Source of the DNA: Clostridia bacterium
GTDB lineage: Bacteria; Bacillota; Clostridia; Christensenellales; Borkfalkiaceae
Direction: 5' to 3'
Length of the DNA stretch: 61,359 nt
NCBI GenBank assembly: GCA_017507005.1
Contig: JAFWBT010000017.1
Location: 1-61,359, forward strand
Below are positions 1 to 61,359 of the stretch, piece after piece. How positions within the stretch are numbered: the stretch's first letter is position 1; each line of letters begins with the position of its first letter. The notes under the pieces were generated by a model. It made no database searches. It was given only the letters and a program-made list of their open reading frames with translations, and had not been told where the DNA came from. The translations under genes were made by a program, and so were the position numbers.

Positions 1-230
1 TATTTTCCCTTAGGGGTAAGGGAGAAGAAGGAATAGAAAGTAACGACGCCGTAAATTTCCGCAACGGAAATCCCCGTTCTATCGGAAACGATTTCTTGTA
101 CTTCAAGGGGAATATACCCATATTCCTTTTGAATGTCACTCAAAATCATCATAAGCGGCGTTTCTTCGTTTATATATCTGTCGCAAATCTCATTGATTTT
201 TTTGACAGCCGCTTCTTGTAAATGAGCCAT
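1..230 (-). CDS. NADH dehydrogenase NuoE/HndA-like subunit (partial, 3' end cut off)
   Basis: The gene runs leftward off the window; only its N-terminal 76 codons are present. The translation starts MAHLQEAAVKKINEIC and continues with a helical segment and the IYGVVTFYSFF motif typical of the thioredoxin-like [2Fe-2S] NuoE/HndA/HydA-associated family. The iron-sulfur cysteines would lie beyond the edge. In fermentative anaerobes this family passes electrons between NAD(P)H and ferredoxin in bifurcating hydrogenases or related complexes, which I infer here. The start is well supported: GGAGG lies at 236-240, five bases before the ATG (228-230 on the minus strand), with a promoter further upstream. 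Confidence 0.85.
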   Translation of the reverse strand, partial: MAHLQEAAVKKINEICDRYINEETPLMMILSDIQKEYGYIPLEVQEIVSDRTGISVAEIYGVVTFYSFFSLTPKGK

Positions 231-284
231 AGTAGCCTCCTTTAAATGTAGAAATATGTATGCTTGCGCATAATCGTCAATTAT

Positions 285-313
285 ATTATATCATACTTTT
301 TTCCCAACGCCAA
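285..313 (-). promoter_or_regulatory. Sigma-A type promoter for the NuoE-like gene
   Basis: On the minus strand TTGGCG (308-313) and TATAAT (285-290) are separated by exactly 17 bases. It sits about 55 bases upstream of the start codon and faces the NuoE-like gene. The -35 is imperfect and the -10 is perfect. Confidence 0.6.
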
Positions 314-393
314 ATATTTAGAGCTTTTTTAATAAAATTAAAAATCGATAAATCGATAAATTTTTATCATATTAAAATATATGCGAATAAGTT

Positions 394-422
394 TTGACAA
401 AAAGAGTAGTTTGAGGTACAAT
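394..422 (+). promoter_or_regulatory. Sigma-A type promoter for the gene at 451
   Basis: TTGACA (394-399), a 17-base spacer and TACAAT (417-422). It lies 28 bases before the ATG at 451, with a purine-rich ribosome site (AAAGGGGAAG) between. Two copies of ATCGATAA lie just upstream, near 344-360. Confidence 0.75.
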
Positions 423-450
423 ATAGGGGAGTAGATAAAAGGGGAAGAAA

Positions 451-1170
451 ATGCCGACGGTTACTTTACAAGAGACAAAGTTTGGGCTTTCGATTTTGCC
501 GATAAAATTTTTAGCGGGAGACTTTTGGGCGCGAACGGAAATTTCAATCGAAAACGAATTCATTAAGTATAAACAAACGGAAAAGAAGATATCAAGTGCG
601 GATTTGGAAGACTGGATATTTGCCATGTTTCGTTTGCTTGCTGGGGCGTATAAACGGGAGTACACTTTATCCTTTGAAGAGGCGGGGATTGCAATCGACT
701 TGTATCCGCATACTGAGAATGGAAATCCCGTATCGAGAGAGGAGCGTAGGAAACGCGATTGCGTAATGGCGATTCGCTTGCTTATGCGTTCGGATAAGGG
801 CGGTTTTTTGGGCGGCGTTTACACTCTTTTATTACACCGCGAGGAAATAGCCGTTTTCGCTAGCGAACTTCGAAAAGAGTACGATGAAATTTTCGTTAAA
901 CGCGTACATGGTATCGGTAAATATATGTTTGTCGGGGTTAGTCCGTTGGGATATACGGGTTGTAATTATTGGTATTTCGATCCTTCGGGCAAGTCGAAAA
1001 CAGGCGGATACGTATGGGTGACAATGGGCTCGCATAATACTGAACAAATCGTATACGTTGACAGCATTCGCTATTTTAACGAGAAAACGTCGCCGTATCC
1101 CGTGGATAGAGTAAAGCAAGTGCTGCGCGTCGCAACAAAAGATGAACTGAACGAATATGAGAATAGCTAA
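451..1170 (+). CDS. Conserved hypothetical protein, possibly two domains
   Basis: 239 residues, cytosolic, with no signal peptide. I do not recognise a characterised family. Residues 1-145 end in a segment (FLGGVYTLLLHREEI) that reads like the WapI-type immunity or DUF-type proteins of Firmicutes. The last 85 or so residues (GYVWVTMGSHNTEQIVYVDSIRYF and PVDRVKQVLR) form a second compact unit often seen in clostridial proteins next to unrelated domains. The gene is monocistronic by its own promoter at 394-422. ATG at 451 is preceded by AAAGGGGAAG. Function unknown; an immunity role is only a weak guess because no toxin gene is adjacent. Confidence 0.65.
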   Translation: MPTVTLQETKFGLSILPIKFLAGDFWARTEISIENEFIKYKQTEKKISSADLEDWIFAMFRLLAGAYKREYTLSFEEAGIAIDLYPHTENGNPVSREERRKRDCVMAIRLLMRSDKGGFLGGVYTLLLHREEIAVFASELRKEYDEIFVKRVHGIGKYMFVGVSPLGYTGCNYWYFDPSGKSKTGGYVWVTMGSHNTEQIVYVDSIRYFNEKTSPYPVDRVKQVLRVATKDELNEYENS

Positions 1171-1241
1171 AAAAGGCATTTTATTGTTTTCTTCGAAAAT
1201 ATTTATGTTAAAAATTTAGAAAAATAAGACAAAAAAATGAC

Positions 1242-1270
1242 TGGAAGTTCTCTTACGATTATGGTATACT
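1242..1270 (+). promoter_or_regulatory. Extended -10 promoter upstream of the GH38 locus
   Basis: TATACT (1265-1270) is preceded by TGG, giving an extended -10, with a weak TGGAAG at 1242-1247 (17-base spacing). A small perfect hairpin, GCAAAC-TTTC-GTTTGC, lies in the leader at 1293-1308. It would transcribe the decayed fragment and the intact GH38 gene as one message. Confidence 0.5.
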
Positions 1271-1335
1271 AATCGTAGAGAATAAATAAACTGCAAACTT
1301 TCGTTTGCGAAAATGAATTGAGAAGGTGTAGTACT

Positions 1336-1455
1336 ATGGGAAAGCAAAAAGTATTCATGATTGGTAATGCGCATCTTGATCCTGCTTGAATTTGGTCTTG
1401 GCAGGAAGGAAGTAGCGAAGCGAAAGCAACGCTTTTCACCGAATTTAAAGAGTAA
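1336..1455 (+). pseudogene. Remnant of a second GH38 alpha-mannosidase N-terminus
   Basis: Reading from ATG 1336 gives MGKQKVFMIGNAHLDPA, then TGA at 1387-1389, then IWSWQEGSSEAKATLF and a final TAA at 1453-1455. The pattern GNAHLDP-W-W-WQEG-E-KAT is the N-terminal active-site strand of one GH38 subgroup, where a Trp (TGG) stands in place of the TGA. Only about 39 codons remain. The intact gene 20 bases downstream belongs to a different GH38 subgroup (HTHWDREW), so this is not a copy of its own start. A good ribosome-site-like AGAAGG lies at 1321-1326. I read it as the relic of a deleted paralogue. Confidence 0.7.
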
Positions 1456-1475
1456 TCGAAAGGGGAAATACAATT

Positions 1476-3977
1476 ATGAAGAAAGAATTACATATCGTAT
1501 CGCATACGCATTGGGATAGAGAGTGGTATTTGAGCCACGCCAAGCATAATTATAGACTAGTAAAATTTTTCGACGCGCTGATAGATGCGATGGAAAAAGA
1601 TGAAAAATTCCGTTATTTTCATTTGGACGGGCAAATTGTAATTATTGAGGACTATCTTGCGGTCCGTCCTGAAATGGAAGAAAAGGTTAAAAAATTTATT
1701 GCAGAGGGCAGATGGGAAATCGGTCCGTTCTATATTTTGCAAGACGAGTATTTAATCAATGGAGAATCGAGCGTTAGAAACGCTCTTTACGGTATGCAAG
1801 TATGCGAAAAATACGGAAAACCCGCCATGGTGGGATATTTTCCCGATGCTTTCGGCAACGTTTCGCAAATCCCGCAAATCCTGCATGGGTTTGGAATGGA
1901 TAATGCGTTCTTTGGCAGGGGTATTTCTTTGACGGCCGCGGATAATCAGATATTCAAAATGCCAAGAAACTACTCCGAAATCACTTGGAGAGGGGCGGAC
2001 GGAAGCGAAGTGGTTGGCGTTCAGTTTGTACAATGGTATTCTAACTGTATGGAATTGCCGTCCGACGGAGAGGCTTTGAGAGAAAAATTGACGGCGATAC
2101 ACTCGGATTTGACGGAATGCTCTAAAACGCCGTATTTGTTGGGTTTTAACGGTTGCGACCACCAGCCCGCGCAAGAGAATATCGGCGAGGTGATTGAAAA
2201 AGCAAACGAGGTTTGCGATTTTAAGGTGAGCCATACTACTTTGGAGCAGTATATTGAGAAGGTGCGCCCCTACAAGGCTGATTTTTACGTGTATGAAGGG
2301 GAGATTGCAGGGCAAAACGGCAACGGCTACGGCACGCTGATAAACACGGCGAGCGCAAGGACGGACATCAAGACGATTTCCCATCGCGCAACGCACGCGT
2401 TGCAAACTATGGCTGAGCCTTTGAGCGTTATGGCGATGTGGAACGGACTTCGTTATGATAGCGACGTTTTGAATTTTGCACATAAAACTTTGTTGAAAAG
2501 TTTTCCTCACGACAGTATTTGTTCCTGCTCTTGCGACGAGGTCAACGACAAGGTAAAGCTTCGTCTTTCGGAAGCGTACGATACTGCGGCTTGTTTAAGC
2601 GCGGATATTCAAAAAGAACTTGCCGCATTACTCAACACGCAAAAACAGGACGGCGCTTGCATTGTTGTGTTCAATACGGACGTAAGAGGGACGGACGGCG
2701 TTGTAAAAGCGACGCTTGAATATAACGAAGAAGATTTGCCGAAGAATCCTGCTTTATTCGATGGGGATGGGAATCGTATAAATGCACATTTCTCTATTCC
2801 TCAAAGAGTGAAAAAATTCAAGCTTCCTTACGATTCGTTTAGAGTTGTTTACGAAACCTATGAAATGCAAGTGGAATTTCTTGCAGAGGTGAAAGAGGGG
2901 TTGTCTACGGCTACCTATTACGTTTGCGATTGCAAAGAAGAGAAGGACAGCGGGTTGCTTGCGACGGCGGAGTATTGCGAAAACGAATATCTTCGTCTGC
3001 AATTTTGTAAAGACGGAACGTTTGAGCTTTTGAATAAAAAGAGTGGCACGACGTATAAAAATCAAAACCGCTTTGAAATTACGCCCGATTGCGGCAACGA
3101 ATACGATTTTATACCTAACGGCGAAACGCGAGTTTTAAATGATGATACCGCAATGGTAGAGCTTGCCCAAAAGGACTCCTTCAAGGCGGTGTACGTAATT
3201 ACCATTCAAGCGGAAGGAATTTCTCTTCGTTCTACGGTAACGGTTTATGCAGACAAGAAGGAAATCCAATTCCAAACGAAAGTGAATAATCGTTTGAAGA
3301 ATATCCGTCTTCGTGCCACGTTTGAAAGCAATGCGCAGGCAAAATACGTATATGCGGAAGGGCAGTTTGATTTGATAAGAAGAAATATTCAACCCGCAAA
3401 AAGTTGGCAAAATCCCGATAACAGTCAACGCATGAATACGTTTTGCACAGTCGGCAAGGATGAAGGAAACGGTTTGTTAGTGGCAACGAAGGGGTTGTAT
3501 GAATACGAAGTATATCGCGACGGTAAGAATACGGTAGGCATTACGTTGCTTCGCGCCGTTGGTGAAATGGGGGACTGGTTCTATTTCCCGACGCCCGCCG
3601 CGCAAATGCAAGGCGAGTATGAGTATTCTTATTGCATGATTCCTTTCGATGAGGACTTTTCGGTCGCAGTACGTAGCGGTTATGATTTTAGTTATCCCAA
3701 GCTTTGTGCGTTGCAGGAAGCAAGACACGAAGGTAAAGATAAGCTTGCGGGCGTGAACTTTGAAACGAAAGGGACGTTGCTTCTTTCCGCGGTGAAGAAA
3801 GCGGAGAAAAACGACGACGTGATTGTGAGAATGTATAATCCTATGCAAGAGACGGCGTATATTTCGTCGGCAAAAGAATTTTCGCAAACAAACCTTGCGG
3901 AAAACTTACAAGAAGAATGGGTAACGGAATATGACGTAGCCTCGAAGAAAATCGTTAGTATAAGAATAAAAAACTAA
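1476..3977 (+). CDS. GH38 family alpha-mannosidase (MngB-like)
   Basis: 833 residues, full length for the family. It hydrolyses alpha-mannosides by a retaining, metal-dependent mechanism and lacks a signal peptide, so it should act in the cytosol on imported oligosaccharides. Visible motifs: metal-binding HTHWD at residues 10-14; YFPDAFGN with the likely nucleophile Asp124; and HDSICSCSCDEV near residues 345-356, corresponding to the family HDSI(C/H)G metal-ligand segment. The C-terminal half is the usual beta-sandwich region. ATG 1476 has GAAAGGGGAAA upstream. No sugar transporter is adjacent, so the substrate (mannosylglycerate, N-glycan fragments or other) is open. A strong terminator follows. 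Confidence 0.9.
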   Translation: MKKELHIVSHTHWDREWYLSHAKHNYRLVKFFDALIDAMEKDEKFRYFHLDGQIVIIEDYLAVRPEMEEKVKKFIAEGRWEIGPFYILQDEYLINGESSVRNALYGMQVCEKYGKPAMVGYFPDAFGNVSQIPQILHGFGMDNAFFGRGISLTAADNQIFKMPRNYSEITWRGADGSEVVGVQFVQWYSNCMELPSDGEALREKLTAIHSDLTECSKTPYLLGFNGCDHQPAQENIGEVIEKANEVCDFKVSHTTLEQYIEKVRPYKADFYVYEGEIAGQNGNGYGTLINTASARTDIKTISHRATHALQTMAEPLSVMAMWNGLRYDSDVLNFAHKTLLKSFPHDSICSCSCDEVNDKVKLRLSEAYDTAACLSADIQKELAALLNTQKQDGACIVVFNTDVRGTDGVVKATLEYNEEDLPKNPALFDGDGNRINAHFSIPQRVKKFKLPYDSFRVVYETYEMQVEFLAEVKEGLSTATYYVCDCKEEKDSGLLATAEYCENEYLRLQFCKDGTFELLNKKSGTTYKNQNRFEITPDCGNEYDFIPNGETRVLNDDTAMVELAQKDSFKAVYVITIQAEGISLRSTVTVYADKKEIQFQTKVNNRLKNIRLRATFESNAQAKYVYAEGQFDLIRRNIQPAKSWQNPDNSQRMNTFCTVGKDEGNGLLVATKGLYEYEVYRDGKNTVGITLLRAVGEMGDWFYFPTPAAQMQGEYEYSYCMIPFDEDFSVAVRSGYDFSYPKLCALQEARHEGKDKLAGVNFETKGTLLLSAVKKAEKNDDVIVRMYNPMQETAYISSAKEFSQTNLAENLQEEWVTEYDVASKKIVSIRIKN

Positions 3978-4012
3978 TATAGAAAAGGGGAATAGTCCTG
4001 AATAATATAAGG

Positions 4013-4046
4013 AAAGACGGAGCAATATACGCTGCTCCGTCTTTTA
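4013..4046 (+). terminator. Rho-independent terminator of the GH38 gene
   Basis: A 12-bp perfect stem AAAGACGGAGCA/TGCTCCGTCTTT with an 8-base loop (4025-4032), ending in a short T-run. Confidence 0.85.
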
Positions 4047-4121
4047 TGTGTAGAGTGTTTTTTCGTCTAACCTATCCTCGCGCGAACCCTTTTACGGGTT
4101 CTCGTCCCAACGCAACGCAAC

Positions 4122-4149
4122 AAAAAAGCACCCCAAAGAGGTGCTTTTT
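4122..4149 (-). terminator. Terminator of the tRNA operon
   Basis: A GCACC/GGTGC stem flanked by A-runs and T-runs on both strands, just past the 3' end of the last tRNA. It could stop transcription from either side. A separate small hairpin, GAACCC-TTTTAC-GGGTTC, lies at 4084-4101. Confidence 0.75.
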
Positions 4150-4152
4150 CGC

Positions 4153-4228
4153 TGGTGGACGATTAGGGACTCGAACCCTAGGCCCATTGATTAAGAGTCA
4201 ATTGCTCTACCAGCTGAGCTAATCGTCC
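4153..4228 (-). tRNA. tRNA-Lys (anticodon CTT)
   Basis: A complete cloverleaf with encoded CCA. Acceptor GGACGAT/ATCGTCC, D-stem GCTC/GAGC, anticodon stem ATTGA/TCAAT with loop CTCTTAA (anticodon CTT), T-stem TAGGG/CCCTA with the canonical loop TTCGAGT. No mismatches, so it serves as a clean reference for its neighbours. Last gene of the six-tRNA transcript. Confidence 0.95.
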
Positions 4229-4231
4229 ATT

Positions 4232-4307
4232 TGGTGGTCCATCGGAGGCTCGAACTCCGGACACCTTGATTAAAAATCAAGTGCTCTACCTACTGAGCTA
4301 ATGGGCC
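4232..4307 (-). tRNA. tRNA-Lys (anticodon TTT), acceptor-stem mismatch
   Basis: Anticodon stem CTTGA/TCAAG with loop TTTTTAA gives anticodon TTT; the T-arm CGGAG/CTCCG is normal and CCA is encoded. The acceptor GGCCCAT against ATGGACC leaves a C-A mismatch at 3:70. The other five arms are normal, so it may still function, but the mismatch is unusual in a gene reading the abundant AAA codon. Confidence 0.88.
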
Positions 4308-4356
4308 ATAATTTTTAGTGGGCGATATTTAGTTTTTTTGCGCCGTAAGCCACCTT

Positions 4357-4432
4357 TGGCTGGGGTGGCATGATTTGATCCTACGAATGCCGGAATCAAA
4401 ATCCGGTGCCTTAACCACTTGGCGACACCCCA
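4357..4432 (-). tRNA. tRNA-Gln (anticodon TTG) with aberrant T-arm
   Basis: Acceptor TGGGGTG/CACCCCA is perfect, anticodon stem CCGGA/TCCGG has loop TTTTGAT (anticodon TTG), the discriminator is G and CCA is encoded. The T-arm reads GTAGG-ATCAAAT-CATGC instead of the expected GTAGG-TTCGAAT-CCTGC. T54 is replaced by A, and position 62 is A, which breaks the G52 pair. T54 is close to invariant in bacterial elongator tRNAs, so this may be a degenerating gene. Confidence 0.85.
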
Positions 4433-4448
4433 ATGGCAAAAGTAAGTT

Positions 4449-4523
4449 GGCGGGCAGAGAGAATCGAACTCACGGCCTCCAGGGCCACAATCTGGCGCTC
4501 TAACCAACTGAGCTATGCCCGCC
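4449..4523 (-). tRNA. tRNA-His (anticodon GTG), two stem mismatches
   Basis: The extra 5' G (G-1) opposite discriminator C73, the hallmark of tRNA-His, is present; acceptor GCGGGCA/TGCCCGC is perfect. The loop TTGTGGC gives anticodon GTG. The anticodon stem CCAGA/CCTGG has an A31-C39 mismatch, and the T-stem GTGAG/CTCTC has a T50-T64 mismatch. CCA is not encoded, unlike the other five genes. Confidence 0.88.
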
Positions 4524-4529
4524 ATATTT

Positions 4530-4606
4530 TGGTGCGCCTGAAGAGATTCGAACTCCTGACACACGGCTTAGAAGGCCGTTGCTCTATCCAACTGAGCTAC
4601 AGGCGC
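4530..4606 (-). tRNA. tRNA-Arg (anticodon TCT)
   Basis: Acceptor GCGCCTG/CAGGCGC, D-stem GCTC/GAGC, anticodon stem ACGGC/GCCGT with loop CTTCTAA, T-arm AGGAG-TTCGAAT-CTCTT with a single G-T wobble, and encoded CCA. A normal gene, reading AGA codons. Confidence 0.95.
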
Positions 4607-4635
4607 ATACGATTACGCGCTACCTCTTGGATAAG

Positions 4636-4709
<74 letters not shown>

Positions 4710-4748
4710 ATCTTTCGAATTTCGCCACCGCATCGACAACGCTTGTAT

Positions 4749-4777
4749 ATAATAGCATTATTCGCAAAAATTGTCAA
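4749..4777 (-). promoter_or_regulatory. Strong sigma-A promoter of the tRNA operon
   Basis: On the minus strand TTGACA (4772-4777), a 17-base spacer and TATTAT (4749-4754), about 40 bases before tRNA-Gly. It is close to consensus, as expected for a stable RNA operon. Confidence 0.88.
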
Positions 4778-4899
4778 ACACTTTTTCGCGGTTTTTTCAA
4801 AATTTTCAAAAAATTTTTTAATTATTTTTTTTAGATAAAAAACACGCCCAAAAAGAAAAAAATTCTTCGGCGTTTCTTTCATAAAAAGCGTTTTGATAG

Positions 4900-4929
4900 T
4901 TGCTTTATTTTATAAAGATGTGCTATAAT
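4900..4929 (+). promoter_or_regulatory. Extended -10 promoter reading rightward towards purH
   Basis: TGCTATAAT has a perfect -10 (4924-4929) with the TG extension; a weak TTGCTT lies at 4900-4905 (18-base spacing). The next plus-strand gene is purH, 485 bases on, so a transcript would run antisense through the gene at 4961-5362. The 4710-4960 gap otherwise holds only AT-rich sequence and the tRNA promoter. Confidence 0.5.
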
Positions 4930-4960
4930 ATATAAAAATGTAGGGCAAACGTTCCGCTTA

Positions 4961-5362
4961 TTATCGTATGAGCAAGAACCCAAACCCCGATTTAAACAAC
5001 AATACCCAAAGATAAATATTCAATACGCCAAGTATGGGCATTAACACCATCAGCAGCATATCCGTGCGTTTGTATTTTAATAAAAACATACAAACGTAAA
5101 TGGTGATAGCGCCGCCAAGCAAACCCGTAATACACAGCTTTCCCGTTTGTTTTTCGGGCGGTATAGCGTTGTTTGACGCGTTGTTTGGCGCGTTTGTCGA
5201 CGTAGTATTTACGGGCGTTTGAGAGGTCGATATCGTGCTATTTTCGGCATTTTTCAACGCCTGCGCTTGTTTTTCCTTATCCCGCAACGATTTGACGAGC
5301 AGATACGCGTAAAAATTGATGGATAAGATATAGGCAACGAGTAATAAATATAAAATAACCAT
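4961..5362 (-). CDS. Small membrane protein, DUF1294-like
   Basis: 133 residues. Residues 1-22 form a membrane helix, 25-68 a polar linker rich in Asn, Ser and Thr, and 74-130 two or three further hydrophobic segments ([20 protein letters not shown]). The basic-Pro-Glu-Lys lead-in followed by LLGGAI is reminiscent of the DUF1294 family, but the match is by eye. No convincing ribosome site precedes ATG 5360-5362. It is transcribed away from purH and possibly overlapped by an antisense transcript. Confidence 0.55.
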
Positions 5363-5413
5363 ACAAACAGTTTGATAAAAAATAGCAAAAAAAATACAGA
5401 GGTATATAATATT

Positions 5414-6954
5414 ATGAAAAAAAGAGCATTGGTAAGCGTTTCTGACAAAACGGGTATCGTGGAGTTTTGTAAAAGACTAATCGCGTGTGATTACGAAATC
5501 ATTTCCACGGGCGGCACGGCAAAGGCGTTGCAAGACGCTGGTTTGCCCGTTATCGGTATCAGCGAATTGACGGGTTTTCCCGAATGTCTTGACGGGCGCG
5601 TAAAGACGTTGCACCCGATTGTACACGCAGGGTTGTTGGCGATGCGTTCCAATCCCGAACATATGCAGCAACTGGAAAAGTTGGGTATCAACACGATTGA
5701 TATCGTCGCTGTAAACCTGTATCCGTTCAAGGCGACCATTTCCAAGCCCGACGTTACGTTTGCAGACGCCGTTGAAAATATCGATATCGGCGGTCCGACC
5801 ATGATTCGCGCGGCGGCGAAGAATTATCAGGACGTAGCCGTTGTTGTCGATCCCAAAGATTACGAAGAGTATTGTCGGAATTAGAGGCAGGGGAAATCAC
5901 CCTCGACACCAAGAAATATCTGCAATACAAAGTATTCGCGCATACGGCTGTGTACGACAGTATGATTTCCAACTACCTTGCACAGCAGTTGGATATTCGT
6001 TTCCCCGATAGTATCACGTTTGCGTATGAAAAGACGCAGGATATGCGCTATGGCGAAAATCCTCATCAGGGCGCGTCCTATTACAGCGAAGAATTTATCC
6101 GTGCAGGCTCGCTTTCCAAGGCGAAACAGCTGTGGGGGAAAGAGCTTTCCTATAACAACATCAACGACGCAAACGGCGCTTTGGAGCTTGTGAAAGAGTT
6201 TGGCGACGAACCTTGCGTAGTGGCTTGCAAGCACGCAAATCCTTGCGGCGTAGGCGTTGGCAAGACGATTTACGAGGCGTATATTAAGGCGTACGAATCC
6301 GATCCCGTATCCGTATTCGGCGGTATTCTCGCTATCAACGGTATCGTGGACGAAGCGACGGCGACGGAGATTAACAAAATCTTTATCGAAATCGTAATCG
6401 CGGAAGGCTTCACCCAAGGCGCTTTGGAGATTTTGGAAGCGAAGAAGAATATCCGCCTTTTGGAATTGCCTGACATTAAGGCAAAGCGTGAAAAGACGGC
6501 GTACGATATGAAGAAAGTGTACGGCGGTCTGCTCGTGCAGGACTACGACGAAACGCTGTTCGCGCCTGAAAAACTCAAAGTGGTGACCAAGCGCGCTCCT
6601 ACGGAAGAGGAAATGAAAGCGTTGATGTTCAACTGGAAAGTGGTAAAACACACGAAATCCAACGCAATCGTAGTAGGCAAGGAGGACAGAACGACGGGTA
6701 TCGGTATGGGACAAACCAACCGTATCTGGGCGGCACAGCAGGCAATCGCGCATGCAGGCGAAGAAGTGAAAGGCTCGGTGATGGCGTCCGACGCGTTCTT
6801 CCCGTTCCCCGATTGCGTAGAGGAATGCGTAAAGGCGGGCATCACGGCAATCGTACAGCCAGGCGGCAGTATTAAAGACCAGCTTTCCATCGACGCTTGC
6901 GACGCGGCAGGGATCGCTATGATTTTCGTTGGCGACAGACATTTCAAACACTAA
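5414..6954 (+). pseudogene. purH: purH, bifunctional AICAR transformylase/IMP cyclohydrolase, with a one-base frameshift
   Basis: PurH performs the last two steps of de novo IMP synthesis. Residues 1-150 from ATG 5414 ([24 protein letters not shown]-like) are the MGS-like cyclohydrolase domain. The frame runs ...[11 protein letters not shown] and stops at a TAG (5882-5884). The next frame continues the same protein at 5872 ([17 protein letters not shown], then [10 protein letters not shown]) to TAA 6952-6954. The join DYEE-(V)-LSELEAG fits loss of one base near 5868-5871. The total of 1541 bases is one short of a multiple of three and would give about 513 residues, the normal length. The AICARFT half ([28 protein letters not shown]) looks intact. 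AGAGG lies at 5398-5402. Confidence 0.9.
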
Positions 6955-6974
6955 TCAAAAGTAAAAAAATAATA

Positions 6975-7006
6975 AAAAACGCGGCTGTGAAAACAGCCGC
7001 GTTTTT
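6975..7006 (+). terminator. Terminator of purH
   Basis: A perfect 14-bp stem AAAAACGCGGCTGT/ACAGCCGCGTTTTT with a GAAA loop, 20 bases after the purH stop. Confidence 0.92.
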
Positions 7007-7077
7007 GTCTGCGAATAGTGCTTTAAAAATACGTAAAAATGCATTCAACGCATACCTGGTATGCCCGTTTCATGAAA

Positions 7078-7109
7078 ATACCGACAAAGAAATAGCACTT
7101 TGTCGGTAT
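7078..7109 (-). terminator. Terminator of the TSCPD gene
   Basis: A 12-bp stem ATACCGACAAAG/CTTTGTCGGTAT with an 8-base loop, followed on the minus strand by TTTTC. It lies 25 bases past the stop of the 7135-7395 gene. Confidence 0.8.
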
Positions 7110-7134
7110 AGAATTGCAATGGGTGACGCTATAA

Positions 7135-7395
7135 TTATTCAGCGCCGTTTTTAGACTTTTTATATTCACCGATAGCCTGAGAGAGCTGATCGGGACAAGA
7201 GGTGTTGCCCTTGCAACGAATCCCTGCGAGCAAAGCTTCAATCTCGTCGATATCCTTTCCTTCAACGAGACGAGCAATTCCTTGCAGATTGCCGCCGCAG
7301 CCGCCGATAAAACGTACGTTGTGCATTTTGTTTTCGGCGTCAACGTCGAAAACGATTCCTTTGGAGCAAGTTCCTTTGGTAGAATAAGTAAACAT
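7135..7395 (-). CDS. TSCPD domain protein (TIGR03905-like)
   Basis: 86 residues. The pattern YSTKGTCSKGI, then GGCGGNLQGIARLVEG, then IRCKGNTSCPDQLSQAI is the small stand-alone TSCPD family named for its C-terminal TSCPD motif. The same module is found at the end of some class II ribonucleotide reductases, where cysteines near the C-terminus take part in reduction; the role of the free-standing form is not established. Four cysteines (C10, C33, C61, C67 approximately) suggest metal or redox chemistry. GTGAGG upstream supports the ATG at 7395. Own terminator at 7078-7109. Confidence 0.88.
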   Translation of the reverse strand: MFTYSTKGTCSKGIVFDVDAENKMHNVRFIGGCGGNLQGIARLVEGKDIDEIEALLAGIRCKGNTSCPDQLSQAIGEYKKSKNGAE

Positions 7396-7474
7396 GATAT
7401 TTAGACCTCACTTTTAATAACTGATTGATACATGGGACGTCGCGCCGATTTCTCGCGCCGATTGAGCGAAGTAA

Positions 7475-8002
7475 TCAATCCACCAACGTTTCGTAGATAG
7501 CGGAATACAATTCCGACGCTTTGCTTTCCCAATTTTTATAGATATTTTGCGCCGTTTTTTTGTCGGGAACGACAAATTTCAGCTCTAACATAGGCTGTAC
7601 GGGCGCGAGGATTTTCAAAAACACGGTGTATGTACCGTCAACGTTTTGAAAATAGTCCGATTTGCATTCTTGACGATTGCGCAGTTTTCCGCTGTTCTTT
7701 TTAATGAACGTAGCAATCTCGTCACGAATACTCTTTGGGATATTGATATAAAAATTATTCAGGCTCTCCCTGCCGTCAGTCGTAATCGTATACAACGGCT
7801 CTTCTTCGGCAGAGGAAATACGGCAGATAAATCCGTCGTCAAGGAGCTTGGGAAGCAGTTCCATACAATCCATATAGTTCAGCCAATTATTGCCCGCAGT
7901 GCACATTTCTACAATCGTGCGCTCGGATAACGCGCTCTCCATTTTATCGAAAACGAAAAGCACGATCAATTTATTGACGGACGTTTCTCCTTGTATTTGC
8001 AT
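7475..8002 (-). CDS. DUF4364 family protein, probable winged-helix regulator
   Basis: 175 residues. The N-terminal 75 residues (NKLIVLFVFDKMESALSERTIVEM, then WLNYMDCMELLPKLLDDGFI, and LYTITTDGRESL) have the helix-turn-helix layout of a PadR-like winged helix. The C-terminal half is the DUF4364 beta-rich domain (TYTVFLKILAPVQPMLELKF). The family is common in Clostridia as a single-copy gene, and no regulated partner is known to me. The start ATG at 8000-8002 follows AAGGAGCTTTC. It lies upstream of the TSCPD gene by 79 bases, possibly in one transcript. Confidence 0.82.
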   Translation of the reverse strand: MQIQGETSVNKLIVLFVFDKMESALSERTIVEMCTAGNNWLNYMDCMELLPKLLDDGFICRISSAEEEPLYTITTDGRESLNNFYINIPKSIRDEIATFIKKNSGKLRNRQECKSDYFQNVDGTYTVFLKILAPVQPMLELKFVVPDKKTAQNIYKNWESKASELYSAIYETLVD

Positions 8003-8063
8003 GAAAGCTCCTTATTCCTCAAAAAGAGGCTGCATTTGTGTTTTAGTCGGTTTGTAAAAATTG

Positions 8064-8109
8064 AGAAAAAGCCGCAGGAGTACGATAGGGTACGGCGTTG
8101 CGACTTTTT
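8064..8109 (-). terminator. Imperfect terminator-like hairpin after the HPr-like gene
   Basis: A long imperfect stem: AAAAAGCCGCA at the left pairs with TGCGACTTTTT at the right, with a GTAC-GATAGG-GTAC tip. It has U-runs on both strands and lies between the HPr-like and DUF4364 genes. Confidence 0.55.
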
Positions 8110-8140
8110 CTTGTTTTAAGAGTAAATTTTTGGAAAGGGC

Positions 8141-8368
8141 TTACGCCTCAAATTTCTTCAATCTTTCCAAAAGGTCGTCACAGTCGTTGTCATACACTTC
8201 CACGGTAATAGGTTGGGAAAGATCCAACGAGAAAATACCGAGGATAGATTTTGCGTCAACGACGTATTTGCCGCTCTTGAGCAGAATTTCATACGCGTAG
8301 TCTTGCGTGATGTTTACGAATTCCTTTACTCTTTGCGCCATTTCCAGCGAAATCTGAATTGATCTCAT
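8141..8368 (-). CDS. HPr-like protein without the phosphorylatable histidine
   Basis: 75 residues with the HPr fold signature YVVDAKSILGIFSLDL, where Ser41 aligns with the regulatory Ser46 of HPr. The GLHARPA active-site loop is missing: the matching segment (MAQRVKEFVNIT) has no histidine, so it cannot accept phosphate from enzyme I in the usual way. Related His-less HPr paralogues are common in Clostridia and resemble Crh in outline (Ser kept, His lost), so a regulatory role is plausible but unproven. ATG 8366-8368 is preceded by GGAGGTAAAAAACTGACT. Confidence 0.82.
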   Translation of the reverse strand: MRSIQISLEMAQRVKEFVNITQDYAYEILLKSGKYVVDAKSILGIFSLDLSQPITVEVYDNDCDDLLERLKKFEA

Positions 8369-8452
8369 AGTCAGTTTTTTACCTCCACTGAAATATTTCC
8401 TATATTATACATAAAATTTTTGGTAAAATCAAGATATTTTGTAAAAAAATCT

Positions 8453-8480
8453 TTGTTATTTTTTTAATTTGTGCTATAAT
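8453..8480 (+). promoter_or_regulatory. Extended -10 promoter of the Nudix gene
   Basis: TTGTTA (8453-8458), a 16-base spacer and TATAAT (8475-8480) preceded by TGC. It lies 85 bases before the ATG at 8565. Confidence 0.6.
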
Positions 8481-8564
8481 GATAACAAATCGAATAATTC
8501 TTGTTGATTTTGACAAATTTTGTCCCTTTTGCGTTCGTTGCGTGGATAGAAAAGGAGAAATGGT

Positions 8565-9101
8565 ATGGACTATACGGAAAAAACGATAAAAAAGAACTAT
8601 GTTTTCAAAGGAAAAATCCTTACGGTGCGCTGTGACGACGCGCAATTGCCCGACGGCAAGCCTTGCACTCGCGAGGTAATCGAACACAACGGCGGCGCTT
8701 GCGTTTTGTACGTCGAGGACGGGAAAATATTGCTCGTTCGGCAGTTTCGCTATCCGTACGGCGAGAGTATTTACGAGGTGCCCGCAGGCAAACTCGACAA
8801 AGGCGAAGCACCGGAGCACGCAGCTTTTCGTGAGTTGGAAGAAGAAGGCGGCGTAAAGGCAGGGCGTTTGGAATTGCTGTTCGTTATGTACCCCTCGCCT
8901 GGGTATACGGATGAAAAAATATACATCTATCGCGCCTACGACGGCGAAAAAATAGCGGCACACTTGGACGAGGACGAATTTTTAGACGCCGAGTGGATAC
9001 CCGTTGGGCGCGTCCGTGAAATGCTACAAAAGGGCGAATTTACGGACGGTAAAACGATTATTGCCTTGCAGGCGTATTTCTTATCGGAACAGTCCAAATA
9101 A
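8565..9101 (+). CDS. Nudix hydrolase, ADP-ribose pyrophosphatase type
   Basis: 178 residues, cytosolic. The Nudix box G-x5-E-x7-R-E-x2-E-E spans residues 75-97 (starting GKLDKGE and ending RELEEEGGV). The upstream FRYPYGESIYEVPAG and the downstream PSPGYTDEKIYIY segments match the NudF/ADP-ribose pyrophosphatase group, which splits ADP-ribose into AMP and ribose 5-phosphate. GGAGAAATGGT precedes ATG 8565. It is monocistronic, between the 8453 promoter and the 9181 terminator. Confidence 0.92.
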   Translation: MDYTEKTIKKNYVFKGKILTVRCDDAQLPDGKPCTREVIEHNGGACVLYVEDGKILLVRQFRYPYGESIYEVPAGKLDKGEAPEHAAFRELEEEGGVKAGRLELLFVMYPSPGYTDEKIYIYRAYDGEKIAAHLDEDEFLDAEWIPVGRVREMLQKGEFTDGKTIIALQAYFLSEQSK

Positions 9102-9180
9102 TAGTCGAAAGAACAGCCTAAATAAACAGTTGAAACAACGAAAAAAGGCGGAAGATTCCTCTATAACGAATACAACGAAA

Positions 9181-9212
9181 AGCGGAGTCGGGAATACCGA
9201 CTCCGCTCTTTT
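9181..9212 (+). terminator. Terminator of the Nudix gene
   Basis: An 11-bp perfect stem AGCGGAGTCGG/CCGACTCCGCT with a GAATA loop and a CTTTT tail. Confidence 0.9.
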
Positions 9213-9247
9213 AGAGTAAAGCGTTAAGGAGAAAAGAAGAAAAAAAC

Positions 9248-9460
9248 TTACTGGCAGCAGTTGCAGCCGCAATTACAAGGTGGCGTCAGCAAAGCGGACA
9301 GCGTACCGTTTTTGTAAAGGCAGAAGAGCAGGGCAAGAATGATGGGCAATCCGCATCCGCTAAAAACGTTCGAGCAGAAAACGCCGTCTTTCGAGCCGAG
9401 AATAAGCAACGCAATGAGTATCCAAAGGGTGACGTTATTACCCCGGGTGCAACAATTCAT
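9248..9460 (-). CDS. Small cysteine-rich membrane protein
   Basis: 70 residues. A CC pair at residues 3-4, two hydrophobic segments (about 11-22 and 37-50), and a C-terminal tail TPPCNCGCNCCQ. An excellent AGGAGG ribosome site (9465-9470) lies just before ATG 9458-9460, which supports real translation. Short clostridial proteins with N-terminal and C-terminal Cys clusters around a hydrophobic core are known, but I cannot name a function. The clusters could bind metal or form crosslinks. The 313-base gap to its right holds its leader and the promoter of the next gene. Confidence 0.65.
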   Translation of the reverse strand: MNCCTRGNNVTLWILIALLILGSKDGVFCSNVFSGCGLPIILALLFCLYKNGTLSALLTPPCNCGCNCCQ

Positions 9461-9637
9461 AAAAAACCTCCTGTGTTTCGCCGCAGGGGATATGTAATCG
9501 ACTCCTTGTTAGGAAAGCGCGCCTGCGGTTTTGTCTTTCTATTACATAATATTCTCAAATTACGGTTTTTGTGCCCGAAAATGGCGGAGATTGGAAGAAA
9601 AAATTGCGAGGTTTGTGCGATTAGTGCGTTCATTTTG

Positions 9638-9666
9638 TTGTGTAAATTAAAAAAATGCGTTATAAT
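9638..9666 (+). promoter_or_regulatory. Promoter of the pantothenate transporter-coaX operon
   Basis: TTGTGT (9638-9643), a 17-base spacer and a perfect TATAAT (9661-9666). The leader to ATG 9774 is about 100 bases and contains a GC-rich CGCG...CGCG segment but no riboswitch I recognise. Confidence 0.65.
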
Positions 9667-9773
9667 AGAGATAGCTTCGTGGCGCGTAGGCGTTCGCCGC
9701 GCGACCGTACAAACGAAGAAATACTTATTTTTGCTACGGGTATCTTGAAAAAGAACTCGATAGGAGGCTTTTT

Positions 9774-10454
9774 ATGAGAAAGAGCGGTTTTTTCTCGGCG
9801 AAGCGCATTACGGGTATGGCAGTGCTTTTGGCGCTCGTAATCGTTTTGCAGTTGTTTGGTAGTTATATCAAAATCGGCGCAACGCCGTTGAGCTTTATCC
9901 TCGTGCCTATCGTATTAGGCGGGGTGCTGTACGGGCCGATTGCAGGCGGATTGTTAGGCTTTGCGTTTGGCTTTATCGTATTTATGCAAGGCGTTTCGGG
10001 CGTTGACGGTTTTACGGCGATCTTGATACAAGATCATCCCATATACACGGCGTTGCTTTGTATGGGCAAAGGCGTAGCGGCAGGCGTCGTGCCTGCGTTG
10101 GTTTATCGCTGGCTCGCGAAAAAGAACGAATACGTTGCTGTTATTAGTGCGGCTGTGTGCGCGCCTATCGTGAATACGGGATTGTTTGTATTGGGTGCGT
10201 TAGCGTTTTTGCAAGATACCTTGCAGGCGAATTTTACGGACGGAACTTCCGTACTGTATTTCTTGATTATCGTCTGCGCTGGCGTAAACTTTTTGGTGGA
10301 ATTTGCAATCAATTTGGTTGCCTCGCCGTCCATATATCGTGTAATCAACATAATAACGGGCAGAAAAAACGTGAAAATAGATATAAAAGAGGACGAAAAC
10401 ATCGCGCCTTGTGACGGACAAGCGAAAAAGACGGAGGACGTCGTAGAACAATGA
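9774..10454 (+). CDS. ECF transporter S component, probably for pantothenate (PanT-like)
   Basis: 226 residues with about six membrane helices. The pattern KRITGMAVLLALVIVLQL, then KIGATPLSFILVPIVLGGVLYGPIAGGLLGFAFG, is typical of ECF S components, which bind a vitamin and dock on a shared EcfAAT energising module (not in this window). The stop overlaps the coaX start by four bases (ATGA), so the two are translationally coupled. Since CoaX phosphorylates pantothenate, I infer pantothenate as the substrate. The C-terminal 30 residues are polar and cytosolic. AGGAGG lies at 9762-9767. Confidence 0.85.
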   Translation: MRKSGFFSAKRITGMAVLLALVIVLQLFGSYIKIGATPLSFILVPIVLGGVLYGPIAGGLLGFAFGFIVFMQGVSGVDGFTAILIQDHPIYTALLCMGKGVAAGVVPALVYRWLAKKNEYVAVISAAVCAPIVNTGLFVLGALAFLQDTLQANFTDGTSVLYFLIIVCAGVNFLVEFAINLVASPSIYRVINIITGRKNVKIDIKEDENIAPCDGQAKKTEDVVEQ

Positions 10455-11236
10455 TTATTTGTATAGATATCGGTAATACGAATATAAAATACGCCATTTA
10501 CGACAAGGACGAGCTGAAAATGTCCTTCCGCGTGGCGACGGATTTTAAAAAGACTTCGGACGAATACGGCGAACAACTGACGGGTATGCTGGAAGCGCGC
10601 GGCGTTTCCGCGTCGGACGTAGAGGGCGGTATCATTTCTTCCGTTGTACCTTCGCTCGATTATACGATTGATAAAATGTGCGCGATTTATCTTGAAATTG
10701 AGCCGTTGCATATCGCGCCCGGCTTGAAATCGGGCTTGAATATCCGCTGTGACGACGCGCGCGAAGTGGGTGCAGACCGTATCGTAAATTGCGTTTCCGC
10801 CATTGTTGGCTACGGCGACGGAACACCTATGATTGTCGTGGATTTTGGTACGGCGACGACGTTTAATATCATCAGCGAGAATAATGAATTTATCGGCGGC
10901 GTCATCGCACCGGGGATTAAAGGCTCGCTTGATTCCCTCGTCAACGGCACGGCAAAGCTGCCAAGAGTGGAAATTGAAGCACCCAAGAGCATTATCGCCA
11001 AAAACACCGTAACGAATATGCAGGCAGGGATTGTGTTCGGCTTTGCTGGTTTGGTGGAATATATCGTTAGACGAATTAAGAAAGAACTGAAAAATCAGAA
11101 CGTTAAGACGATAGCGACGGGCGGTTTTAGCACGATTATAGCAAAAGAAATCGACGGGATTGACGTCGTGGATAAATTGTTGACCTTGAAAGGTCTTAAA
11201 TATTTATACGATTTGAATACGGAAAAAAGTGAATAA
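10451..11236 (+). CDS. coaX: Type III pantothenate kinase
   Basis: 261 residues. It catalyses the first step of coenzyme A synthesis, phosphorylation of pantothenate by ATP. ASKHA-fold motifs are all present: CIDIGNTNIK with Asp6, GADRIVN with the catalytic Asp109, VVDFGTATTF near 129-138 and GGVIAPGI near 149-156. It is coupled to the upstream S component by ATGA overlap, making an uptake-and-trap pair. The type III enzyme is not subject to CoA feedback in characterised cases. Confidence 0.95.
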   Translation: MIICIDIGNTNIKYAIYDKDELKMSFRVATDFKKTSDEYGEQLTGMLEARGVSASDVEGGIISSVVPSLDYTIDKMCAIYLEIEPLHIAPGLKSGLNIRCDDAREVGADRIVNCVSAIVGYGDGTPMIVVDFGTATTFNIISENNEFIGGVIAPGIKGSLDSLVNGTAKLPRVEIEAPKSIIAKNTVTNMQAGIVFGFAGLVEYIVRRIKKELKNQNVKTIATGGFSTIIAKEIDGIDVVDKLLTLKGLKYLYDLNTEKSE

Positions 11237-11294
11237 GGACGGGGCAGGTATGCGTTGAGCGCCCGTTTGATGGATAAAAGGAGTATATAACATC

Positions 11295-12581
11295 ATGAAA
11301 AAGAGAGTAGGCGTTGCGATTTTAGGTTTGGGTGTCGTCGGTGGCGGCACGTACAAAACGCTGGTAGACCACAGAGAGTTCTATTTAAAAACGCAAAACG
11401 TGGATATCGTTGTGGAAAGCGTGTTGGATAAAAACACGGCGCGTTTGAAAGAGCTTGGCGTGCCCGACGAATGTATTGCAAAGAGCATTGCGGAAGTCGT
11501 GGCAAATCCCGCTATCGATATCGTCATTGAAACGATTGGCGGCGTTGGCGTTGCAAAAGAATTCGTAATGATGGCGCTCAAAGAGGGTAAATCGGTCGTC
11601 ACGGCGAACAAGGAAATGATTAGTAAATGTTCGCACGAATTGGAACGCATTGCAAGAAGAAATGCTTGCGGTTTGTATTACGAGGCGAGCTGTGTTGGCG
11701 GCGTGCCTATAATCCGTACGCTGTTAGACGGCGTGCAGGCAAACCATATTACGGAAATGCTGGGTATCGTCAACGGTACGACGAACTATATCTTGACGAA
11801 GATGGCGCAAGAGGGCGCGGATTATCAAACGGCGCTGAAAGAAGCGCAGCGTTTGGGCTATGCGGAGTTCGATCCCACGAACGACGTTGAGGGCTTTGAT
11901 TCCACGTACAAGCTGTCTATTCTTTCCTCGATGGCGTTCCATACGAAAGTGCCGTATACGAAAGTGCACCGCGAGGGGATTTCGGCGGTGGATTCCAAGG
12001 ATATCGAGATAGGTAGAGAGTTTGGGTATACCCTCAAATTGCTCGCTATCGGTAAAAATTCGGACAAGGGCGTGGAAGTGCGCGTGCATCCCACGTTTAT
12101 TCCCTCGTCGCATCCTTTGGCGAGCGTAAACGATTCGTTCAACGCCGTATATTTGAGAGGCGACGCCGTAGACGATATTATGTTGTACGGCCGTGGCGCA
12201 GGCGCGTTCCCGACGGCGAGCGCGGTGGTGAGCGACGTTATTTATGCGGCAACGCATTCCGAAATCAAGTATTCCACTTTCAAAAACACGGCGACGGCGG
12301 ATAGCGACGTGAAGTTTATTTCCGACTTTGAGAGCGCGTATTACGTACGTTTGTTGGTAGATGATAAAGCGGGTGTTTTGGCGAAAGTGAGCGGTATTTT
12401 CGGCAAGTGCGGTATTTCTATCGTCAAGCTGACGCAGAAAGAAAAAGCGGCGGGCGAAGAAAGAGTGCCTTTGATTATCATCACGCACAAGACGTCGGAA
12501 AACAAGATGAAGAACGCTGTGGCGAAGATTAACGCGAGCGGGCTGGGTTGCGTAGAATCGGTAATCCGAGTAGAAGCGTAA
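11295..12581 (+). CDS. hom: Homoserine dehydrogenase
   Basis: 428 residues. It reduces aspartate semialdehyde to homoserine, the branch point to threonine and methionine. N-terminal Rossmann motif GLGVVGGG at about 11-18, VVTANKEMIS near 100, the substrate region GIVNGTTNYILT with EFDPTNDVEGFDSTYK, and a C-terminal ACT domain (about 350-428: VRLLVDDKAGVLAKVSGIFG) for allosteric control. AAAGGAG lies at 11276-11282 before ATG 11295. A hairpin with U-run follows the stop. Confidence 0.95.
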   Translation: MKKRVGVAILGLGVVGGGTYKTLVDHREFYLKTQNVDIVVESVLDKNTARLKELGVPDECIAKSIAEVVANPAIDIVIETIGGVGVAKEFVMMALKEGKSVVTANKEMISKCSHELERIARRNACGLYYEASCVGGVPIIRTLLDGVQANHITEMLGIVNGTTNYILTKMAQEGADYQTALKEAQRLGYAEFDPTNDVEGFDSTYKLSILSSMAFHTKVPYTKVHREGISAVDSKDIEIGREFGYTLKLLAIGKNSDKGVEVRVHPTFIPSSHPLASVNDSFNAVYLRGDAVDDIMLYGRGAGAFPTASAVVSDVIYAATHSEIKYSTFKNTATADSDVKFISDFESAYYVRLLVDDKAGVLAKVSGIFGKCGISIVKLTQKEKAAGEERVPLIIITHKTSENKMKNAVAKINASGLGCVESVIRVEA

Positions 12582-12588
12582 ACGATAA

Positions 12589-12618
12589 AAAGGGGGCGAA
12601 CATCGCCTCCTTTCTTTT
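12589..12618 (+). terminator. Terminator or attenuator after hom
   Basis: An 11-bp stem AAAGGGGGCGA/TCGCCTCCTTT (one G-T pair) with an ACA loop and a CTTTT tail. It ends 14 bases before the next start codon, so it could also damp read-through into that gene. Confidence 0.7.
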
Positions 12619-12632
12619 CAGGAGAGGGAATA

Positions 12633-13520
12633 ATGCAAGGATTGATACTCATCAACGCTTATCCAAACGGCGAAAAATTTATACGCCAAGGCGAAAGGAT
12701 AGCCGAGGCGTTGCGCAGTCTTGGCGTAAAGGCGGACGTTAAGAGAAACGGCGAAGTGTACGCGCTTGTGGACGAGCACGGCGAGCGGAAAACGAACGTT
12801 CAAGGTTACGATTTTGTCGTGTATCTGGACAAGGATAAATATTTGGGTAAAACGTTGGAAGAAAGCGGTATTCGGCTGTTTAACAGCGCGCGCGCCGTAG
12901 AGATATGCGACGATAAAATGTTGACGTATCTGGCGTTAAAAAATGCAGGCGTACGGCTGATTAAGACGATTGCCGCGCCTCTTTGCTATACGCCAAACGC
13001 CGTGGTAGAGGAAAAATTCTTAAATTTTGTTGCGAGCGAACTTGGTTTTCCGTTGGTGGTAAAAAAGAGTTACGGTTCGTTTGGCGCAGGCGTTCAACTC
13101 GTACATGGTATGCCCGAATTGCGTTTAGCGGCGCAAAATTGTCTATACGAGCCGCACTTTTTTCAGCAGTATATTTCCGCGTCGGCAGGCAAGGATATTC
13201 GCGTAATCGTGGTCGGAGGCAAAGCGATTGCCGCTATGGAACGTGTGGCGCAAAAGGGAGAGTTTCGTTCAAATATCGAGCTGGGCGGCGTAGGAAAAAA
13301 CATAACATTGACGGAGGAATATCGCACGGCGGCAGAGCGCGCGGCAACGTCGCTTAGGCTGGATTATTGCGGCGTCGATTTATTGGAAACGGACGAAGGC
13401 CCTATCCTTTGCGAGGTGAATTCCAACGCCTTTTTTGAGGGCTTGGAAAAGACGACGGGCGTCAACGTTGCGGCGGCGTACGCAGAACATATCGTGGTGA
13501 GCGTATCCCAACAAAAATAA
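12633..13520 (+). CDS. RimK-family ATP-grasp ligase
   Basis: 295 residues. The ATP-grasp signature is visible: FPLVVKKSYGSFGAGV (ATP-binding lysine and glycine loop, about 145-160), FFQQYISASAGKDIRVIVVGG (about 182-202), SNIELGG, and the metal-binding ILCEVNSNAFFEGLE near 258-272. The family ligates amino acids, often glutamate, to a carboxyl acceptor (ribosomal S6, coenzyme F420, mycosporine and other products). Neighbours do not identify the acceptor. AGGAGAGGG precedes ATG 12633. Confidence 0.85.
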   Translation: MQGLILINAYPNGEKFIRQGERIAEALRSLGVKADVKRNGEVYALVDEHGERKTNVQGYDFVVYLDKDKYLGKTLEESGIRLFNSARAVEICDDKMLTYLALKNAGVRLIKTIAAPLCYTPNAVVEEKFLNFVASELGFPLVVKKSYGSFGAGVQLVHGMPELRLAAQNCLYEPHFFQQYISASAGKDIRVIVVGGKAIAAMERVAQKGEFRSNIELGGVGKNITLTEEYRTAAERAATSLRLDYCGVDLLETDEGPILCEVNSNAFFEGLEKTTGVNVAAAYAEHIVVSVSQQK

Positions 13521-13546
13521 ACAAAAAAACAATATGAACACGAACG

Positions 13547-13584
13547 AAAGACGGCTAAACTGTGGGTTTGTCCGTCTTTTCTTT
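13547..13584 (+). terminator. Terminator of the RimK-like gene
   Basis: Stem AAAGACGG/CCGTCTTT with an inner AAAC/GTTT stem (13557-13560 with 13566-13569), followed by TTTTCTTTTG. Confidence 0.8.
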
Positions 13585-13626
13585 TGTTTGCAGACTACGC
13601 AAAACGAATTTGTTTCGGTTAAAACC

Positions 13627-13655
13627 TTGACATTTACGTTCGCGCATGTTATAAT
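13627..13655 (+). promoter_or_regulatory. Consensus sigma-A promoter of the capD-like gene
   Basis: TTGACA (13627-13632), a 17-base spacer and TATAAT (13650-13655), with a TGT extension of the -10. One of the strongest promoters in the window. It may serve capD and the downstream cyuA-like gene. Confidence 0.9.
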
Positions 13656-13708
13656 GTAGGGAGTATAATGATAATGAACTCGTTCATTACTGGACGGAGG
13701 TTTTGATA

Positions 13709-15622
13709 ATGAAAACAAAAAAATGTAACGTAGCCCCGAGAATTTTACTGGCGATAGCGGATATTTTCGTCGTATTTTTAGCGTCTTTGGCGGCGTTTTG
13801 GATGTTGACGTGGCTCAGCCACGGCATCACGTTCCCGTTGCCTTTGATTTTGTGGATTGCTGCAAACGTCGTGTTGACGCTCGTCGTGTTTGTTTTCCTC
13901 GGTTTATATACTATGGCGTTCTCGTCGGTGGGTGTGCTCGACGCCATACGTATTTGTTTTTCCATTATCATCCTCGGCGCAATCAATTTGGTTGCGGCGG
14001 CGTTTATCGGTAGAGCGCATAATATCGGGTTTAGTTATGTAATCGTATACATATCATTGCAATTTTTAGGCACGATGGCACTGCGTTTTATCAAGCGCTT
14101 TTTCTCGATTGTTAAGCGCACGTTCCATAAGAAAGACGACAAGAAAAAACGCGTTATGGTCGTTGGTGGCGGCGAAGCGGGGCTGACGCTGATTAAAGAA
14201 ATGATTTTCAGCGAAAAGAGCCTGTATAAGCCCGTTTGTATCGTGGATGACGACCTGAAATTACAAGGCAAAGACATCTACGACGTACGCGTGGCAGGCA
14301 CGACGAAAGACGTGAAAGAAATCGTGCAAAAATACGACGTATCGGAGATTTTTGTCGCGATGCCGTCGGTATGCAAAAAGACGCGCAGTGAAATTATTGC
14401 CCGTTGTAGCGATTGCGGCTGTCCCGTTAAGGTGTTACCCGGGATTTATCAGTTGGCGAGCGGTCAAGTTACGGTGTCCAAGCTCCGTCACGTGGAAATA
14501 CAAGACCTTTTAGGCAGAGAACAAGTAAAGGTGGACCTCGACGAGGTCATGGGCTACATAAAAGATAAAATCGTTATGGTAACGGGCGGTGGCGGCTCGA
14601 TTGGTAGCGAGCTTTGCCGTCAGATTGCCTCGCACGAACCCAAGGAATTGATTATTCTCGACATCTACGAAAACAACGCGTACGAGATTGAGCAGGAATT
14701 GAAACGCGCGTATCCACAGCTTCGTTTGTTGACGCTGATTGCGAGTATTCGTGACAAGGGCAAGATTCGCGACGTGTTTGATAAATACAGACCGAACATC
14801 GTATTCAACGCCGCCGCGCACAAGCACGTGCCGTTGATGGAAACGAGCCCGAACGAAGCGGTGAAAAACAACGTATTCGGCACGCTGAACGTCGCAAGAG
14901 CGGCAGACGAATTCGGCGTGGAAACGTTCGTGCAGATTTCCACGGACAAAGCCGTTAATCCCACGAATATCATGGGCGCGACCAAGCGTATTTGCGAAAT
15001 GATTATTCAAACGATTGGCAAGCACAGCAAAAATACCAAATTCGTAGCGGTGCGTTTTGGGAACGTGCTCGGCTCGAACGGCTCGGTAATTCCGCTCTTT
15101 AAAAAGCAGATAGCGGAAGGCGGTCCCGTAACGGTGACGCATAAGGATATTATTCGTTATTTTATGACGATTCCTGAGGCGGTGTCGCTCGTATTGCAGG
15201 CAGGCGCATACGCAAAAGGCGGTCAAATTTTCGTATTGGATATGGGCGAACCCGTTCGTATTTACGATTTGGCTTGCAATCTTATCAAGCTGTCCGGTTA
15301 CGAACCGAACGTGGATATTGAAATTAAATGCACGGGTTTGCGACCGGGTGAAAAATTGTACGAAGAACGCCTGATGAAAGAAGAGGGCTTGCAAAAAACG
15401 CCCAACGGGCTTATCAATATTGCAAAACCTATCCCCATGGACGAGGACGGGCTGTGGACGACGCTGGATAGATTGTACGAAGCGGCATACAGCGAAACGG
15501 ATAGTATGAAAGATTGGGTGAAAGAATTGGTGCCTACGTACACCATTGATAGGCGCGAAAGTCCTGCGGTGGAGTTTATGAGAACGGCGGCGGAAAACAC
15601 GAAAGCCGCAGGCAACGACTAA
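13709..15622 (+). CDS. Membrane-bound nucleoside-diphosphate-sugar 4,6-dehydratase (CapD/PglF/FlaA1-like)
   Basis: 637 residues from ATG 13709, set by GGAGG at 13696-13700 (a TTG six bases earlier is too close). Residues 1-130 hold four membrane helices, about 140-270 a CoA-binding-like Rossmann domain (MVVGGGEAGLTLIKEM), and about 280-600 the catalytic SDR domain with GGGGSIGSELCRQIA and the active-site STDKAVNPTNIMGATKR, where Met replaces the usual Tyr as in the large membrane dehydratases. It converts UDP-GlcNAc to a 4-keto-6-deoxy sugar for surface polysaccharide or glycoprotein. No other polysaccharide genes are adjacent. The 3' end holds an 8-bp tandem repeat. Confidence 0.92.
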   Translation: MKTKKCNVAPRILLAIADIFVVFLASLAAFWMLTWLSHGITFPLPLILWIAANVVLTLVVFVFLGLYTMAFSSVGVLDAIRICFSIIILGAINLVAAAFIGRAHNIGFSYVIVYISLQFLGTMALRFIKRFFSIVKRTFHKKDDKKKRVMVVGGGEAGLTLIKEMIFSEKSLYKPVCIVDDDLKLQGKDIYDVRVAGTTKDVKEIVQKYDVSEIFVAMPSVCKKTRSEIIARCSDCGCPVKVLPGIYQLASGQVTVSKLRHVEIQDLLGREQVKVDLDEVMGYIKDKIVMVTGGGGSIGSELCRQIASHEPKELIILDIYENNAYEIEQELKRAYPQLRLLTLIASIRDKGKIRDVFDKYRPNIVFNAAAHKHVPLMETSPNEAVKNNVFGTLNVARAADEFGVETFVQISTDKAVNPTNIMGATKRICEMIIQTIGKHSKNTKFVAVRFGNVLGSNGSVIPLFKKQIAEGGPVTVTHKDIIRYFMTIPEAVSLVLQAGAYAKGGQIFVLDMGEPVRIYDLACNLIKLSGYEPNVDIEIKCTGLRPGEKLYEERLMKEEGLQKTPNGLINIAKPIPMDEDGLWTTLDRLYEAAYSETDSMKDWVKELVPTYTIDRRESPAVEFMRTAAENTKAAGND

Positions 15623-15646
15623 ACGACTAAACGAATAAACGACTAA
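15615..15646 (+). repeat. Four-copy 8-bp tandem repeat over the capD-like stop codon
   Basis: The unit ACGACTAA occurs four times in a row (third copy ACGAATAA). The first copy contains the stop codon of the capD-like gene, and the rest lie in the spacer before the cyuA-like gene. Such arrays can change copy number by slippage. Confidence 0.8.
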
Positions 15647-15715
15647 ATAAATTAACGTGAAGATACAGCTACGATAAAGCCGATAAAAGGCGGGCGGGCG
15701 AGGGACTAGAAATAT

Positions 15716-16984
15716 ATGCTTACGAAAGAAAATTATACGAAATACGTAAAAATTTTACAAGAAGAACTCGTTCCCGCAATGGGCTGTACCGAGCCGATTT
15801 CCATTGCCTACGCAACGGCAAAGGCGCGCGCGGTGCTTGCCGATACGCCTATTTCCGCCAAGGTAGAGGTGAGCGGCAATATCGTTAAAAACGCCAAGAG
15901 CGTCACCGTACCGCATACGGGCGGTATGCGCGGTATAAAATCGGCTTTTGCGGCAGGGCTTGTGGCAGGCAACGCCGATGCGGAATTGGAAGTAATTTCC
16001 AACGTTTCCGAAGAACAAATCGCCGAGATACAAAAGGCAAAAGACGAGTTTGACGTGGAAGTGGTCACGCCCGAAAACGCGCGTGTATTCGATATCGGGG
16101 TTACGCTCCGTTCCAAAGCGCATACGGCGTACGTACGTATCACCAACGCGCATACGAATATCGCGTGTATCAAGCGCGACGGCGAAACGCTGTATGAAAA
16201 TCTTCCGCAGGAAACCGAACGCACGGATAGGAGTATTTTAAACGTCGAGGACATCATTGCGTTTGCGGACGAGGTGCGTCCCGAGGACGTGAAAGAGGTG
16301 CTGGATAGACAAATCGCGTATAATATGGCGATTGCGGAAGAGGGCTTGAAAAACAACTACGGCGCGAACGTAGGCAAAGTGTTGCTTCGTTCCTATCAGC
16401 CCGACATCAAAATCACGGCAAAGGCGTATGCCGCCGCGGCGAGCGACGCGCGTATGAACGGCTGTGAATTGCCCGTCGTTATCAATTCAGGCAGTGGCAA
16501 TCAAGGCATCACGGCGAGCGTGCCTGTTATCGTGTATGCGCGCGGTATGCATTGCTCGACGGAAAAACTCTATCGCGCGTTGTGCGTTTCCAACCTCGTT
16601 ACCGTGCATTTAAAAGACGGTATCGGGGCGTTATCCGCTTATTGCGGCGTCGTTTCGGCAGGCGCAGGGGCGGCTTGCGGCGTAGCGTATTTGTTGGGCG
16701 GCAGAAAAAAGGAAATCTCGCACGCGCTCGTCAACGCGCTTGCAATCGATTCAGGGATTATTTGCGACGGCGCGAAAGCAAGCTGTGCGGCAAAGATTGC
16801 CACGGCGGTGGAGAGTGGACTTTTGGGCTTGAATATGTATTATAACGGCAACCAATTTTTTGCTGGTGACGGGATAGTGAAAAAGGGCGTGGAAAACACG
16901 ATAAAGAGCGTATCTCGTCTAGCGCAGGACGGTATGAGAGAAACGGACAAAGAAATTATCAGAATTATGTTAGAGGTCGATTGA
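15716..16984 (+). CDS. CyuA/UPF0597-type L-cysteine desulfidase or L-serine deaminase
   Basis: 422 residues. The sequence matches the UPF0597/CyuA family: LVPAMGCTEPISIAYA (Cys23), VVINSGSGNQGITASVPV, YCGVVSAGAGAACGVAYLLGG and IICDGAKASCAAKIATA. The conserved cysteines are thought to hold a [4Fe-4S] cluster for anaerobic breakdown of cysteine (to pyruvate, ammonia and sulfide) or serine. It follows the capD-like gene by 93 bases without a clear promoter and precedes the serine biosynthesis pair, which has its own promoter. ATG 15716 has a weak AGGGACTAG. Confidence 0.9.
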   Translation: MLTKENYTKYVKILQEELVPAMGCTEPISIAYATAKARAVLADTPISAKVEVSGNIVKNAKSVTVPHTGGMRGIKSAFAAGLVAGNADAELEVISNVSEEQIAEIQKAKDEFDVEVVTPENARVFDIGVTLRSKAHTAYVRITNAHTNIACIKRDGETLYENLPQETERTDRSILNVEDIIAFADEVRPEDVKEVLDRQIAYNMAIAEEGLKNNYGANVGKVLLRSYQPDIKITAKAYAAAASDARMNGCELPVVINSGSGNQGITASVPVIVYARGMHCSTEKLYRALCVSNLVTVHLKDGIGALSAYCGVVSAGAGAACGVAYLLGGRKKEISHALVNALAIDSGIICDGAKASCAAKIATAVESGLLGLNMYYNGNQFFAGDGIVKKGVENTIKSVSRLAQDGMRETDKEIIRIMLEVD

Positions 16985-17127
16985 TGTTTCGTCCGTTTTA
17001 ATGAAAATTAAAGTAAAAAGGATGGGTTGCATTTTCGCAATTCGTCTTTTTTTGTTTTTTATCGCGCAAAACCTTGAAAAATATAGAGAAAATCCTGAAA
17101 AAATATTCATTTTTCCCTTTCAAATCC

Positions 17128-17157
17128 TTGCCTTTTTTACTTTGTTTATGATACAAT
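17128..17157 (+). promoter_or_regulatory. Promoter of the serC-serA-his transcript
   Basis: TTGCCT (17128-17133), an 18-base spacer and TACAAT (17152-17157), with TGA giving an extended -10. It is 75 bases before serC. No T-box sequence is visible in the leader. The 247-base gap holds nothing else. Confidence 0.6.
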
Positions 17158-17231
17158 ACTACTTAATCAATATTTTTGATTAAAACGGTTTGTTTATTCG
17201 ATTTTTTCGTTTAAAAAAGGAGTGAGAGAAT

Positions 17232-18320
17232 ATGGAAAGAGTTTATAATTTTTCAGCAGGTCCTTCGATGTTGCCGCTGGAGGTGTTAGAAAAAGCGGCG
17301 GCTGAAATGGTGTGTTACGAGGACAGCGGTATGTCCGTAATGGAAATGAGCCATCGCTCTCCCGTATACGAAAAGATTATCAAGGACGCGGAGGCGTTGT
17401 TCCGCCGTGTGATGAATATCCCCGATAATTACAAAGTGCTGTTTTTGCAAGGAGGCGCGTCTACGCAGTTTGCCGCTGTTCCGCTCAATTTTATGAACAA
17501 GAACAAAAAAGCGGACTATATCCTTTCGGGGCAGTTTTCCACAAAAGCGTACCAAGAGGCGCAAAAATATGGCGACGTCGTAGCGGCGGCGTCGAGCAAG
17601 GATAAGAATTTTTCTTACGTGCCCAAAACGGACACTTCGTCGTTTAGAAAGGACGCCGATTACGTGCATATCTGTTTCAATAATACGATATACGGCACGA
17701 AATTTCCGTATATTCCCGACACGGGGGACGTACCTTTAATCGCGGATATGTCCTCGTGTATTTTGAGCGAACCTATCGACGTGTCCCGCTTTGGCGTCAT
17801 CTACGCAGGCGCGCAGAAGAATATGGCGCCCGCAGGCTTGACGGTGGTAATCGTTCGGGAAGACCTTCTCGGTAACGCAAGAGAGGAAACGCCGACGATG
17901 CTCAATTATAAAGTGATGGCAGACAACGATTCGATGTATAATACGCCGCCGTGCTATTGTATTTACGTTGCAAAGCTCGTTTACGAGTGGATTTTAGGCT
18001 TGGGCGGTTTGGAAGAAATGCAAAAGCGTAACGAGAAGAAAGCAAAGCTTTTGTACGATTATTTAGACAGTCAGTCCTATTATCTCGCGCCCGTGGAAAA
18101 GGAAAGCCGTTCTATGATGAACGTCACGTTCGTAACGGGCGATGCGGAGTTGGATAAAAAATTCGCAGCCGAAGCGTCGGCACAGGGCTTGAAAAATCTT
18201 AAAGGTCACCGCTCGGTAGGCGGTATGCGCGCCTCGATTTATAACGCAATGCCGTACGAGGGCGTGGAAAAATTGGTGGAATTTATGAAGGATTTTGCCA
18301 AGAACAATCCCAAGGATTGA
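17232..18320 (+). CDS. serC: Phosphoserine aminotransferase
   Basis: 362 residues, the usual length. It converts 3-phosphohydroxypyruvate and glutamate to phosphoserine. Motifs: YNFSAGPSMLP at the N-terminus, LFLQGGASTQFA (PLP phosphate loop), and GAQKNMAPAG with the PLP-binding Lys196; GHRSVGGMRASIYNAMP near the C-terminus binds substrate. AAAGGAGTGAGAG precedes the ATG. serA follows after 15 bases, giving a classical pair. Confidence 0.96.
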   Translation: MERVYNFSAGPSMLPLEVLEKAAAEMVCYEDSGMSVMEMSHRSPVYEKIIKDAEALFRRVMNIPDNYKVLFLQGGASTQFAAVPLNFMNKNKKADYILSGQFSTKAYQEAQKYGDVVAAASSKDKNFSYVPKTDTSSFRKDADYVHICFNNTIYGTKFPYIPDTGDVPLIADMSSCILSEPIDVSRFGVIYAGAQKNMAPAGLTVVIVREDLLGNAREETPTMLNYKVMADNDSMYNTPPCYCIYVAKLVYEWILGLGGLEEMQKRNEKKAKLLYDYLDSQSYYLAPVEKESRSMMNVTFVTGDAELDKKFAAEASAQGLKNLKGHRSVGGMRASIYNAMPYEGVEKLVEFMKDFAKNNPKD

Positions 18321-18335
18321 AAGGACGAGAAGAGT

Positions 18336-19499
18336 ATGTTCAAAGTAAAATTGATGAATAAAATCGCAAAAGTGGGTACGGACGTACTTTCGCCGTTGAA
18401 ATATGAAGTGAGCGCGGAAGTGGAGAACGAGGACGCGGTGATGGTGCGTTCGGCGGCGTTGCACGAAATGGAGTTTTCGCCAAACTTACGCGCGATTGCC
18501 CGTTGTGGCGCAGGGGTGAACAATATCCCCGTGGAGAAATGTACGAAAGAGGGTATCGTCGTGTTCAATACCCCCGGCGCGAACGCGAACGCCGTGAAAG
18601 AACTGGTAATAGCGGCGTTGGTGCTTGCTTCTCGTGACGTCGTAGGCGGTATCAAATGGGCGGAAACGTTGGCAGGCGAAACGGACGTTGCCAAAAAAGT
18701 AGAGGCAGGAAAATCGGCTTTCGTCGGGCACGAGTTGGCAGGCAAAACGCTCGGTGTTGTGGGCTTGGGCGCAATCGGCGGTATGGTTGCGAACGCGGCG
18801 ATATCGCTGGGTATGAACGTTATGGGCTACGATCCCTACATTACGGCGAAAGCGGCTTGGAGTCTTGCTCCGTCCGTTCGTCAGGCGTCCGATTACGCGG
18901 ACATATTCAAAAACTGCGATTATATAACGTTGCACGTGCCTGCAACGCCGCAGACGAAAGGTATGATTTGCGAAAAGACGATAGCGCAGATGAAAGACGG
19001 CGCGAGAATACTCAACCTCGCGCGTGCCGACCTTGTAAACGTAGCCGATATTAAGACGGCGATTGCGGAAAAGAAAGTGGCGGCGTATATCACCGATTTC
19101 CCGACGGATGAAACGGTGGGCGTAGCAGGGATTACGGCAATCCCGCACCTTGGCGCGTCGACGATTGAATCGGAAGACCATTGCGCGATTATGGCGGCGC
19201 AGCAGTTGGACGAATTTTTGACCTGCGGTAATATCCGCAACAGCGTCAATTTCCCGACGGTAGGCGTGCCTATGTCTGATAAACCGCGCGTGTGTATTAT
19301 GAACGAGAATATTCCGAATATGCTCTCGCAAATCACTTCGGTGTTCTCGTCGCAAAATATCAACATTGAAAATTTAGCGAACGGCTCGAAGGGCGAGGTG
19401 GCGTATACGATTGTAGAAACCAACGTTGTGACGAGTGACGAGATAGTGGAAAAATTAAAGGCAATCGAGGGCGTGTTCGGCGTAAGAACGTTTGCGTAA
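18336..19499 (+). CDS. serA: D-3-phosphoglycerate dehydrogenase
   Basis: 387 residues, the short type: substrate-binding and NAD-binding halves (GVVGLGAIGGMVANAAISLG at about 143-162, then GYDPYITAKAAW) with the catalytic NLARADLV and HLGAST histidine segments, plus a C-terminal ACT domain (about 318-387: RVCIMNENIPNMLSQITSVFS). It opens the serine pathway; the ACT domain suggests feedback by serine. Together with serC it lacks only a serB phosphatase, not seen here. It is followed by hisZ after 41 bases, so the his genes may be co-transcribed. Confidence 0.94.
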   Translation: MFKVKLMNKIAKVGTDVLSPLKYEVSAEVENEDAVMVRSAALHEMEFSPNLRAIARCGAGVNNIPVEKCTKEGIVVFNTPGANANAVKELVIAALVLASRDVVGGIKWAETLAGETDVAKKVEAGKSAFVGHELAGKTLGVVGLGAIGGMVANAAISLGMNVMGYDPYITAKAAWSLAPSVRQASDYADIFKNCDYITLHVPATPQTKGMICEKTIAQMKDGARILNLARADLVNVADIKTAIAEKKVAAYITDFPTDETVGVAGITAIPHLGASTIESEDHCAIMAAQQLDEFLTCGNIRNSVNFPTVGVPMSDKPRVCIMNENIPNMLSQITSVFSSQNINIENLANGSKGEVAYTIVETNVVTSDEIVEKLKAIEGVFGVRTFA

Positions 19500-19540
19500 A
19501 AAGGGAAAAGCAAAATAGGTTGTGCTAAGGAGGACGAAAA

Positions 19541-20635
19541 ATGTCCCAAACGATGTTAAAACAAGAGGAAAAGATTGCGTTGGCGTTGCGCTCGCTGTAT
19601 GCAAAATACGGCTATATTTCCTATAAAATGAGCAAGTTTGAAGAATACGATTTATACGTGGAGAACAAAGATTTTCTCGTAGGCGACGGCGTGATTACGT
19701 TCAACGATACGAACGGAAAACTGCTCGCTTTAAAGCCCGACGTAACGCTGTCCATTTTAAAAAACGGCGTGGACGGCGAGGGAAAACGCAAGGTGTGCTA
19801 TAATGAAAACGTATACCGTATTTCGGATAAGACCAAACAGTTTAAAGAAATCGTGCAGGTGGGGCTGGAATGTGTCGGTGATATCGACGAATACGACGTA
19901 TTTGAAACGGTGTATCTGGCGGCAGGCAGCCTTGCTACGGTGTCCTCGGCGTTCGTTTTGGATATCTCGCATCTTGGGATTGTGTCCGCCGTGCTAAATG
20001 AAATCGGTTGCGGTGAATTGTTCAGCCGCGAGATTATGAGAAAGATAGCCGAAAAGAATTTACACGAAACGGAATCGCTGTGTGAAAAGTACGGCGTATC
20101 CAAAGAAAACACGCAAAAACTGCTCACTATCGTATCCGCGTACGGCGCGCCCGAAACGGCGCTTGAAAAATTAGCGCCCGTGTGCAAGGACGGCGACGCG
20201 AAAAAGGCGTACGATAGCCTTTTGGCGTTGTGGGATTTGTTAAAAGCCACCGAATACGCCGACAATATCCGCGTCGATTTTTCCGTCGTCAACGATATGA
20301 ATTATTACGACGATATCGTGTTCAAAGGCTTTGTGGACGGTATCGGCGAGGGAGTGCTTTCGGGCGGTAGATACGACAAATTGCTTGCAAAAATGGGCAG
20401 AAGTTCAGGCGGTATCGGCTTTGCGGTATATTTGGATATCTTGGAGAGCTTTGGCGCGCAAAAGCGTGAAACGGACGTAGATACGCTCGTTTTATACGAC
20501 GATAGCACGGACAAGGCGAGCCTGATAAAGACGGTACAAGCGCTCGTAAACGATGGCGCAAGCGTCAGCGCGCAAAAGACAAAAAACGCGTTGCGCTATC
20601 GCAATATCGTCGATCTCACGGGAGGTAAGGTATGA
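19541..20635 (+). CDS. hisZ: ATP phosphoribosyltransferase regulatory subunit
   Basis: 364 residues with the class II HisRS-like fold (FEEYDLYVENKDF, KPDVTLSILKNG, VCYNENVYRI, then GGRYDKLLAKMG) but without tRNA-synthetase function. It pairs with short-form HisG and is needed for its activity and histidine feedback. A strong AAGGAGGAC lies before ATG 19541. It overlaps hisG by four bases (ATGA), which fits 1:1 assembly of the two subunits. Confidence 0.94.
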   Translation: MSQTMLKQEEKIALALRSLYAKYGYISYKMSKFEEYDLYVENKDFLVGDGVITFNDTNGKLLALKPDVTLSILKNGVDGEGKRKVCYNENVYRISDKTKQFKEIVQVGLECVGDIDEYDVFETVYLAAGSLATVSSAFVLDISHLGIVSAVLNEIGCGELFSREIMRKIAEKNLHETESLCEKYGVSKENTQKLLTIVSAYGAPETALEKLAPVCKDGDAKKAYDSLLALWDLLKATEYADNIRVDFSVVNDMNYYDDIVFKGFVDGIGEGVLSGGRYDKLLAKMGRSSGGIGFAVYLDILESFGAQKRETDVDTLVLYDDSTDKASLIKTVQALVNDGASVSAQKTKNALRYRNIVDLTGGKV

Positions 20636-21249
20636 TAAATATAGCTCTTCCCAAAGGCAGATTGGGTGAAAAAATATATTTGGCGTTTGAAAAAGCGGGC
20701 TATGAATGTCCGTCCATCAAAGAAAACAACCGAAAGCTGATTTTTGAAAACGCTGAAAAGGGCGTGCGGTATTTTTGGGTAAAACCCTCCGACGTTTCCA
20801 TTTACGTAGAACGCGGCGTGGCGGACGTGGGCGTTTGCGGCAAGGATATCCTTGCGGAATATTCCCCCGACGTGTACGAATTGCTCGATTTAAAAACGGG
20901 CATTTGCAAAATGGCAGTCGCGGCGAAAAAGGACTGGTACGACGACGGACAAACGACCTTAAAGGTAGCGACGAAATTCGTCAACTGCGCCAAGGCATAT
21001 TATGCGTCTAAATGCAGAGATATCGACGTTATCAAGCTGAACGGTTCGATTGAAATCGCGCCCATATTAGGGCTTTCCGACGTCATTGTGGATATCGTGG
21101 AAACGGGCACGACGTTAAAGGAAAACGATTTGGAAGTGAAAGAAACGATTTTCCCTATCAGCGCGCGGTTGATAGCGAACAAGGCGAGCTTTAAATTCAA
21201 GACTTCGGAAATCGAAACGCTGGAGGCAAAGGTGAAGAGTTTGCTCTAA
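20632..21249 (+). CDS. hisG: ATP phosphoribosyltransferase, short form
   Basis: 205 residues, lacking the C-terminal regulatory domain of long HisG, as expected next to hisZ. It joins ATP and PRPP in the first committed step of histidine synthesis. Motifs: NIALPKGRLGEK at the start, VERGVADVGVCGKDIL, and IVDIVETGTTLKENDL (PRPP-binding loop). Overlaps hisZ by ATGA. Confidence 0.95.
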   Translation: MINIALPKGRLGEKIYLAFEKAGYECPSIKENNRKLIFENAEKGVRYFWVKPSDVSIYVERGVADVGVCGKDILAEYSPDVYELLDLKTGICKMAVAAKKDWYDDGQTTLKVATKFVNCAKAYYASKCRDIDVIKLNGSIEIAPILGLSDVIVDIVETGTTLKENDLEVKETIFPISARLIANKASFKFKTSEIETLEAKVKSLL

Positions 21250-21268
21250 TGAGCGTAGGTGAAAGGAT

Positions 21269-22552
21269 ATGATTAAGATATACAAATACGGCGAAGTGTC
21301 GCCCAAGGAGATATTTGCGCGGTTTAGCCCGACGGCGAGCGTGGAAGACGTTGTGTCGGAGATTATCGCCGAAGTCGTGAAAAATAAAGACGCGGCGCTC
21401 AAAGCGTATGCGAAAAAATTTGACGGCGTAGAGTTGACGACGCTGGAAGTAACGAAAGAGGAAATCGACAAGGCGTATAACGCCGTGGATAAAGAATTTA
21501 CGGCGGTGCTGGAAGAGGCGGCTGAAAATATCCGTGCGTTCCACGAAAAACAAAGCCGCGAGGGCTTTGAGCTTCGTAAGGCGAATGGCGTTGTTGTCGG
21601 TCAAAAAATCACGCCGATTGAAAAGGTAGGTCTGTACGTGCCTGGGGGTACGGCGGCGTATCCTTCCACGGTGCTGATGGACGCTATCCCTGCAAAGATA
21701 GCAGGCTGTAAAGAGATAGTGATGGTGACGCCCCCTGCAAAGGACGGCGGCGTAAATCCTAACATTTTAGCGGCGGCAAAGGTCGCAGGCGTGACGCGGA
21801 TATTCAAAATCGGTGGCGCGCAAGCGGTGGCGGCGCTTGCCTACGGCACGGAGAGCGTACCCAAAGTAGACAAAATCGTTGGCCCTGGCAACGCGTACGT
21901 GGCAGAGGCGAAAAAGCAGGTGTTCGGTAAGGTGTCTATCGATATGATAGCAGGCCCTAGCGAGATCCTCGTCGTGGCGGATAACACGAACAATCCCGAG
22001 CATATCGCCGCCGACCTTTTATCGCAGGCAGAACACGATAAAATGGCGAGTGCGGTGCTCGTCACCGACGATATGGCGTTCGCGCAAGCGGTGAGCGAGG
22101 CAATCGAGCGGCAAATTCCGACGTTGCCACGCGCAGAGATTGCGAGAAAATCTATCGACGACAACGGGAAGATTATCGTTGCTAACGATTTGTATTCGGC
22201 TATCGAGATAGCGAACGAAATCGCGCCCGAGCATTTAGAATTATGCGTAGACGAGCCGTTTGCGTATTTGGACAAAGTGCAGCACGCAGGCTCGATATTT
22301 CTTGGTTAACATTGTCCCGAGGCGTTAGGCGATTATTTTGCAGGTCCCAATCACACTCTCCCCACGAGCGGTACCGCGCGCTTTTCTTCCGCGCTTTCCG
22401 TGGACGATTTCGTGAAAAAATCGCAGTATATATATTATACGGAAGACGCGCTTTGTGCGGTGGCGGATAAAGTGGCGTATTTTGCGAACAAAGAGGGTTT
22501 GCAGGCGCACGCAAAAAGCGCGGTAATCCGCAAGGAAACTAAAAACAAATAA
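21269..22552 (+). pseudogene. hisD: Histidinol dehydrogenase with an in-frame stop codon
   Basis: HisD oxidises histidinol to histidine in two NAD steps. The frame is a good HisD (KVGLYVPGGTAAYPSTVLM, GPGNAYVAEAKK, GPSEILVVAD, LLSQAEHD) up to HAGSIFLG, where TAA occurs at 22307-22309. The same frame then continues without interruption as [15 protein letters not shown] and [14 protein letters not shown] to TAA 22550-22552, giving 427 codons, the normal length. The position normally holds Glu (GAA), so one G-to-T change explains it. Without read-through the product of 346 residues loses the conserved GPNHTLPT region with a zinc or substrate ligand. Either a recent mutation or a sequence error. 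Confidence 0.92.
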
Positions 22553-22573
22553 CCTAAGAAAATAGGAAAACGT

Positions 22574-23641
22574 ATGAGTAAGTTTTTTTCAGATAAATAC
22601 GCGGCGTTGACGCCGTACGTGCCGGGCGAACAGCCGAAAGACGCGCAGTATATAAAACTGAATACCAACGAATCGCCTTTTGCACCGCCCTTGTCGGTGG
22701 TGCAGGCGGCAACGGCAGAGGCAGGAAAATTACAGCTGTATTCCGACCCTGAATGTACGCCGCTTATCGAGCACGCAGCAAAGACTTGGCAGGTGAAAAA
22801 GACGCAGGTGATTGCCACCAACGGCTCGGACGAGGTGTTGAATTTCGCGTTTATGGCGTTTTGCGATAAAAATCACCCGATTGTATTCCCCGATATCACG
22901 TACGGTTTTTATTCCGTATTCGCGCAGTTGAACGGGATTCCGTACGAAACGATACCCTCAAAAGAGGATTTTTCCGTAGACTATCGTCAGTACGTCGGGA
23001 TAGGTAAAAATATCGTGATTGCAAACCCCAACGCACCTACGGGACTGGCGCTTTCTCGCGCGCAGATAGAGGAAATCGTGCGGTCTAACCCCGACAACGT
23101 TGTGATTGTGGACGAGGCGTACGTGGATTTTGGCGGCGAGAGCTGCGTACCGTTGATTGATAAATATGACAATCTGCTGGTCACGCAAACGTTTTCAAAA
23201 TCGCGCAGTCTTGCAGGCGGCCGTTTGGGGGTGGGTTTTGGCTGTGAGAGCTTGATAGCCGATTTGAACACGCTACGGTTTTCCACCAACCCTTATAACG
23301 TAAACCGTATGACGATGGCGGCAGGATGCGCGGCGCTTTGCGAAGAGGAATATTTCCGTGAAAAGTGCGCGGATATTATGCGAACGCGTGCATATACGAC
23401 GCGCGCGTTAAAGGAACTGGGCTTTGAAGTGTTGGATTCCAAAACGAATTTCGTATTCGCGCAGACGGATAAAATCACGGGCGAAGAGCTGTATAAACAG
23501 CTGAAAGCGCGTGGCGTGCTCGTAAGACATTTCAAGGGCGGAAGGATAGAGAATTTTAATCGTATCACCATTGGCACGAAAGAGCAAATGGACGTATTTT
23601 TACAAAAAGTGAAAGAGATATTGGAGGAAAACGAGGTATGA
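22574..23641 (+). CDS. hisC: Histidinol-phosphate aminotransferase
   Basis: 355 residues, fold-type I PLP enzyme: KLNTNESPFAPP, NGSDEVLNFAF, IANPNAPTGLA, VDEAYVDFGG and TFSKSRSLAGGRLGVGF, with the PLP lysine in the last motif. It transfers an amino group from glutamate to imidazole-acetol phosphate. It lies 21 bases after the full-length hisD frame end and overlaps hisB by ATGA. Confidence 0.95.
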   Translation: MSKFFSDKYAALTPYVPGEQPKDAQYIKLNTNESPFAPPLSVVQAATAEAGKLQLYSDPECTPLIEHAAKTWQVKKTQVIATNGSDEVLNFAFMAFCDKNHPIVFPDITYGFYSVFAQLNGIPYETIPSKEDFSVDYRQYVGIGKNIVIANPNAPTGLALSRAQIEEIVRSNPDNVVIVDEAYVDFGGESCVPLIDKYDNLLVTQTFSKSRSLAGGRLGVGFGCESLIADLNTLRFSTNPYNVNRMTMAAGCAALCEEEYFREKCADIMRTRAYTTRALKELGFEVLDSKTNFVFAQTDKITGEELYKQLKARGVLVRHFKGGRIENFNRITIGTKEQMDVFLQKVKEILEENEV

Positions 23642-24225
23642 GAGTCTCCGAAATAACGAGAAAAACGGGCGAAACGGATATCTTTTTACGGCTGGATATA
23701 GACGGCGTAGGTAAGAGCGAGATTGACAGCGGTTGTGGCTTTCTCGATCATATGCTGACGCTGTTTGCAAAGCACGCAGGCTACGATCTTGTCGTGCGCT
23801 GTAAAGGGGACGTGCAGGTGGACTATCACCACACGACGGAAGATATCGGTATCGCGCTCGGCCGCGCGGTGTACGAGGCGCTCGGGGACAAGAAAGGCAT
23901 CACCCGTTACGGCGATATTCTATTGCCGATGGACGAAACGCTGATTATGGCGGCGGTGGATATTTCCGGCCGTGATTTTATCGCGTTTTCTTTGGATATC
24001 CCTACGGCAAAAGTAGGCGATTTTGACACGGAGCTTTGCGAAGAATTTTGGATCGCGTTCGTGCGTGAGGCAAAGCTCACCTTGCACGTTACGCAGCTCG
24101 CAGGGAAAAATTCGCATCATATCATAGAGGGTGTGTTTAAGGCGGTTGCAAGAGCGCTTGGAAAAGCAACGGCGATAGACGAACGCCGCAAGGACGAAGT
24201 GCCGTCCACAAAAGGCGTTTTATAA
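23638..24225 (+). CDS. hisB: Imidazoleglycerol-phosphate dehydratase
   Basis: 195 residues, the monofunctional form without the HAD phosphatase domain. Manganese-binding motifs GFLDHMLTLFAKHAGYD and DYHHTTEDIGIALG, then the C-terminal KNSHHIIEGVFKAVARAL. Since histidinol phosphatase is not fused here and no hisK/hisN homologue is in the operon, that step must be encoded elsewhere. Confidence 0.96.
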   Translation: MRVSEITRKTGETDIFLRLDIDGVGKSEIDSGCGFLDHMLTLFAKHAGYDLVVRCKGDVQVDYHHTTEDIGIALGRAVYEALGDKKGITRYGDILLPMDETLIMAAVDISGRDFIAFSLDIPTAKVGDFDTELCEEFWIAFVREAKLTLHVTQLAGKNSHHIIEGVFKAVARALGKATAIDERRKDEVPSTKGVL

Positions 24226-24237
24226 GAGGTGAAAGGT

Positions 24238-24846
24238 ATGATAGCGATTATCGACTACGGCGTTGGAAACTTGTTTTCGTTGCACTCGTCCTTAAAAAAA
24301 GTGGGCGCGGAAACGATAGTAACGTCTAACGCGCAAGTGATAAAAAACGCCGATAAAATACTCCTGCCTGGTGTAGGCGCGTTCGAGGACGCTGTGAAAA
24401 AGCTGAGAAACAGCGGTTTGGACGAGGTCGTCAAGGCAGAGGTGAAAAAAGGTAAATATCTTATGGGCATTTGCTTAGGTATGCAAATGTTGTTTGAGAA
24501 AAGCTATGAATACGGCGAGCACGAGGGCTTGGGGCTTCTCAAAGGCGGCGTCGTGCCTATGAAAGGCTATATCGACGATAGCCTGAAAGTGCCGCATATC
24601 GGCTGGAACGCCTTGCATTATCAAAAACCGCATTTCTTGTTTAAGGACTGTAAGGAAAACGATTGCGTGTATTTCGTGCATTCGTATTTTGCGAGTAATT
24701 GCGCCGACAGCGTGATTGCGACGGCGGAATACGGCAAGGAACTGACGGCGGCGGTGGCAAAGGATAACGTGCTGGGGTGTCAATTCCACCCTGAAAAGAG
24801 CGGCGACGTCGGTTTGAAGATATTAAAAGCGTTTTGCGAGGCATAA
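24238..24846 (+). CDS. hisH: Imidazole glycerol phosphate synthase, glutamine amidotransferase subunit
   Basis: 202 residues from ATG 24238, chosen because AGAGGTGAAAG lies just before it; a GTG nine bases earlier overlaps that site. A class I amidotransferase with nucleophile Cys79 in GICLGMQMLF and the histidine-glutamate pair in GCQFHPEKS. It makes ammonia for HisF. An unusual 52-base gap, with GAGCGAGAGAAGAG, separates it from hisA. Confidence 0.95.
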   Translation: MIAIIDYGVGNLFSLHSSLKKVGAETIVTSNAQVIKNADKILLPGVGAFEDAVKKLRNSGLDEVVKAEVKKGKYLMGICLGMQMLFEKSYEYGEHEGLGLLKGGVVPMKGYIDDSLKVPHIGWNALHYQKPHFLFKDCKENDCVYFVHSYFASNCADSVIATAEYGKELTAAVAKDNVLGCQFHPEKSGDVGLKILKAFCEA

Positions 24847-24898
24847 AGCGCGCCAACAAAAGGTGTAGAGCGTAAGACGAATAAGAGCGAGAGAAGAG

Positions 24899-25612
24899 AT
24901 GAATATTTTTCCGGCAATAGATTTATACGATAAAAAAGCGGTACGGCTGTATAAAGGCGATTACGCGCAGATGACGGTGTATAGTGAAGATCCTGTTTCC
25001 GTTGCGCGTGATTTTGAACGGCAGGGCGCTAAATATATCCACGTGGTCGATTTAGAGGGGGCAAAAAACGGCGCGCCTGCACATTTGGACGTTGTGGAGC
25101 GGATTGCGAACGAAACGGGCTTGTTTATGGAAACGGGCGGCGGCGTGCGCGATCTTGCAACGGTGGAGGCGTACCTTTCCCGCGGCGCGCGTCGGGTGAT
25201 TTTAGGCACTTCGGCGGTAACGGACGAGGTGTTTTTAAAGGCGGCGTTGGATAAATACGGCGAAAAGATAGCCGTGGGCGCGGACATTGCCGACGGGAAG
25301 ATAGCAATTCGTGGTTGGCGTGAAAAATCGGACTATTCCGCGGACGAATTTTTGAGCAAAATGCAAGGCTTGGGCGTAAAAACGATTATCTGCACGGATA
25401 TTTCCAAAGACGGCGCTATGCGCGGGGCAAACCTTGCGTTGTATAAAGAAATCGGTGAAAAATATGCTATGGACGTTGTTGCCTCGGGCGGTGTGTCTAC
25501 GCTCGACGACGTAAAAGCTTTGGCGCAAATGGGCGCGTACGGCGCGATTATCGGCAAAGCGTACTATATCGGCGCAATCGATTTAGCCAAGGCAATAGAG
25601 GTGGCGAAATGA
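24899..25612 (+). CDS. hisA: ProFAR isomerase
   Basis: 237 residues, TIM barrel with the internal half-barrel duplication. FPAIDLYDKKAVRLYKGDY gives the catalytic Asp8, VVDLEGAKNG the first phosphate site, and TDISKDGAMRGAN the second catalytic Asp segment. It isomerises ProFAR to PRFAR. Overlaps hisF by ATGA. Confidence 0.95.
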   Translation: MNIFPAIDLYDKKAVRLYKGDYAQMTVYSEDPVSVARDFERQGAKYIHVVDLEGAKNGAPAHLDVVERIANETGLFMETGGGVRDLATVEAYLSRGARRVILGTSAVTDEVFLKAALDKYGEKIAVGADIADGKIAIRGWREKSDYSADEFLSKMQGLGVKTIICTDISKDGAMRGANLALYKEIGEKYAMDVVASGGVSTLDDVKALAQMGAYGAIIGKAYYIGAIDLAKAIEVAK

Positions 25613-26367
25613 TTACGAAACGCATTATCCCTTGTTTGGATGTTAAGGACGGCAAGGTGGTGAAAGGCGTCAATTTCGAGGGGCTGCGTGATGTGGCGTC
25701 GCCTATCGATTTGGCGAGATATTATTCGGACAACGGCGCGGACGAGCTGGTGTTTTACGACATCACCGCCTCGGCGGAAGGGCGTGCGCTGTTCACGGAC
25801 GTGCTGCGAGAAGTTGCAAAAACGGTGTTTATTCCCTTGACGGTGGGCGGCGGTATTCGCGGTGTGGCGGATTTTGAACGAGTGCTCACCTGCGGCGCGG
25901 ATAAGGTGAGCGTCAATTCAGGCGCGATAGCAAATCCTGCTCTTATCCAAGAAGCGGCGAAAAAATACGGCGATCAATGCGTTGTGATTTCTGCCGATAT
26001 CAAACGCGTAAACGGCGCGTTTCACGTCTTTGCCAAGGGTGGCAGAGAGGACACGGGTATGGAAGCTATCGAGTGGATAAAACGCTGTGTCGGCGAGGGC
26101 GCAGGGGAAGTCGTTGTCAATTCTATGGACACGGACGGCGTGAAAAAGGGCTTTGATATCGAGCTTTTGAAAAAAGTATGCGACGCTGTGGACGTTCCCG
26201 TGATCGCGTCGGGTGGTGCCGGTTCGCAACAGCATTTTATCGATTTATTCCAACAAGTGCCGACGATAGACGCAGGGTTGGCGGCTTCGGTGTTCCATTT
26301 TGGCGAGATAGCTATTCCCGATTTAAAGAAAACGCTTGCAAGCAACGGTATTCTCGTTCGCTTGTAA
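25609..26367 (+). CDS. hisF: Imidazole glycerol phosphate synthase, cyclase subunit
   Basis: 252 residues, TIM barrel homologous to HisA. RIIPCLDVKDGKVVKGVNF with catalytic Asp11, ELVFYDITAS, PLTVGGGIRG, NSMDTDGVKKGFDIELL with the second catalytic Asp, and IASGGAGS. It takes ammonia channelled from HisH and yields IGP and AICAR; AICAR feeds purine synthesis through PurH, whose gene in this window is frameshifted. Confidence 0.96.
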   Translation: MITKRIIPCLDVKDGKVVKGVNFEGLRDVASPIDLARYYSDNGADELVFYDITASAEGRALFTDVLREVAKTVFIPLTVGGGIRGVADFERVLTCGADKVSVNSGAIANPALIQEAAKKYGDQCVVISADIKRVNGAFHVFAKGGREDTGMEAIEWIKRCVGEGAGEVVVNSMDTDGVKKGFDIELLKKVCDAVDVPVIASGGAGSQQHFIDLFQQVPTIDAGLAASVFHFGEIAIPDLKKTLASNGILVRL

Positions 26368-26379
26368 AAGAGGTGAAAT

Positions 26380-27027
26380 ATGATAAAGATAGAAGAATTG
26401 AAATTTGATAAAGACGGTTTAATTCCTGCAATCGTCGTGGACGTTATGACGAAAGACGTGCTCACGCTTGCGTATATGAACAAGGAAAGCCTTGAAATCA
26501 CGTTAAACGAACGCCGTACGTGCTTTTTCAGCCGTAGCCGTCAGGAATTGTGGCGCAAGGGCGAAACGAGCGGCAACGTACAGCACGTCGTTTCTATCAC
26601 GGCGGACTGCGATAAGGACGCGTTGGTGGTGAAAGTGGAAAAGGACGGACCTGCCTGTCATACGGGCGCGGAGAGCTGTTTTTATCAGCCTTTATATATC
26701 AACGAAGAAAAGAACGAATTTAGTATGCGCGGTTTGTACGCCTTGTTGATGGATAGAAAAGCGACTCTGCCGCAAGGCTCGTACACCACCTATCTTTTTG
26801 AAAAGGGACTAGATAAAATCCTTAAAAAGGTGGGGGAAGAGAATACGGAGGTGATTATCGCGGCGAAAGCGGACGATAAAAAGGAAACGATATACGAAAT
26901 AGCCGACCTCACCTATCATATCCTCGTGCTGATGGCGCAAATGGGTATCACGGTGGACGAAGTGCAAAAGGAGCTTGCGTCCCGTCACGTAATCGACCAC
27001 AAAGTAAAACAGGAAAAAATGACCTAA
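26380..27027 (+). CDS. hisIE: Phosphoribosyl-AMP cyclohydrolase / phosphoribosyl-ATP pyrophosphatase
   Basis: 215 residues, a fusion. Residues 1-115 are HisI ([40 protein letters not shown], and zinc-binding [21 protein letters not shown] with Cys ligands). Residues 120-215 are HisE ([38 protein letters not shown]). It catalyses steps two and three of the pathway. Last gene of the operon, with AAAGAGGTGAAAT before it and a strong terminator after. Confidence 0.96.
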
Positions 27028-27056
27028 AATTGCATTAAAAAATAAAAGAAACGTTA

Positions 27057-27092
27057 AAAAACCGCCCACGGTTACAAAAAAGGGCGGTTTTT
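27057..27092 (+). terminator. Terminator of the his operon
   Basis: An 11-bp stem AAAAACCGCCC/GGGCGGTTTTT with a 14-base loop and a long T-run, 29 bases past hisIE. Confidence 0.9.
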
Positions 27093-27204
27093 TGTTTTCT
27101 TATATAAACAAATTCGTTATTTTGATTAAAAGTATCGCTTTTTGTGATTTCACAAAAATATCACGCAAAAGGGAAATTTATTCATATATAAAAGGAAAGA
27201 ATGA

Positions 27205-27233
27205 TTGACAAAAATCGTTTTTTAGGTTAAAAT
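27205..27233 (+). promoter_or_regulatory. Promoter of the lipoprotein-opp operon
   Basis: TTGACA (27205-27210), a 17-base spacer and TAAAAT (27228-27233). A second -10, TGTTATAAT at 27242-27250, could give an alternative start. It is about 100 bases before the lipoprotein ATG; the 308-base gap otherwise holds only the his terminator and AT-rich sequence. Confidence 0.75.
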
Positions 27234-27335
27234 GATATATGTGTTATAATGCAAAATTGCGTCATAATGCCCAAAAGCGGCAAAAATAGAGCAGAAACAA
27301 GCAATAACACCTATAAAACAGCAGAGGATTACTCA

Positions 27336-28571
27336 ATGAAAAGAACGGTAAAAGGCAAACTAATCGCCTTGTGCGGCGCATTAGCGGCGACGTTTTTGTT
27401 GGCAGGCTGTTCGTTCACCCAAACCGCGGACGATTTTCGTAATGAAAATAATCTCGTTGCCAAGGTGACGTATTTTGCCAACGGCGGTATTTTTGAAAAC
27501 AACTTAGATGAAAAGACGATGGAATACCGTGACGGCACTCGCCCGTTGAATATCGGCGTGGACGTTTTAACGAGCGGTTCGATTACGTTAGAGCGCACCG
27601 ATTACGAATTCGTTGCATGGCATTACGTAGAAGTGGACGAGAACGGCGAGCCGATTGTAAATAGCGACGGCGAAATCGTTTTGGGCGAGGAAGTCGATTT
27701 TAAGGCTTGGCGTATTCAAGAGGACGAACATTGGCATATAGCGGCAATGTGGTCGGCGCTTTCAAAGGTGAAAATTCACTTGGTATGCGACGAGGGCGAA
27801 ACGGTGACGGCGCAAGACGGTAAAACCTATCAAAACGGCGACCTTATCACCGAGCGTGGCTTTGGTACGCAGGATTCTATCGCGAGCATTGCCGACGACG
27901 TGTTAAAGCCCGTCAAGGATACGTATACGTTCGTTAATTATTACGAGGACGAGGCTTGTACGAAAACGCTGCGTTTCCCTGTCGAAAAAGGGGAAAAGGA
28001 CGTCGTGGTGTACGCGAAATACCTCACGGGCGTATGGGAAATCGTCAAAGAATCGAGCGACGTTAAGGATATGTTTGCTTACGTTGGTATCGAAGGTATG
28101 CGGTATTATCTTGCTAACGATATCGATTGTTCGTCTATGCGAGCTGCGGTAGCGCCTGCGAATAGCTTTAACGCTGAATTCCAAGGCAACGGCTATACGA
28201 TTAGCAATTTGAACGTAGCGAGATCGTCTTTGGCGCAAGGCTCGAAAACGGCGCTCTTTGGCGCAATCGGCGCGACAGCAAGAATTGAAAACGTGACCTT
28301 TGAAAACGTTTCCATTAAATACACCAGCCGTCCGAATACGTCGTTGGAATTGTACTTCGCATTTACTTCGATAGACGAAAACGCCGTGGTGAATAATGTA
28401 ACGCTTAGCGGTGAAATGAACGTCGTGGATAACGGTTTGCGGTTGAACAACAACACGCTTGGCGATTGGAAAGAGGACCATTGGAAATTTGGCGGATACG
28501 CGCTGGATAGCGAGTACGTTGGCGGTATCACCGTTACGGCAGATTCAAAAGTTTCTATGGTAGAAAATTAA
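27336..28571 (+). CDS. Lipoprotein with GLUG/InlB-like beta repeats
   Basis: 411 residues from ATG 27336, the first start followed directly by a lipoprotein signal (MKRTVKGKLIALCG, lipobox LLAGC with Cys25). Longer readings from 27249 put a hydrophilic stretch before the signal and are unlikely. Segments such as VKIHLVCDEGETVTAQDGKTY and YTFVNYYEDEACTKTL resemble InlB/Listeria-Bacteroides repeats. The C-terminal FQGNGYTISNLNV and TALFGAIGATARIENVTFENV match GLUG-type solenoid repeats. Anchored outside the membrane; it stands 37 bases before the oligopeptide-binding protein and may help capture substrate or bind surfaces. Confidence 0.78.
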   Translation: MKRTVKGKLIALCGALAATFLLAGCSFTQTADDFRNENNLVAKVTYFANGGIFENNLDEKTMEYRDGTRPLNIGVDVLTSGSITLERTDYEFVAWHYVEVDENGEPIVNSDGEIVLGEEVDFKAWRIQEDEHWHIAAMWSALSKVKIHLVCDEGETVTAQDGKTYQNGDLITERGFGTQDSIASIADDVLKPVKDTYTFVNYYEDEACTKTLRFPVEKGEKDVVVYAKYLTGVWEIVKESSDVKDMFAYVGIEGMRYYLANDIDCSSMRAAVAPANSFNAEFQGNGYTISNLNVARSSLAQGSKTALFGAIGATARIENVTFENVSIKYTSRPNTSLELYFAFTSIDENAVVNNVTLSGEMNVVDNGLRLNNNTLGDWKEDHWKFGGYALDSEYVGGITVTADSKVSMVEN

Positions 28572-28608
28572 AAAAGAAAAAAATATATATAGAATTTGGA
28601 GGACAAAT

Positions 28609-31203
28609 ATGAAAAGTTCAGCAAGAAAAGCACTGAGTCTTATGCTTGGCTTACTTATGTCGTTTTCCGTTGTCGGTTGCGGTGGCGGTGGCGGCGGTGA
28701 AAAAGGCGACGCAACGAGCACGCCTGAAACGAGCACGCCCGGCGGAGAAGTAATCACGCCCGGTAAGTATGACACGGAAACCCGTCCCGTTGTATTTGCA
28801 ACGGACGCGTTGGACGGCAACTTCAACCCCTTCTTCGCAACGTCTGCAACGGACAGCGAAATCACGGCAATCACGCAGATTGGTATGTTGACGACGGACG
28901 CAAAAGGTAACCTCGTTTGCGGTGAAGATCAGCCCACCGTTGCACTCGATTACAGAACGACGATGAAAGACGCCGACGGCAACGAAACCACGAACGCGTC
29001 GGTGGCGGAAACGACGGAATATGAATTTATCATCAAGAACGACGTTAAATTCAGCGACGGCAAACCCTTGACAATTCAGGACGTTTTGTTCAATCTGTAC
29101 GTATATCTCGACCCTGCATACATGGGTTCTGCTACGTTGTATTCCACGGATATCGTTGGATTGCAGAAATATCGTAAGCAAGATCCTACCCTTGCAGGCG
29201 ACGCGGAAAACACCAACTCGCAGCAGCAGTTCTATGCGGCGGCAGAGGCAAGAGTAGTAGCGATTCTCGACTATCTCGATCCTAAGGGCGACGGCATTTC
29301 CACCCCTCAGATTCTCGAAGATATCGAAACGACCAAAAAGTTGTTTAGAAAGGAAGCGGAAGAGGATTGGACGGCAAACCAAGGCACTTTGGAAGCGTAT
29401 GAAGACGAGTACACCTTCACCGAAGATTGGCAGATTTATTATTTCGTAGAAGGTATCGTTGGCTATCAGTACGCAGTAAACGCGAACGGTGTCAACGCGC
29501 CCGTGAAAGACGAAAACGGCAAGTACGTTACGACGCTTGACGATGCTAACGATGCTTTGACGAGTGAAATCGTAGACGCGCAGAACGACGCGGCACTCGT
29601 TGCGGAATATATGACGGAATACGGTTGCGACGAAGCAACGGCTAAATACAACATCGCAAAAGATATCGCAATCAATAACGTATACAATACGTACACCAGC
29701 GATTCGAAGCTTTCCGAAGTATTGCAGTGGTGGAAAACGGGTACGAGCGTTCGTACGGAATTCGCTATGGAAGCGCAGTCGGAATATTTCGACAGCTTGA
29801 AAGAGGGCGACAGCCTTGCAGTACCTTCCATTGACGGTATTACGACGGGCAAGACGAGCAACGATTACGACGGCAACGTTTTGGCGGAAGAACACGACGT
29901 ATTGAAGGTCGTTATCAACGATATCGACCCGAAAGCGATTTACAACTTCTCCTTCTCCGTTGCGCCTATGCATTACTATTCCAACGCAGAAACGATTGCT
30001 AGCACCCCTTACGGCGTGAAATTTGCAGATAAAGATTTCTTCAACAACGTGTTGCAAGATCCCAACAAGAACGCAAAACCCGTAGGCGCAGGCGTGTATA
30101 TGGCTACCGACGAAAACGGCAGTGACAACCCCGCTGGCAAGAACTTCTACAAGAACAACTGGGTATACTATAAGCGTAACCCCAACTTTGAAACGGTTGG
30201 CGACGGCTTGCACAACGCATATATTAAATATTTGCGTTATCGTGTTGTAAACGCAGACCAAATCCGTAACGCATTGGCTACGCAGGCAATCGACTTCGGT
30301 GAACCCAACGCAACGGTAGAAAACCTTCAAGAAATCGGCAAGTACGATCACCTTAGCTATCAGCAGTATCGTACGAACGGTTACGGTTACGTTGGTATCA
30401 ACCCGAAATACGTTCCCGATATCGAAGTGCGTCAGGCGATTATGATGGCGATGGATACGCTGTCGATTATCAGCAACTACTACACTGGTGATTTGGCACA
30501 GCCCGTATTCAGATCTATGTCCCGTGAAAACTGGGCGTATCCCGAAGACGCAGGTGAATACTATTCGTTCACGACGAATAAGAATGTCATCAAGGCGAAA
30601 GTGGAAAGCGCAGGCTGGACGCTTGGTAGTGATGGCGTTTACGCAAAAGACGGCAAGAGATTGAAGATTACCTTTACGATTGCAGGCGAAACGACCGACC
30701 ACCCCGCATATTCTATGTTTGAAACGGCGGCGGCGCTGTTGAACGAATGCGGCTTTGAAATCCACGTAACGACGGATATCACCGCACTTAAAAAGCTCGC
30801 TACGGGCGATTTGCAGGTATGGGCGGCGGCTTGGTCGTCGACGATTGACCCCGATATGTATCAGGTATACCACAAAGACAGTACAGCTACTAGCGTTAAG
30901 AACTGGGGCTATCCTACGATTTTGGCAGATACGACTGGTCAGTTCACCGAAGAGCAGGAAATTATTGAAGAATTGAGTGCGCTTATCGAAGAGGGCCGTG
31001 AATATCTTTCTAACGAAGACCGTACGCCTATCTATCACGAAGCGCTCGACCTCGTTATGGAACTTGCTGTGGAATTGCCTACCTATCAGAGAAACGACCT
31101 CGTTGTATACAACAAGGAAGTTATCAAGGTAAGCTCGTTGAATCAAAATCCTACCGCTTATTCGGGCGTTGTAGATAAACTTTGGGAAATCAATTATAAC
31201 TAA
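28609..31203 (+). CDS. Oligopeptide ABC transporter substrate-binding lipoprotein, enlarged
   Basis: 864 residues, about 300 more than a normal OppA. Lipobox SVVGC with Cys24, then a Gly and Thr/Ser/Pro-rich tether (25-55). SBP_bac_5 features: DGNFNPFFATSATDSEI, YEFIIKNDVKFSDGKPLTIQDVLFNLYVYLDP at the N-lobe, and after a gap KAIYNFSFSVAPMHYYS, then GAGVYMAT, DFGEPNATVENLQEI and YVGINPKYVPDIEVRQAIMMAMD. An extra block of about 235 residues (about 186-425), acidic and helix-rich, interrupts the standard fold. GGAGG at 28597-28601 precedes ATG 28609. First transport gene of the operon. Confidence 0.9.
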   Translation: MKSSARKALSLMLGLLMSFSVVGCGGGGGGEKGDATSTPETSTPGGEVITPGKYDTETRPVVFATDALDGNFNPFFATSATDSEITAITQIGMLTTDAKGNLVCGEDQPTVALDYRTTMKDADGNETTNASVAETTEYEFIIKNDVKFSDGKPLTIQDVLFNLYVYLDPAYMGSATLYSTDIVGLQKYRKQDPTLAGDAENTNSQQQFYAAAEARVVAILDYLDPKGDGISTPQILEDIETTKKLFRKEAEEDWTANQGTLEAYEDEYTFTEDWQIYYFVEGIVGYQYAVNANGVNAPVKDENGKYVTTLDDANDALTSEIVDAQNDAALVAEYMTEYGCDEATAKYNIAKDIAINNVYNTYTSDSKLSEVLQWWKTGTSVRTEFAMEAQSEYFDSLKEGDSLAVPSIDGITTGKTSNDYDGNVLAEEHDVLKVVINDIDPKAIYNFSFSVAPMHYYSNAETIASTPYGVKFADKDFFNNVLQDPNKNAKPVGAGVYMATDENGSDNPAGKNFYKNNWVYYKRNPNFETVGDGLHNAYIKYLRYRVVNADQIRNALATQAIDFGEPNATVENLQEIGKYDHLSYQQYRTNGYGYVGINPKYVPDIEVRQAIMMAMDTLSIISNYYTGDLAQPVFRSMSRENWAYPEDAGEYYSFTTNKNVIKAKVESAGWTLGSDGVYAKDGKRLKITFTIAGETTDHPAYSMFETAAALLNECGFEIHVTTDITALKKLATGDLQVWAAAWSSTIDPDMYQVYHKDSTATSVKNWGYPTILADTTGQFTEEQEIIEELSALIEEGREYLSNEDRTPIYHEALDLVMELAVELPTYQRNDLVVYNKEVIKVSSLNQNPTAYSGVVDKLWEINYN

Positions 31204-31258
31204 GAAATTTTTGTAATTGCTTTTCCGTGAAAATAAACGAAAAAGTGAAGAAATTCAT

Positions 31259-32263
31259 ATGGTAAAATACTGTATAAAAAGAATCCTTCTTTCCTTGTTG
31301 ATTCTCTTTGGCGTATCGGTGATACTGTACTTTTTGGTTCGCTGTATGCCCGTGAGCTACTTGGAACAAAAACTCGCCAGCAGTCTTGGCAGCAGCGGCG
31401 GTGACGTCAGCTTCGAGCAAAGACTGCAAGAGTTGAAGGAATATTACGGACTTGCAGACGACAGCTTTTGGGGTATTTGCAAGGGGTATTGGGATTGGCT
31501 GATGAAGTTCCTGCAAGGGGATATGGGCGTTTCGTTCAAATACAACCGTCCCGTGGAAGAGGTTATCTTTGAAAATATGGGTATCTCTTTCGCAATCTCC
31601 TTCGTATCCTTGATTTTGCAGCTGATTATCGCAGTGCCGCTCGGTATCAAATGCGCTTGCAATCAATATGGCAAACTCGATTATATCGTCACCGTTTTAA
31701 CGATGATTGGTATTTCTTTCCCCACGTTCTTCTTCGGCAGCATTATGATTAAGGTGTTCGCCGTGGATTTGGGGTGGTTTGAAATCGGCGGTTTGCATTC
31801 AAATCTTCCCGTCAACGCCACCGATTGGACGCGTTTTTGGGATATGATGTGGCATTTGGTATTGCCGATGTTCGTGCTGGTTATTCTCAATATCGGCTCG
31901 ATGATGCGTTACACCCGTACGAACACGCTTGAAGTGCTCAACGCAGACTATATCCGTACGGCGCGCGCGAAAGGCTTGTCGGAAAACAAAGTCGTTTACA
32001 AGCACGTGTTTAGAAACACGTTGATTCCGCTCGTTACCACCTTGGCAGGGATTCTGCCGGGGTTGTTCGGCGGCTCGATGATTACGGAAACGATATTCAG
32101 TATTCCGGGTATCGGTAATATTGCGTACAGCGCGCTCCGTGAAGGCGATATCCCGTTTATTATGGGCTATAATATGTTCATTGCCGTGCTGACGGTTATC
32201 GGTATTTTACTTACCGACCTGATGTACGCAGTAGTAGACCCTCGCGTAAAGCTTGGTAAATAA
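31259..32263 (+). CDS. Oligopeptide ABC transporter permease (OppB-like)
   Basis: 334 residues from ATG 31259 (MVKYCIKRILLSLLILFGVSVILYFLVRCMP), the typical OppB/DppB start; an earlier reading begins in a poor hydrophilic leader. Six membrane helices; the EAA coupling loop DYIRTARAKGLSENKVVYKHVFRNTLIPLVT and the C-terminal FSIPGIGNIAYSALREGDIPFIMG are standard. The first periplasmic loop is longer than usual (about 35-90). Only a weak GTGAAG precedes it, so translation may depend on upstream coupling. Confidence 0.93.
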   Translation: MVKYCIKRILLSLLILFGVSVILYFLVRCMPVSYLEQKLASSLGSSGGDVSFEQRLQELKEYYGLADDSFWGICKGYWDWLMKFLQGDMGVSFKYNRPVEEVIFENMGISFAISFVSLILQLIIAVPLGIKCACNQYGKLDYIVTVLTMIGISFPTFFFGSIMIKVFAVDLGWFEIGGLHSNLPVNATDWTRFWDMMWHLVLPMFVLVILNIGSMMRYTRTNTLEVLNADYIRTARAKGLSENKVVYKHVFRNTLIPLVTTLAGILPGLFGGSMITETIFSIPGIGNIAYSALREGDIPFIMGYNMFIAVLTVIGILLTDLMYAVVDPRVKLGK

Positions 32264-32277
32264 GAAAGGAGGACGGT

Positions 32278-33390
32278 ATGGAAAAAAAGAAAGATCTTGT
32301 CGAAGAGACCTTAGAAGAAACCTTAGATAGCGTCGCTCCTACGGCTGAAACGGCAGAGGAAACGCTTTCCGAAGAGGAATTGCACGGAGAAAGCCTTACG
32401 GATAGAGTAAAGGTGCTCTCGCCCGGGCAAATGGTAATGAAACGGTTTTTCCGTTCTAAATTGTCTATGGTGGGGCTAGTGACGATTATCGTATTGTTTT
32501 TATTCTCCTTTATCGGGCCCTTGTTCTCGCCTTGGGCGGGCAACGACGGTAAAGTGCCTGATACGGAAAATATTAAGAATATAATGTTGCCGATTGAAAT
32601 CGAATACGTTACCGAAGACGGCGAAGTGTATACGGCGTACACAATCACGGAAAGTACGCCTACGGTCAATAAAGAAGGGGATATCTCTTTCGATCATTGG
32701 CTTGGTACGGATGAAAACGGTTGGGACTTGTTCACCCGTTTGATGCTTGGCGGGCGTATTTCGCTTACGATCGGGTTTATCGTCATATTCTTGGAAACGA
32801 TTATCGGCGTATGTTTAGGCGGCTTGGCGGGCTATTTTGGCGGCTGGGTTGATCAGCTAATCATGCGTATCGTCGATATTCTAAGCTGTATACCGACGCT
32901 GCCGATTATGCTTATTCTGTCTGCAACGCTGACGGCGTATGAAATCTACGATATTACGAGATTGTATTATCTAATGATTATATTAACACTGTTCGGTTGG
33001 GCGGGGATAGCCCGTCTTGTGCGAGGGCAAATACTGTCCTTACGCGAACAGGAGTTTATGTTGGCGGCAAAATGCTCGGGACTTTCGACGGGTAGAAAAA
33101 TATTCAAACATTTGTTACCCAACGTATTGCCGCAGCTGATTGTATCCATGACGCTTGGCTTGGGTAGTATCATTTTGACGGAAGCAACGCTTGGGTATCT
33201 CGGGCTTGTCGCGCCGCTTGGTACGGCGACGTGGGGCGCGATGATTAACTATGCAACGAAGGACAGATACCTCACGGGATTCCCTAATTTCTGGGTACCG
33301 CCCGGGATTTGTATTACGCTCGCAATTTTGGCGTTCAACTTCGTTGGCGACGGTCTGCGCGACGCGTTTGACCCGAAGATGAAGAGGTGA
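32278..33390 (+). CDS. Oligopeptide ABC transporter permease (OppC-like), with extra loop
   Basis: 370 residues versus about 300 usual. Residues 1-45 are acidic and cytosolic (VEETLEETLD and similar), followed by the OppC N-terminal motif MVMKRFFRSKLSMVGLV, then a 60-residue extracytoplasmic insert (about 85-135) before HWLGTDENGWDLFTRLMLGGRISL. The coupling loop is EFMLAAKCSGLSTGRKIFKHLLPNVLPQ, and the end GVGDGLRDAFDPK-like segment is normal. AAGGAGG lies just before ATG 32278. Confidence 0.92.
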   Translation: MEKKKDLVEETLEETLDSVAPTAETAEETLSEEELHGESLTDRVKVLSPGQMVMKRFFRSKLSMVGLVTIIVLFLFSFIGPLFSPWAGNDGKVPDTENIKNIMLPIEIEYVTEDGEVYTAYTITESTPTVNKEGDISFDHWLGTDENGWDLFTRLMLGGRISLTIGFIVIFLETIIGVCLGGLAGYFGGWVDQLIMRIVDILSCIPTLPIMLILSATLTAYEIYDITRLYYLMIILTLFGWAGIARLVRGQILSLREQEFMLAAKCSGLSTGRKIFKHLLPNVLPQLIVSMTLGLGSIILTEATLGYLGLVAPLGTATWGAMINYATKDRYLTGFPNFWVPPGICITLAILAFNFVGDGLRDAFDPKMKR

Positions 33391-33394
33391 TAAG

Positions 33395-34684
33395 ATGGCA
33401 GAAAAGAAGAAATCGCATTATATCTCCTCCAAAGAATCTCGTCGTATCGCAAAAGAAAATATCAAGATAACGAAGGAATTCGAGAAGAAAAAGAAAAGAA
33501 AGGACGTTGAGGCAGAATATCTTACGGAAATGAAAGATCCTGCCAACATCGTCGAATTTGAAGATTTGCACACTTATTTCTATACGGATACGGGTGTGGT
33601 AAAGGCGGTGAACGGCGTTACGTTCTCTATCCCTGCCGGCTCTACCGTCGGCGTCGTAGGGGAATCGGGTTGCGGCAAGAGTGTTACTTCGCTCTCGCTT
33701 ATGCAGCTCGTACAAGGCCCTAGCGGACAAATCGTTAGCGGTTCTATTCGTTTCCGCACGTCGGCGTTCCGTCGTGATGAAAAGGGGCGCAAGATTCCCG
33801 TTTACGACGAGGAAGAACGCAACGGCGAGGTAATCGTTAGAAGAGACGCAAAGGGCAATCCTTTACAGAAAAAGAACGAGTTGGGTGGCAATCTTTACGA
33901 AATGGACGAAAAAGTGTACGATATCGCAAAGATGCCCATTGAAGCGATGCGTTCTATTCGCGGCAGAGAAATCTCTATGATTTTCCAAGAACCTATGACG
34001 TCGCTCAATCCCGTTTTCACTATCGGGAATCAGCTGGACGAAGTGGCGTTCCTGCATATCGAGGGTATTTCCAAGGACGGCGCGAAAAAACGTAGTATTG
34101 AAATGCTCAATCTCGTAGGTATTGCCGATCCCGAGGGCGTGTATAAAAAATACCCGCACGAATTATCGGGCGGTATGCGTCAACGCGTTATGATTGCTAT
34201 GGCGTTGTTGTGCAATCCTCGCCTTATTATCGCGGACGAGCCGACGACGGCGCTCGACGTTACGATTCAGGCGCAAATTTTGGATTTGCTCCGTGAAATA
34301 AAAACGAAGATTAACGGCTCGATAATGCTGATTACGCACGATTTGGGCGTGGTGGCAGAAATGGCGGATTACGTCGTCGTTATGTACGCGGGCAAGATTA
34401 TTGAAATGGGTACGGCAGAGGACATTTTCGATCGTCCCTTGCATCCGTATACAATCGGTTTGCAAAAGAGCAAGCCCACGGTGGACGGTGAAGTGGATTC
34501 GCTGTATTGTATTCCTGGGTTTGTTCCTAACCCTATCGATATGCCTAATTATTGTTATTTCCGTGACAGATGCGATCGTTGTAAGAAGGAATGCGCAGGC
34601 GAATATCCTCATCTTGTAAAGGTGTCGGATACGCACAGCGTTTCCTGCTATCTGTATAAGGAGGGTGAACATGCAGACAAATAA
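33395..34684 (+). CDS. Oligopeptide ABC transporter ATPase (OppD-like), extended
   Basis: 429 residues, about 90 longer than usual. A basic N-terminal tail of about 50 residues ([23 protein letters not shown]) precedes the ABC domain. Walker A GESGCGKS at 89-96, Q-loop Gln198 in [13 protein letters not shown], signature LSGGMRQR, Walker [13 protein letters not shown], and the C-terminal peptide-transporter segment with [15 protein letters not shown] charged 50-residue insert (about 121-175) sits between Walker A and the Q-loop. It overlaps the next gene by 14 bases. Confidence 0.93.
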
Positions 34685-36209
34685 GCTTTTAAACATAATC
34701 CCCCCTCAGCCTACGGATACTAACGATCCCAACGTCAAAAAAATTACGATAAACTGTCCTAAATGCGGTGTTTCGCTGTATGCAAAGGAAAAGAACAGTA
34801 TTTTCGTTTGTCCCGTTTGTCGCGCTTTTTTGTGTGTAAAAGCGAAAGCGTCGGCAGAGGAAACGCCCGCAGAAGAACCGCTTGCGGAAGAAACGCTTGT
34901 AGCAGAAACGTCTGCGGCGGTGGAAGAACCGAGTGAGCATACAACGTGCGCGGCTGTGGAAGAGTCGACGATTGCAATGGCTTGCGAATCTGTTTCTACG
35001 GAAGAAATCGCAGAAATTGCAACGGAGCCTGAAACGGCGGAAGAATACACGGAAGAATCTGCGCCTATCGCAGAAACGGACGTTGCTGAAGAGGCTGTTG
35101 AAGAGGTAGCCGTTGAGAAAACGGCAGAGGCGGCAGAGGCAGAAACGCCTGAAATTGAGCCGTCGGACGATGTATTGTTGGACGTGCGTCATTTGAAAAA
35201 GCATTTCGTTGTCGGCACCAACTTTTTCGGTCGCCCCACGGCGTTTTTGAAGGCGGTGGACGACGTTTCGTTCCGTTTGCAGAAAGGAAAAACGCTGGGT
35301 ATCGTAGGGGAATCGGGTTGCGGTAAAACGACGATGGGACGTACGATTTTGCGTTTGTACGATATTACGGACGGTCAAGTATTTTTCAAAGGTCAAGAAG
35401 TGTCGGCTTTGTCCGAGCGCGCTTTTGATAAATTGCGTCCGAATATGCAGATGATTTTCCAAGACCCGTATGCGAGCCTTTCGCCTCGTCTTACCGTCGG
35501 GGAGATTATCGGTGAAGCGGCGCTGGAACACGGCTTGGTGGATAAAGCACACTATCGTGAATACGTGCTGGGCGTTATGAAAATGTGCGGCTTGCAACCG
35601 CATTATTTCGACCGTTATCCTCACGAATTTTCGGGCGGTCAAAGACAGCGTATTTGTATCGCGCGTGCGCTCGCGTTAAAGCCGGAGCTTGTTATTTGTG
35701 ACGAACCCGTATCGGCGCTCGACGTATCGATTCAGGCGCAGATTATCAATATGCTGCGTGAATTGCAGAAAGAGCTGGGCTTGACGTACGTGTTTATTTC
35801 GCACGATTTGTCCGTTGTAAAGCACATTTCCGACGAAGTGGGCGTAATGTATTTGGGCAGTATGGTGGAATACGGCTCGAAAGAGCGTATTTTCGCCAAC
35901 ACGTTGCATCCGTACACCAAAGCGTTGTTCTCGGCTGTACCCGTGCCGAATCCGCACGTGAAGATGAACCGAGTAATCCTCAAAGGGGATATTCCTTCGC
36001 CTGTGAATCCGCCGAAAGGCTGTAAATTCCACACTCGTTGCGATAAATGTATGGAGATTTGTAAAAACGTTACGCCTGCATATCGCGAAGTGGAAGAAGG
36101 GCATTTCTGCGCTTGTCATTTGTACGACGAAGAAGCTTTGGCGATGGAAGAATCGCTCAAAGATGCTGAAAAGCCTTTGGAGAGCGTAGCAGAAAGCGCG
36201 GAAGCGTAA
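34671..36209 (+). CDS. Oligopeptide ABC transporter ATPase (OppF-like) fused to a zinc-ribbon-like N-terminus
   Basis: 512 residues from ATG 34671, set by AAGGAGGG at 34657-34664. Residues 25-55 contain CPKC (Cys29, Cys32) and CPVC (Cys47, Cys50), a four-cysteine zinc-ribbon-like module. Residues about 61-165 are a low-complexity linker almost entirely Glu, Ala, Thr, Val and Ser. From about 170 onward it is a normal OppF: Walker A GESGCGKT, MIFQDPYASLSPR, FSGGQRQRICIARAL, LVICDEPVSALD, and the C-terminal GCKFHTRCDKCMEIC. The module and linker are not part of standard OppF; their role is unknown. A short acidic Ala-rich tail ends the protein. Confidence 0.92.
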   Translation: MQTNKLLNIIPPQPTDTNDPNVKKITINCPKCGVSLYAKEKNSIFVCPVCRAFLCVKAKASAEETPAEEPLAEETLVAETSAAVEEPSEHTTCAAVEESTIAMACESVSTEEIAEIATEPETAEEYTEESAPIAETDVAEEAVEEVAVEKTAEAAEAETPEIEPSDDVLLDVRHLKKHFVVGTNFFGRPTAFLKAVDDVSFRLQKGKTLGIVGESGCGKTTMGRTILRLYDITDGQVFFKGQEVSALSERAFDKLRPNMQMIFQDPYASLSPRLTVGEIIGEAALEHGLVDKAHYREYVLGVMKMCGLQPHYFDRYPHEFSGGQRQRICIARALALKPELVICDEPVSALDVSIQAQIINMLRELQKELGLTYVFISHDLSVVKHISDEVGVMYLGSMVEYGSKERIFANTLHPYTKALFSAVPVPNPHVKMNRVILKGDIPSPVNPPKGCKFHTRCDKCMEICKNVTPAYREVEEGHFCACHLYDEEALAMEESLKDAEKPLESVAESAEA

Positions 36210-36253
36210 GTAAAAAGGATAGAAGAACCGCGAAAAGGCGATTCGGAGGGGAT

Positions 36254-36493
36254 ATGGCAAAGAAAAAGATGGACGAGCTGGATACGGAAACGACGTTTGC
36301 GGATATGAACGTCGAGGGGTTCAGCTGGTACAATCCCGATAAGAAAAAGGGCGCGAAACCGATTGGGAAGCTGTCCAAAAAAGAATATTGGGCGATGGTA
36401 AAAGGTATGTTTGCCGCTATGCTGCCTATGATTCTTTGCATTATCGGCGTTGGCATATTCATTATCCTATTAGCGTATTTTTGGCTGAAATAA
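36254..36493 (+). CDS. Small single-pass membrane protein at the end of the opp operon
   Basis: 79 residues: a hydrophilic N-terminus (DTETTFADMNVEGFSWYNPDKKK), then one long hydrophobic segment at about 52-77 (GMFAAMLPMILCIIGVGIFIILLAYFW). GGAGG at 36246-36250 (partly GGAGGGG) supports the ATG. It is 44 bases after oppF and just before the operon terminator, so it is co-transcribed. I do not recognise a family; it could be an accessory to the transporter. Confidence 0.7.
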   Translation: MAKKKMDELDTETTFADMNVEGFSWYNPDKKKGAKPIGKLSKKEYWAMVKGMFAAMLPMILCIIGVGIFIILLAYFWLK

Positions 36494-36499
36494 AAACGA

Positions 36500-36535
36500 A
36501 AAACGACCTTTATCAAGCTCGATAAAGGTCGTTTT
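36500..36535 (+). terminator. Terminator of the opp operon
   Basis: A perfect 15-bp stem AAAACGACCTTTATC/GATAAAGGTCGTTTT with an AAGCTC loop. Confidence 0.93.
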
Positions 36536-36562
36536 TATATATAAAATTTCGTTCTCTCGCTA

Positions 36563-36591
36563 TTGACAAAATGGAAAAAAATGAGTATACT
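36563..36591 (+). promoter_or_regulatory. Promoter of the phosphoesterase gene
   Basis: TTGACA (36563-36568), a 17-base spacer and TATACT (36586-36591), 26 bases before the start codon. Confidence 0.85.
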
Positions 36592-36617
36592 ATATAAAAA
36601 GAAAAAGGAGAACGGCG

Positions 36618-37337
36618 TTGAAAGAACCTTTTGTCGTTAGTGAATACGATTTTTATATACCGATAGATAAAATGCTGAAATTTGCTTTGGTCACCGATTT
36701 GCATAATGGGGACGGCGCGGCGGTATTAAAAACAATCCTTCAAAACCACGTTGACGCCATCTTAATTGCAGGGGATTTTATTCACGACGAGCGCCGTTAT
36801 GAACAAGGCATCGATTTTTTAAAACGTTGCGCGGCGGTATTACCCACCTTTTGTTCCTTGGGTAACCACGAGGCACGTTTTAAAGAAAAGAATATCCGTT
36901 TGTTGGTGAAAAATAGCGGCGCAACGCTGTTGGATAACGAAGATACGCTATTTTGCGGCGTTCGTATCGGCGGCTTGACGGGGCTTTCCGAGAAGCAAAC
37001 GGCAAAAGGAGAAACGCCAAATCTTGCCTTTTTAAAGGAGTTTTCTCAAAAAGACGGCTACAAAATATTGCTGTGTCATCAGCCCGAACATTACGATAAA
37101 TACGTGCGAAAGTATCCTATCCAACTCACGCTTTCAGGGCACGCTCACGGTGGACAATGGCGTTTTTTTGGGCGCGGTGTATATGCGCCAGGGCAGGGCT
37201 TATTCCCGAAATTTACCTCGGGTTTGTACGAGGGGAAATTGCTCGTTAGTCGCGGGCTTGCCAATCCTCAAAAAATCCCAAAGATAGGTAACAGGGAGGA
37301 GTTGATTTTACTGAATTTCTATTCTGTTCAATATTAA
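36618..37337 (+). CDS. Calcineurin-like metallophosphoesterase
   Basis: 239 residues. The metal-binding blocks of the family are in order: VTDLHNG, AGDFIHD, LGNHEA, and a final pair CHQPEHYDKY and SGHAHGGQW. It resembles the YkuE/YaeI group, which often has a membrane anchor or Tat signal; none is present here, so it should be cytosolic. The start is TTG at 36618: AAGGAG lies at 36605-36610 at ideal distance and no ATG occurs before residue 19. Own promoter; substrate unknown. Confidence 0.88.
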   Translation: MKEPFVVSEYDFYIPIDKMLKFALVTDLHNGDGAAVLKTILQNHVDAILIAGDFIHDERRYEQGIDFLKRCAAVLPTFCSLGNHEARFKEKNIRLLVKNSGATLLDNEDTLFCGVRIGGLTGLSEKQTAKGETPNLAFLKEFSQKDGYKILLCHQPEHYDKYVRKYPIQLTLSGHAHGGQWRFFGRGVYAPGQGLFPKFTSGLYEGKLLVSRGLANPQKIPKIGNREELILLNFYSVQY

Positions 37338-37367
37338 ATAAAATATTTATTCAATAAAATATTACTG

Positions 37368-38084
37368 TTAAATATTCGTTTGAGATTGCCGTTTTGCTAG
37401 GATTTTCCCCGTTTCGGCGTTTACGAGGAAAGCGTTGATATTGCCGCTACGGTCGATTACGCCGACGTAATAATAGGGGGCATCCTCGTACAAAAGGCGG
37501 ATATGTATTTCCCCTGCAAAGCCGTAACGGTCGGTGAGGGAATCGAACAACGCTTTTTCTTCGTGGTAGATATTTTTTAACGCCGTTTTCGCAGGAATCG
37601 TGCGTTCGGTTAAGACGGATTTCGCCGTCATTTCTACGGCGGTGTCGCCGTATTCGATTTTGCAAACGATTTCACGCAAGGCGGATATATCTAACGTGCA
37701 GGCGTAATAATATTCCGTTTTCACGTTGTCGAAAGACATTTCACCGCCGTACGTTTTGCCGTGAATAGAAAAACTGAGCTGACAAGTTTTATCAAAAGAG
37801 GGCGCGACAAGCCGCACTTCGGCGCGAGGAACGCTTTCTTTTGGAATCCCGTCGGTGGCGTAAGGCGATTCTTTACGTACGGCGTATACGCGTAAGGACA
37901 GCGTTTCCGTTTCACAGATAAAAATATTACTGCGTAGCTCGGAAACGTAATCGAAATATTCGACTGTTTTTTTACAAGAGACACAGCTGAAAGAAAAGAA
38001 TAAAACGAACAACGTCGCCAAGATTTGACCAACGAGCTTTGTCAGACGTGAAAACACCGTTTTTTTAGCCTGAAAATTTTTCAT
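37368..38084 (-). CDS. Putative lipoprotein of unknown function
   Basis: 238 residues. Hydrophobic segment at about 18-36 (GQILATLFVLFFSFSCVSC) ends in Cys34/Cys37, a plausible though atypical lipobox, followed by a mainly beta-strand domain. The last 30 residues (YYVGVIDRSGNINAFLVNAETGKILAKR) have the look of a PepSY-like strand pair. No family recognised. A -10-like TATAAT (38091-38096 on the minus strand) ends only six bases from the ATG and no ribosome site is present, so the mRNA may be nearly leaderless. Faces the phosphoesterase tail to tail. Confidence 0.7.
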   Translation of the reverse strand: MKNFQAKKTVFSRLTKLVGQILATLFVLFFSFSCVSCKKTVEYFDYVSELRSNIFICETETLSLRVYAVRKESPYATDGIPKESVPRAEVRLVAPSFDKTCQLSFSIHGKTYGGEMSFDNVKTEYYYACTLDISALREIVCKIEYGDTAVEMTAKSVLTERTIPAKTALKNIYHEEKALFDSLTDRYGFAGEIHIRLLYEDAPYYYVGVIDRSGNINAFLVNAETGKILAKRQSQTNI

Positions 38085-38141
38085 ATTTCCATTATATTAA
38101 AAAAAGGTGCAATTCATGACCAACAAATTTCGTTTATACAG

Positions 38142-38170
38142 TTGATTTTTTCTTTTTAATGTGCTAAAAT
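38142..38170 (+). promoter_or_regulatory. Promoter of the 38198 gene
   Basis: TTGATT (38142-38147), a 17-base spacer and TAAAAT (38165-38170), with TGC before the -10. AGGAGGAAG follows in the short leader. Confidence 0.75.
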
Positions 38171-38197
38171 AGTATAAATACTATAGGAGGAAGATAT

Positions 38198-38824
38198 ATG
38201 AGCTGGGATAAAGTCGTAAAAAGAGCGATTCGAGACACGCTCCTCGCGATAGTGTCGCTGTACGTAATCATGATAATTTCGCTGTGTATCTTCTATCCTT
38301 CCACAATGATGGGCATCACGTATGATTTGGGTATGGACAAGCTGAGTATGCATTTTGCGAACACCGCCTACAAACGCTCGGGCTACGCTGGGCATATTGC
38401 GTATGCGACGGAGGTAGCAATCGGTATCGATGACGAGGCGAAAATCATCAGCTACGGCGAACGCTTAATTAAGAATAAGGATTTCTTGAAATATTGCGCG
38501 AAAAAAGACGACGCGCTTGGAGAAGATATCGATAGCTCGTACGAACAGTACATTTACACGCAGATATGTGTGGCTAAATACGATCAGGGGAAGAAAACAG
38601 CAGCGGTAACGCGCGCCGTGGAATTGACGGGGAACGAGTTTCCTCCTTTTAACGCGGTCGCGGCAGTGTTGCTCGCGGCATTGAAAAACAGCGACGTGGA
38701 AACGGTCGCTTTGATAAGGGAAAAAATGCAGGAGATAGACTATGCAAGCTTGTCGGAAACGGACAAGACGTATTACGACGCTATCTTCGGGCTGACAAGC
38801 GATGAGAATGGATATGCGTCCTAA
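38198..38824 (+). CDS. Membrane-anchored hypothetical protein
   Basis: 208 residues. One membrane helix near the N-terminus (about 13-34: DTLLAIVSLYVIMIISLCIFY) followed by a soluble, helix-rich part (GERLIKNKDFLKYCAKK, FPPFNAVAAVLLAALKNSDVETVAL) that could form TPR-like hairpins outside the membrane. I do not recognise the family. Well-formed promoter and AGGAGG ribosome site show it is a real gene. guaB follows after 87 bases. Confidence 0.75.
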   Translation: MSWDKVVKRAIRDTLLAIVSLYVIMIISLCIFYPSTMMGITYDLGMDKLSMHFANTAYKRSGYAGHIAYATEVAIGIDDEAKIISYGERLIKNKDFLKYCAKKDDALGEDIDSSYEQYIYTQICVAKYDQGKKTAAVTRAVELTGNEFPPFNAVAAVLLAALKNSDVETVALIREKMQEIDYASLSETDKTYYDAIFGLTSDENGYAS

Positions 38825-38869
38825 GGCGAGTGCGCCGTTTAGATGCTGTCCATTCCCGTTTTATTATAG

Positions 38870-40366
<1,497 letters not shown>

Positions 40367-40378
40367 TAGGCAATAAAC

Positions 40379-40415
40379 GGAAAACGCGGATACTTCGTAT
40401 CTACGCGTTTTCCTT
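40379..40415 (+). terminator. Terminator between guaB and guaA
   Basis: A stem GGAAAACGCG/CGCGTTTTCC with an inner GATAC-TTC-GTATC hairpin and a TTTG tail. Strong pairing with only a two-base bulge. Confidence 0.8.
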
Positions 40416-40498
40416 TGCTTTATTGCGCGTGCTTTATTAGGCGCGCGAGAAATTAAATCATTTTAAATTTTTTTATCATATACGGAGGTATGAAAAAT

Positions 40499-41479
40499 AT
40501 GCAAGGCAATGTACGTCCCGATACGATGGCACGTATCAACACGAAAGAACTCGCAAACAAATTCATTGACGAACAAGTAGCAGAAATCAGAGCGCAAGTA
40601 GGCAATAAAAAAGTATTGCTTGCGTTGTCGGGCGGAGTGGATTCATCCGTCGTTGCGGCGCTTTTGATTAAGGCGATTGGCAAACAGCTCGTATGTGTGC
40701 ACGTAAATCACGGTTTGCTCCGTAAGGGCGAACCCGAAGAAGTAGTACGCGTATTCCGCGGTGAAATGGACGCAAATCTCGTTTACGTTGACGCAATCGA
40801 TCGTTTCCTCGGTAAGCTGGACGGTGTGGAAGAACCCGAAAAGAAACGTAAAATTATCGGCGCGGAATTTATCCGCGTGTTTGAAGAAGAAGCAAGAAAG
40901 CAGGAGGGTATCGAATTCCTCGCGCAGGGTACGATTTATCCCGACATTATCGAAAGCGACGGCGTTAAGGCGCATCATAACGTAGGCGGTTTGCCCGAAG
41001 ATATGCAGTTTGAATTGGTAGAGCCGATTAAGCTCCTTTACAAAGACGAAGTGCGTATGGTAGGTAGTGCGTTGGGTTTGCCCGACGGCATGGTATACCG
41101 TCAGCCGTTCCCCGGCCCTGGCCTTGGCGTGCGTTGTCTTGGCGCAATCACTCGTGACAGATTAGAGGCTGTGCGTGAATCGGACGCTATTTTGCGTGAA
41201 GAATTTGCAAACGCAGGCTTGGAAGGCAAAGTATGGCAGTATTTCACGGCTGTACCCGATTTCAAATCGGTTGGTGTAAAAGACGGCAAGCGTACGTACG
41301 CGTATCCCGTAATTATCCGCGCGGTGAACACGGTGGACGCGATGGCGGCTACGATTGAAGAAGTGCCTTACGAGCTGTTGAAAAAGATTACGGCGCGTAT
41401 CACGACGGAAGTAGAAAACGTAAACCGCGTATTGTACGACCTCACCCCGAAGCCCTCGGGAACGATTGAATGGGAATAA
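40499..41479 (+). CDS. guaA: GMP synthase, ATP-pyrophosphatase part only (no amidotransferase domain)
   Basis: 326 residues from ATG 40499; the ATG at 40490 is only one base from GGAGG (40484-40488), so the second ATG with 10-base spacing is preferred. It aminates XMP to GMP. PP-loop [11 protein letters not shown], then [10 protein letters not shown]-type lid ([12 protein letters not shown]) and the dimerisation domain ending [10 protein letters not shown] are complete. The N-terminal class I glutaminase (about 190 residues in ordinary GuaA) is absent, as in archaeal two-subunit enzymes. A glutaminase partner must be encoded elsewhere, or free ammonia is used. Confidence 0.92.
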
Positions 41480-41651
41480 TTAAATAGCAAAAAACTCTCC
41501 TATTTAAACAATTTAAATAAGGTATGTACGCGTTGAACGGTAAAATTAGCGAAATTCCCAAGGCGGATATAGGCTGATAAACGGCGGATATGGTTGTATT
41601 TGTCGAAGAGATAAAAGTTGCTGATATATTTATCGCAGGGAGAAAAATAAT

Positions 41652-42371
41652 ATGGCATTTCAAGAAATCGAATGGCGAGGATTTAAAGGATACGAATTTG
41701 AGTTTGAGGGATTGAAAGCAAAGCTTATCAAACCCAACTGTAAACCGAACGGAAAATGGCTGTTAAAGGCGGAATACTTCGACGCTTTTCCCGAAACGGA
41801 AATCGAGCTTTTAAATCGCGGTTGGCATTTGGCGTATAATGAAAATCACAACCGTTGGGCGGAAGATTTAGATTTGGAGAGAAAATCCAAGTTCTTAAAA
41901 TATATTCCCGAAACGTTTGGGCTTTCTCAAAAATGCGTTTTGGTGGGTATGAGCTGTGGTGGTTTGTATTCCGTAAAGCTGACGGCGTTAAATCCCGAAC
42001 GCGTGCAAGGCATTTATTTGGATGCACCCGTGATGAATTTGCTCAGTTGCCCAGGCAATTTGGGTAAGGCTAACGGCGTTTCGTTTGAAGAATATACCCA
42101 TTTTACGGGCAGAACGCTTGTAGATATGCTCAGCTATCGTGAACATCCCATTGATAAAATGCACGTTTTGGCAGAGCATAAAATCCCCATTGTAATGGTC
42201 GCGGGAGATAGCGATACGGTTGTGCCTTATGATGAAAACGGTGCTTTGCTTGAAAAGTATTATAAACAATGCGGTCTGCCTATCGAGGTATTTATAAAAG
42301 AGGGCGCAGACCACCATCCGCACGGCTTGGATAATCCTTGCGTGGTGACGGATTTGTTGGAGAAATTTTAA
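41652..42371 (+). CDS. Alpha/beta hydrolase
   Basis: 239 residues. Nucleophile elbow VGMSCGGLYS (Gly-Met-Ser-Cys-Gly, fitting GxSxG), acid loop MVAGDSDTVVPYDENG, and catalytic histidine in GADHHPHGLDNP. The N-terminal FEGLKAKLIKPNCKPNGKWLLKAEYFDAFPETEIELLNRGWHLAY is typical of a group of Firmicutes esterase or peptidase-like hydrolases. No signal peptide. Substrate unknown. The 172-base spacer from guaA holds an AT-rich palindrome (41501-41519) and a weak extended -10 (TGATATATT at 41622-41630). Confidence 0.85.
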   Translation: MAFQEIEWRGFKGYEFEFEGLKAKLIKPNCKPNGKWLLKAEYFDAFPETEIELLNRGWHLAYNENHNRWAEDLDLERKSKFLKYIPETFGLSQKCVLVGMSCGGLYSVKLTALNPERVQGIYLDAPVMNLLSCPGNLGKANGVSFEEYTHFTGRTLVDMLSYREHPIDKMHVLAEHKIPIVMVAGDSDTVVPYDENGALLEKYYKQCGLPIEVFIKEGADHHPHGLDNPCVVTDLLEKF

Positions 42372-42574
42372 AGTTGTTTAACTAATATAAAAATTGACGC
42401 TTAATTCAAAGTTTTTAATATGTTTGACAAAAGTTGTTCGTATTGAAATAACTTAAAGAAAGCATTGATTTTTATTTGGCGAAACCAAGCGCAAAGAGTA
42501 ACGAAAAAAGCAGCAAAAAGCATATAGTATACTATGAGGTTTATCCTCAAATACACAAGAGGTTTGGATATACT

Positions 42575-42985
42575 ATGTGCAATTTGTATACTACCAGCGC
42601 TACTAACGGCTGTGGCTACAATTACGGCAACGGCTGTGGTAGTTGGTTTTGGAATAGCGGCTATCAAAGAGTATGTCGGGACGCGTGTGGCAATATCCGT
42701 TGCAACCAGAGTTGTACGAATTGTTGTCATTATTGTCCTTGCAATCAGTGTTGCGGCTGTGGGAATAATGGCAACATGGGCAACAACGGCAATACGGGCA
42801 CGACGGACGATACGACGGGCAATACCGGCAACGGCGGCTTTACTTGCGTAACGTTTTGTGGTAACACGAACGCTGCGGCGGTTGCACGCAGTGCGACGAC
42901 GGCAAACTACGCCGACGGGTATTACGCTCGTTCGTACGGTTGCGGCAGAAATAGACGTTCCTGCGGTTGCTGGAATAACGCTTAA
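42575..42985 (+). CDS. Small Cys/Gly/Asn-rich protein
   Basis: 136 residues from ATG 42575. Composition is extreme: in residues 34-62 nearly every second or third residue is Cys (CRDACGNIRCNQSCTNCC, then HYCPCNQCCGCGNNG), followed by Gly-Asn-Thr repeats (NGNMGNNGNTGTTDD) and a C-terminal RSYGCGRNRRSCGCWNN. No signal peptide. AAGAGG at 42557-42562 lies 12 bases before the ATG. Similar Cys-rich low-complexity proteins are found in spore coats and exosporium; that is a guess supported only by the sporulation genes nearby. An AT palindrome ATAGTATACTAT (42524-42535) precedes it and a terminator follows. Confidence 0.65.
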   Translation: MCNLYTTSATNGCGYNYGNGCGSWFWNSGYQRVCRDACGNIRCNQSCTNCCHYCPCNQCCGCGNNGNMGNNGNTGTTDDTTGNTGNGGFTCVTFCGNTNAAAVARSATTANYADGYYARSYGCGRNRRSCGCWNNA

Positions 42986-43005
42986 CAAGAAATACAAAGG
43001 AAAAG

Positions 43006-43032
43006 AGCGGCGGTGTTTACCGTCGCTTTTTT
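43006..43032 (+). terminator. Terminator of the Cys-rich gene
   Basis: A 9-bp stem AGCGGCGGT/ACCGTCGCT (one G-T) with a GTTT loop and a six-T tail. Confidence 0.85.
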
Positions 43033-43125
43033 AATATAATACCGTTTTGTTGTCCACCATTTTATTATACGCCGTTTTGCTATGCGCCGCGATTAAAAAA
43101 GAAAAAAACGGTGCATAATAAAAAA

Positions 43126-43947
43126 ATGGAAAAGCTGCGTAAAGTCTTTTATTTTTTTAAGAATAAATACGATTTGTTGTCGGTGAAACGCTATACGACG
43201 ATAGCAGGGACGTTGGTTTTTTTTCTCATTATGTCTATCGTGCCACTGTCGTTTTTGCTTACCTTGCTTATCGGTAAACTCCCCGTCGATCCCGAACAAA
43301 TTTTATCCTTATCCGTTTTTGAATCGGTGAAAAATATCCTGCTTTACGTGCAAAGAGAGGCGTCTAACGCCACCACGGGTGCGTCTGTCGTGCTTATCGT
43401 TACCACGCTGTATTCCGCGACCAACCTATTCTATCAAATGCGCCGTAGCGGCGAGATAATTTACGATTTTCGCCGTCATAAAAAGGGCTTGAAAGTGCGT
43501 TTGGGCGCGCTGGTACTGCTTGGCGTTGTGATGACAATGGTCGTTGTGTTTTTATTGCTGTTTGCGTTTGGTACGTTTCTTGCCTCTCGTTTTCTTTCGG
43601 AAAAATGGGTGCAGGTGGCGGATTATATCCTGCTAGCGGCGTTGGCTTTTTTATTAGTGTTATTGCTGAATATGTACGTTTGTCCATATAAAACGAGCGT
43701 AAAAAGTTTTCTTCTCGGCACGACAATTACGGTGCTTGCTTGGGTGGCGACGGCAATCGGCTTTTCGATATATATGCGTATTAGCAACGTGGGGCGATTA
43801 TACGGCGCGCTGAGTACGATTATCGTCTTTTTGTTATGGCTGTATATCCTGATGATTTGCTTTATCGCAGGCGTGATTTTTAACAGCGAAAAGATAACTG
43901 CTGCACGCAAAAACGATAGGAAACGCAAACGGAAAAATGTCGCGTGA
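43126..43947 (+). CDS. YihY/BrkB family inner membrane protein
   Basis: 273 residues with six membrane helices; KRYTTIAGTLVFFLIMSIVPLSFLLTLLI at the start and SNVGRLYGALSTIIVFLLWLYILMICFIAGVIFNSE at the end are family hallmarks. The function of this family is not settled (the old RNase BN label is wrong). ATG 43126 is used; a GTG at 43111 is also in frame. No clear ribosome site is visible. A basic C-terminal tail (RKNDRKRKRKN) should be cytosolic. Confidence 0.88.
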   Translation: MEKLRKVFYFFKNKYDLLSVKRYTTIAGTLVFFLIMSIVPLSFLLTLLIGKLPVDPEQILSLSVFESVKNILLYVQREASNATTGASVVLIVTTLYSATNLFYQMRRSGEIIYDFRRHKKGLKVRLGALVLLGVVMTMVVVFLLLFAFGTFLASRFLSEKWVQVADYILLAALAFLLVLLLNMYVCPYKTSVKSFLLGTTITVLAWVATAIGFSIYMRISNVGRLYGALSTIIVFLLWLYILMICFIAGVIFNSEKITAARKNDRKRKRKNVA

Positions 43948-43980
43948 ATAGTTTTTTTGTCTATGGCGCATACTACTATT

Positions 43981-44388
43981 ATGAAGAAAGCGATAGTAAA
44001 AAGCTCGATTTTAGCAGGGCTGATGGGTTTGTTGTTGTGCTTTTCAGGGCTGAAAGATAGTAAACTGACGGATATCACCCGTCCTTATCTCGGGGAATAT
44101 CAATGCGAACGTGCAACGTACGGCTCGAAAGATTATTTAGACACTTATACGGATATTCGCTTGGAATTGAAATCGGACAATACCTTTGTTTTGACGGCGT
44201 TGGACAAAACGAATAAGAAGAAAACGATTAAGGGTAAATATTCGTACGACGAAAAGAAGCAAACGCTGACGATGCGCTGGGGCAAGGGCGGTTTTATCCG
44301 TCGCAAAATTCCTTTAAACGGGGGGGAACTCTGCCTTACTATACAAATCGGCAATAAAACGCTGGTGATGAATTTTATACAAAAATAA
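43981..44388 (+). CDS. Small exported protein, unknown
   Basis: 135 residues. MKKAIVKSSILAGLMGLLLCFSG is a signal or lipoprotein-like leader (a Cys at 20), followed by a beta-rich domain: LGEYQCERATYGSKDY, IRLELKSDNTFVLTALDK, IKGKYSYDEKKQTLTMRW, ELCLTIQIGNKTLVM. The alternating pattern resembles lipocalin-like or META-type small beta-barrels, but no family is certain. ATG 43981 is chosen since the leader begins there; an in-frame ATG lies at 43963. It follows the YihY-like gene closely and ends in a terminator. Confidence 0.68.
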   Translation: MKKAIVKSSILAGLMGLLLCFSGLKDSKLTDITRPYLGEYQCERATYGSKDYLDTYTDIRLELKSDNTFVLTALDKTNKKKTIKGKYSYDEKKQTLTMRWGKGGFIRRKIPLNGGELCLTIQIGNKTLVMNFIQK

Positions 44389-44390
44389 CG

Positions 44391-44417
44391 AAAAAGTCGG
44401 GTTTTTCCGACTTTTTT
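44391..44417 (+). terminator. Terminator
   Basis: A 10-bp stem AAAAAGTCGG/CCGACTTTTT with loop GTTTTT, directly after the stop codon at 44388. Confidence 0.9.
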
Positions 44418-44448
44418 ACATAAAATAAACAAATGTTCGTAAAAACGC

Positions 44449-44477
44449 TTGCCAAAGTAAAAAAAATGTGCTACAAT
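44449..44477 (+). promoter_or_regulatory. Promoter placed directly at the helicase start codon
   Basis: TTGCCA (44449-44454), a 17-base spacer and TACAAT (44472-44477) with TGC before it. The -10 ends seven bases before ATG 44485, so transcription should begin at or next to the start codon. Confidence 0.7.
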
Positions 44478-44484
44478 ACAAAAA

Positions 44485-45735
44485 ATGGTAACGTTGACGT
44501 CCGATCAGGAAAATGCAAAAAACTTAATAGAAGAGTGGTTTTTCAATACGTACGATCAGGTATTCGTGCTGTCGGGGTATGCGGGCACGGGGAAAACGTT
44601 TTTAATCGATTACGTCGTGCGCGAGGTGTTGCATTTAAAGGCGGGCACGGAAGCGGTGTTCGTATCGCCGACGGGGAAAGCCGCGGCTAATCTTGTGCGC
44701 GGCGGCACGATGGCAGGGACGGTACACAGCCTTATTTACGTGCGCGACGAGGACGATTTTGACGTGGACGAAAACGGCGAGATTGTTGAAAGAAAAGAGC
44801 TTACTTTTTATAAAAGAGAAAAGATTGACGAAAAAATACGTTTGATTATCGTGGACGAAGCGTCTATGATAAATGAATCGGTACTCAACGATTTACTTAG
44901 CTTTAACGTAAAATGTCTGTTCTGTGGCGACGGAGCGCAGTTGCCGCCCGTCAACGGCACTTGTCCGCTGTTGGTGTCGCCGCATTATACGATGACGGAA
45001 ATCGTGCGGCAGGCGGCAGATAATCCTATTATTCAGGTGGCGACGCTGGCGCGAGAGGGGAAACAAATTCCATACGGAAACTACGGTGAAACGGTGTGCG
45101 TGATACGAAAAAACGCCATACCGAAATCCGAGAGGAAACGTTTGTTTTTAAAAGCCGATCAAATTATTTGCGGCAGGAACGTCACGCGAAATGCGCTCAA
45201 CGAGGAAATTCGCGCGTATAAAGGGATAGGCGCGGACGAAGTGTTGCCTGTGGAGGGGGAAAAGCTGATTTGTACCCTCAACGATTGGGAAAAGCCTTTG
45301 GATAAGGGCAGAAATTTTCATCTCGTCAACGGTATTATAGGGATAGGGCGAGAGATTAAGGAAAGCTTTGACGATTTAGCGTCTATGTATTTTCAGCCCG
45401 ATTTTTTGGACGAGGAAGTGAAAGTACCCTTTGATACGGGGATATTCACGGCAGGGAAATACAGTCATTTGTACGGAGAACGGGCGGTGACGCTGTCTGA
45501 CGGTTCGGTGGTGCACGAGGGGAATTTTGCGCTGTTGCATAAATTGCGCGCGGTGTCGGAAGAGCCTATTTGCCGTTTTGAATTTGCCTACGCGATTACT
45601 TGCCACAAATCGCAAGGCTCGGAATTCGATTTCGTTATCGTATTCGACGAATCGTGGGCGTTTGGCGAGGAAAAGAACAGGTGGCTGTATACGGCGATTA
45701 CGCGAGCGCGTGAAAAATTATTGATTATACGATAA
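44485..45735 (+). CDS. Superfamily 1B DNA helicase, Dda/RecD2-like
   Basis: 416 residues. Motif I GYAGTGKTFLIDY, motif Ia VSPTGKAAANLV, motif II IIVDEASMI, motif III FCGDGAQLPPV, and the C-terminal UvrD_C_2 block FAYAITCHKSQGSEFDFVIV with WLYTAITRAREKLLII. The size and SDQENA start fit the short Dda group, often viral, rather than full RecD2 with its N-terminal extension. A 5'-3' helicase role in repair or recombination is inferred. No other phage genes are near. There is no ribosome site before the ATG, in line with a leaderless message. Confidence 0.88.
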   Translation: MVTLTSDQENAKNLIEEWFFNTYDQVFVLSGYAGTGKTFLIDYVVREVLHLKAGTEAVFVSPTGKAAANLVRGGTMAGTVHSLIYVRDEDDFDVDENGEIVERKELTFYKREKIDEKIRLIIVDEASMINESVLNDLLSFNVKCLFCGDGAQLPPVNGTCPLLVSPHYTMTEIVRQAADNPIIQVATLAREGKQIPYGNYGETVCVIRKNAIPKSERKRLFLKADQIICGRNVTRNALNEEIRAYKGIGADEVLPVEGEKLICTLNDWEKPLDKGRNFHLVNGIIGIGREIKESFDDLASMYFQPDFLDEEVKVPFDTGIFTAGKYSHLYGERAVTLSDGSVVHEGNFALLHKLRAVSEEPICRFEFAYAITCHKSQGSEFDFVIVFDESWAFGEEKNRWLYTAITRAREKLLIIR

Positions 45736-45744
45736 AGAGGAAAT

Positions 45745-46587
45745 ATGCCGAAAGTATTGGAAAAACATCAACAAATAGAACGGTCTATCATCACGACGTA
45801 TCGAAAAACGTTGTGGTCGCCTTTCGTTTTGGCGGTGAAAAAATACCGCCTGATTGAAAAGAACGACAAGATAGCCGTTTGTATTTCGGGTGGCAAGGAC
45901 AGTATGCTGCTTGCCAAGCTCATGCAAGAGCTGCATAGGCACAGCGAGATTCCGTTCGAGCTTGTTTTTTTGGTGATGGATCCCGGGTACAACGAGGCAA
46001 ACCGCAAGAAAATAGAAGAGAACGCCGCTTTAATGCGAGTGCCGATTACGGTGTTTGAGAGCGACGTGTTTGCCGCGGCGGACGCGGCGTGCGCGGAAGC
46101 GCCTTGTTATCTTTGCGCGCGGATGCGGAGAGGGCATTTGTACGCCAAGGCAAAGGAACTGGGCTGTAATAAAATCGCCCTCGGGCATCACAAGAGCGAC
46201 GTTATCGAAACGACAGTGATGGGGATGCTGTACGGCGGCCAGATACAAGGTATGTTGCCGAGAATTAAGAGTACGAATTTCGAGGGTATGGAGCTGATTC
46301 GTCCCTTGTATTGTATCCTTGAAAACGATATTTTGCGTTGGAAGGAATATAACGGATTGGATTTTATCGCCTGTGCGTGTAAATTTACGCAAAATCTTAC
46401 GGGCAGTGACGAGGATACGTTTTCGGCGCGGCGTAAGGTGAAAGAACTGATTGCCGAGCTGAAAAAGGAAAACCCGAACGTGGAAAACAATATTTTCCAG
46501 AGTATTCACAACGTACAATTAGACACGTTGGCGGAATATAAAAAGGACGGGGAAAAGCATTCCTTTTTAGAAAAATTCGACGATTGA
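45745..46587 (+). CDS. TtcA/TilS-like PP-loop tRNA-modifying protein
   Basis: 280 residues. ATP-binding PP-loop CISGGKDSMLLA at about 47-58, CxxC in CYLCARMRRGHLYAKAKELGCNKIALGHHKSDVIET, and a further Cys-containing CACKF. This fits the TtcA group that thiolates tRNA (2-thiocytidine) using a [4Fe-4S] cluster held by such cysteines. The exact tRNA target in clostridia is uncertain. AAAGAGGAAAT precedes ATG 45745, nine bases after the helicase stop, so the two are probably co-transcribed. Confidence 0.85.
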   Translation: MPKVLEKHQQIERSIITTYRKTLWSPFVLAVKKYRLIEKNDKIAVCISGGKDSMLLAKLMQELHRHSEIPFELVFLVMDPGYNEANRKKIEENAALMRVPITVFESDVFAAADAACAEAPCYLCARMRRGHLYAKAKELGCNKIALGHHKSDVIETTVMGMLYGGQIQGMLPRIKSTNFEGMELIRPLYCILENDILRWKEYNGLDFIACACKFTQNLTGSDEDTFSARRKVKELIAELKKENPNVENNIFQSIHNVQLDTLAEYKKDGEKHSFLEKFDD

Positions 46588-46621
46588 GCATTTTTTTCTG
46601 CGTTGCCGCATAAGATACGGT

Positions 46622-46873
46622 ATGCAGGAAAATAAACATTTAGTTGAGATTGAACAGCGGAAAAATTTGACGGTGAGCGGCGTGGAGAGCGTAATATCGT
46701 TCTCGGAAGTGAAAATAACGTTGGCGCTTTACGGCGGTGAAAAAATGCACGTAATCGGTTCGGGTTTGAAAATCACGGGGTTTTCCAAATCGAGCGGCGC
46801 ATTTACGGCTGAGGGCACGGTGACGGGCGTATCGTACGGCGGCAAGAGTTTTGTTTCTAAAATTTTTAAATAA
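46622..46873 (+). CDS. yabP: Sporulation protein YabP
   Basis: 83 residues. The pattern RKNLTVSGVESVISFSEVKITL, then EKMHVIGSGLKITGFSKSSG, matches the YabP/YqfC family. In Bacillus yabP and yabQ are mother-cell genes, yabQ being needed for spore cortex. It is directly followed by yabQ and a DivIC-like gene, the classical order. The stop codon abuts the yabQ start with no gap. Confidence 0.87.
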   Translation: MQENKHLVEIEQRKNLTVSGVESVISFSEVKITLALYGGEKMHVIGSGLKITGFSKSSGAFTAEGTVTGVSYGGKSFVSKIFK

Positions 46874-47242
46874 ATGCCGCAATTTATTATATTTTTGCAA
46901 TGCGTTTTGGTGGGTTTTGTCGGTGGAATACTCTATGAAATACCGTCGCTATTTCGATGGATTTTTCGTTGCAATAGAGGAAAAAACGCTACAATCGGCG
47001 CGATTTTAGACGCTTTATTTTGGATAGGCTTTACAATATGGTGTATATTTGCCGCGTTTTTGTTTCATTTTCCCGATTTTCGGGTATATATGATTGTAGG
47101 ATACGGCATAGGTTTGATAATATATTTGAAAATTTTACACAGAATTGTTGCATTTTTCAAAAAAGTATGCTATAATGGTCTTACCAAAATGGTGAAAAAA
47201 GCAAAAAACAAGAAAAAACTCTCGAAAAAAGAGGTGGATTGA
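46874..47242 (+). CDS. yabQ: Spore cortex biosynthesis protein YabQ
   Basis: 122 residues, with three to four membrane helices (FIIFLQCVLVGFVGGILYEI; IGAILDALFWIGFTIWCIFAAFLF; VYMIVGYGIGLIIYL) and a basic tail (KMVKKAKNKKKLSKKEVD). Length and helix layout match YabQ, a forespore outer-membrane protein required for cortex formation in Bacillus. No ribosome site of its own, so translation is coupled to yabP. Supports an endospore-forming lineage. Confidence 0.83.
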   Translation: MPQFIIFLQCVLVGFVGGILYEIPSLFRWIFRCNRGKNATIGAILDALFWIGFTIWCIFAAFLFHFPDFRVYMIVGYGIGLIIYLKILHRIVAFFKKVCYNGLTKMVKKAKNKKKLSKKEVD

Positions 47243-47245
47243 TAT

Positions 47246-47509
47246 ATGACACAAGAAAAAATGAGAAAAGTAATAACGGCGTGCGTTTCGGCGGCGACGG
47301 TCTTGTTTGTGCTTTTATTAGGATTTTTGGTGTACCAATGGATCTATAAAGCAGTATTAGACAAGCGAATCGACGCTTTGACGGAAGAAAATAAAAAGCT
47401 GGAAGAACAATTGGAAGAAGCCAACGACGACCTTTCGTATTACGAATCGGTGTTCGGGAAAGAGTGGCTGGCGTTCCAGAACGGTTTCGTTCGTCCGGAG
47501 GAAAACTAA
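47246..47509 (+). CDS. Septum formation initiator (DivIC/FtsL-like)
   Basis: 87 residues: short cytosolic start, one membrane helix (about 10-32) and a coiled coil (DKRIDALTEENKKLEEQLEEANDDLSYYES) ending in a C-terminal box (GKEWLAFQNGFVRPEE) that usually binds division partners. DivIC with FtsL and DivIB/FtsQ forms a septal complex. Strong AAAGAGGTGG before the ATG. The next gene starts right after the stop. Confidence 0.87.
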   Translation: MTQEKMRKVITACVSAATVLFVLLLGFLVYQWIYKAVLDKRIDALTEENKKLEEQLEEANDDLSYYESVFGKEWLAFQNGFVRPEEN

Positions 47510-48376
47510 ATGAGAAAATTTGCCGTAATTGACATCGGCTCGAATTCCGTTCGCCTCATGTTCGTGGCGGACGGAAAAGTTTTATATAAGCGTTTAAAAA
47601 CGACGCGTATCGGCGAGGGTTTAGCCGATAGCGGCGTGTTAAAGGACGAGGCGATTGCGCGCTCCGTTGCCGCCGTTGCGGAATTTTACGAGGCGGCGAA
47701 AACCGAGGGTGCGGAAAGCACGCTCGCCTTTGCGACGGCTGCCGTTCGTTCGGCAAAAAACGGCGCGAAGTTCGTTGCTCGCGTGAAAGAAACGTGCGGT
47801 TTGACGATAGAGGTGATATCGGGCGAAACGGAAGCGGAGATAGGGATTTTAGGCGCGCTGGGAAATACCGACGGCGGCGTGATTGACGTTGGCGGTGCGA
47901 GCACGGAAATTGTGATAAAAAAACAAAACGAAATTGTCTATAAAAAGAGCGTGAATATCGGCGTTGTGCGGCTGAAAGACACTTGCGGCAGAGATAAAAA
48001 CGCCTTAATCGCAGCGGCAAATGCCGCGGCGGAAGCATACGGCAGTGTGCCACACGATAAAACGCTGTGCGCGATCGGTGGTACGGCGACGACGTTGGCG
48101 GCGTTGGAGCTTGGTTTGTTAGAATACGATCCAAACCGCATAACGGGCTGTGAAATTACGGCGCAACGTATGCAAGAGCGCGCGGAAATATTATTGAATA
48201 TGACGGTGGAAGAAATCGCGGCGTTGCCGTGTATGCCCAAGGGCAGGGCAGACGTATTAACGGGTGGCGCGGTGTTGCTTGCCACGTTGATGCAACGGCT
48301 GGGCGTTGAACGCCTCGTCGTTAGCGATAGGGATAATTTAGAAGGATACGCTATTAAGGCAGGGTTATTTGAGTAA
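47510..48376 (+). CDS. Ppx/GppA-family phosphatase
   Basis: 288 residues, ASKHA fold: VIDIGSNSVRLMFV (phosphate 1), ATAAVRSAKNG, VISGETEAEIG, GGVIDVGGASTEIV (phosphate 2) and LCAIGGTATTLAALEL. Family members cleave exopolyphosphate or the pppGpp gamma phosphate. It lacks the long C-terminal domain of E. coli Ppx, like the short forms of Gram-positives. It abuts the DivIC-like gene, and its stop TAA (48374-48376) is one base before the next ATG. Confidence 0.9.
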   Translation: MRKFAVIDIGSNSVRLMFVADGKVLYKRLKTTRIGEGLADSGVLKDEAIARSVAAVAEFYEAAKTEGAESTLAFATAAVRSAKNGAKFVARVKETCGLTIEVISGETEAEIGILGALGNTDGGVIDVGGASTEIVIKKQNEIVYKKSVNIGVVRLKDTCGRDKNALIAAANAAAEAYGSVPHDKTLCAIGGTATTLAALELGLLEYDPNRITGCEITAQRMQERAEILLNMTVEEIAALPCMPKGRADVLTGGAVLLATLMQRLGVERLVVSDRDNLEGYAIKAGLFE

Positions 48377-48377
48377 C

Positions 48378-49439
48378 ATGAGAAGAAGACTATCCATCGC
48401 GTACGCGGTGATATGCACAATTTTATTAACGGCTGGCTGTATTTTAGCGTTTGGTTTCGCGTGGAACGCAGGGGTTGCTGCAATCGTTAGCTGTATCGTC
48501 GGCTTGGTGGCGAGCTTTATTCTCGCGCCAACCTTGCACGAGCTTGGCCACGTAGTTTTTGCGCAGATAGCAAAAATGGACTACGTGTACGTAAAATTTT
48601 TCTGTTTTAAAATCAGCATTAAAAAGGGCAAGAAACGTCTTTCCTTTGCTTCGCCGTTCGCACCTGAACAAACGCAGGTGTTGCCAAAAACAGGTGGGGA
48701 TATGGTAAAGCGCGCGGCGCTGTATACGCTTGGCGGTTTGGTATTTGGCGGCGTGTTCTTTTGGGTGATTATGGCGGCTGCCATTATAACGACGTGCGTG
48801 GGTAAGGCGAACTATCTGTTATGGGGCGCCGTTCCGTATGCGACGTATCTGTTTTTCTTGAATCTTCCGCCGTTGGAATATGCGAGCGGTAAAACGGATA
48901 CGCTCGTGTATAAAGGCATAAAAACGGGCGCAGACGCAGAAAAAAATATGCTTTCCGCAATGGAAATACAAGGCCAGCTGTACGAAGGAAAGAGTTTTTG
49001 TGAAATCGACGAGCGGTTTTATTTCGATTTACCGCAGCTTTGCGAGGACGAGCCGCTTTTTGCCGTGATGCTCGATTTGAGATATCGTTACTATTTAGAA
49101 AAGGGCGAAATGGAAAAGGCGAAAGATTGCCTAAACCGTCTTGCGAGCGTGCAGGAATATCTGTTGGACAAGGAAGTGGAAAAGCTCGCGGCGGAGCTTA
49201 CGTATATGCACGCCGTATGCGGTGATATAGAGGGCGCAGAGGAGAACGGTAAATATTGCAAAGCGTATCTTCGTGGCGACGAGGGCGCGGCAAAGCGTGT
49301 TTTGGCGGCGTTTTCAAAGGCTTGCGGAAACACCGAAGCGGTGGAATTGCTAGTGGCGCAGGCGCGCGAGGCTCTGCAAACGGAACGTATTGCAGGGGTG
49401 AGAAAGTTTGAAGAAATCTTGCTTTCGAGAATTATTTAG
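48378..49439 (+). CDS. M50/site-2-protease-like membrane metalloprotease with a TPR-like tail
   Basis: 353 residues from ATG 48378. Membrane helices at about 7-25 and 30-50, the zinc motif HELGH at about 58-62 (APTLHELGHVVFAQIAKMD), more helices at 115-140 and 148-165. The expected third zinc ligand region (NPDG in SpoIVFB-like S2Ps) is replaced by FLNLPPLEYASGKTD. The last 150 residues are helical and TPR-like (YYLEKGEMEKAKDCLNRLASVQEYL). Co-transcription with yabPQ suggests, but does not prove, a sporulation or envelope role. Confidence 0.8.
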   Translation: MRRRLSIAYAVICTILLTAGCILAFGFAWNAGVAAIVSCIVGLVASFILAPTLHELGHVVFAQIAKMDYVYVKFFCFKISIKKGKKRLSFASPFAPEQTQVLPKTGGDMVKRAALYTLGGLVFGGVFFWVIMAAAIITTCVGKANYLLWGAVPYATYLFFLNLPPLEYASGKTDTLVYKGIKTGADAEKNMLSAMEIQGQLYEGKSFCEIDERFYFDLPQLCEDEPLFAVMLDLRYRYYLEKGEMEKAKDCLNRLASVQEYLLDKEVEKLAAELTYMHAVCGDIEGAEENGKYCKAYLRGDEGAAKRVLAAFSKACGNTEAVELLVAQAREALQTERIAGVRKFEEILLSRII

Positions 49440-49501
49440 TATAAGAAAACGAAAAAAGAGAATACTAACGACGAGAATATAGAAAAGCGGGTATAAAAAA
49501 C

Positions 49502-51025
49502 ATGACGGAAACGGAAATAAAGAAAAACGGCGCGCGTAGGGCAGGGATTTTGATGCCCGTGTCCTCGTTGCCGTCGGCAGAGGGAATCGGCACGCTGGGA
49601 AAATCGGCGTACGATTTTGTCGATTGGCTGGAAAGGGCGGGCATGAAAGTGTGGCAGGTATTGCCGCTGTTGCCTACGGGCTACGGCGATAGCCCGTATC
49701 AATCGTGCGCGTCGGATGCGCTGAATTATTATTTTATCGACCTTGTAACGTTGCGAGAAGAGGGCTTGTTAGAGGCGGAGGAGTACGCGGATATCGTTTG
49801 GAACGAAGATGCTCGCCGCGTCAATTACGGCAAGCTGTTTGAGGAAAAAGCGAATATTTTAAAAAAAGCGTTTGCGCGGTTTGATAAAAAGCAAAAGGAT
49901 TGGCAGGAGTTCTTGGATAAAGGCGTATATGCCGATTTTGCTTTGTTTATGTCTTTGAAATCGCATTTTGGCTATCAGCCTTGGTCGAAATGGGAAGAGG
50001 CGTATAAAAACGCCGAAAAAGAAGCGTTGGAAGAGTACGCGCAAGACCACGCAGACGAGATTGCCTTTTGGCAGTTTACACAATACGTGTTTTTAAAGCA
50101 ATGGAATACGCTTCGTGCGTATGCGAACGGAAAGGGCATAAAAATTATGGGTGATATGCCCATATACGTTGCTTTTGACAGCGTGGAAACTTGGAAACAC
50201 CGCAAGGAATTGTTTATGCTGGATAGCGAGGGCGCGCTTGCTCTTCGCGCAGGCGTTCCCCCCGACGCGTTCTCCGAGGACGGACAGTTTTGGGGGAATC
50301 CCGTGTACGATTGGGAGGCTATGAAGCAGGACGGCTACGATTGGTGGAAAAGACGTATTCAGTACGCGTTTTCGTTGTTTGATATCGTCCGTATCGATCA
50401 TTTCCGCGCGTTTGATAGATTTTTTGCGATTCCGTCCGATGCGGAAACGGCAAAAGAGGGCGAGTGGTTGGACGGCCCGAAAGCGGAGCTTTTTAAAGAC
50501 CTGAAAGATTGTGAAATTGTTGCCGAGGACCTTGGCATTATCGACGACGGCGTGCGGGAATTGTTACGCGCGACGGGGTATCCTGGGATGAAGGTGTTTG
50601 AATTTGCCTTTGACAACAATCCCGAAAACGAATATTTGCCCTCAAACTACACGCACGGGAATTGCGTGGCGTATACGGGTACGCACGACAACGAAACGTT
50701 GCGCTCCTTTATCGAAAATATGGAAAAGGTAGAACGCAAAGCTTTTGAAACGGCGCTTGAAAACGAGTGTTTGAAAATGGAAACGCCGTACGTTGTTGAA
50801 ACGATTGAGGACGAGTGTAAGAGCGTAATCGAGCTGTTGTTTGCATCCGTTGCGGACACGGTAATCGTGCCTATGCACGACGTGCTTTGTTTTGGCGAGG
50901 ACGCGCGGTTGAACGCGCCGAGTACGGTATCTTGTCAAAACTGGACGTTCCGATATCTCGACAAGGATTTTGGCAACCGCAAAGCTGCTTGGTTGAAAAA
51001 TATGACGGAAGAATACGATAGATAA
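49502..51025 (+). CDS. malQ: 4-alpha-glucanotransferase (amylomaltase)
   Basis: 507 residues, GH77. RAGILMPVSSLPSAEGIGTLG, WQVLPLLPTGYGDSPYQS, IKIMGDMPIYVAFDSVETW, GVPPDAFSEDGQFWGNPVYDW, DIVRIDHFRAF (catalytic Asp), EIVAEDLGIID (acid/base Glu), YTGTHDNETLR. It transfers glucan chains between maltodextrins, releasing glucose. Followed by a terminator and the maltodextrin importer genes, so it processes sugars brought in by that transporter. Confidence 0.96.
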   Translation: MTETEIKKNGARRAGILMPVSSLPSAEGIGTLGKSAYDFVDWLERAGMKVWQVLPLLPTGYGDSPYQSCASDALNYYFIDLVTLREEGLLEAEEYADIVWNEDARRVNYGKLFEEKANILKKAFARFDKKQKDWQEFLDKGVYADFALFMSLKSHFGYQPWSKWEEAYKNAEKEALEEYAQDHADEIAFWQFTQYVFLKQWNTLRAYANGKGIKIMGDMPIYVAFDSVETWKHRKELFMLDSEGALALRAGVPPDAFSEDGQFWGNPVYDWEAMKQDGYDWWKRRIQYAFSLFDIVRIDHFRAFDRFFAIPSDAETAKEGEWLDGPKAELFKDLKDCEIVAEDLGIIDDGVRELLRATGYPGMKVFEFAFDNNPENEYLPSNYTHGNCVAYTGTHDNETLRSFIENMEKVERKAFETALENECLKMETPYVVETIEDECKSVIELLFASVADTVIVPMHDVLCFGEDARLNAPSTVSCQNWTFRYLDKDFGNRKAAWLKNMTEEYDR

Positions 51026-51062
51026 TTCTTTCGTGGAAAGTAGGAAAACTATATAAAAAAGC

Positions 51063-51093
51063 AATCTCTCCGAAAAATGCGGGGAGATTTTTC
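51063..51093 (+). terminator. Terminator after malQ
   Basis: A 9-bp stem AATCTCTCC/GGGGAGATT (one G-T) with a 9-base loop and TTTTTC tail. It may be partial, since no clear promoter is seen for the next gene. Confidence 0.75.
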
Positions 51094-51171
51094 TTTTTGG
51101 GTATAAAAAGTGCGCGGAATAGAAAAAATAAGAGAAAAGAGCGTCTAAAAAGAGGCGCAAAGGAGAGAATT

Positions 51172-52443
51172 ATGAAAAAGACGGTAAAGACCGCTTGCGG
51201 TATTTTGGCGCTTTGTACGGCGTTTGGTTTTTGCGGCTGTAAGGGTAAAGGCGATCCGAACACGATAAAATTGACGGTGTGGGTATCCGAGGCGGATCGG
51301 GCGTTTGCACAGTCTGTTGTGGAAGAATTTAAGGCGAAAAATCCCGACAAGAAATATCAAATCAGCATTGATATTCAGGGCGAAAACGACGTAGCAACGC
51401 GCGTTCTCAACGACGTGGAAAACGCGGCTGACGTGTATTCTTGCTTAAATGACCAGTTGTCAAAGCTTATCAACGGCGACGCGTTAGCAAGGATTGCAGG
51501 GGAGAGATTAGAGCGCGTAAAGGCGGCGAACTCCGCCGACGCAATGGATTCGGTGACGATTAAGGCGAACGGCGCAGAGGGCGTGTACGGTATGCCGTAT
51601 ACGGACAACACGTTTTTCCTGTATTATAACAAGGCGGTGTTGACGGAAACGGACGTGCAGACGCTAGACGGCATTTTGGCAAAATGCAACGCAAATAAAC
51701 AGTTTGCCTATCCTATGACGGACGGCTGGTATAGTACGGCGTTCTATTTCGGTAAAGGGCTGGGCTACGAAATAACCTACAACGATAATTTGGCGGAAAC
51801 GAGCATTTCTTGTGATTTTGATAACGAAACGGGCGTAGCGGTGACGGAAGCGATATGGAACTACGTGAAAGATCCGAGAGTGAAAGCGGATGCGAACGAT
51901 TCCAAGATTACCGCAGGCTTTAACGACGGCTCGATAGTAGCGGCGGCGTCGGGGATTTGGAACAGAAAGACGATAGAGGGATATTTAGGGGATAATTTTG
52001 CGGCGGCGAAATTGCCCACGTACACCTTTAACAAGGGCAAAGTGGGCGAGGAACAAGTGCAGCTGACGTCCTTTGCCGGCTATAAGCTGATGGGCGTGAA
52101 CAACTATTCCAAGCATAAGACGGACGCAATGGATTTTGCTGAGTTTTACACGAATAAGGAAAACCAAATAAAGCATTTTGAAGCGCGTGGTTTCGTACCT
52201 ACGGACGAGAGCGCGAGAGCGGATGAGAAAGTGCAGGCGGACGTATGCGCCAAGGCGATTACGCAGCAGTTGCAGCACAGTAAAACGCAAAAGGAAGTAC
52301 CCTCGACGTTGTGGGTGCCTATGGAAGGACTTGGGACTGCAATGATTACGGGGATTCAGAGCGGTTCGTTTGATTTGAGAGCGCAATTAAAGGCGTGTGT
52401 GGATTCGATAGAAAAGACGTCCGCGAAAGAGTTTACGGAATAA
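51172..52443 (+). CDS. Maltodextrin ABC transporter substrate-binding lipoprotein (MalE-like)
   Basis: 423 residues from ATG 51172, which has AAAGGAGAG before it and begins the signal MKKTVKTACGILALCTAFGFCGC (lipidated at Cys21 or Cys23). SBP family 1 features: IKLTVWVSEADRAFAQSVVEEFKAKNPD, DVYSCLNDQLSKL, GVYGMPYTDNTFFLYYNKAVL, and the C-terminal lobe (LTSFAGYKLMGVNNYSKHK). Placed between malQ and the permeases, so maltose or maltodextrin is the likely ligand. Confidence 0.9.
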   Translation: MKKTVKTACGILALCTAFGFCGCKGKGDPNTIKLTVWVSEADRAFAQSVVEEFKAKNPDKKYQISIDIQGENDVATRVLNDVENAADVYSCLNDQLSKLINGDALARIAGERLERVKAANSADAMDSVTIKANGAEGVYGMPYTDNTFFLYYNKAVLTETDVQTLDGILAKCNANKQFAYPMTDGWYSTAFYFGKGLGYEITYNDNLAETSISCDFDNETGVAVTEAIWNYVKDPRVKADANDSKITAGFNDGSIVAAASGIWNRKTIEGYLGDNFAAAKLPTYTFNKGKVGEEQVQLTSFAGYKLMGVNNYSKHKTDAMDFAEFYTNKENQIKHFEARGFVPTDESARADEKVQADVCAKAITQQLQHSKTQKEVPSTLWVPMEGLGTAMITGIQSGSFDLRAQLKACVDSIEKTSAKEFTE

Positions 52444-52472
52444 TGCCGCGATAAGAAAAGACGGAGGAGAGA

Positions 52473-53882
52473 GTGGTTTTGGAACGGGTAAGCGTAAAGA
52501 TGAAAAAACGGATAAGGAAGAATGGATTGATACACGCGTTCAAAAACGGGTCGTATGCGACCCGTCTCTCCTTTTTTATTATGGGTTTTGGACAGATAAC
52601 GAGAGGTCAGATAGCCAAAGGCGTTTTTTATATGCTGATAGAGGGGATATTTCTCGTTTATTTAATTCTTTTTGGCGGCAGGTATATCGGGCATTTATTC
52701 TCGGGTGATCTCGGCAGAAGATTGACGGGCGAAATGTGGAACGAGGAATTGCAGATATTTGAAAAGATAAAAGGTGACAACAGCTTTTTAATTTTGCTGT
52801 ACGGCGTCGTGAGTATCGTACTAATCGCGCTGTTTTTGTTGGTGTGGGCGACGAACGTTAAAGGGAACTATGAAAACGATATACGCGTGCAAAAGGGCGA
52901 AAGCCTTACTACGTTTAGGGAGGACGTCCGTACGTTGCTCAACGAGAAATTTTATATTCCCTTGCTCGCATTGCCTTTTATAGGTTTGCTCGTCTTTACG
53001 GTGATGCCGCTCGTGTTTATGCTCCTAATCGCCTTTACAAATTACGATTACGCGCACACGCCGCCGGGGAAATTGTTCGATTGGGTAGGGTTTTCCAACT
53101 TCAAAACAATGTTTTCTCTTTCAGGCGGTACGTCGGGCTTTGCGTTGGTGTTTTTGCGAGTGTTGTTATGGACATTCGTTTGGGCGTTTTTCGCGACGTT
53201 TACCAACTATTTTTTAGGCTTGATTATCGCCTTGCTTATCAATAAAAAGGGGATACGATTAAAAGTGTTATGGCGGACGCTGTTCGTAATGGCGATAGCT
53301 GTACCGCAATTTGTAACGCTATTGCTTATGCAAAAGATATTGGACGGCGACGGGATATTGAATAAGATATTAGGCACGAATATCCTATGGCTGTCCGACC
53401 AGCGGAATTTTGCGCTGTTGCCACGGTTGATGATTATTCTCGTCAATATCTGGATAGGTGTGCCGCACTCGTTATTGCTTTGTTCGGGGATACTGTTAAA
53501 TATCCCCACTGATTATTACGAAGCGGCGAAGATAGACGGCGCGTCTGCGCCTAAGATTTTTATGAATATCACGTTGCCGTATATGTTGCATATCACCGCG
53601 CCGTATTTGATTACGCAATTCGTTGGAAATATCAACAATTTCAACGTCATTTGGCTATTGACAGGCGGCGGTCCTGTGGATAACGTATATTACGGCGGCG
53701 GTACGCAGGCTCAATCCACCGACCTTTTGGTGACGTGGCTGTATCGTTTGACGACCGATCAAAACCCCAAATATAACGTCGCGTCGGTAATCGGGATTAT
53801 CATTTTTGTTATCTGCGCAACGTTGTCGCTCATCACCTTTAACAAAACTTCCGCGGCAAAAAGCGAGGAGGCTTTTCAATAA
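52473..53882 (+). CDS. Maltodextrin ABC transporter permease (MalF-like)
   Basis: 469 residues if GTG 52473 is used; GGAGG (52463-52467) sits five bases before it. ATG at 52500 is an alternative. Two extra N-terminal helices (about 45-66, 105-125) precede the six core helices, as in MalF. Coupling loop YYEAAKIDGASAPKIFMNITLPYM carries EAA. The last part FNVIWLLTGGGP is standard. The stop overlaps the malG-like start (TAATG). No ATPase of the MalK/MsmX type is in the window; a shared MsmX-like subunit is likely encoded elsewhere. Confidence 0.93.
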   Translation: MVLERVSVKMKKRIRKNGLIHAFKNGSYATRLSFFIMGFGQITRGQIAKGVFYMLIEGIFLVYLILFGGRYIGHLFSGDLGRRLTGEMWNEELQIFEKIKGDNSFLILLYGVVSIVLIALFLLVWATNVKGNYENDIRVQKGESLTTFREDVRTLLNEKFYIPLLALPFIGLLVFTVMPLVFMLLIAFTNYDYAHTPPGKLFDWVGFSNFKTMFSLSGGTSGFALVFLRVLLWTFVWAFFATFTNYFLGLIIALLINKKGIRLKVLWRTLFVMAIAVPQFVTLLLMQKILDGDGILNKILGTNILWLSDQRNFALLPRLMIILVNIWIGVPHSLLLCSGILLNIPTDYYEAAKIDGASAPKIFMNITLPYMLHITAPYLITQFVGNINNFNVIWLLTGGGPVDNVYYGGGTQAQSTDLLVTWLYRLTTDQNPKYNVASVIGIIIFVICATLSLITFNKTSAAKSEEAFQ

Positions 53883-54742
53883 TGAAAACGACGATAAAGA
53901 GTATAACCAAACACTTTTCGGATATTTTGACATACGCTTTACTGATAGTGTTGGGCGTGGCTTGGATATTGCCTATTGTTTATCTTATCTATACGGCGTT
54001 TCGCGTCACGCCCTCGACGGGGATTATCAATACGCTTTTTCCTAGCGGTTTGCGGCTGGGTTTTGGGAATTTTAGCCGCTTGTTTCAGGACACGATGTTT
54101 TCTACGTGGCTGGCGAATACCATACTCGTTGCCGTGTGCTCGTGCGCGCTGACGACGGCGTTTATCCTTATGGTGAGCTACGCGCTCTCACGGCTGCGGT
54201 TTCGGTTTCGGAAACCGATTATGAACGTACTGTTGGTGCTGGGTATGTTCCCTGGGTTTATGAGTATGATTGCCGTATATTTCATTTTAAAAGCGATGGG
54301 GCTTACCAACTCACTCTTGGCGTTGATTATGGTATATTCGGGTAGCGCGGCGCTTAGCTATTATATTTGTAAAGGCTTTTTCGATACCGTGCCGCGCGCT
54401 ATGGAAGAAGCGGCGATTTTGGACGGCGCGAGCCAACCGATGGTGTTTTGGAAGATTATTTTGCCTATGGCAAAGCCCATTATCGTCTATACGGTGCTGA
54501 CGTCTTTTATATCGCCGTGGTGCGATTTCATCTTTGTCAATACGATTATCAGCGATAGGGAAAAATACACCGTATCACTGGGCTTGTATAAAATGATTAA
54601 CGCGGAAAAGAATAGCTTTAACGATAATTTTACGGTGTTTTGCGCGGGTGCGTTCGTCGTTGGCGGGATTATCGTAACGCTGTTTATGAGTATGCAACGC
54701 TATTACGTGGAAGGCGTGACGAGCGGTGCAGTGAAAGGATAA
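53882..54742 (+). CDS. Maltodextrin ABC transporter permease (MalG-like)
   Basis: 286 residues, six membrane helices. The coupling motif RAMEEAAILDGASQPMVFWKIILPMAKP and the beginning LTYALLIVLGVAWILPIVYLIYTAFR are typical. The end VEGVTSGAVKG is the characteristic MalG terminus contacting MalE-MalF. Overlaps malF by TAATG. A bidirectional terminator follows. Confidence 0.94.
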   Translation: MKTTIKSITKHFSDILTYALLIVLGVAWILPIVYLIYTAFRVTPSTGIINTLFPSGLRLGFGNFSRLFQDTMFSTWLANTILVAVCSCALTTAFILMVSYALSRLRFRFRKPIMNVLLVLGMFPGFMSMIAVYFILKAMGLTNSLLALIMVYSGSAALSYYICKGFFDTVPRAMEEAAILDGASQPMVFWKIILPMAKPIIVYTVLTSFISPWCDFIFVNTIISDREKYTVSLGLYKMINAEKNSFNDNFTVFCAGAFVVGGIIVTLFMSMQRYYVEGVTSGAVKG

Positions 54743-54748
54743 AAAGAG

Positions 54749-54778
54749 AAAGGACTCTGTGATAAGCAGAGCCCTTTT
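54749..54778. terminator. Bidirectional terminator between convergent operons
   Basis: Stem AAAGGACTCTG/CAGAGCCCTTT with one A-C mismatch and a TGATAAG loop. A and T runs on both sides let it serve the malG-like gene (plus) and the importer permease (minus). Confidence 0.8.
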
Positions 54779-54792
54779 ATAATATTGAAGTA

Positions 54793-55599
54793 TTATTTAT
54801 TTTTAATGACGAGCCGTTCCACAAGCGCAACGATTGCGTACATTGCCGCGGCAAGAACGCAGAGGATAAACACTGCGCTCATAACAAGGTCGAGCTTGAA
54901 TACTTGCCCGCCGTACACGATAAGGTACCCAATGCCTGCTTTCGATACGATATATTCGCCCATAATCGAACCTATCCAAGCCATGCCGACGTTGATTTTC
55001 AGCATAGAGATAAAATTCGGCAAAGACGAGGGGATAACGAGTTTCGTCAGGATTTGTATTTTGGACGCGCCCATTGAGCGCAAGAGCAACAGTTTGTTTT
55101 CGTCCGTCGCCATAAAGCCGTTTAGCATATTCAATATCGCCACAATCAGCCCGATAAGGACGGTCATGAATACGATAGCCTCGCTGCCCGTGCCGCACCA
55201 AATAATAATGAGTGGGCCTAAGGCGATTTTTGGCAGGGCGTTAAGGACGACGAAGTACGGCTCGGAAATCCGCCGAAACGCCTCGCTCCACCACAGCAAC
55301 AGCGCAACGGCGTAGCCTACGACGACGGCGATAAAAAAGCCTGTCAAGGTCTCCCAAAGCGTCGTGCCGACGTGATAGAACAGCGTACCGTTTTCATACA
55401 ACTGCGCTATCGTTTTGCCGATGCGAGAGGGGGAGCTGGTGATAAAGGGGTTAATCCAAGCAAACCGCGCGGACAGCTCCCATATCAACAGCAAGAGAAA
55501 CAAAATGGCGAATCTAGCAATGTTGACGGCGATGCTTTTATTGCGTACGCTTTTGAGGTATTGCAGATGCCGAGGGGAATAATTCATAGATTTTTTCAT
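54793..55599 (-). CDS. ABC importer permease, SsuC/TauC/ThiX-like
   Basis: 268 residues starting at ATG 55597-55599, which overlaps the ATPase stop (ATGA) and has AAGGAG upstream. Six helices; the EAA loop LLLLRSMGASKIQILTKLVIPSSLPNFISMLKINVGMAW is the nitrate/sulfonate/taurine-type pattern. The N-terminal 25 residues are polar. Substrate not deducible from the permease; see the binding protein. Confidence 0.92.
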   Translation of the reverse strand: MKKSMNYSPRHLQYLKSVRNKSIAVNIARFAILFLLLLIWELSARFAWINPFITSSPSRIGKTIAQLYENGTLFYHVGTTLWETLTGFFIAVVVGYAVALLLWWSEAFRRISEPYFVVLNALPKIALGPLIIIWCGTGSEAIVFMTVLIGLIVAILNMLNGFMATDENKLLLLRSMGASKIQILTKLVIPSSLPNFISMLKINVGMAWIGSIMGEYIVSKAGIGYLIVYGGQVFKLDLVMSAVFILCVLAAAMYAIVALVERLVIKNK

Positions 55600-56330
55600 G
55601 CGTTCAACTCCTTCCAAAGCAGCTCGAACCAACGTGAAAACTCCTTGTTTTCACGGCGTTTCAACGGCTCGTTTTCAGGAAACGAGAGCAGGTGCTTTGC
55701 CGTAACGCGCGCAGGGCGCTGAGATAAAACGAAGATTTTATCCGCTACGGAAATAGCCTCGCTTATGTCGTGGGTGATGAGCAGAGCCGTTTTCTTTTCG
55801 TTGCGTATGATTTTGTATACGTCGTCGCAGACGGACAGCCGCGTCTGATAGTCCAAAGCCGAAAAAGGTTCATCAAGTAACAACACGTCGGGATTGACGG
55901 CGAGGGTGCGAATCAGGGCGGCGCGTTGTCGCATACCGCCTGATAGAGAGGACGGGTAGTTTTTTAAAAACTGTTTCAAGCCGTACTTTTCTGCCAAAGC
56001 GAGTGCGCGTTCACGGTTTTGCGGCGTATTCGCGCGTTTGATTTCGAGGGGCAGAAAGATGTTTTTTTCAATGGTACGCCAAGGGAACAGTTCGTCTTTT
56101 TGTAACATGTAACCAAAGGAAACGTCGCCGTTTTTCACTTTTCCGTCCGTGGGGGTAAGTAAGCCCGCCGCCAAGGAAAGCAACGTCGTTTTGCCACAGC
56201 CCGACGGGCCGATAATCGCCACGAATTCACCTTCCTTTACGGAAAAATTTACCTTTTCCAGCGCCACCGTTTCGCCTTGTTTGCTGTGATAGTGCATCGA
56301 AACGTCTTCGAATCGTAAAACTTCTTTCAT
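55596..56330 (-). CDS. ABC importer ATPase, SsuB/TauB/ThiZ-like
   Basis: 244 residues. Walker A GPSGCGKTTLL, Q-loop YMLQKDELFPWRT, signature [16 protein letters not shown], Walker B VLLLDEPFSALDYQTR, H-loop LLITHDISEAISVAD. The TRLSV after the D-loop and the PWRT segment are typical of the nitrate/sulfonate/taurine class. 21 bases after the binding protein in the minus direction. Confidence 0.94.
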   Translation of the reverse strand: MKEVLRFEDVSMHYHSKQGETVALEKVNFSVKEGEFVAIIGPSGCGKTTLLSLAAGLLTPTDGKVKNGDVSFGYMLQKDELFPWRTIEKNIFLPLEIKRANTPQNRERALALAEKYGLKQFLKNYPSSLSGGMRQRAALIRTLAVNPDVLLLDEPFSALDYQTRLSVCDDVYKIIRNEKKTALLITHDISEAISVADKIFVLSQRPARVTAKHLLSFPENEPLKRRENKEFSRWFELLWKELNA

Positions 56331-56351
56331 TTGCGTATCTTCCTTATAGGG

Positions 56352-57368
56352 TTATTCGTATATCTCCGCGTACACTTTTTCTGCGTAGGAATTATCCGCC
56401 AGCTCGTTCAAGCTCGCGCGACGAGACAATTCACCTGCGTTTTCAATGATGTCCTGCAAGCGGTTAAAGCTGTCTTCCGTCATACTCAATTCCGTGCGCC
56501 ACGCGTCAATCGCTTTGTAGCGGTCGATAGACGCGGCAATCGATTGTTCGGAAATACCTTCAAAATATTTCGTGAGGTAGGGCGCGACGATTGCGGAATC
56601 GGTATCGTTGACGTATTTTACCGCTTTGGTGACGGCGCGAAGAAAACCTTCTGCGTATTCGCTGTTTTTTTGTAACCACGAGCGTTTTGCCATAAAGCAG
56701 GTGTAGGGGACTTCGCCCGACGCTTCGCCCACGGACGCCACAACGTAGCCCTTGCCCGATGCCTCGTATTCGTACGCGGTGGGGTCGAACATAGTGCAAT
56801 AGTCCGCTGTGCCTGCTTCAAAAGCGCTCACCATAAGATTGAACGCGACGTCGTAGTTGAGGTCGACATTGACGCCGTCCTGCAAGCCGTATTCGTTTAA
56901 TACGTATTCAAAAGTCATAGCAGGCACGCCGCCTTTTCTGCCAGCGAGGATTTCTTTGCCTTGAAGATCGCTCCATTGGAAGTTGGGTTGCGGCGTTCTC
57001 GATACCAAGAACGAACCGTCACGTTTGGTCAATTGACCAAATACGGTGGGAACGTCAGTAGAGCCGCCGATAAGTACGTACAGTGCTGCTTCGGGACCGC
57101 AAAAGCCGATGTCGGCGTCGCCTGAAAGTACAGCGGACATTACTTTATCCGCGCCGCCGCCGTTGGAAAGGTCGATTTTGATATTCTCTGACTCAAAATA
57201 GCCAAGGGATTCGGCAAGATACATAGGCGCGTAGAATACAGAATGGGTTACTTCGTTGATGCGGAGCGTTTTCATACCGCCGCTTGATTCGCTCTTACAA
57301 GCGGAAAGAGGGAGCAGGGTGAAACACGTGATAAGAGCCGCGCAGAGCGTTTTAATAATTTTTTGCAT
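56352..57368 (-). CDS. Substrate-binding lipoprotein, SsuA/NMT1/THI5-like
   Basis: 338 residues from ATG 57366-57368, the start that begins the lipoprotein signal (MQKIIKTLCAALITC, lipobox LSAC with Cys24). NMT1 pattern: THSVFYAPMYLAESLGYFESENI, GGADKVMSAVLSGDADIGFCGPEAAL, and AGRKGGVPAMTFEYVLNEYGL. Relatives bind sulfonates, nitrate, thiamine precursors or riboflavin. No sulfonatase or thiamine gene, and no TPP riboswitch, is seen nearby, so the ligand is undetermined. Confidence 0.9.
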   Translation of the reverse strand: MQKIIKTLCAALITCFTLLPLSACKSESSGGMKTLRINEVTHSVFYAPMYLAESLGYFESENIKIDLSNGGGADKVMSAVLSGDADIGFCGPEAALYVLIGGSTDVPTVFGQLTKRDGSFLVSRTPQPNFQWSDLQGKEILAGRKGGVPAMTFEYVLNEYGLQDGVNVDLNYDVAFNLMVSAFEAGTADYCTMFDPTAYEYEASGKGYVVASVGEASGEVPYTCFMAKRSWLQKNSEYAEGFLRAVTKAVKYVNDTDSAIVAPYLTKYFEGISEQSIAASIDRYKAIDAWRTELSMTEDSFNRLQDIIENAGELSRRASLNELADNSYAEKVYAEIYE

Positions 57369-57408
57369 AAAAAGTGGTTCTCCGATTAAAAATTTTTTGG
57401 AATAATAT

Positions 57409-57438
57409 ATTATATGTACGCCCATTTATAATTGACAA
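57409..57438 (-). promoter_or_regulatory. Promoter of the SsuABC-like operon
   Basis: On the minus strand TTGTCA (57433-57438), an 18-base spacer and TATAAT (57409-57414), 41 bases before the ATG. Its -35 box shares five bases with the valS -35 box on the other strand. Confidence 0.7.
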
Positions 57439-57460
57439 TTCCATTTTTTCGTATTATAAT
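57432..57460 (+). promoter_or_regulatory. Perfect-consensus sigma-A promoter of valS
   Basis: TTGACA (57432-57437), a 17-base spacer and TATAAT (57455-57460): both hexamers and the spacing match consensus exactly. Confidence 0.93.
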
Positions 57461-57484
57461 AGATAGGCTATGCTAGATTAAAAT

Positions 57485-57532
57485 AGCCGTTTGTCGCCCT
57501 TTTGCAAAATGGAAAATAGGGCGTAGACGGCT
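57485..57532 (+). promoter_or_regulatory. Long hairpin in the valS leader
   Basis: Outer stem AGCCGT/ACGGCT (57485-57490 with 57527-57532) and inner stem CGCCCT/AGGGCG (57495-57500 with 57518-57523), separated by a small internal loop and closed by a 17-base A-rich loop. The leader lacks the AGGGTGG T-box sequence and there is no U-run, so it is not a classical T-box attenuator. Confidence 0.6.
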
Positions 57533-57577
57533 TGAAAATACGGATAAAACAAGAGAAGCAAAGAGGTTTAACAAGTT

Positions 57578-60199
57578 ATGGAGATGCAAAAGACGTACAA
57601 TCCGAAAGACTTTGAAGACAGAATTTATGCCGACTGGGAACAGTCGGGGTATTTCCGCGCGGAAATCGACCAGAACAAAGTGCCGTTCACGATTATGATG
57701 CCGCCTCCCAACATCACGGGACAGCTGCACATGGGGCACGCAATGGACGCTACGATGCAGGATACCCTCATTCGTTTTAAGAGAATGCAGGGTTATGCGG
57801 CGTTGTGGTTGCCTGGGTGCGACCACGCTTCCATCGCAACGGAAGTAAAAATCGTTGAAAAAATGAAACAGGACGGCTTAACGAAAGCAGACCTTGGCAG
57901 AGACGGCTTTTTAAAGCGCGCGTGGGAATGGAAGGAACAGTACGGCAATCGTATCATGTTGCAGCAACGCAAAATGGGTACGTCTTGCGATTGGTCCCGT
58001 CAGGCCTTCACCATGGACGAAAAATGCTCGCGTGCGGTACGCGAAGTGTTCGTAAACCTCTATAATAAAGGGCTTATTTATCAGGGCGACAGAATTATCA
58101 ACTGGTGTCCCTGCTGTAAGACTGCGCTTTCCGACGCAGAAGTAGAATATGCGGAAGAAGGCGGGCATTTCTGGCATTTGCGTTATCCCGCGGCAGATGG
58201 CAGCGCAGACGTCGTAGTGGCGACGACGCGTCCTGAAACGATGCTCGGGGATACGGCGGTGGCAGTACATCCCGACGACGAACGCTATCAGGCGCTCGTG
58301 GGTAAAACGTTGAAATTGCCTTTGACGGACAGAGAAATTCCCGTCGTTGCGGACGAATACGTTGACCCCACTTTTGGTACGGGTTGCGTTAAGATTACGC
58401 CCGCGCACGACCCTAACGACTTTGAAGTGGGTAAGCGTCACGCTTTGCCCGTAATCCGCGTTATGAACGACGACGGCTCGATGAACGATCTGGCTGGCGT
58501 GTATAACGGTTTGGATAGATACGAAGCGAGAAAGCAGGTTGTAGCGGATTTGGAAAAGAGCGGCAATCTCGTGAAAATTGAGGCGCATACGCATAACGTA
58601 GGGCATTGCTATCGTTGTCATTCTACGGTAGAACCTATCGTTTCCAAACAGTGGTTTGTAAAAATGGAGCCGCTTGCAAAGCCCGCTATCAACGCTGTAA
58701 TGAAAAATAAAGTGAAGTTCGTTCCCGAACGTTTCTCCAAGACCTATTATAATTGGATGGAAAACGTTCGAGATTGGTGTATTTCCCGTCAGCTTTGGTG
58801 GGGACACCGTATTCCCGTATGGTATTGTAAAGACTGCGGCAAGGTAATCTGCACGAAAGAAGACCCTACGGCTTGTCCCGATTGCGGCAGCGCGAATATC
58901 CGTCAGGACGAAGACGTACTCGATACGTGGTTCTCGTCGGCGCTTTGGCCGTTCTCTACGCTCGGCTATCCCGACGTTACGGAAGATTATAAATATTTCT
59001 ATCCCACCGACGTGCTCGTTACGGGCTACGATATCATTTTCTTTTGGGTAGCGAGAATGATTTTCTCGGGTATTGAACATACTGGGAAAGTACCTTTCCA
59101 CGACGTTTTGATTCACGGTATTATTCGTGACGAACAGGGTAGAAAAATGAGTAAATCCCTCGGTAACGGTATCGACCCGTTAGAGGTTATTGAAAACTAC
59201 GGCGCAGACTCGCTTCGTCTGTCGTTGCTTACCGGCGTTGCGCCCGGTAACGACACCCGTTATTCGGATGCGAAAGTGGAATCCTGCCGTAATTTCATCA
59301 ATAAATTGTGGAACGCGGCGCGTTTCGTGCTCATGAACGTAGGGGATAAGAAAATCCCTCCTATCGAGGACGTAAAGCTTGCGCCTGCGGATAAGTGGAT
59401 TATCTCTAAATTGCAGAATTGTATTCGTGAAGTGACGACGAATCTTGGCAAGTACGAATTGGGCGTTGCGAGCGACCTTGCTATCGATTTCGTATGGGAT
59501 AATTTCTGCGATTGGTATATTGAATTGTCCAAACCCGCTCTTTACGGCGAGGATGAAAATAGAAAGTCGGACGCGCTCAGCGTATTGTGTTTCGTATTAG
59601 AAAACGCGTTGAAATTGTTGCATCCGTTCATTCCTTTCGTAACGGAAGAAATCTATTCCAACCTGCCCAACGTTTCGGGTAGCATTATGGTATCCGACTT
59701 CCCTCGTTATAATGCGAAAATGGCGTATAAGAAAGAGGCGAAGGCATTTGAAGGGGTAATGGAAATTATCAAGGCAGTACGCGCTATGAAAAAGGATGCG
59801 GAATGTCCTCCTTCCAAGAAAGTGGAATTGTACGTCGTTACCGACAGCAAGCGTCTTTTGCAGGTGAATAAAGACTGCATTATCAAGTTGTCGGGCGCGA
59901 GCGCGCTTACGTTCGTGGACAGCGTAGCTGAGGTAGAGGGCAAGACGGTGTCTGCCGTAACGGAGATCGCGCAAATTTATGTACCTTTGGGCGAACTCGT
60001 AGATATCGAAAAGGAAAAGGCAAGACTGACGGCGGAAATCGAACGTATCAACGGCGAAATCGCGCGTGCAGAGGGCAAGCTTAATAACGCAAACTTCGTT
60101 AGCAAAGCGCCTAAAAAATTGGTAGACGAAGAACGTGAAAAGGTGAAGAAATACCAAGATATGAAGGCAAAATGCGAAGAGCAGCTTGCGAATTTATAA
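57578..60199 (+). CDS. valS: Valyl-tRNA synthetase
   Basis: 873 residues. It charges tRNA-Val. HIGH motif HMGH at residues 51-54 in [18 protein letters not shown]1 editing domain (about 170-390; [17 protein letters not shown] and [12 protein letters not shown]), KMSKS in [17 protein letters not shown], anticodon-binding domain (about 610-760), and a C-terminal coiled coil ([25 protein letters not shown]) found only in ValRS. CxxC zinc-type cysteines occur at [11 protein letters not shown] and CPDCG. Start ATG 57578 is preceded by AGAGGTTTAACAAGTT. Consensus promoter and structured leader upstream. Confidence 0.97.
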
Positions 60200-60209
60200 G
60201 AAAATAACG

Positions 60210-60247
60210 AAAAAGTCTGCGTAAAAATGCTTTTACGTAGGCTTTTT
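60210..60247 (+). terminator. Terminator of valS
   Basis: A 17-bp stem AAAAAGTCTGCGTAAAA with TTTTACGTAGGCTTTTT (two G-T pairs) and an ATGC loop. Confidence 0.9.
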
Positions 60248-60290
60248 GCTAAAAAAAGCGGAAAAAATCAAAAAAAGTGCGTTCAAACGT

Positions 60291-60319
60291 TTGACAAAGA
60301 GAGACGAAACTGTTAAAAT
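60291..60319 (+). promoter_or_regulatory. Promoter of the rpsL-rpsG (str) operon
   Basis: TTGACA (60291-60296), a 17-base spacer and TAAAAT (60314-60319) with TGT before it. The leader to rpsL is about 145 bases. Confidence 0.88.
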
Positions 60320-60406
60320 AATAGCGTTGTCATGGTGTATGGGCGTACTATGCCCTCACGAAGAATTTTTCGGACAAGCCAAAAACAACTCAACTTTGCT
60401 TTCTTT

Positions 60407-60429
60407 GAAATTGCGATAAGGGCAATTTC
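60407..60429 (+). promoter_or_regulatory. Hairpin in the rpsL leader
   Basis: Perfect 8-bp stem GAAATTGC/GCAATTTC with loop GATAAGG, 42 bases before the rpsL start. A smaller GGGC/GCCC hairpin lies upstream near 60341-60355. Possible site for translational feedback; not matched to a known motif. Confidence 0.45.
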
Positions 60430-60471
60430 GAGAGAAGATATATCCAAAATTTTTACAAGGAGGTCAAATAC

Positions 60472-60846
60472 ATGCCTACTATCAATCAGCTCATCAGAAA
60501 GGGCAGAGAAAAACTCACCTACAAATCTAAGAGTCCTATTCTCGACAACTGCCCCCAAAAGCGCGGCGTTTGTTTGTCCGTAACCACGACTTCTCCTAAG
60601 AAGCCTAACTCCGCTATGCGTAAGATCGCACGTGTACGTCTTACGAACAAGCAGGAAGGTACGGTTTACATTCCCGGTGAAGGTCACAACCTTCAGGAAC
60701 ACAGCTCCGTTTTGATTAGAGGCGGCCGTGTTAAGGACTTGCCCGGTGTACGTTACCATATCGTACGTGGCGCTCTTGATACCGCCGGCGTTGCAAAACG
60801 TAAGCAGTCCCGTTCTAAGTACGGCGCAAAACGTCCTAAGGCGTAA
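60472..60846 (+). CDS. rpsL: 30S ribosomal protein S12
   Basis: 124 residues, near the short-form length. [13 protein letters not shown] start, [14 protein letters not shown] decoding loop with Lys43 and Lys44 as in streptomycin-sensitive strains, and [17 protein letters not shown]. It monitors codon-anticodon pairing in the A site. AAGGAGG lies nine bases before the ATG. First gene of the str operon. Confidence 0.98.
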
Positions 60847-60900
60847 GGCGACGTAACCTAAAAAAGGGAACGTAAAAAAACAAAAGGAAGCATTTGCTAT

Positions 60901-61112
60901 CCGAAGAGGTACGGGAACTCTGAAAACACCCGAAAGTCGGTTGCGTTTTAAGACTAAAACCAAAACGCAAAAGACCTACTTGTAATCGGAATATCGCTCG
61001 AAAAGCCCCGAATAAAAGTAGGCAGTATGCGACGAAAGTCGCAGAAGATTCGCACTTTCAAATAAAAATAGTGGAAAGCGCGATAGCTGTACTGAAGGGT
61101 TATGCCCTTATC
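60901..61112 (+). ncRNA. Structured spacer between rpsL and rpsG (candidate cis-regulatory RNA)
   Basis: The 291-base spacer holds at least five pairings in order: CCGA/TCGG (60901-60904 with 60937-60940) enclosing CGGG/CCCG (60912-60915 with 60929-60932); TTGCGTTTT/AAAACGCAA (60941-60949 with 60962-60970); CCTACTT/AAGTAGG (60975-60981 with 61016-61022) enclosing TCGG/CCGA (60986-60989 with 61008-61011); TGCGAC-GAAA-GTCGCA (61028-61043); GATA/TATC with AGGG/CCCT (61082-61112). AGAG (60905-60908) and CTCT (60918-60921) could add a pseudoknot. It lies between two co-transcribed ribosomal genes and has no promoter that I see. The function, perhaps S7 feedback, is inferred. Confidence 0.55.
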
Positions 61113-61137
61113 AAAAAATTAAAGGAGGATTAAAACT

Positions 61138-61359
61138 ATGCCTAGAAGAGGTAATGTCCCGAAGAGAGACGTTCTGCCCGATCCTATGTATAATAGTAAA
61201 GTCGTAACCAAGCTTATCAATCAGATTATGCTTGACGGCAAAAAAGGTACCGCGCAGACAATCGTTTATGATGCATTCAAAATCATGGGTGAAAAATTGA
61301 ATATGGATCCCATGGAAATTTTCAAGCAGGCTATGGAAAACGTTATGCCTGTTGTTGAA
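61138..61359 (+). CDS. rpsG: 30S ribosomal protein S7 (partial, 5' end only)
   Basis: The first 74 residues are present before the window ends: [22 protein letters not shown], then [22 protein letters not shown] and the MENVMPVVE segment, all matching S7. S7 nucleates 30S head assembly and in E. coli represses its own str operon by binding the S12-S7 spacer. AAAGGAGG lies eight bases before ATG 61138. Confidence 0.97.

Follow-up and report, generated by a model that had tools for sequence, protein, structure and literature searches.

We identified a conserved, structured RNA in the 291-nt spacer between rpsL and rpsG (rpsL end 60846, rpsG start 61138), close to the 3' end of the window, as we call the whole 61,359-nt stretch of DNA that was analysed. 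Our best reading is a new ribosomal-protein leader in the str operon, without a match in Rfam. It is probably cis-acting, with S7 as the presumed ligand repressing rpsG-fusA; this reading fits because of the strict rpsL-rpsG location and the precedent of E. coli. A candidate new ribosomal leader RNA had been proposed in the first-pass annotation, and the proposal is supported by the location between the two genes, by covariation, and by the Rfam search. As in the ribosomal-protein leader class, the predicted RNA is a conserved structure beside the putatively regulated gene in a ribosomal-protein operon, and covariation supports this structure except at helix P5. We take the window's family to be Borkfalkiaceae and its order Christensenellales (GTDB).

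Genomic setting and fold of the spacer RNA

The window stops inside the str operon. Because rpsG runs past its end, the name S7 was taken from the orthologue in the relative L002, where a fusA-like ORF follows 12 nt downstream of rpsG (best match EF-G, TIGR00484; this ORF is truncated where the locus stops). Upstream of rpsL lies a valS-like ORF (by eye) ending at 60199, followed by a promoter-like TTGACA-17-TAAAAT at 60291-60319; the scanned region contains two promoter-like sites, compared to a chance expectation of 1.9. Positions 60320-60471, a possible 5' UTR of rpsL of approximately 150 nt, contain an inverted repeat (GAAATTGC/GCAATTTC, by eye). No promoter-like site was found within the 291-nt spacer and no terminator-like site in 60190-61359. 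Sense frames of at least 20 aa in the spacer comprise one 20-aa frame and the tail of a 42-aa frame begun in rpsL, and an antisense 216-aa frame across rpsL extends to 60963. The earlier statement that no promoter, terminator, or open frame explains the structure was thus borne out, as were the spacer length, its gene borders, and each of the named stems when re-read at its coordinates (Table 1).

The spacer had also been described as highly folded, and its minimum free energy of -73.3 kcal/mol agrees with this (shuffles, -57.2 ± 5.0; z -3.25; 1 of 200 as good), as does that of the 3' core (-45.8 vs. -32.6 ± 3.5 for shuffles; z -3.80; 0 of 200 as good). Broad conservation is confined to the 3' ~155 nt (60973-61129), and the 5' part with the pseudoknot and the 9-bp hairpin P0 is a genus-level addition; TTGCGTTTT of P0 is present in 27 of 29 own-genus spacers (L029 and L030 differ). 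The core consists of a long arm (P1-P3), an adjoining three-way junction (P5/P4/P6), and a small hairpin (P7) before the rpsG Shine-Dalgarno sequence. RNAalifold without a supplied structure recovers P1, P2, P5, P4, P6, and P7.

Table 1. Features of the rpsL-rpsG region in window coordinates.
Feature	Position	Strand	Remarks
rpsL (30S ribosomal protein S12)	60472..60846	+	gene 5' of the RNA; NCBIfam TIGR00981, 220 bits
H-type pseudoknot	60905..60932	+	AGAG 60905-60908 / CTCT 60918-60921 crossing CGGG 60912-60915 / CCCG 60929-60932
P0, 9-bp hairpin TTGCGTTTT / AAAACGCAA	60941-60949 / 60962-60970	+	genus-level
P1, CCTACTT / AAGTAGG	60975-60981 / 61016-61022	+	encloses P2 and P3
P2, TCGG / CCGA	60986-60989 / 61008-61011	+	inside P1
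P3, short, GCT / AGC	60996-60998 / 61004-61006	+	81.1% paired
P5, CAGTA / TACTG	61023-61027 / 61090-61094	+	closes three-way junction with P4 and P6; found by RNAalifold
P4, TGCGAC-GAAA-GTCGCA hairpin	61028..61043	+	flanked by strands GCAGTAT and AGAAG
P6, TCGC / GCGA	61050-61053 / 61080-61083	+	apical part variable: CTTTC 61055-61059 / GAAAG 61074-61078
P7, AAGGG / CCCTT hairpin	61095-61099 / 61105-61109	+	directly 5' of ribosome-binding site
rpsG Shine-Dalgarno AAAGGAGGA	61121..61129	+	in 29/29 own-genus spacers of alignment A1 (not selected for AAAGGAGGA)
rpsG (30S ribosomal protein S7), start only	61138..61359	+	L002 orthologue: TIGR01029, 230 bits

Covariation of the predicted helices

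Changes on both sides of predicted pairs exceeded those in shuffled alignments at three phylogenetic depths, and position, sequence, and structure are kept in close relatives; the two comparisons of homologous spacers suggested by the first-pass annotation therefore both came out in its favour. In alignment A5, 45 sequences from the window's own and 14 other genera were fitted to covariance model R1 (45 of 72 loci used, loci with long inserts left out). There 95.6% of cells pair, both-side changes occur at 19 of 34 pairs (shuffles, 10.4), and 130 cells are changed on both sides (shuffles, 35.2), although the fit leans towards the model. The MAFFT alignment A6 of 30 sequences from four families contains 51 both-side-changed cells compared to 11.2 in shuffles, and seven pairs with both-side changes compared to 4.4 (12 of 500 shuffles reach seven). 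The search pattern behind the A6 rows prescribed GCAGTA, GAAG, and the 3' strand (it picked up 33 of 34, of which 30 were aligned), so the invariance of these strands in A6 is by choice. The own genus alone has 23 both-side-changed cells vs. 6.3 in shuffles, with no excess of further pair types (10 vs. 11.3). The own-genus alignment A2 (33 of 34 loci; L033 omitted for its long insert) was selected by a pattern requiring CTACTTG and AAAGGAGGA, and A1 comprises 29 own-genus rows chosen without that pattern.

Helix by helix, P4 and P6 are supported by both the fitted and the four-family alignment, and P2 and P7 by the fitted alignment. Among the 45 sequences, P4 has both-side changes at all six pairs (99.2% paired; 5/5 pairs across four families), P6 at two of four (100% paired), P2 at three of four (98.9%), and P7 at five of five (90.2%). 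The apical pairs of P6 have both-side changes within the genus and some broken cells. P1 pairs in 98.7% of cells with zero both-side changes; family f29 has other complementary strands at the P1 position (by eye), e.g. UACCAAAU/AUUUGGUA in L110. P5 shows no both-side change (91.4% paired in the 45 sequences, 86.0% in the 30) and is hence not proven by covariation; its support consists of low variation and G-U changes. The possible H-type pseudoknot stood up within the own genus, where 19 of 28 sequences have best crossing helices that outperform 60 two-base-block shuffles (p ≤ 0.05), but it was not seen outside this genus. In alignment A7, restricted to 17 of the 28 sequences on account of their clear pseudoknot, pairing is seen in 92.6% of its cells and 13 are changed on both sides, compared to 2.9 in shuffles.

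Distribution within and beyond the family

Matches to the spacer DNA are present in 34 of the 57 own-genus genomes; S12 itself was detected in only 39 of these 57 because many are incomplete. Model R1, built from 32 own-genus sequences, recovers the core from 232 of the 301 family genomes (151 of 173 of good quality) and in all 18 sampled genera. Part of the R1 misses is a matter of sensitivity, as two such genomes (G105, G115) were recovered by model R2. The core lies between rpsL and rpsG in the 33 own-genus loci having both genes (in L028, S7 is absent at the contig end) and in all 40 loci obtained from other genera, a set that represents 15 of these 17 genera (all but g5 and g18). A pattern scan yielded at least 120 carrier MAG contigs; among the matches listed, all 113 contigs with both ORFs have the RNA between rpsL and rpsG, and one ORF is missing in 7 of 120. 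These three locus sets overlap. Of the 80 carrier titles among the matches listed, nearly all are 'Clostridia' or 'Clostridiales bacterium', many of them sampled from the gut of animals, with one Candidatus Gallimonas merdigallinarum. Nearly every matched genome has a single match (two only in G003, G030, and G159 among the matches listed), and no copy outside rpsL-rpsG was seen in the loci checked. Spacers with the RNA are 147-908 nt long in the family. Five loci (L086 and L088 of genus g10, L077-L079 of genus g7) have spacers of 382-808 nt with long extra stretches 5' or 3' of the conserved RNA, parts of which are shared by L086 and L088 (by eye). In L033 (G003; 401-nt spacer), from one own-genus species, the RNA is interrupted between P4 and P6 by a large insert.

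A divergent form occurs at rpsL-rpsG in three further families of the order (f9, f19, and f29; 19 loci). R2 matches 25 of 297 order genomes (23 own family, one f19, one f29). Seven of 42 order loci outside the family carry the divergent form (f19, L109 and L129-L131; f29, L110 and L111; f9, L139), L109 and L110 having been included because R2 matched them. Model R3 matches just these seven among the 42, and they had helped to build it; 12 further loci (11 f19, one f29), independent of R3 building, all have the RNA between the genes. The other spacers lack the motif (n = 26, 12-72 nt; n = 9, 118-336 nt). The claim that the two genes are usually separated by a few dozen bases thus holds for 26 of the 42 loci, but not for those nine, the seven motif carriers, or E. 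coli (96 nt). As 35 of the 42 loci have no such RNA, str-operon control can generally do without it. Spacers of f19 (e.g. L274, L275, and L276) have a conserved TTACAGTTCAA directly 5' of P1, which was not noticed in the window's family.

At E ≤ 0.05, R3 matches 53 of 317 order genomes (25 own family, 22 f19, three f29, one f9, and two f24). Both weak f24 matches (G498 and G564) were taken as chance, as they lie inside long reading frames with no adjoining S12 or S7, although they score E = 0.0015 and 7.7e-5, respectively, when R3 is run on the collected loci. No match outside the order was obtained among 391 genomes sampled from the class (six matches, all own family) or 398 from the phylum (one match, to the window's own genome); searches of more than 40 genomes were run with strict filters, by which weak matches are lost.

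Proposed regulation and comparison with known systems

S7 autoregulation is textbook knowledge for E. coli. According to passages of PMC10931766, S7 there initiates 16S 3'-domain folding; it also binds the S12-S7 spacer, repressing str-operon translation. For the leader described here, free S7 in excess over 16S rRNA would bind the conserved junction strands (GUAGGCAGUAUG, CAGAAG, and AUAGCUGUAC), and the complex would come to lie within the footprint of the initiating 30S subunit, blocking rpsG; fusA would be repressed too, through coupling, and rpsL would be less affected. The Shine-Dalgarno sequence is predicted to be mostly unpaired (mean unpaired probability 0.39-0.98 across 30 sequences), from which we infer that the default state without S7 is ON and that repression is exerted by bound protein in the 30S footprint. 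A Shine-Dalgarno switch operated by the 5' strand of P1 (CCUACUU, 6/7 complementary to AAGGAGG) was rejected: predicted pairing between the two is at most 0.19 in the 30 sequences, P1 forms at ≥0.82 in 26 of them (crude sum), and P1 of f19 and f29 is not Shine-Dalgarno-like (by eye).

A str-operon leader with another ligand, be it S12, EF-G, another ribosomal protein, or a small molecule as in a riboswitch, seems unlikely to us. The conserved unpaired bases could suit any partner and S7 was chosen solely from the position of the genes and the precedent in E. coli, but the RNA adjoins rpsG in loci with both ORFs, and S7 is known to autoregulate and to be a primary binder of 16S rRNA (PMC10931766, in part). 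We regard it as improbable that the RNA instead serves mRNA processing or stability, or that a trans-acting small RNA is cut from it out of the str transcript, with a structure that would protect the rpsG-fusA mRNA or uncouple it from rpsL. The long spacers (147-908 nt), which make rpsL-rpsG translational coupling unlikely, and the compact and stable structure would agree with such a role; the conserved unpaired strands, which suggest sequence recognition, and the scarcity of second matches and lack of copies elsewhere in the loci checked, described above, speak against it. That the stems arose by chance and were retained through recent common descent deserves hardly any credence. P1 and P5 show so little variation that a comparison of close relatives would not suffice to prove them, but covariation extends across 14 genera besides the own and across four families, and the pseudoknot is maintained through paired changes. 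In our view, the covariation in the 45-sequence and four-family alignments refutes this explanation.

Under the preferred reading as an S7 leader, the site might imitate the rRNA target, a feature that is frequent among ribosomal-protein leaders but not obligatory. It is conceivable, though we consider it doubtful, that the RNA reproduces the S7 site of 16S rRNA in circularly permuted, trimmed form with h30 cut out. P4 would stand for h42 (leader CAGUAU-P4-AGAAG vs. family 16S CAGAUU-h42-AUGAAG), P6 for h29 (UCGCUA / CAAGCGA in several genera, not the window's own, vs. UUGCUA / CAAGCAGC), and P5 for h41. S7 would then read rRNA and mRNA via one geometry, reached with different strand order. 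In part of PMC3548175, the S7-bound 16S fragment is described as including H30, H41, H42, and H43, with crosslinks at U1240, U1321, and C1378. The likeness to the permuted h29/h41/h42 junction is statistically marginal and only suggestive: post hoc joint p-values against family 16S are 0.074 (own genus), 0.045 (f1), 0.085 (f29), and 0.025 (f19), and against E. coli 16S they are not significant (0.51, 0.096, 0.35, and 0.12, respectively). Simple-sequence 16S mimicry was rejected, as most of eight leader segments peak outside the S7 region on two 16S sequences; S0 (E. coli 16S) and f19c (family 16S) match best within it, and f19a ties there on E. coli. 16S sequence was present in 0/1 (G000), 2/9, and 1/25 (cut before the S7 site) assemblies. 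The family 16S sequences L105 and L106 differ from the E. coli sequence at the S7/h29 site (1331 GAAGTAGGAGTTGCTAG; 936 CAAGCAGCGG), with the h29 pairing kept by our reading.

Comparison with Rfam 15, as proposed in the first-pass annotation, gave one chance match at lax thresholds in window positions 55000-61359 (15.5 bits vs. a cut-off of 160) and none at E ≤ 1 in 11 loci (10 besides the window's). No S7 leader for Clostridia was recognised in literature titles, abstracts, and passages, supplements aside. PMC8040213 reports thousands of candidates from human microbiomes, and its supplementary tables might contain this motif under a number, so an unnamed prior listing is possible. The ribosomal leaders of Eckert and Weinberg (2020), e.g. 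S4 in Clostridia, are RNAs of the same kind found by the same inference method; the main-text portion consulted (PMC7247131) mentions uS7, uS12, and rpsG nowhere and rpsl once, in the L13 row.

The Pelagibacter rpsL motif (Candidatus Pelagibacter ubique) is likewise a str-operon RNA with a three-way junction, but is located 5' of rpsL, occasionally of rpsG or fusA (PMC2704228, in passages). In the multiform rpsL-leaders, an intrinsic terminator precedes rpsL or, in streptococci, fusA (PMC2965389, in passages), whereas none is predicted in the Clostridia spacer. For the cyanobacterial rpsL-rpsG region, compared here by description only, a structural likeness to the 16S S7 site has been proposed, as related in PMC10931766. 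The E. coli S7 site shares the operon position and, as proposed here, the ligand and direction of control, but the two spacers have no common motif by eye; R3 gave no match at E ≤ 1 on the E. coli locus, a search in which distant likeness would be missed. In E. coli, repression requires coupled rpsL-rpsG translation, and the mRNA structure is not obviously conserved (PMC10931766, in passages). The Clostridia candidate has covariation, exact coordinates, and approximately 200 or more homologues, making S7 binding directly testable; if S7 does bind, the same control point would be reached in E. coli and these Clostridia via unrelated RNA.
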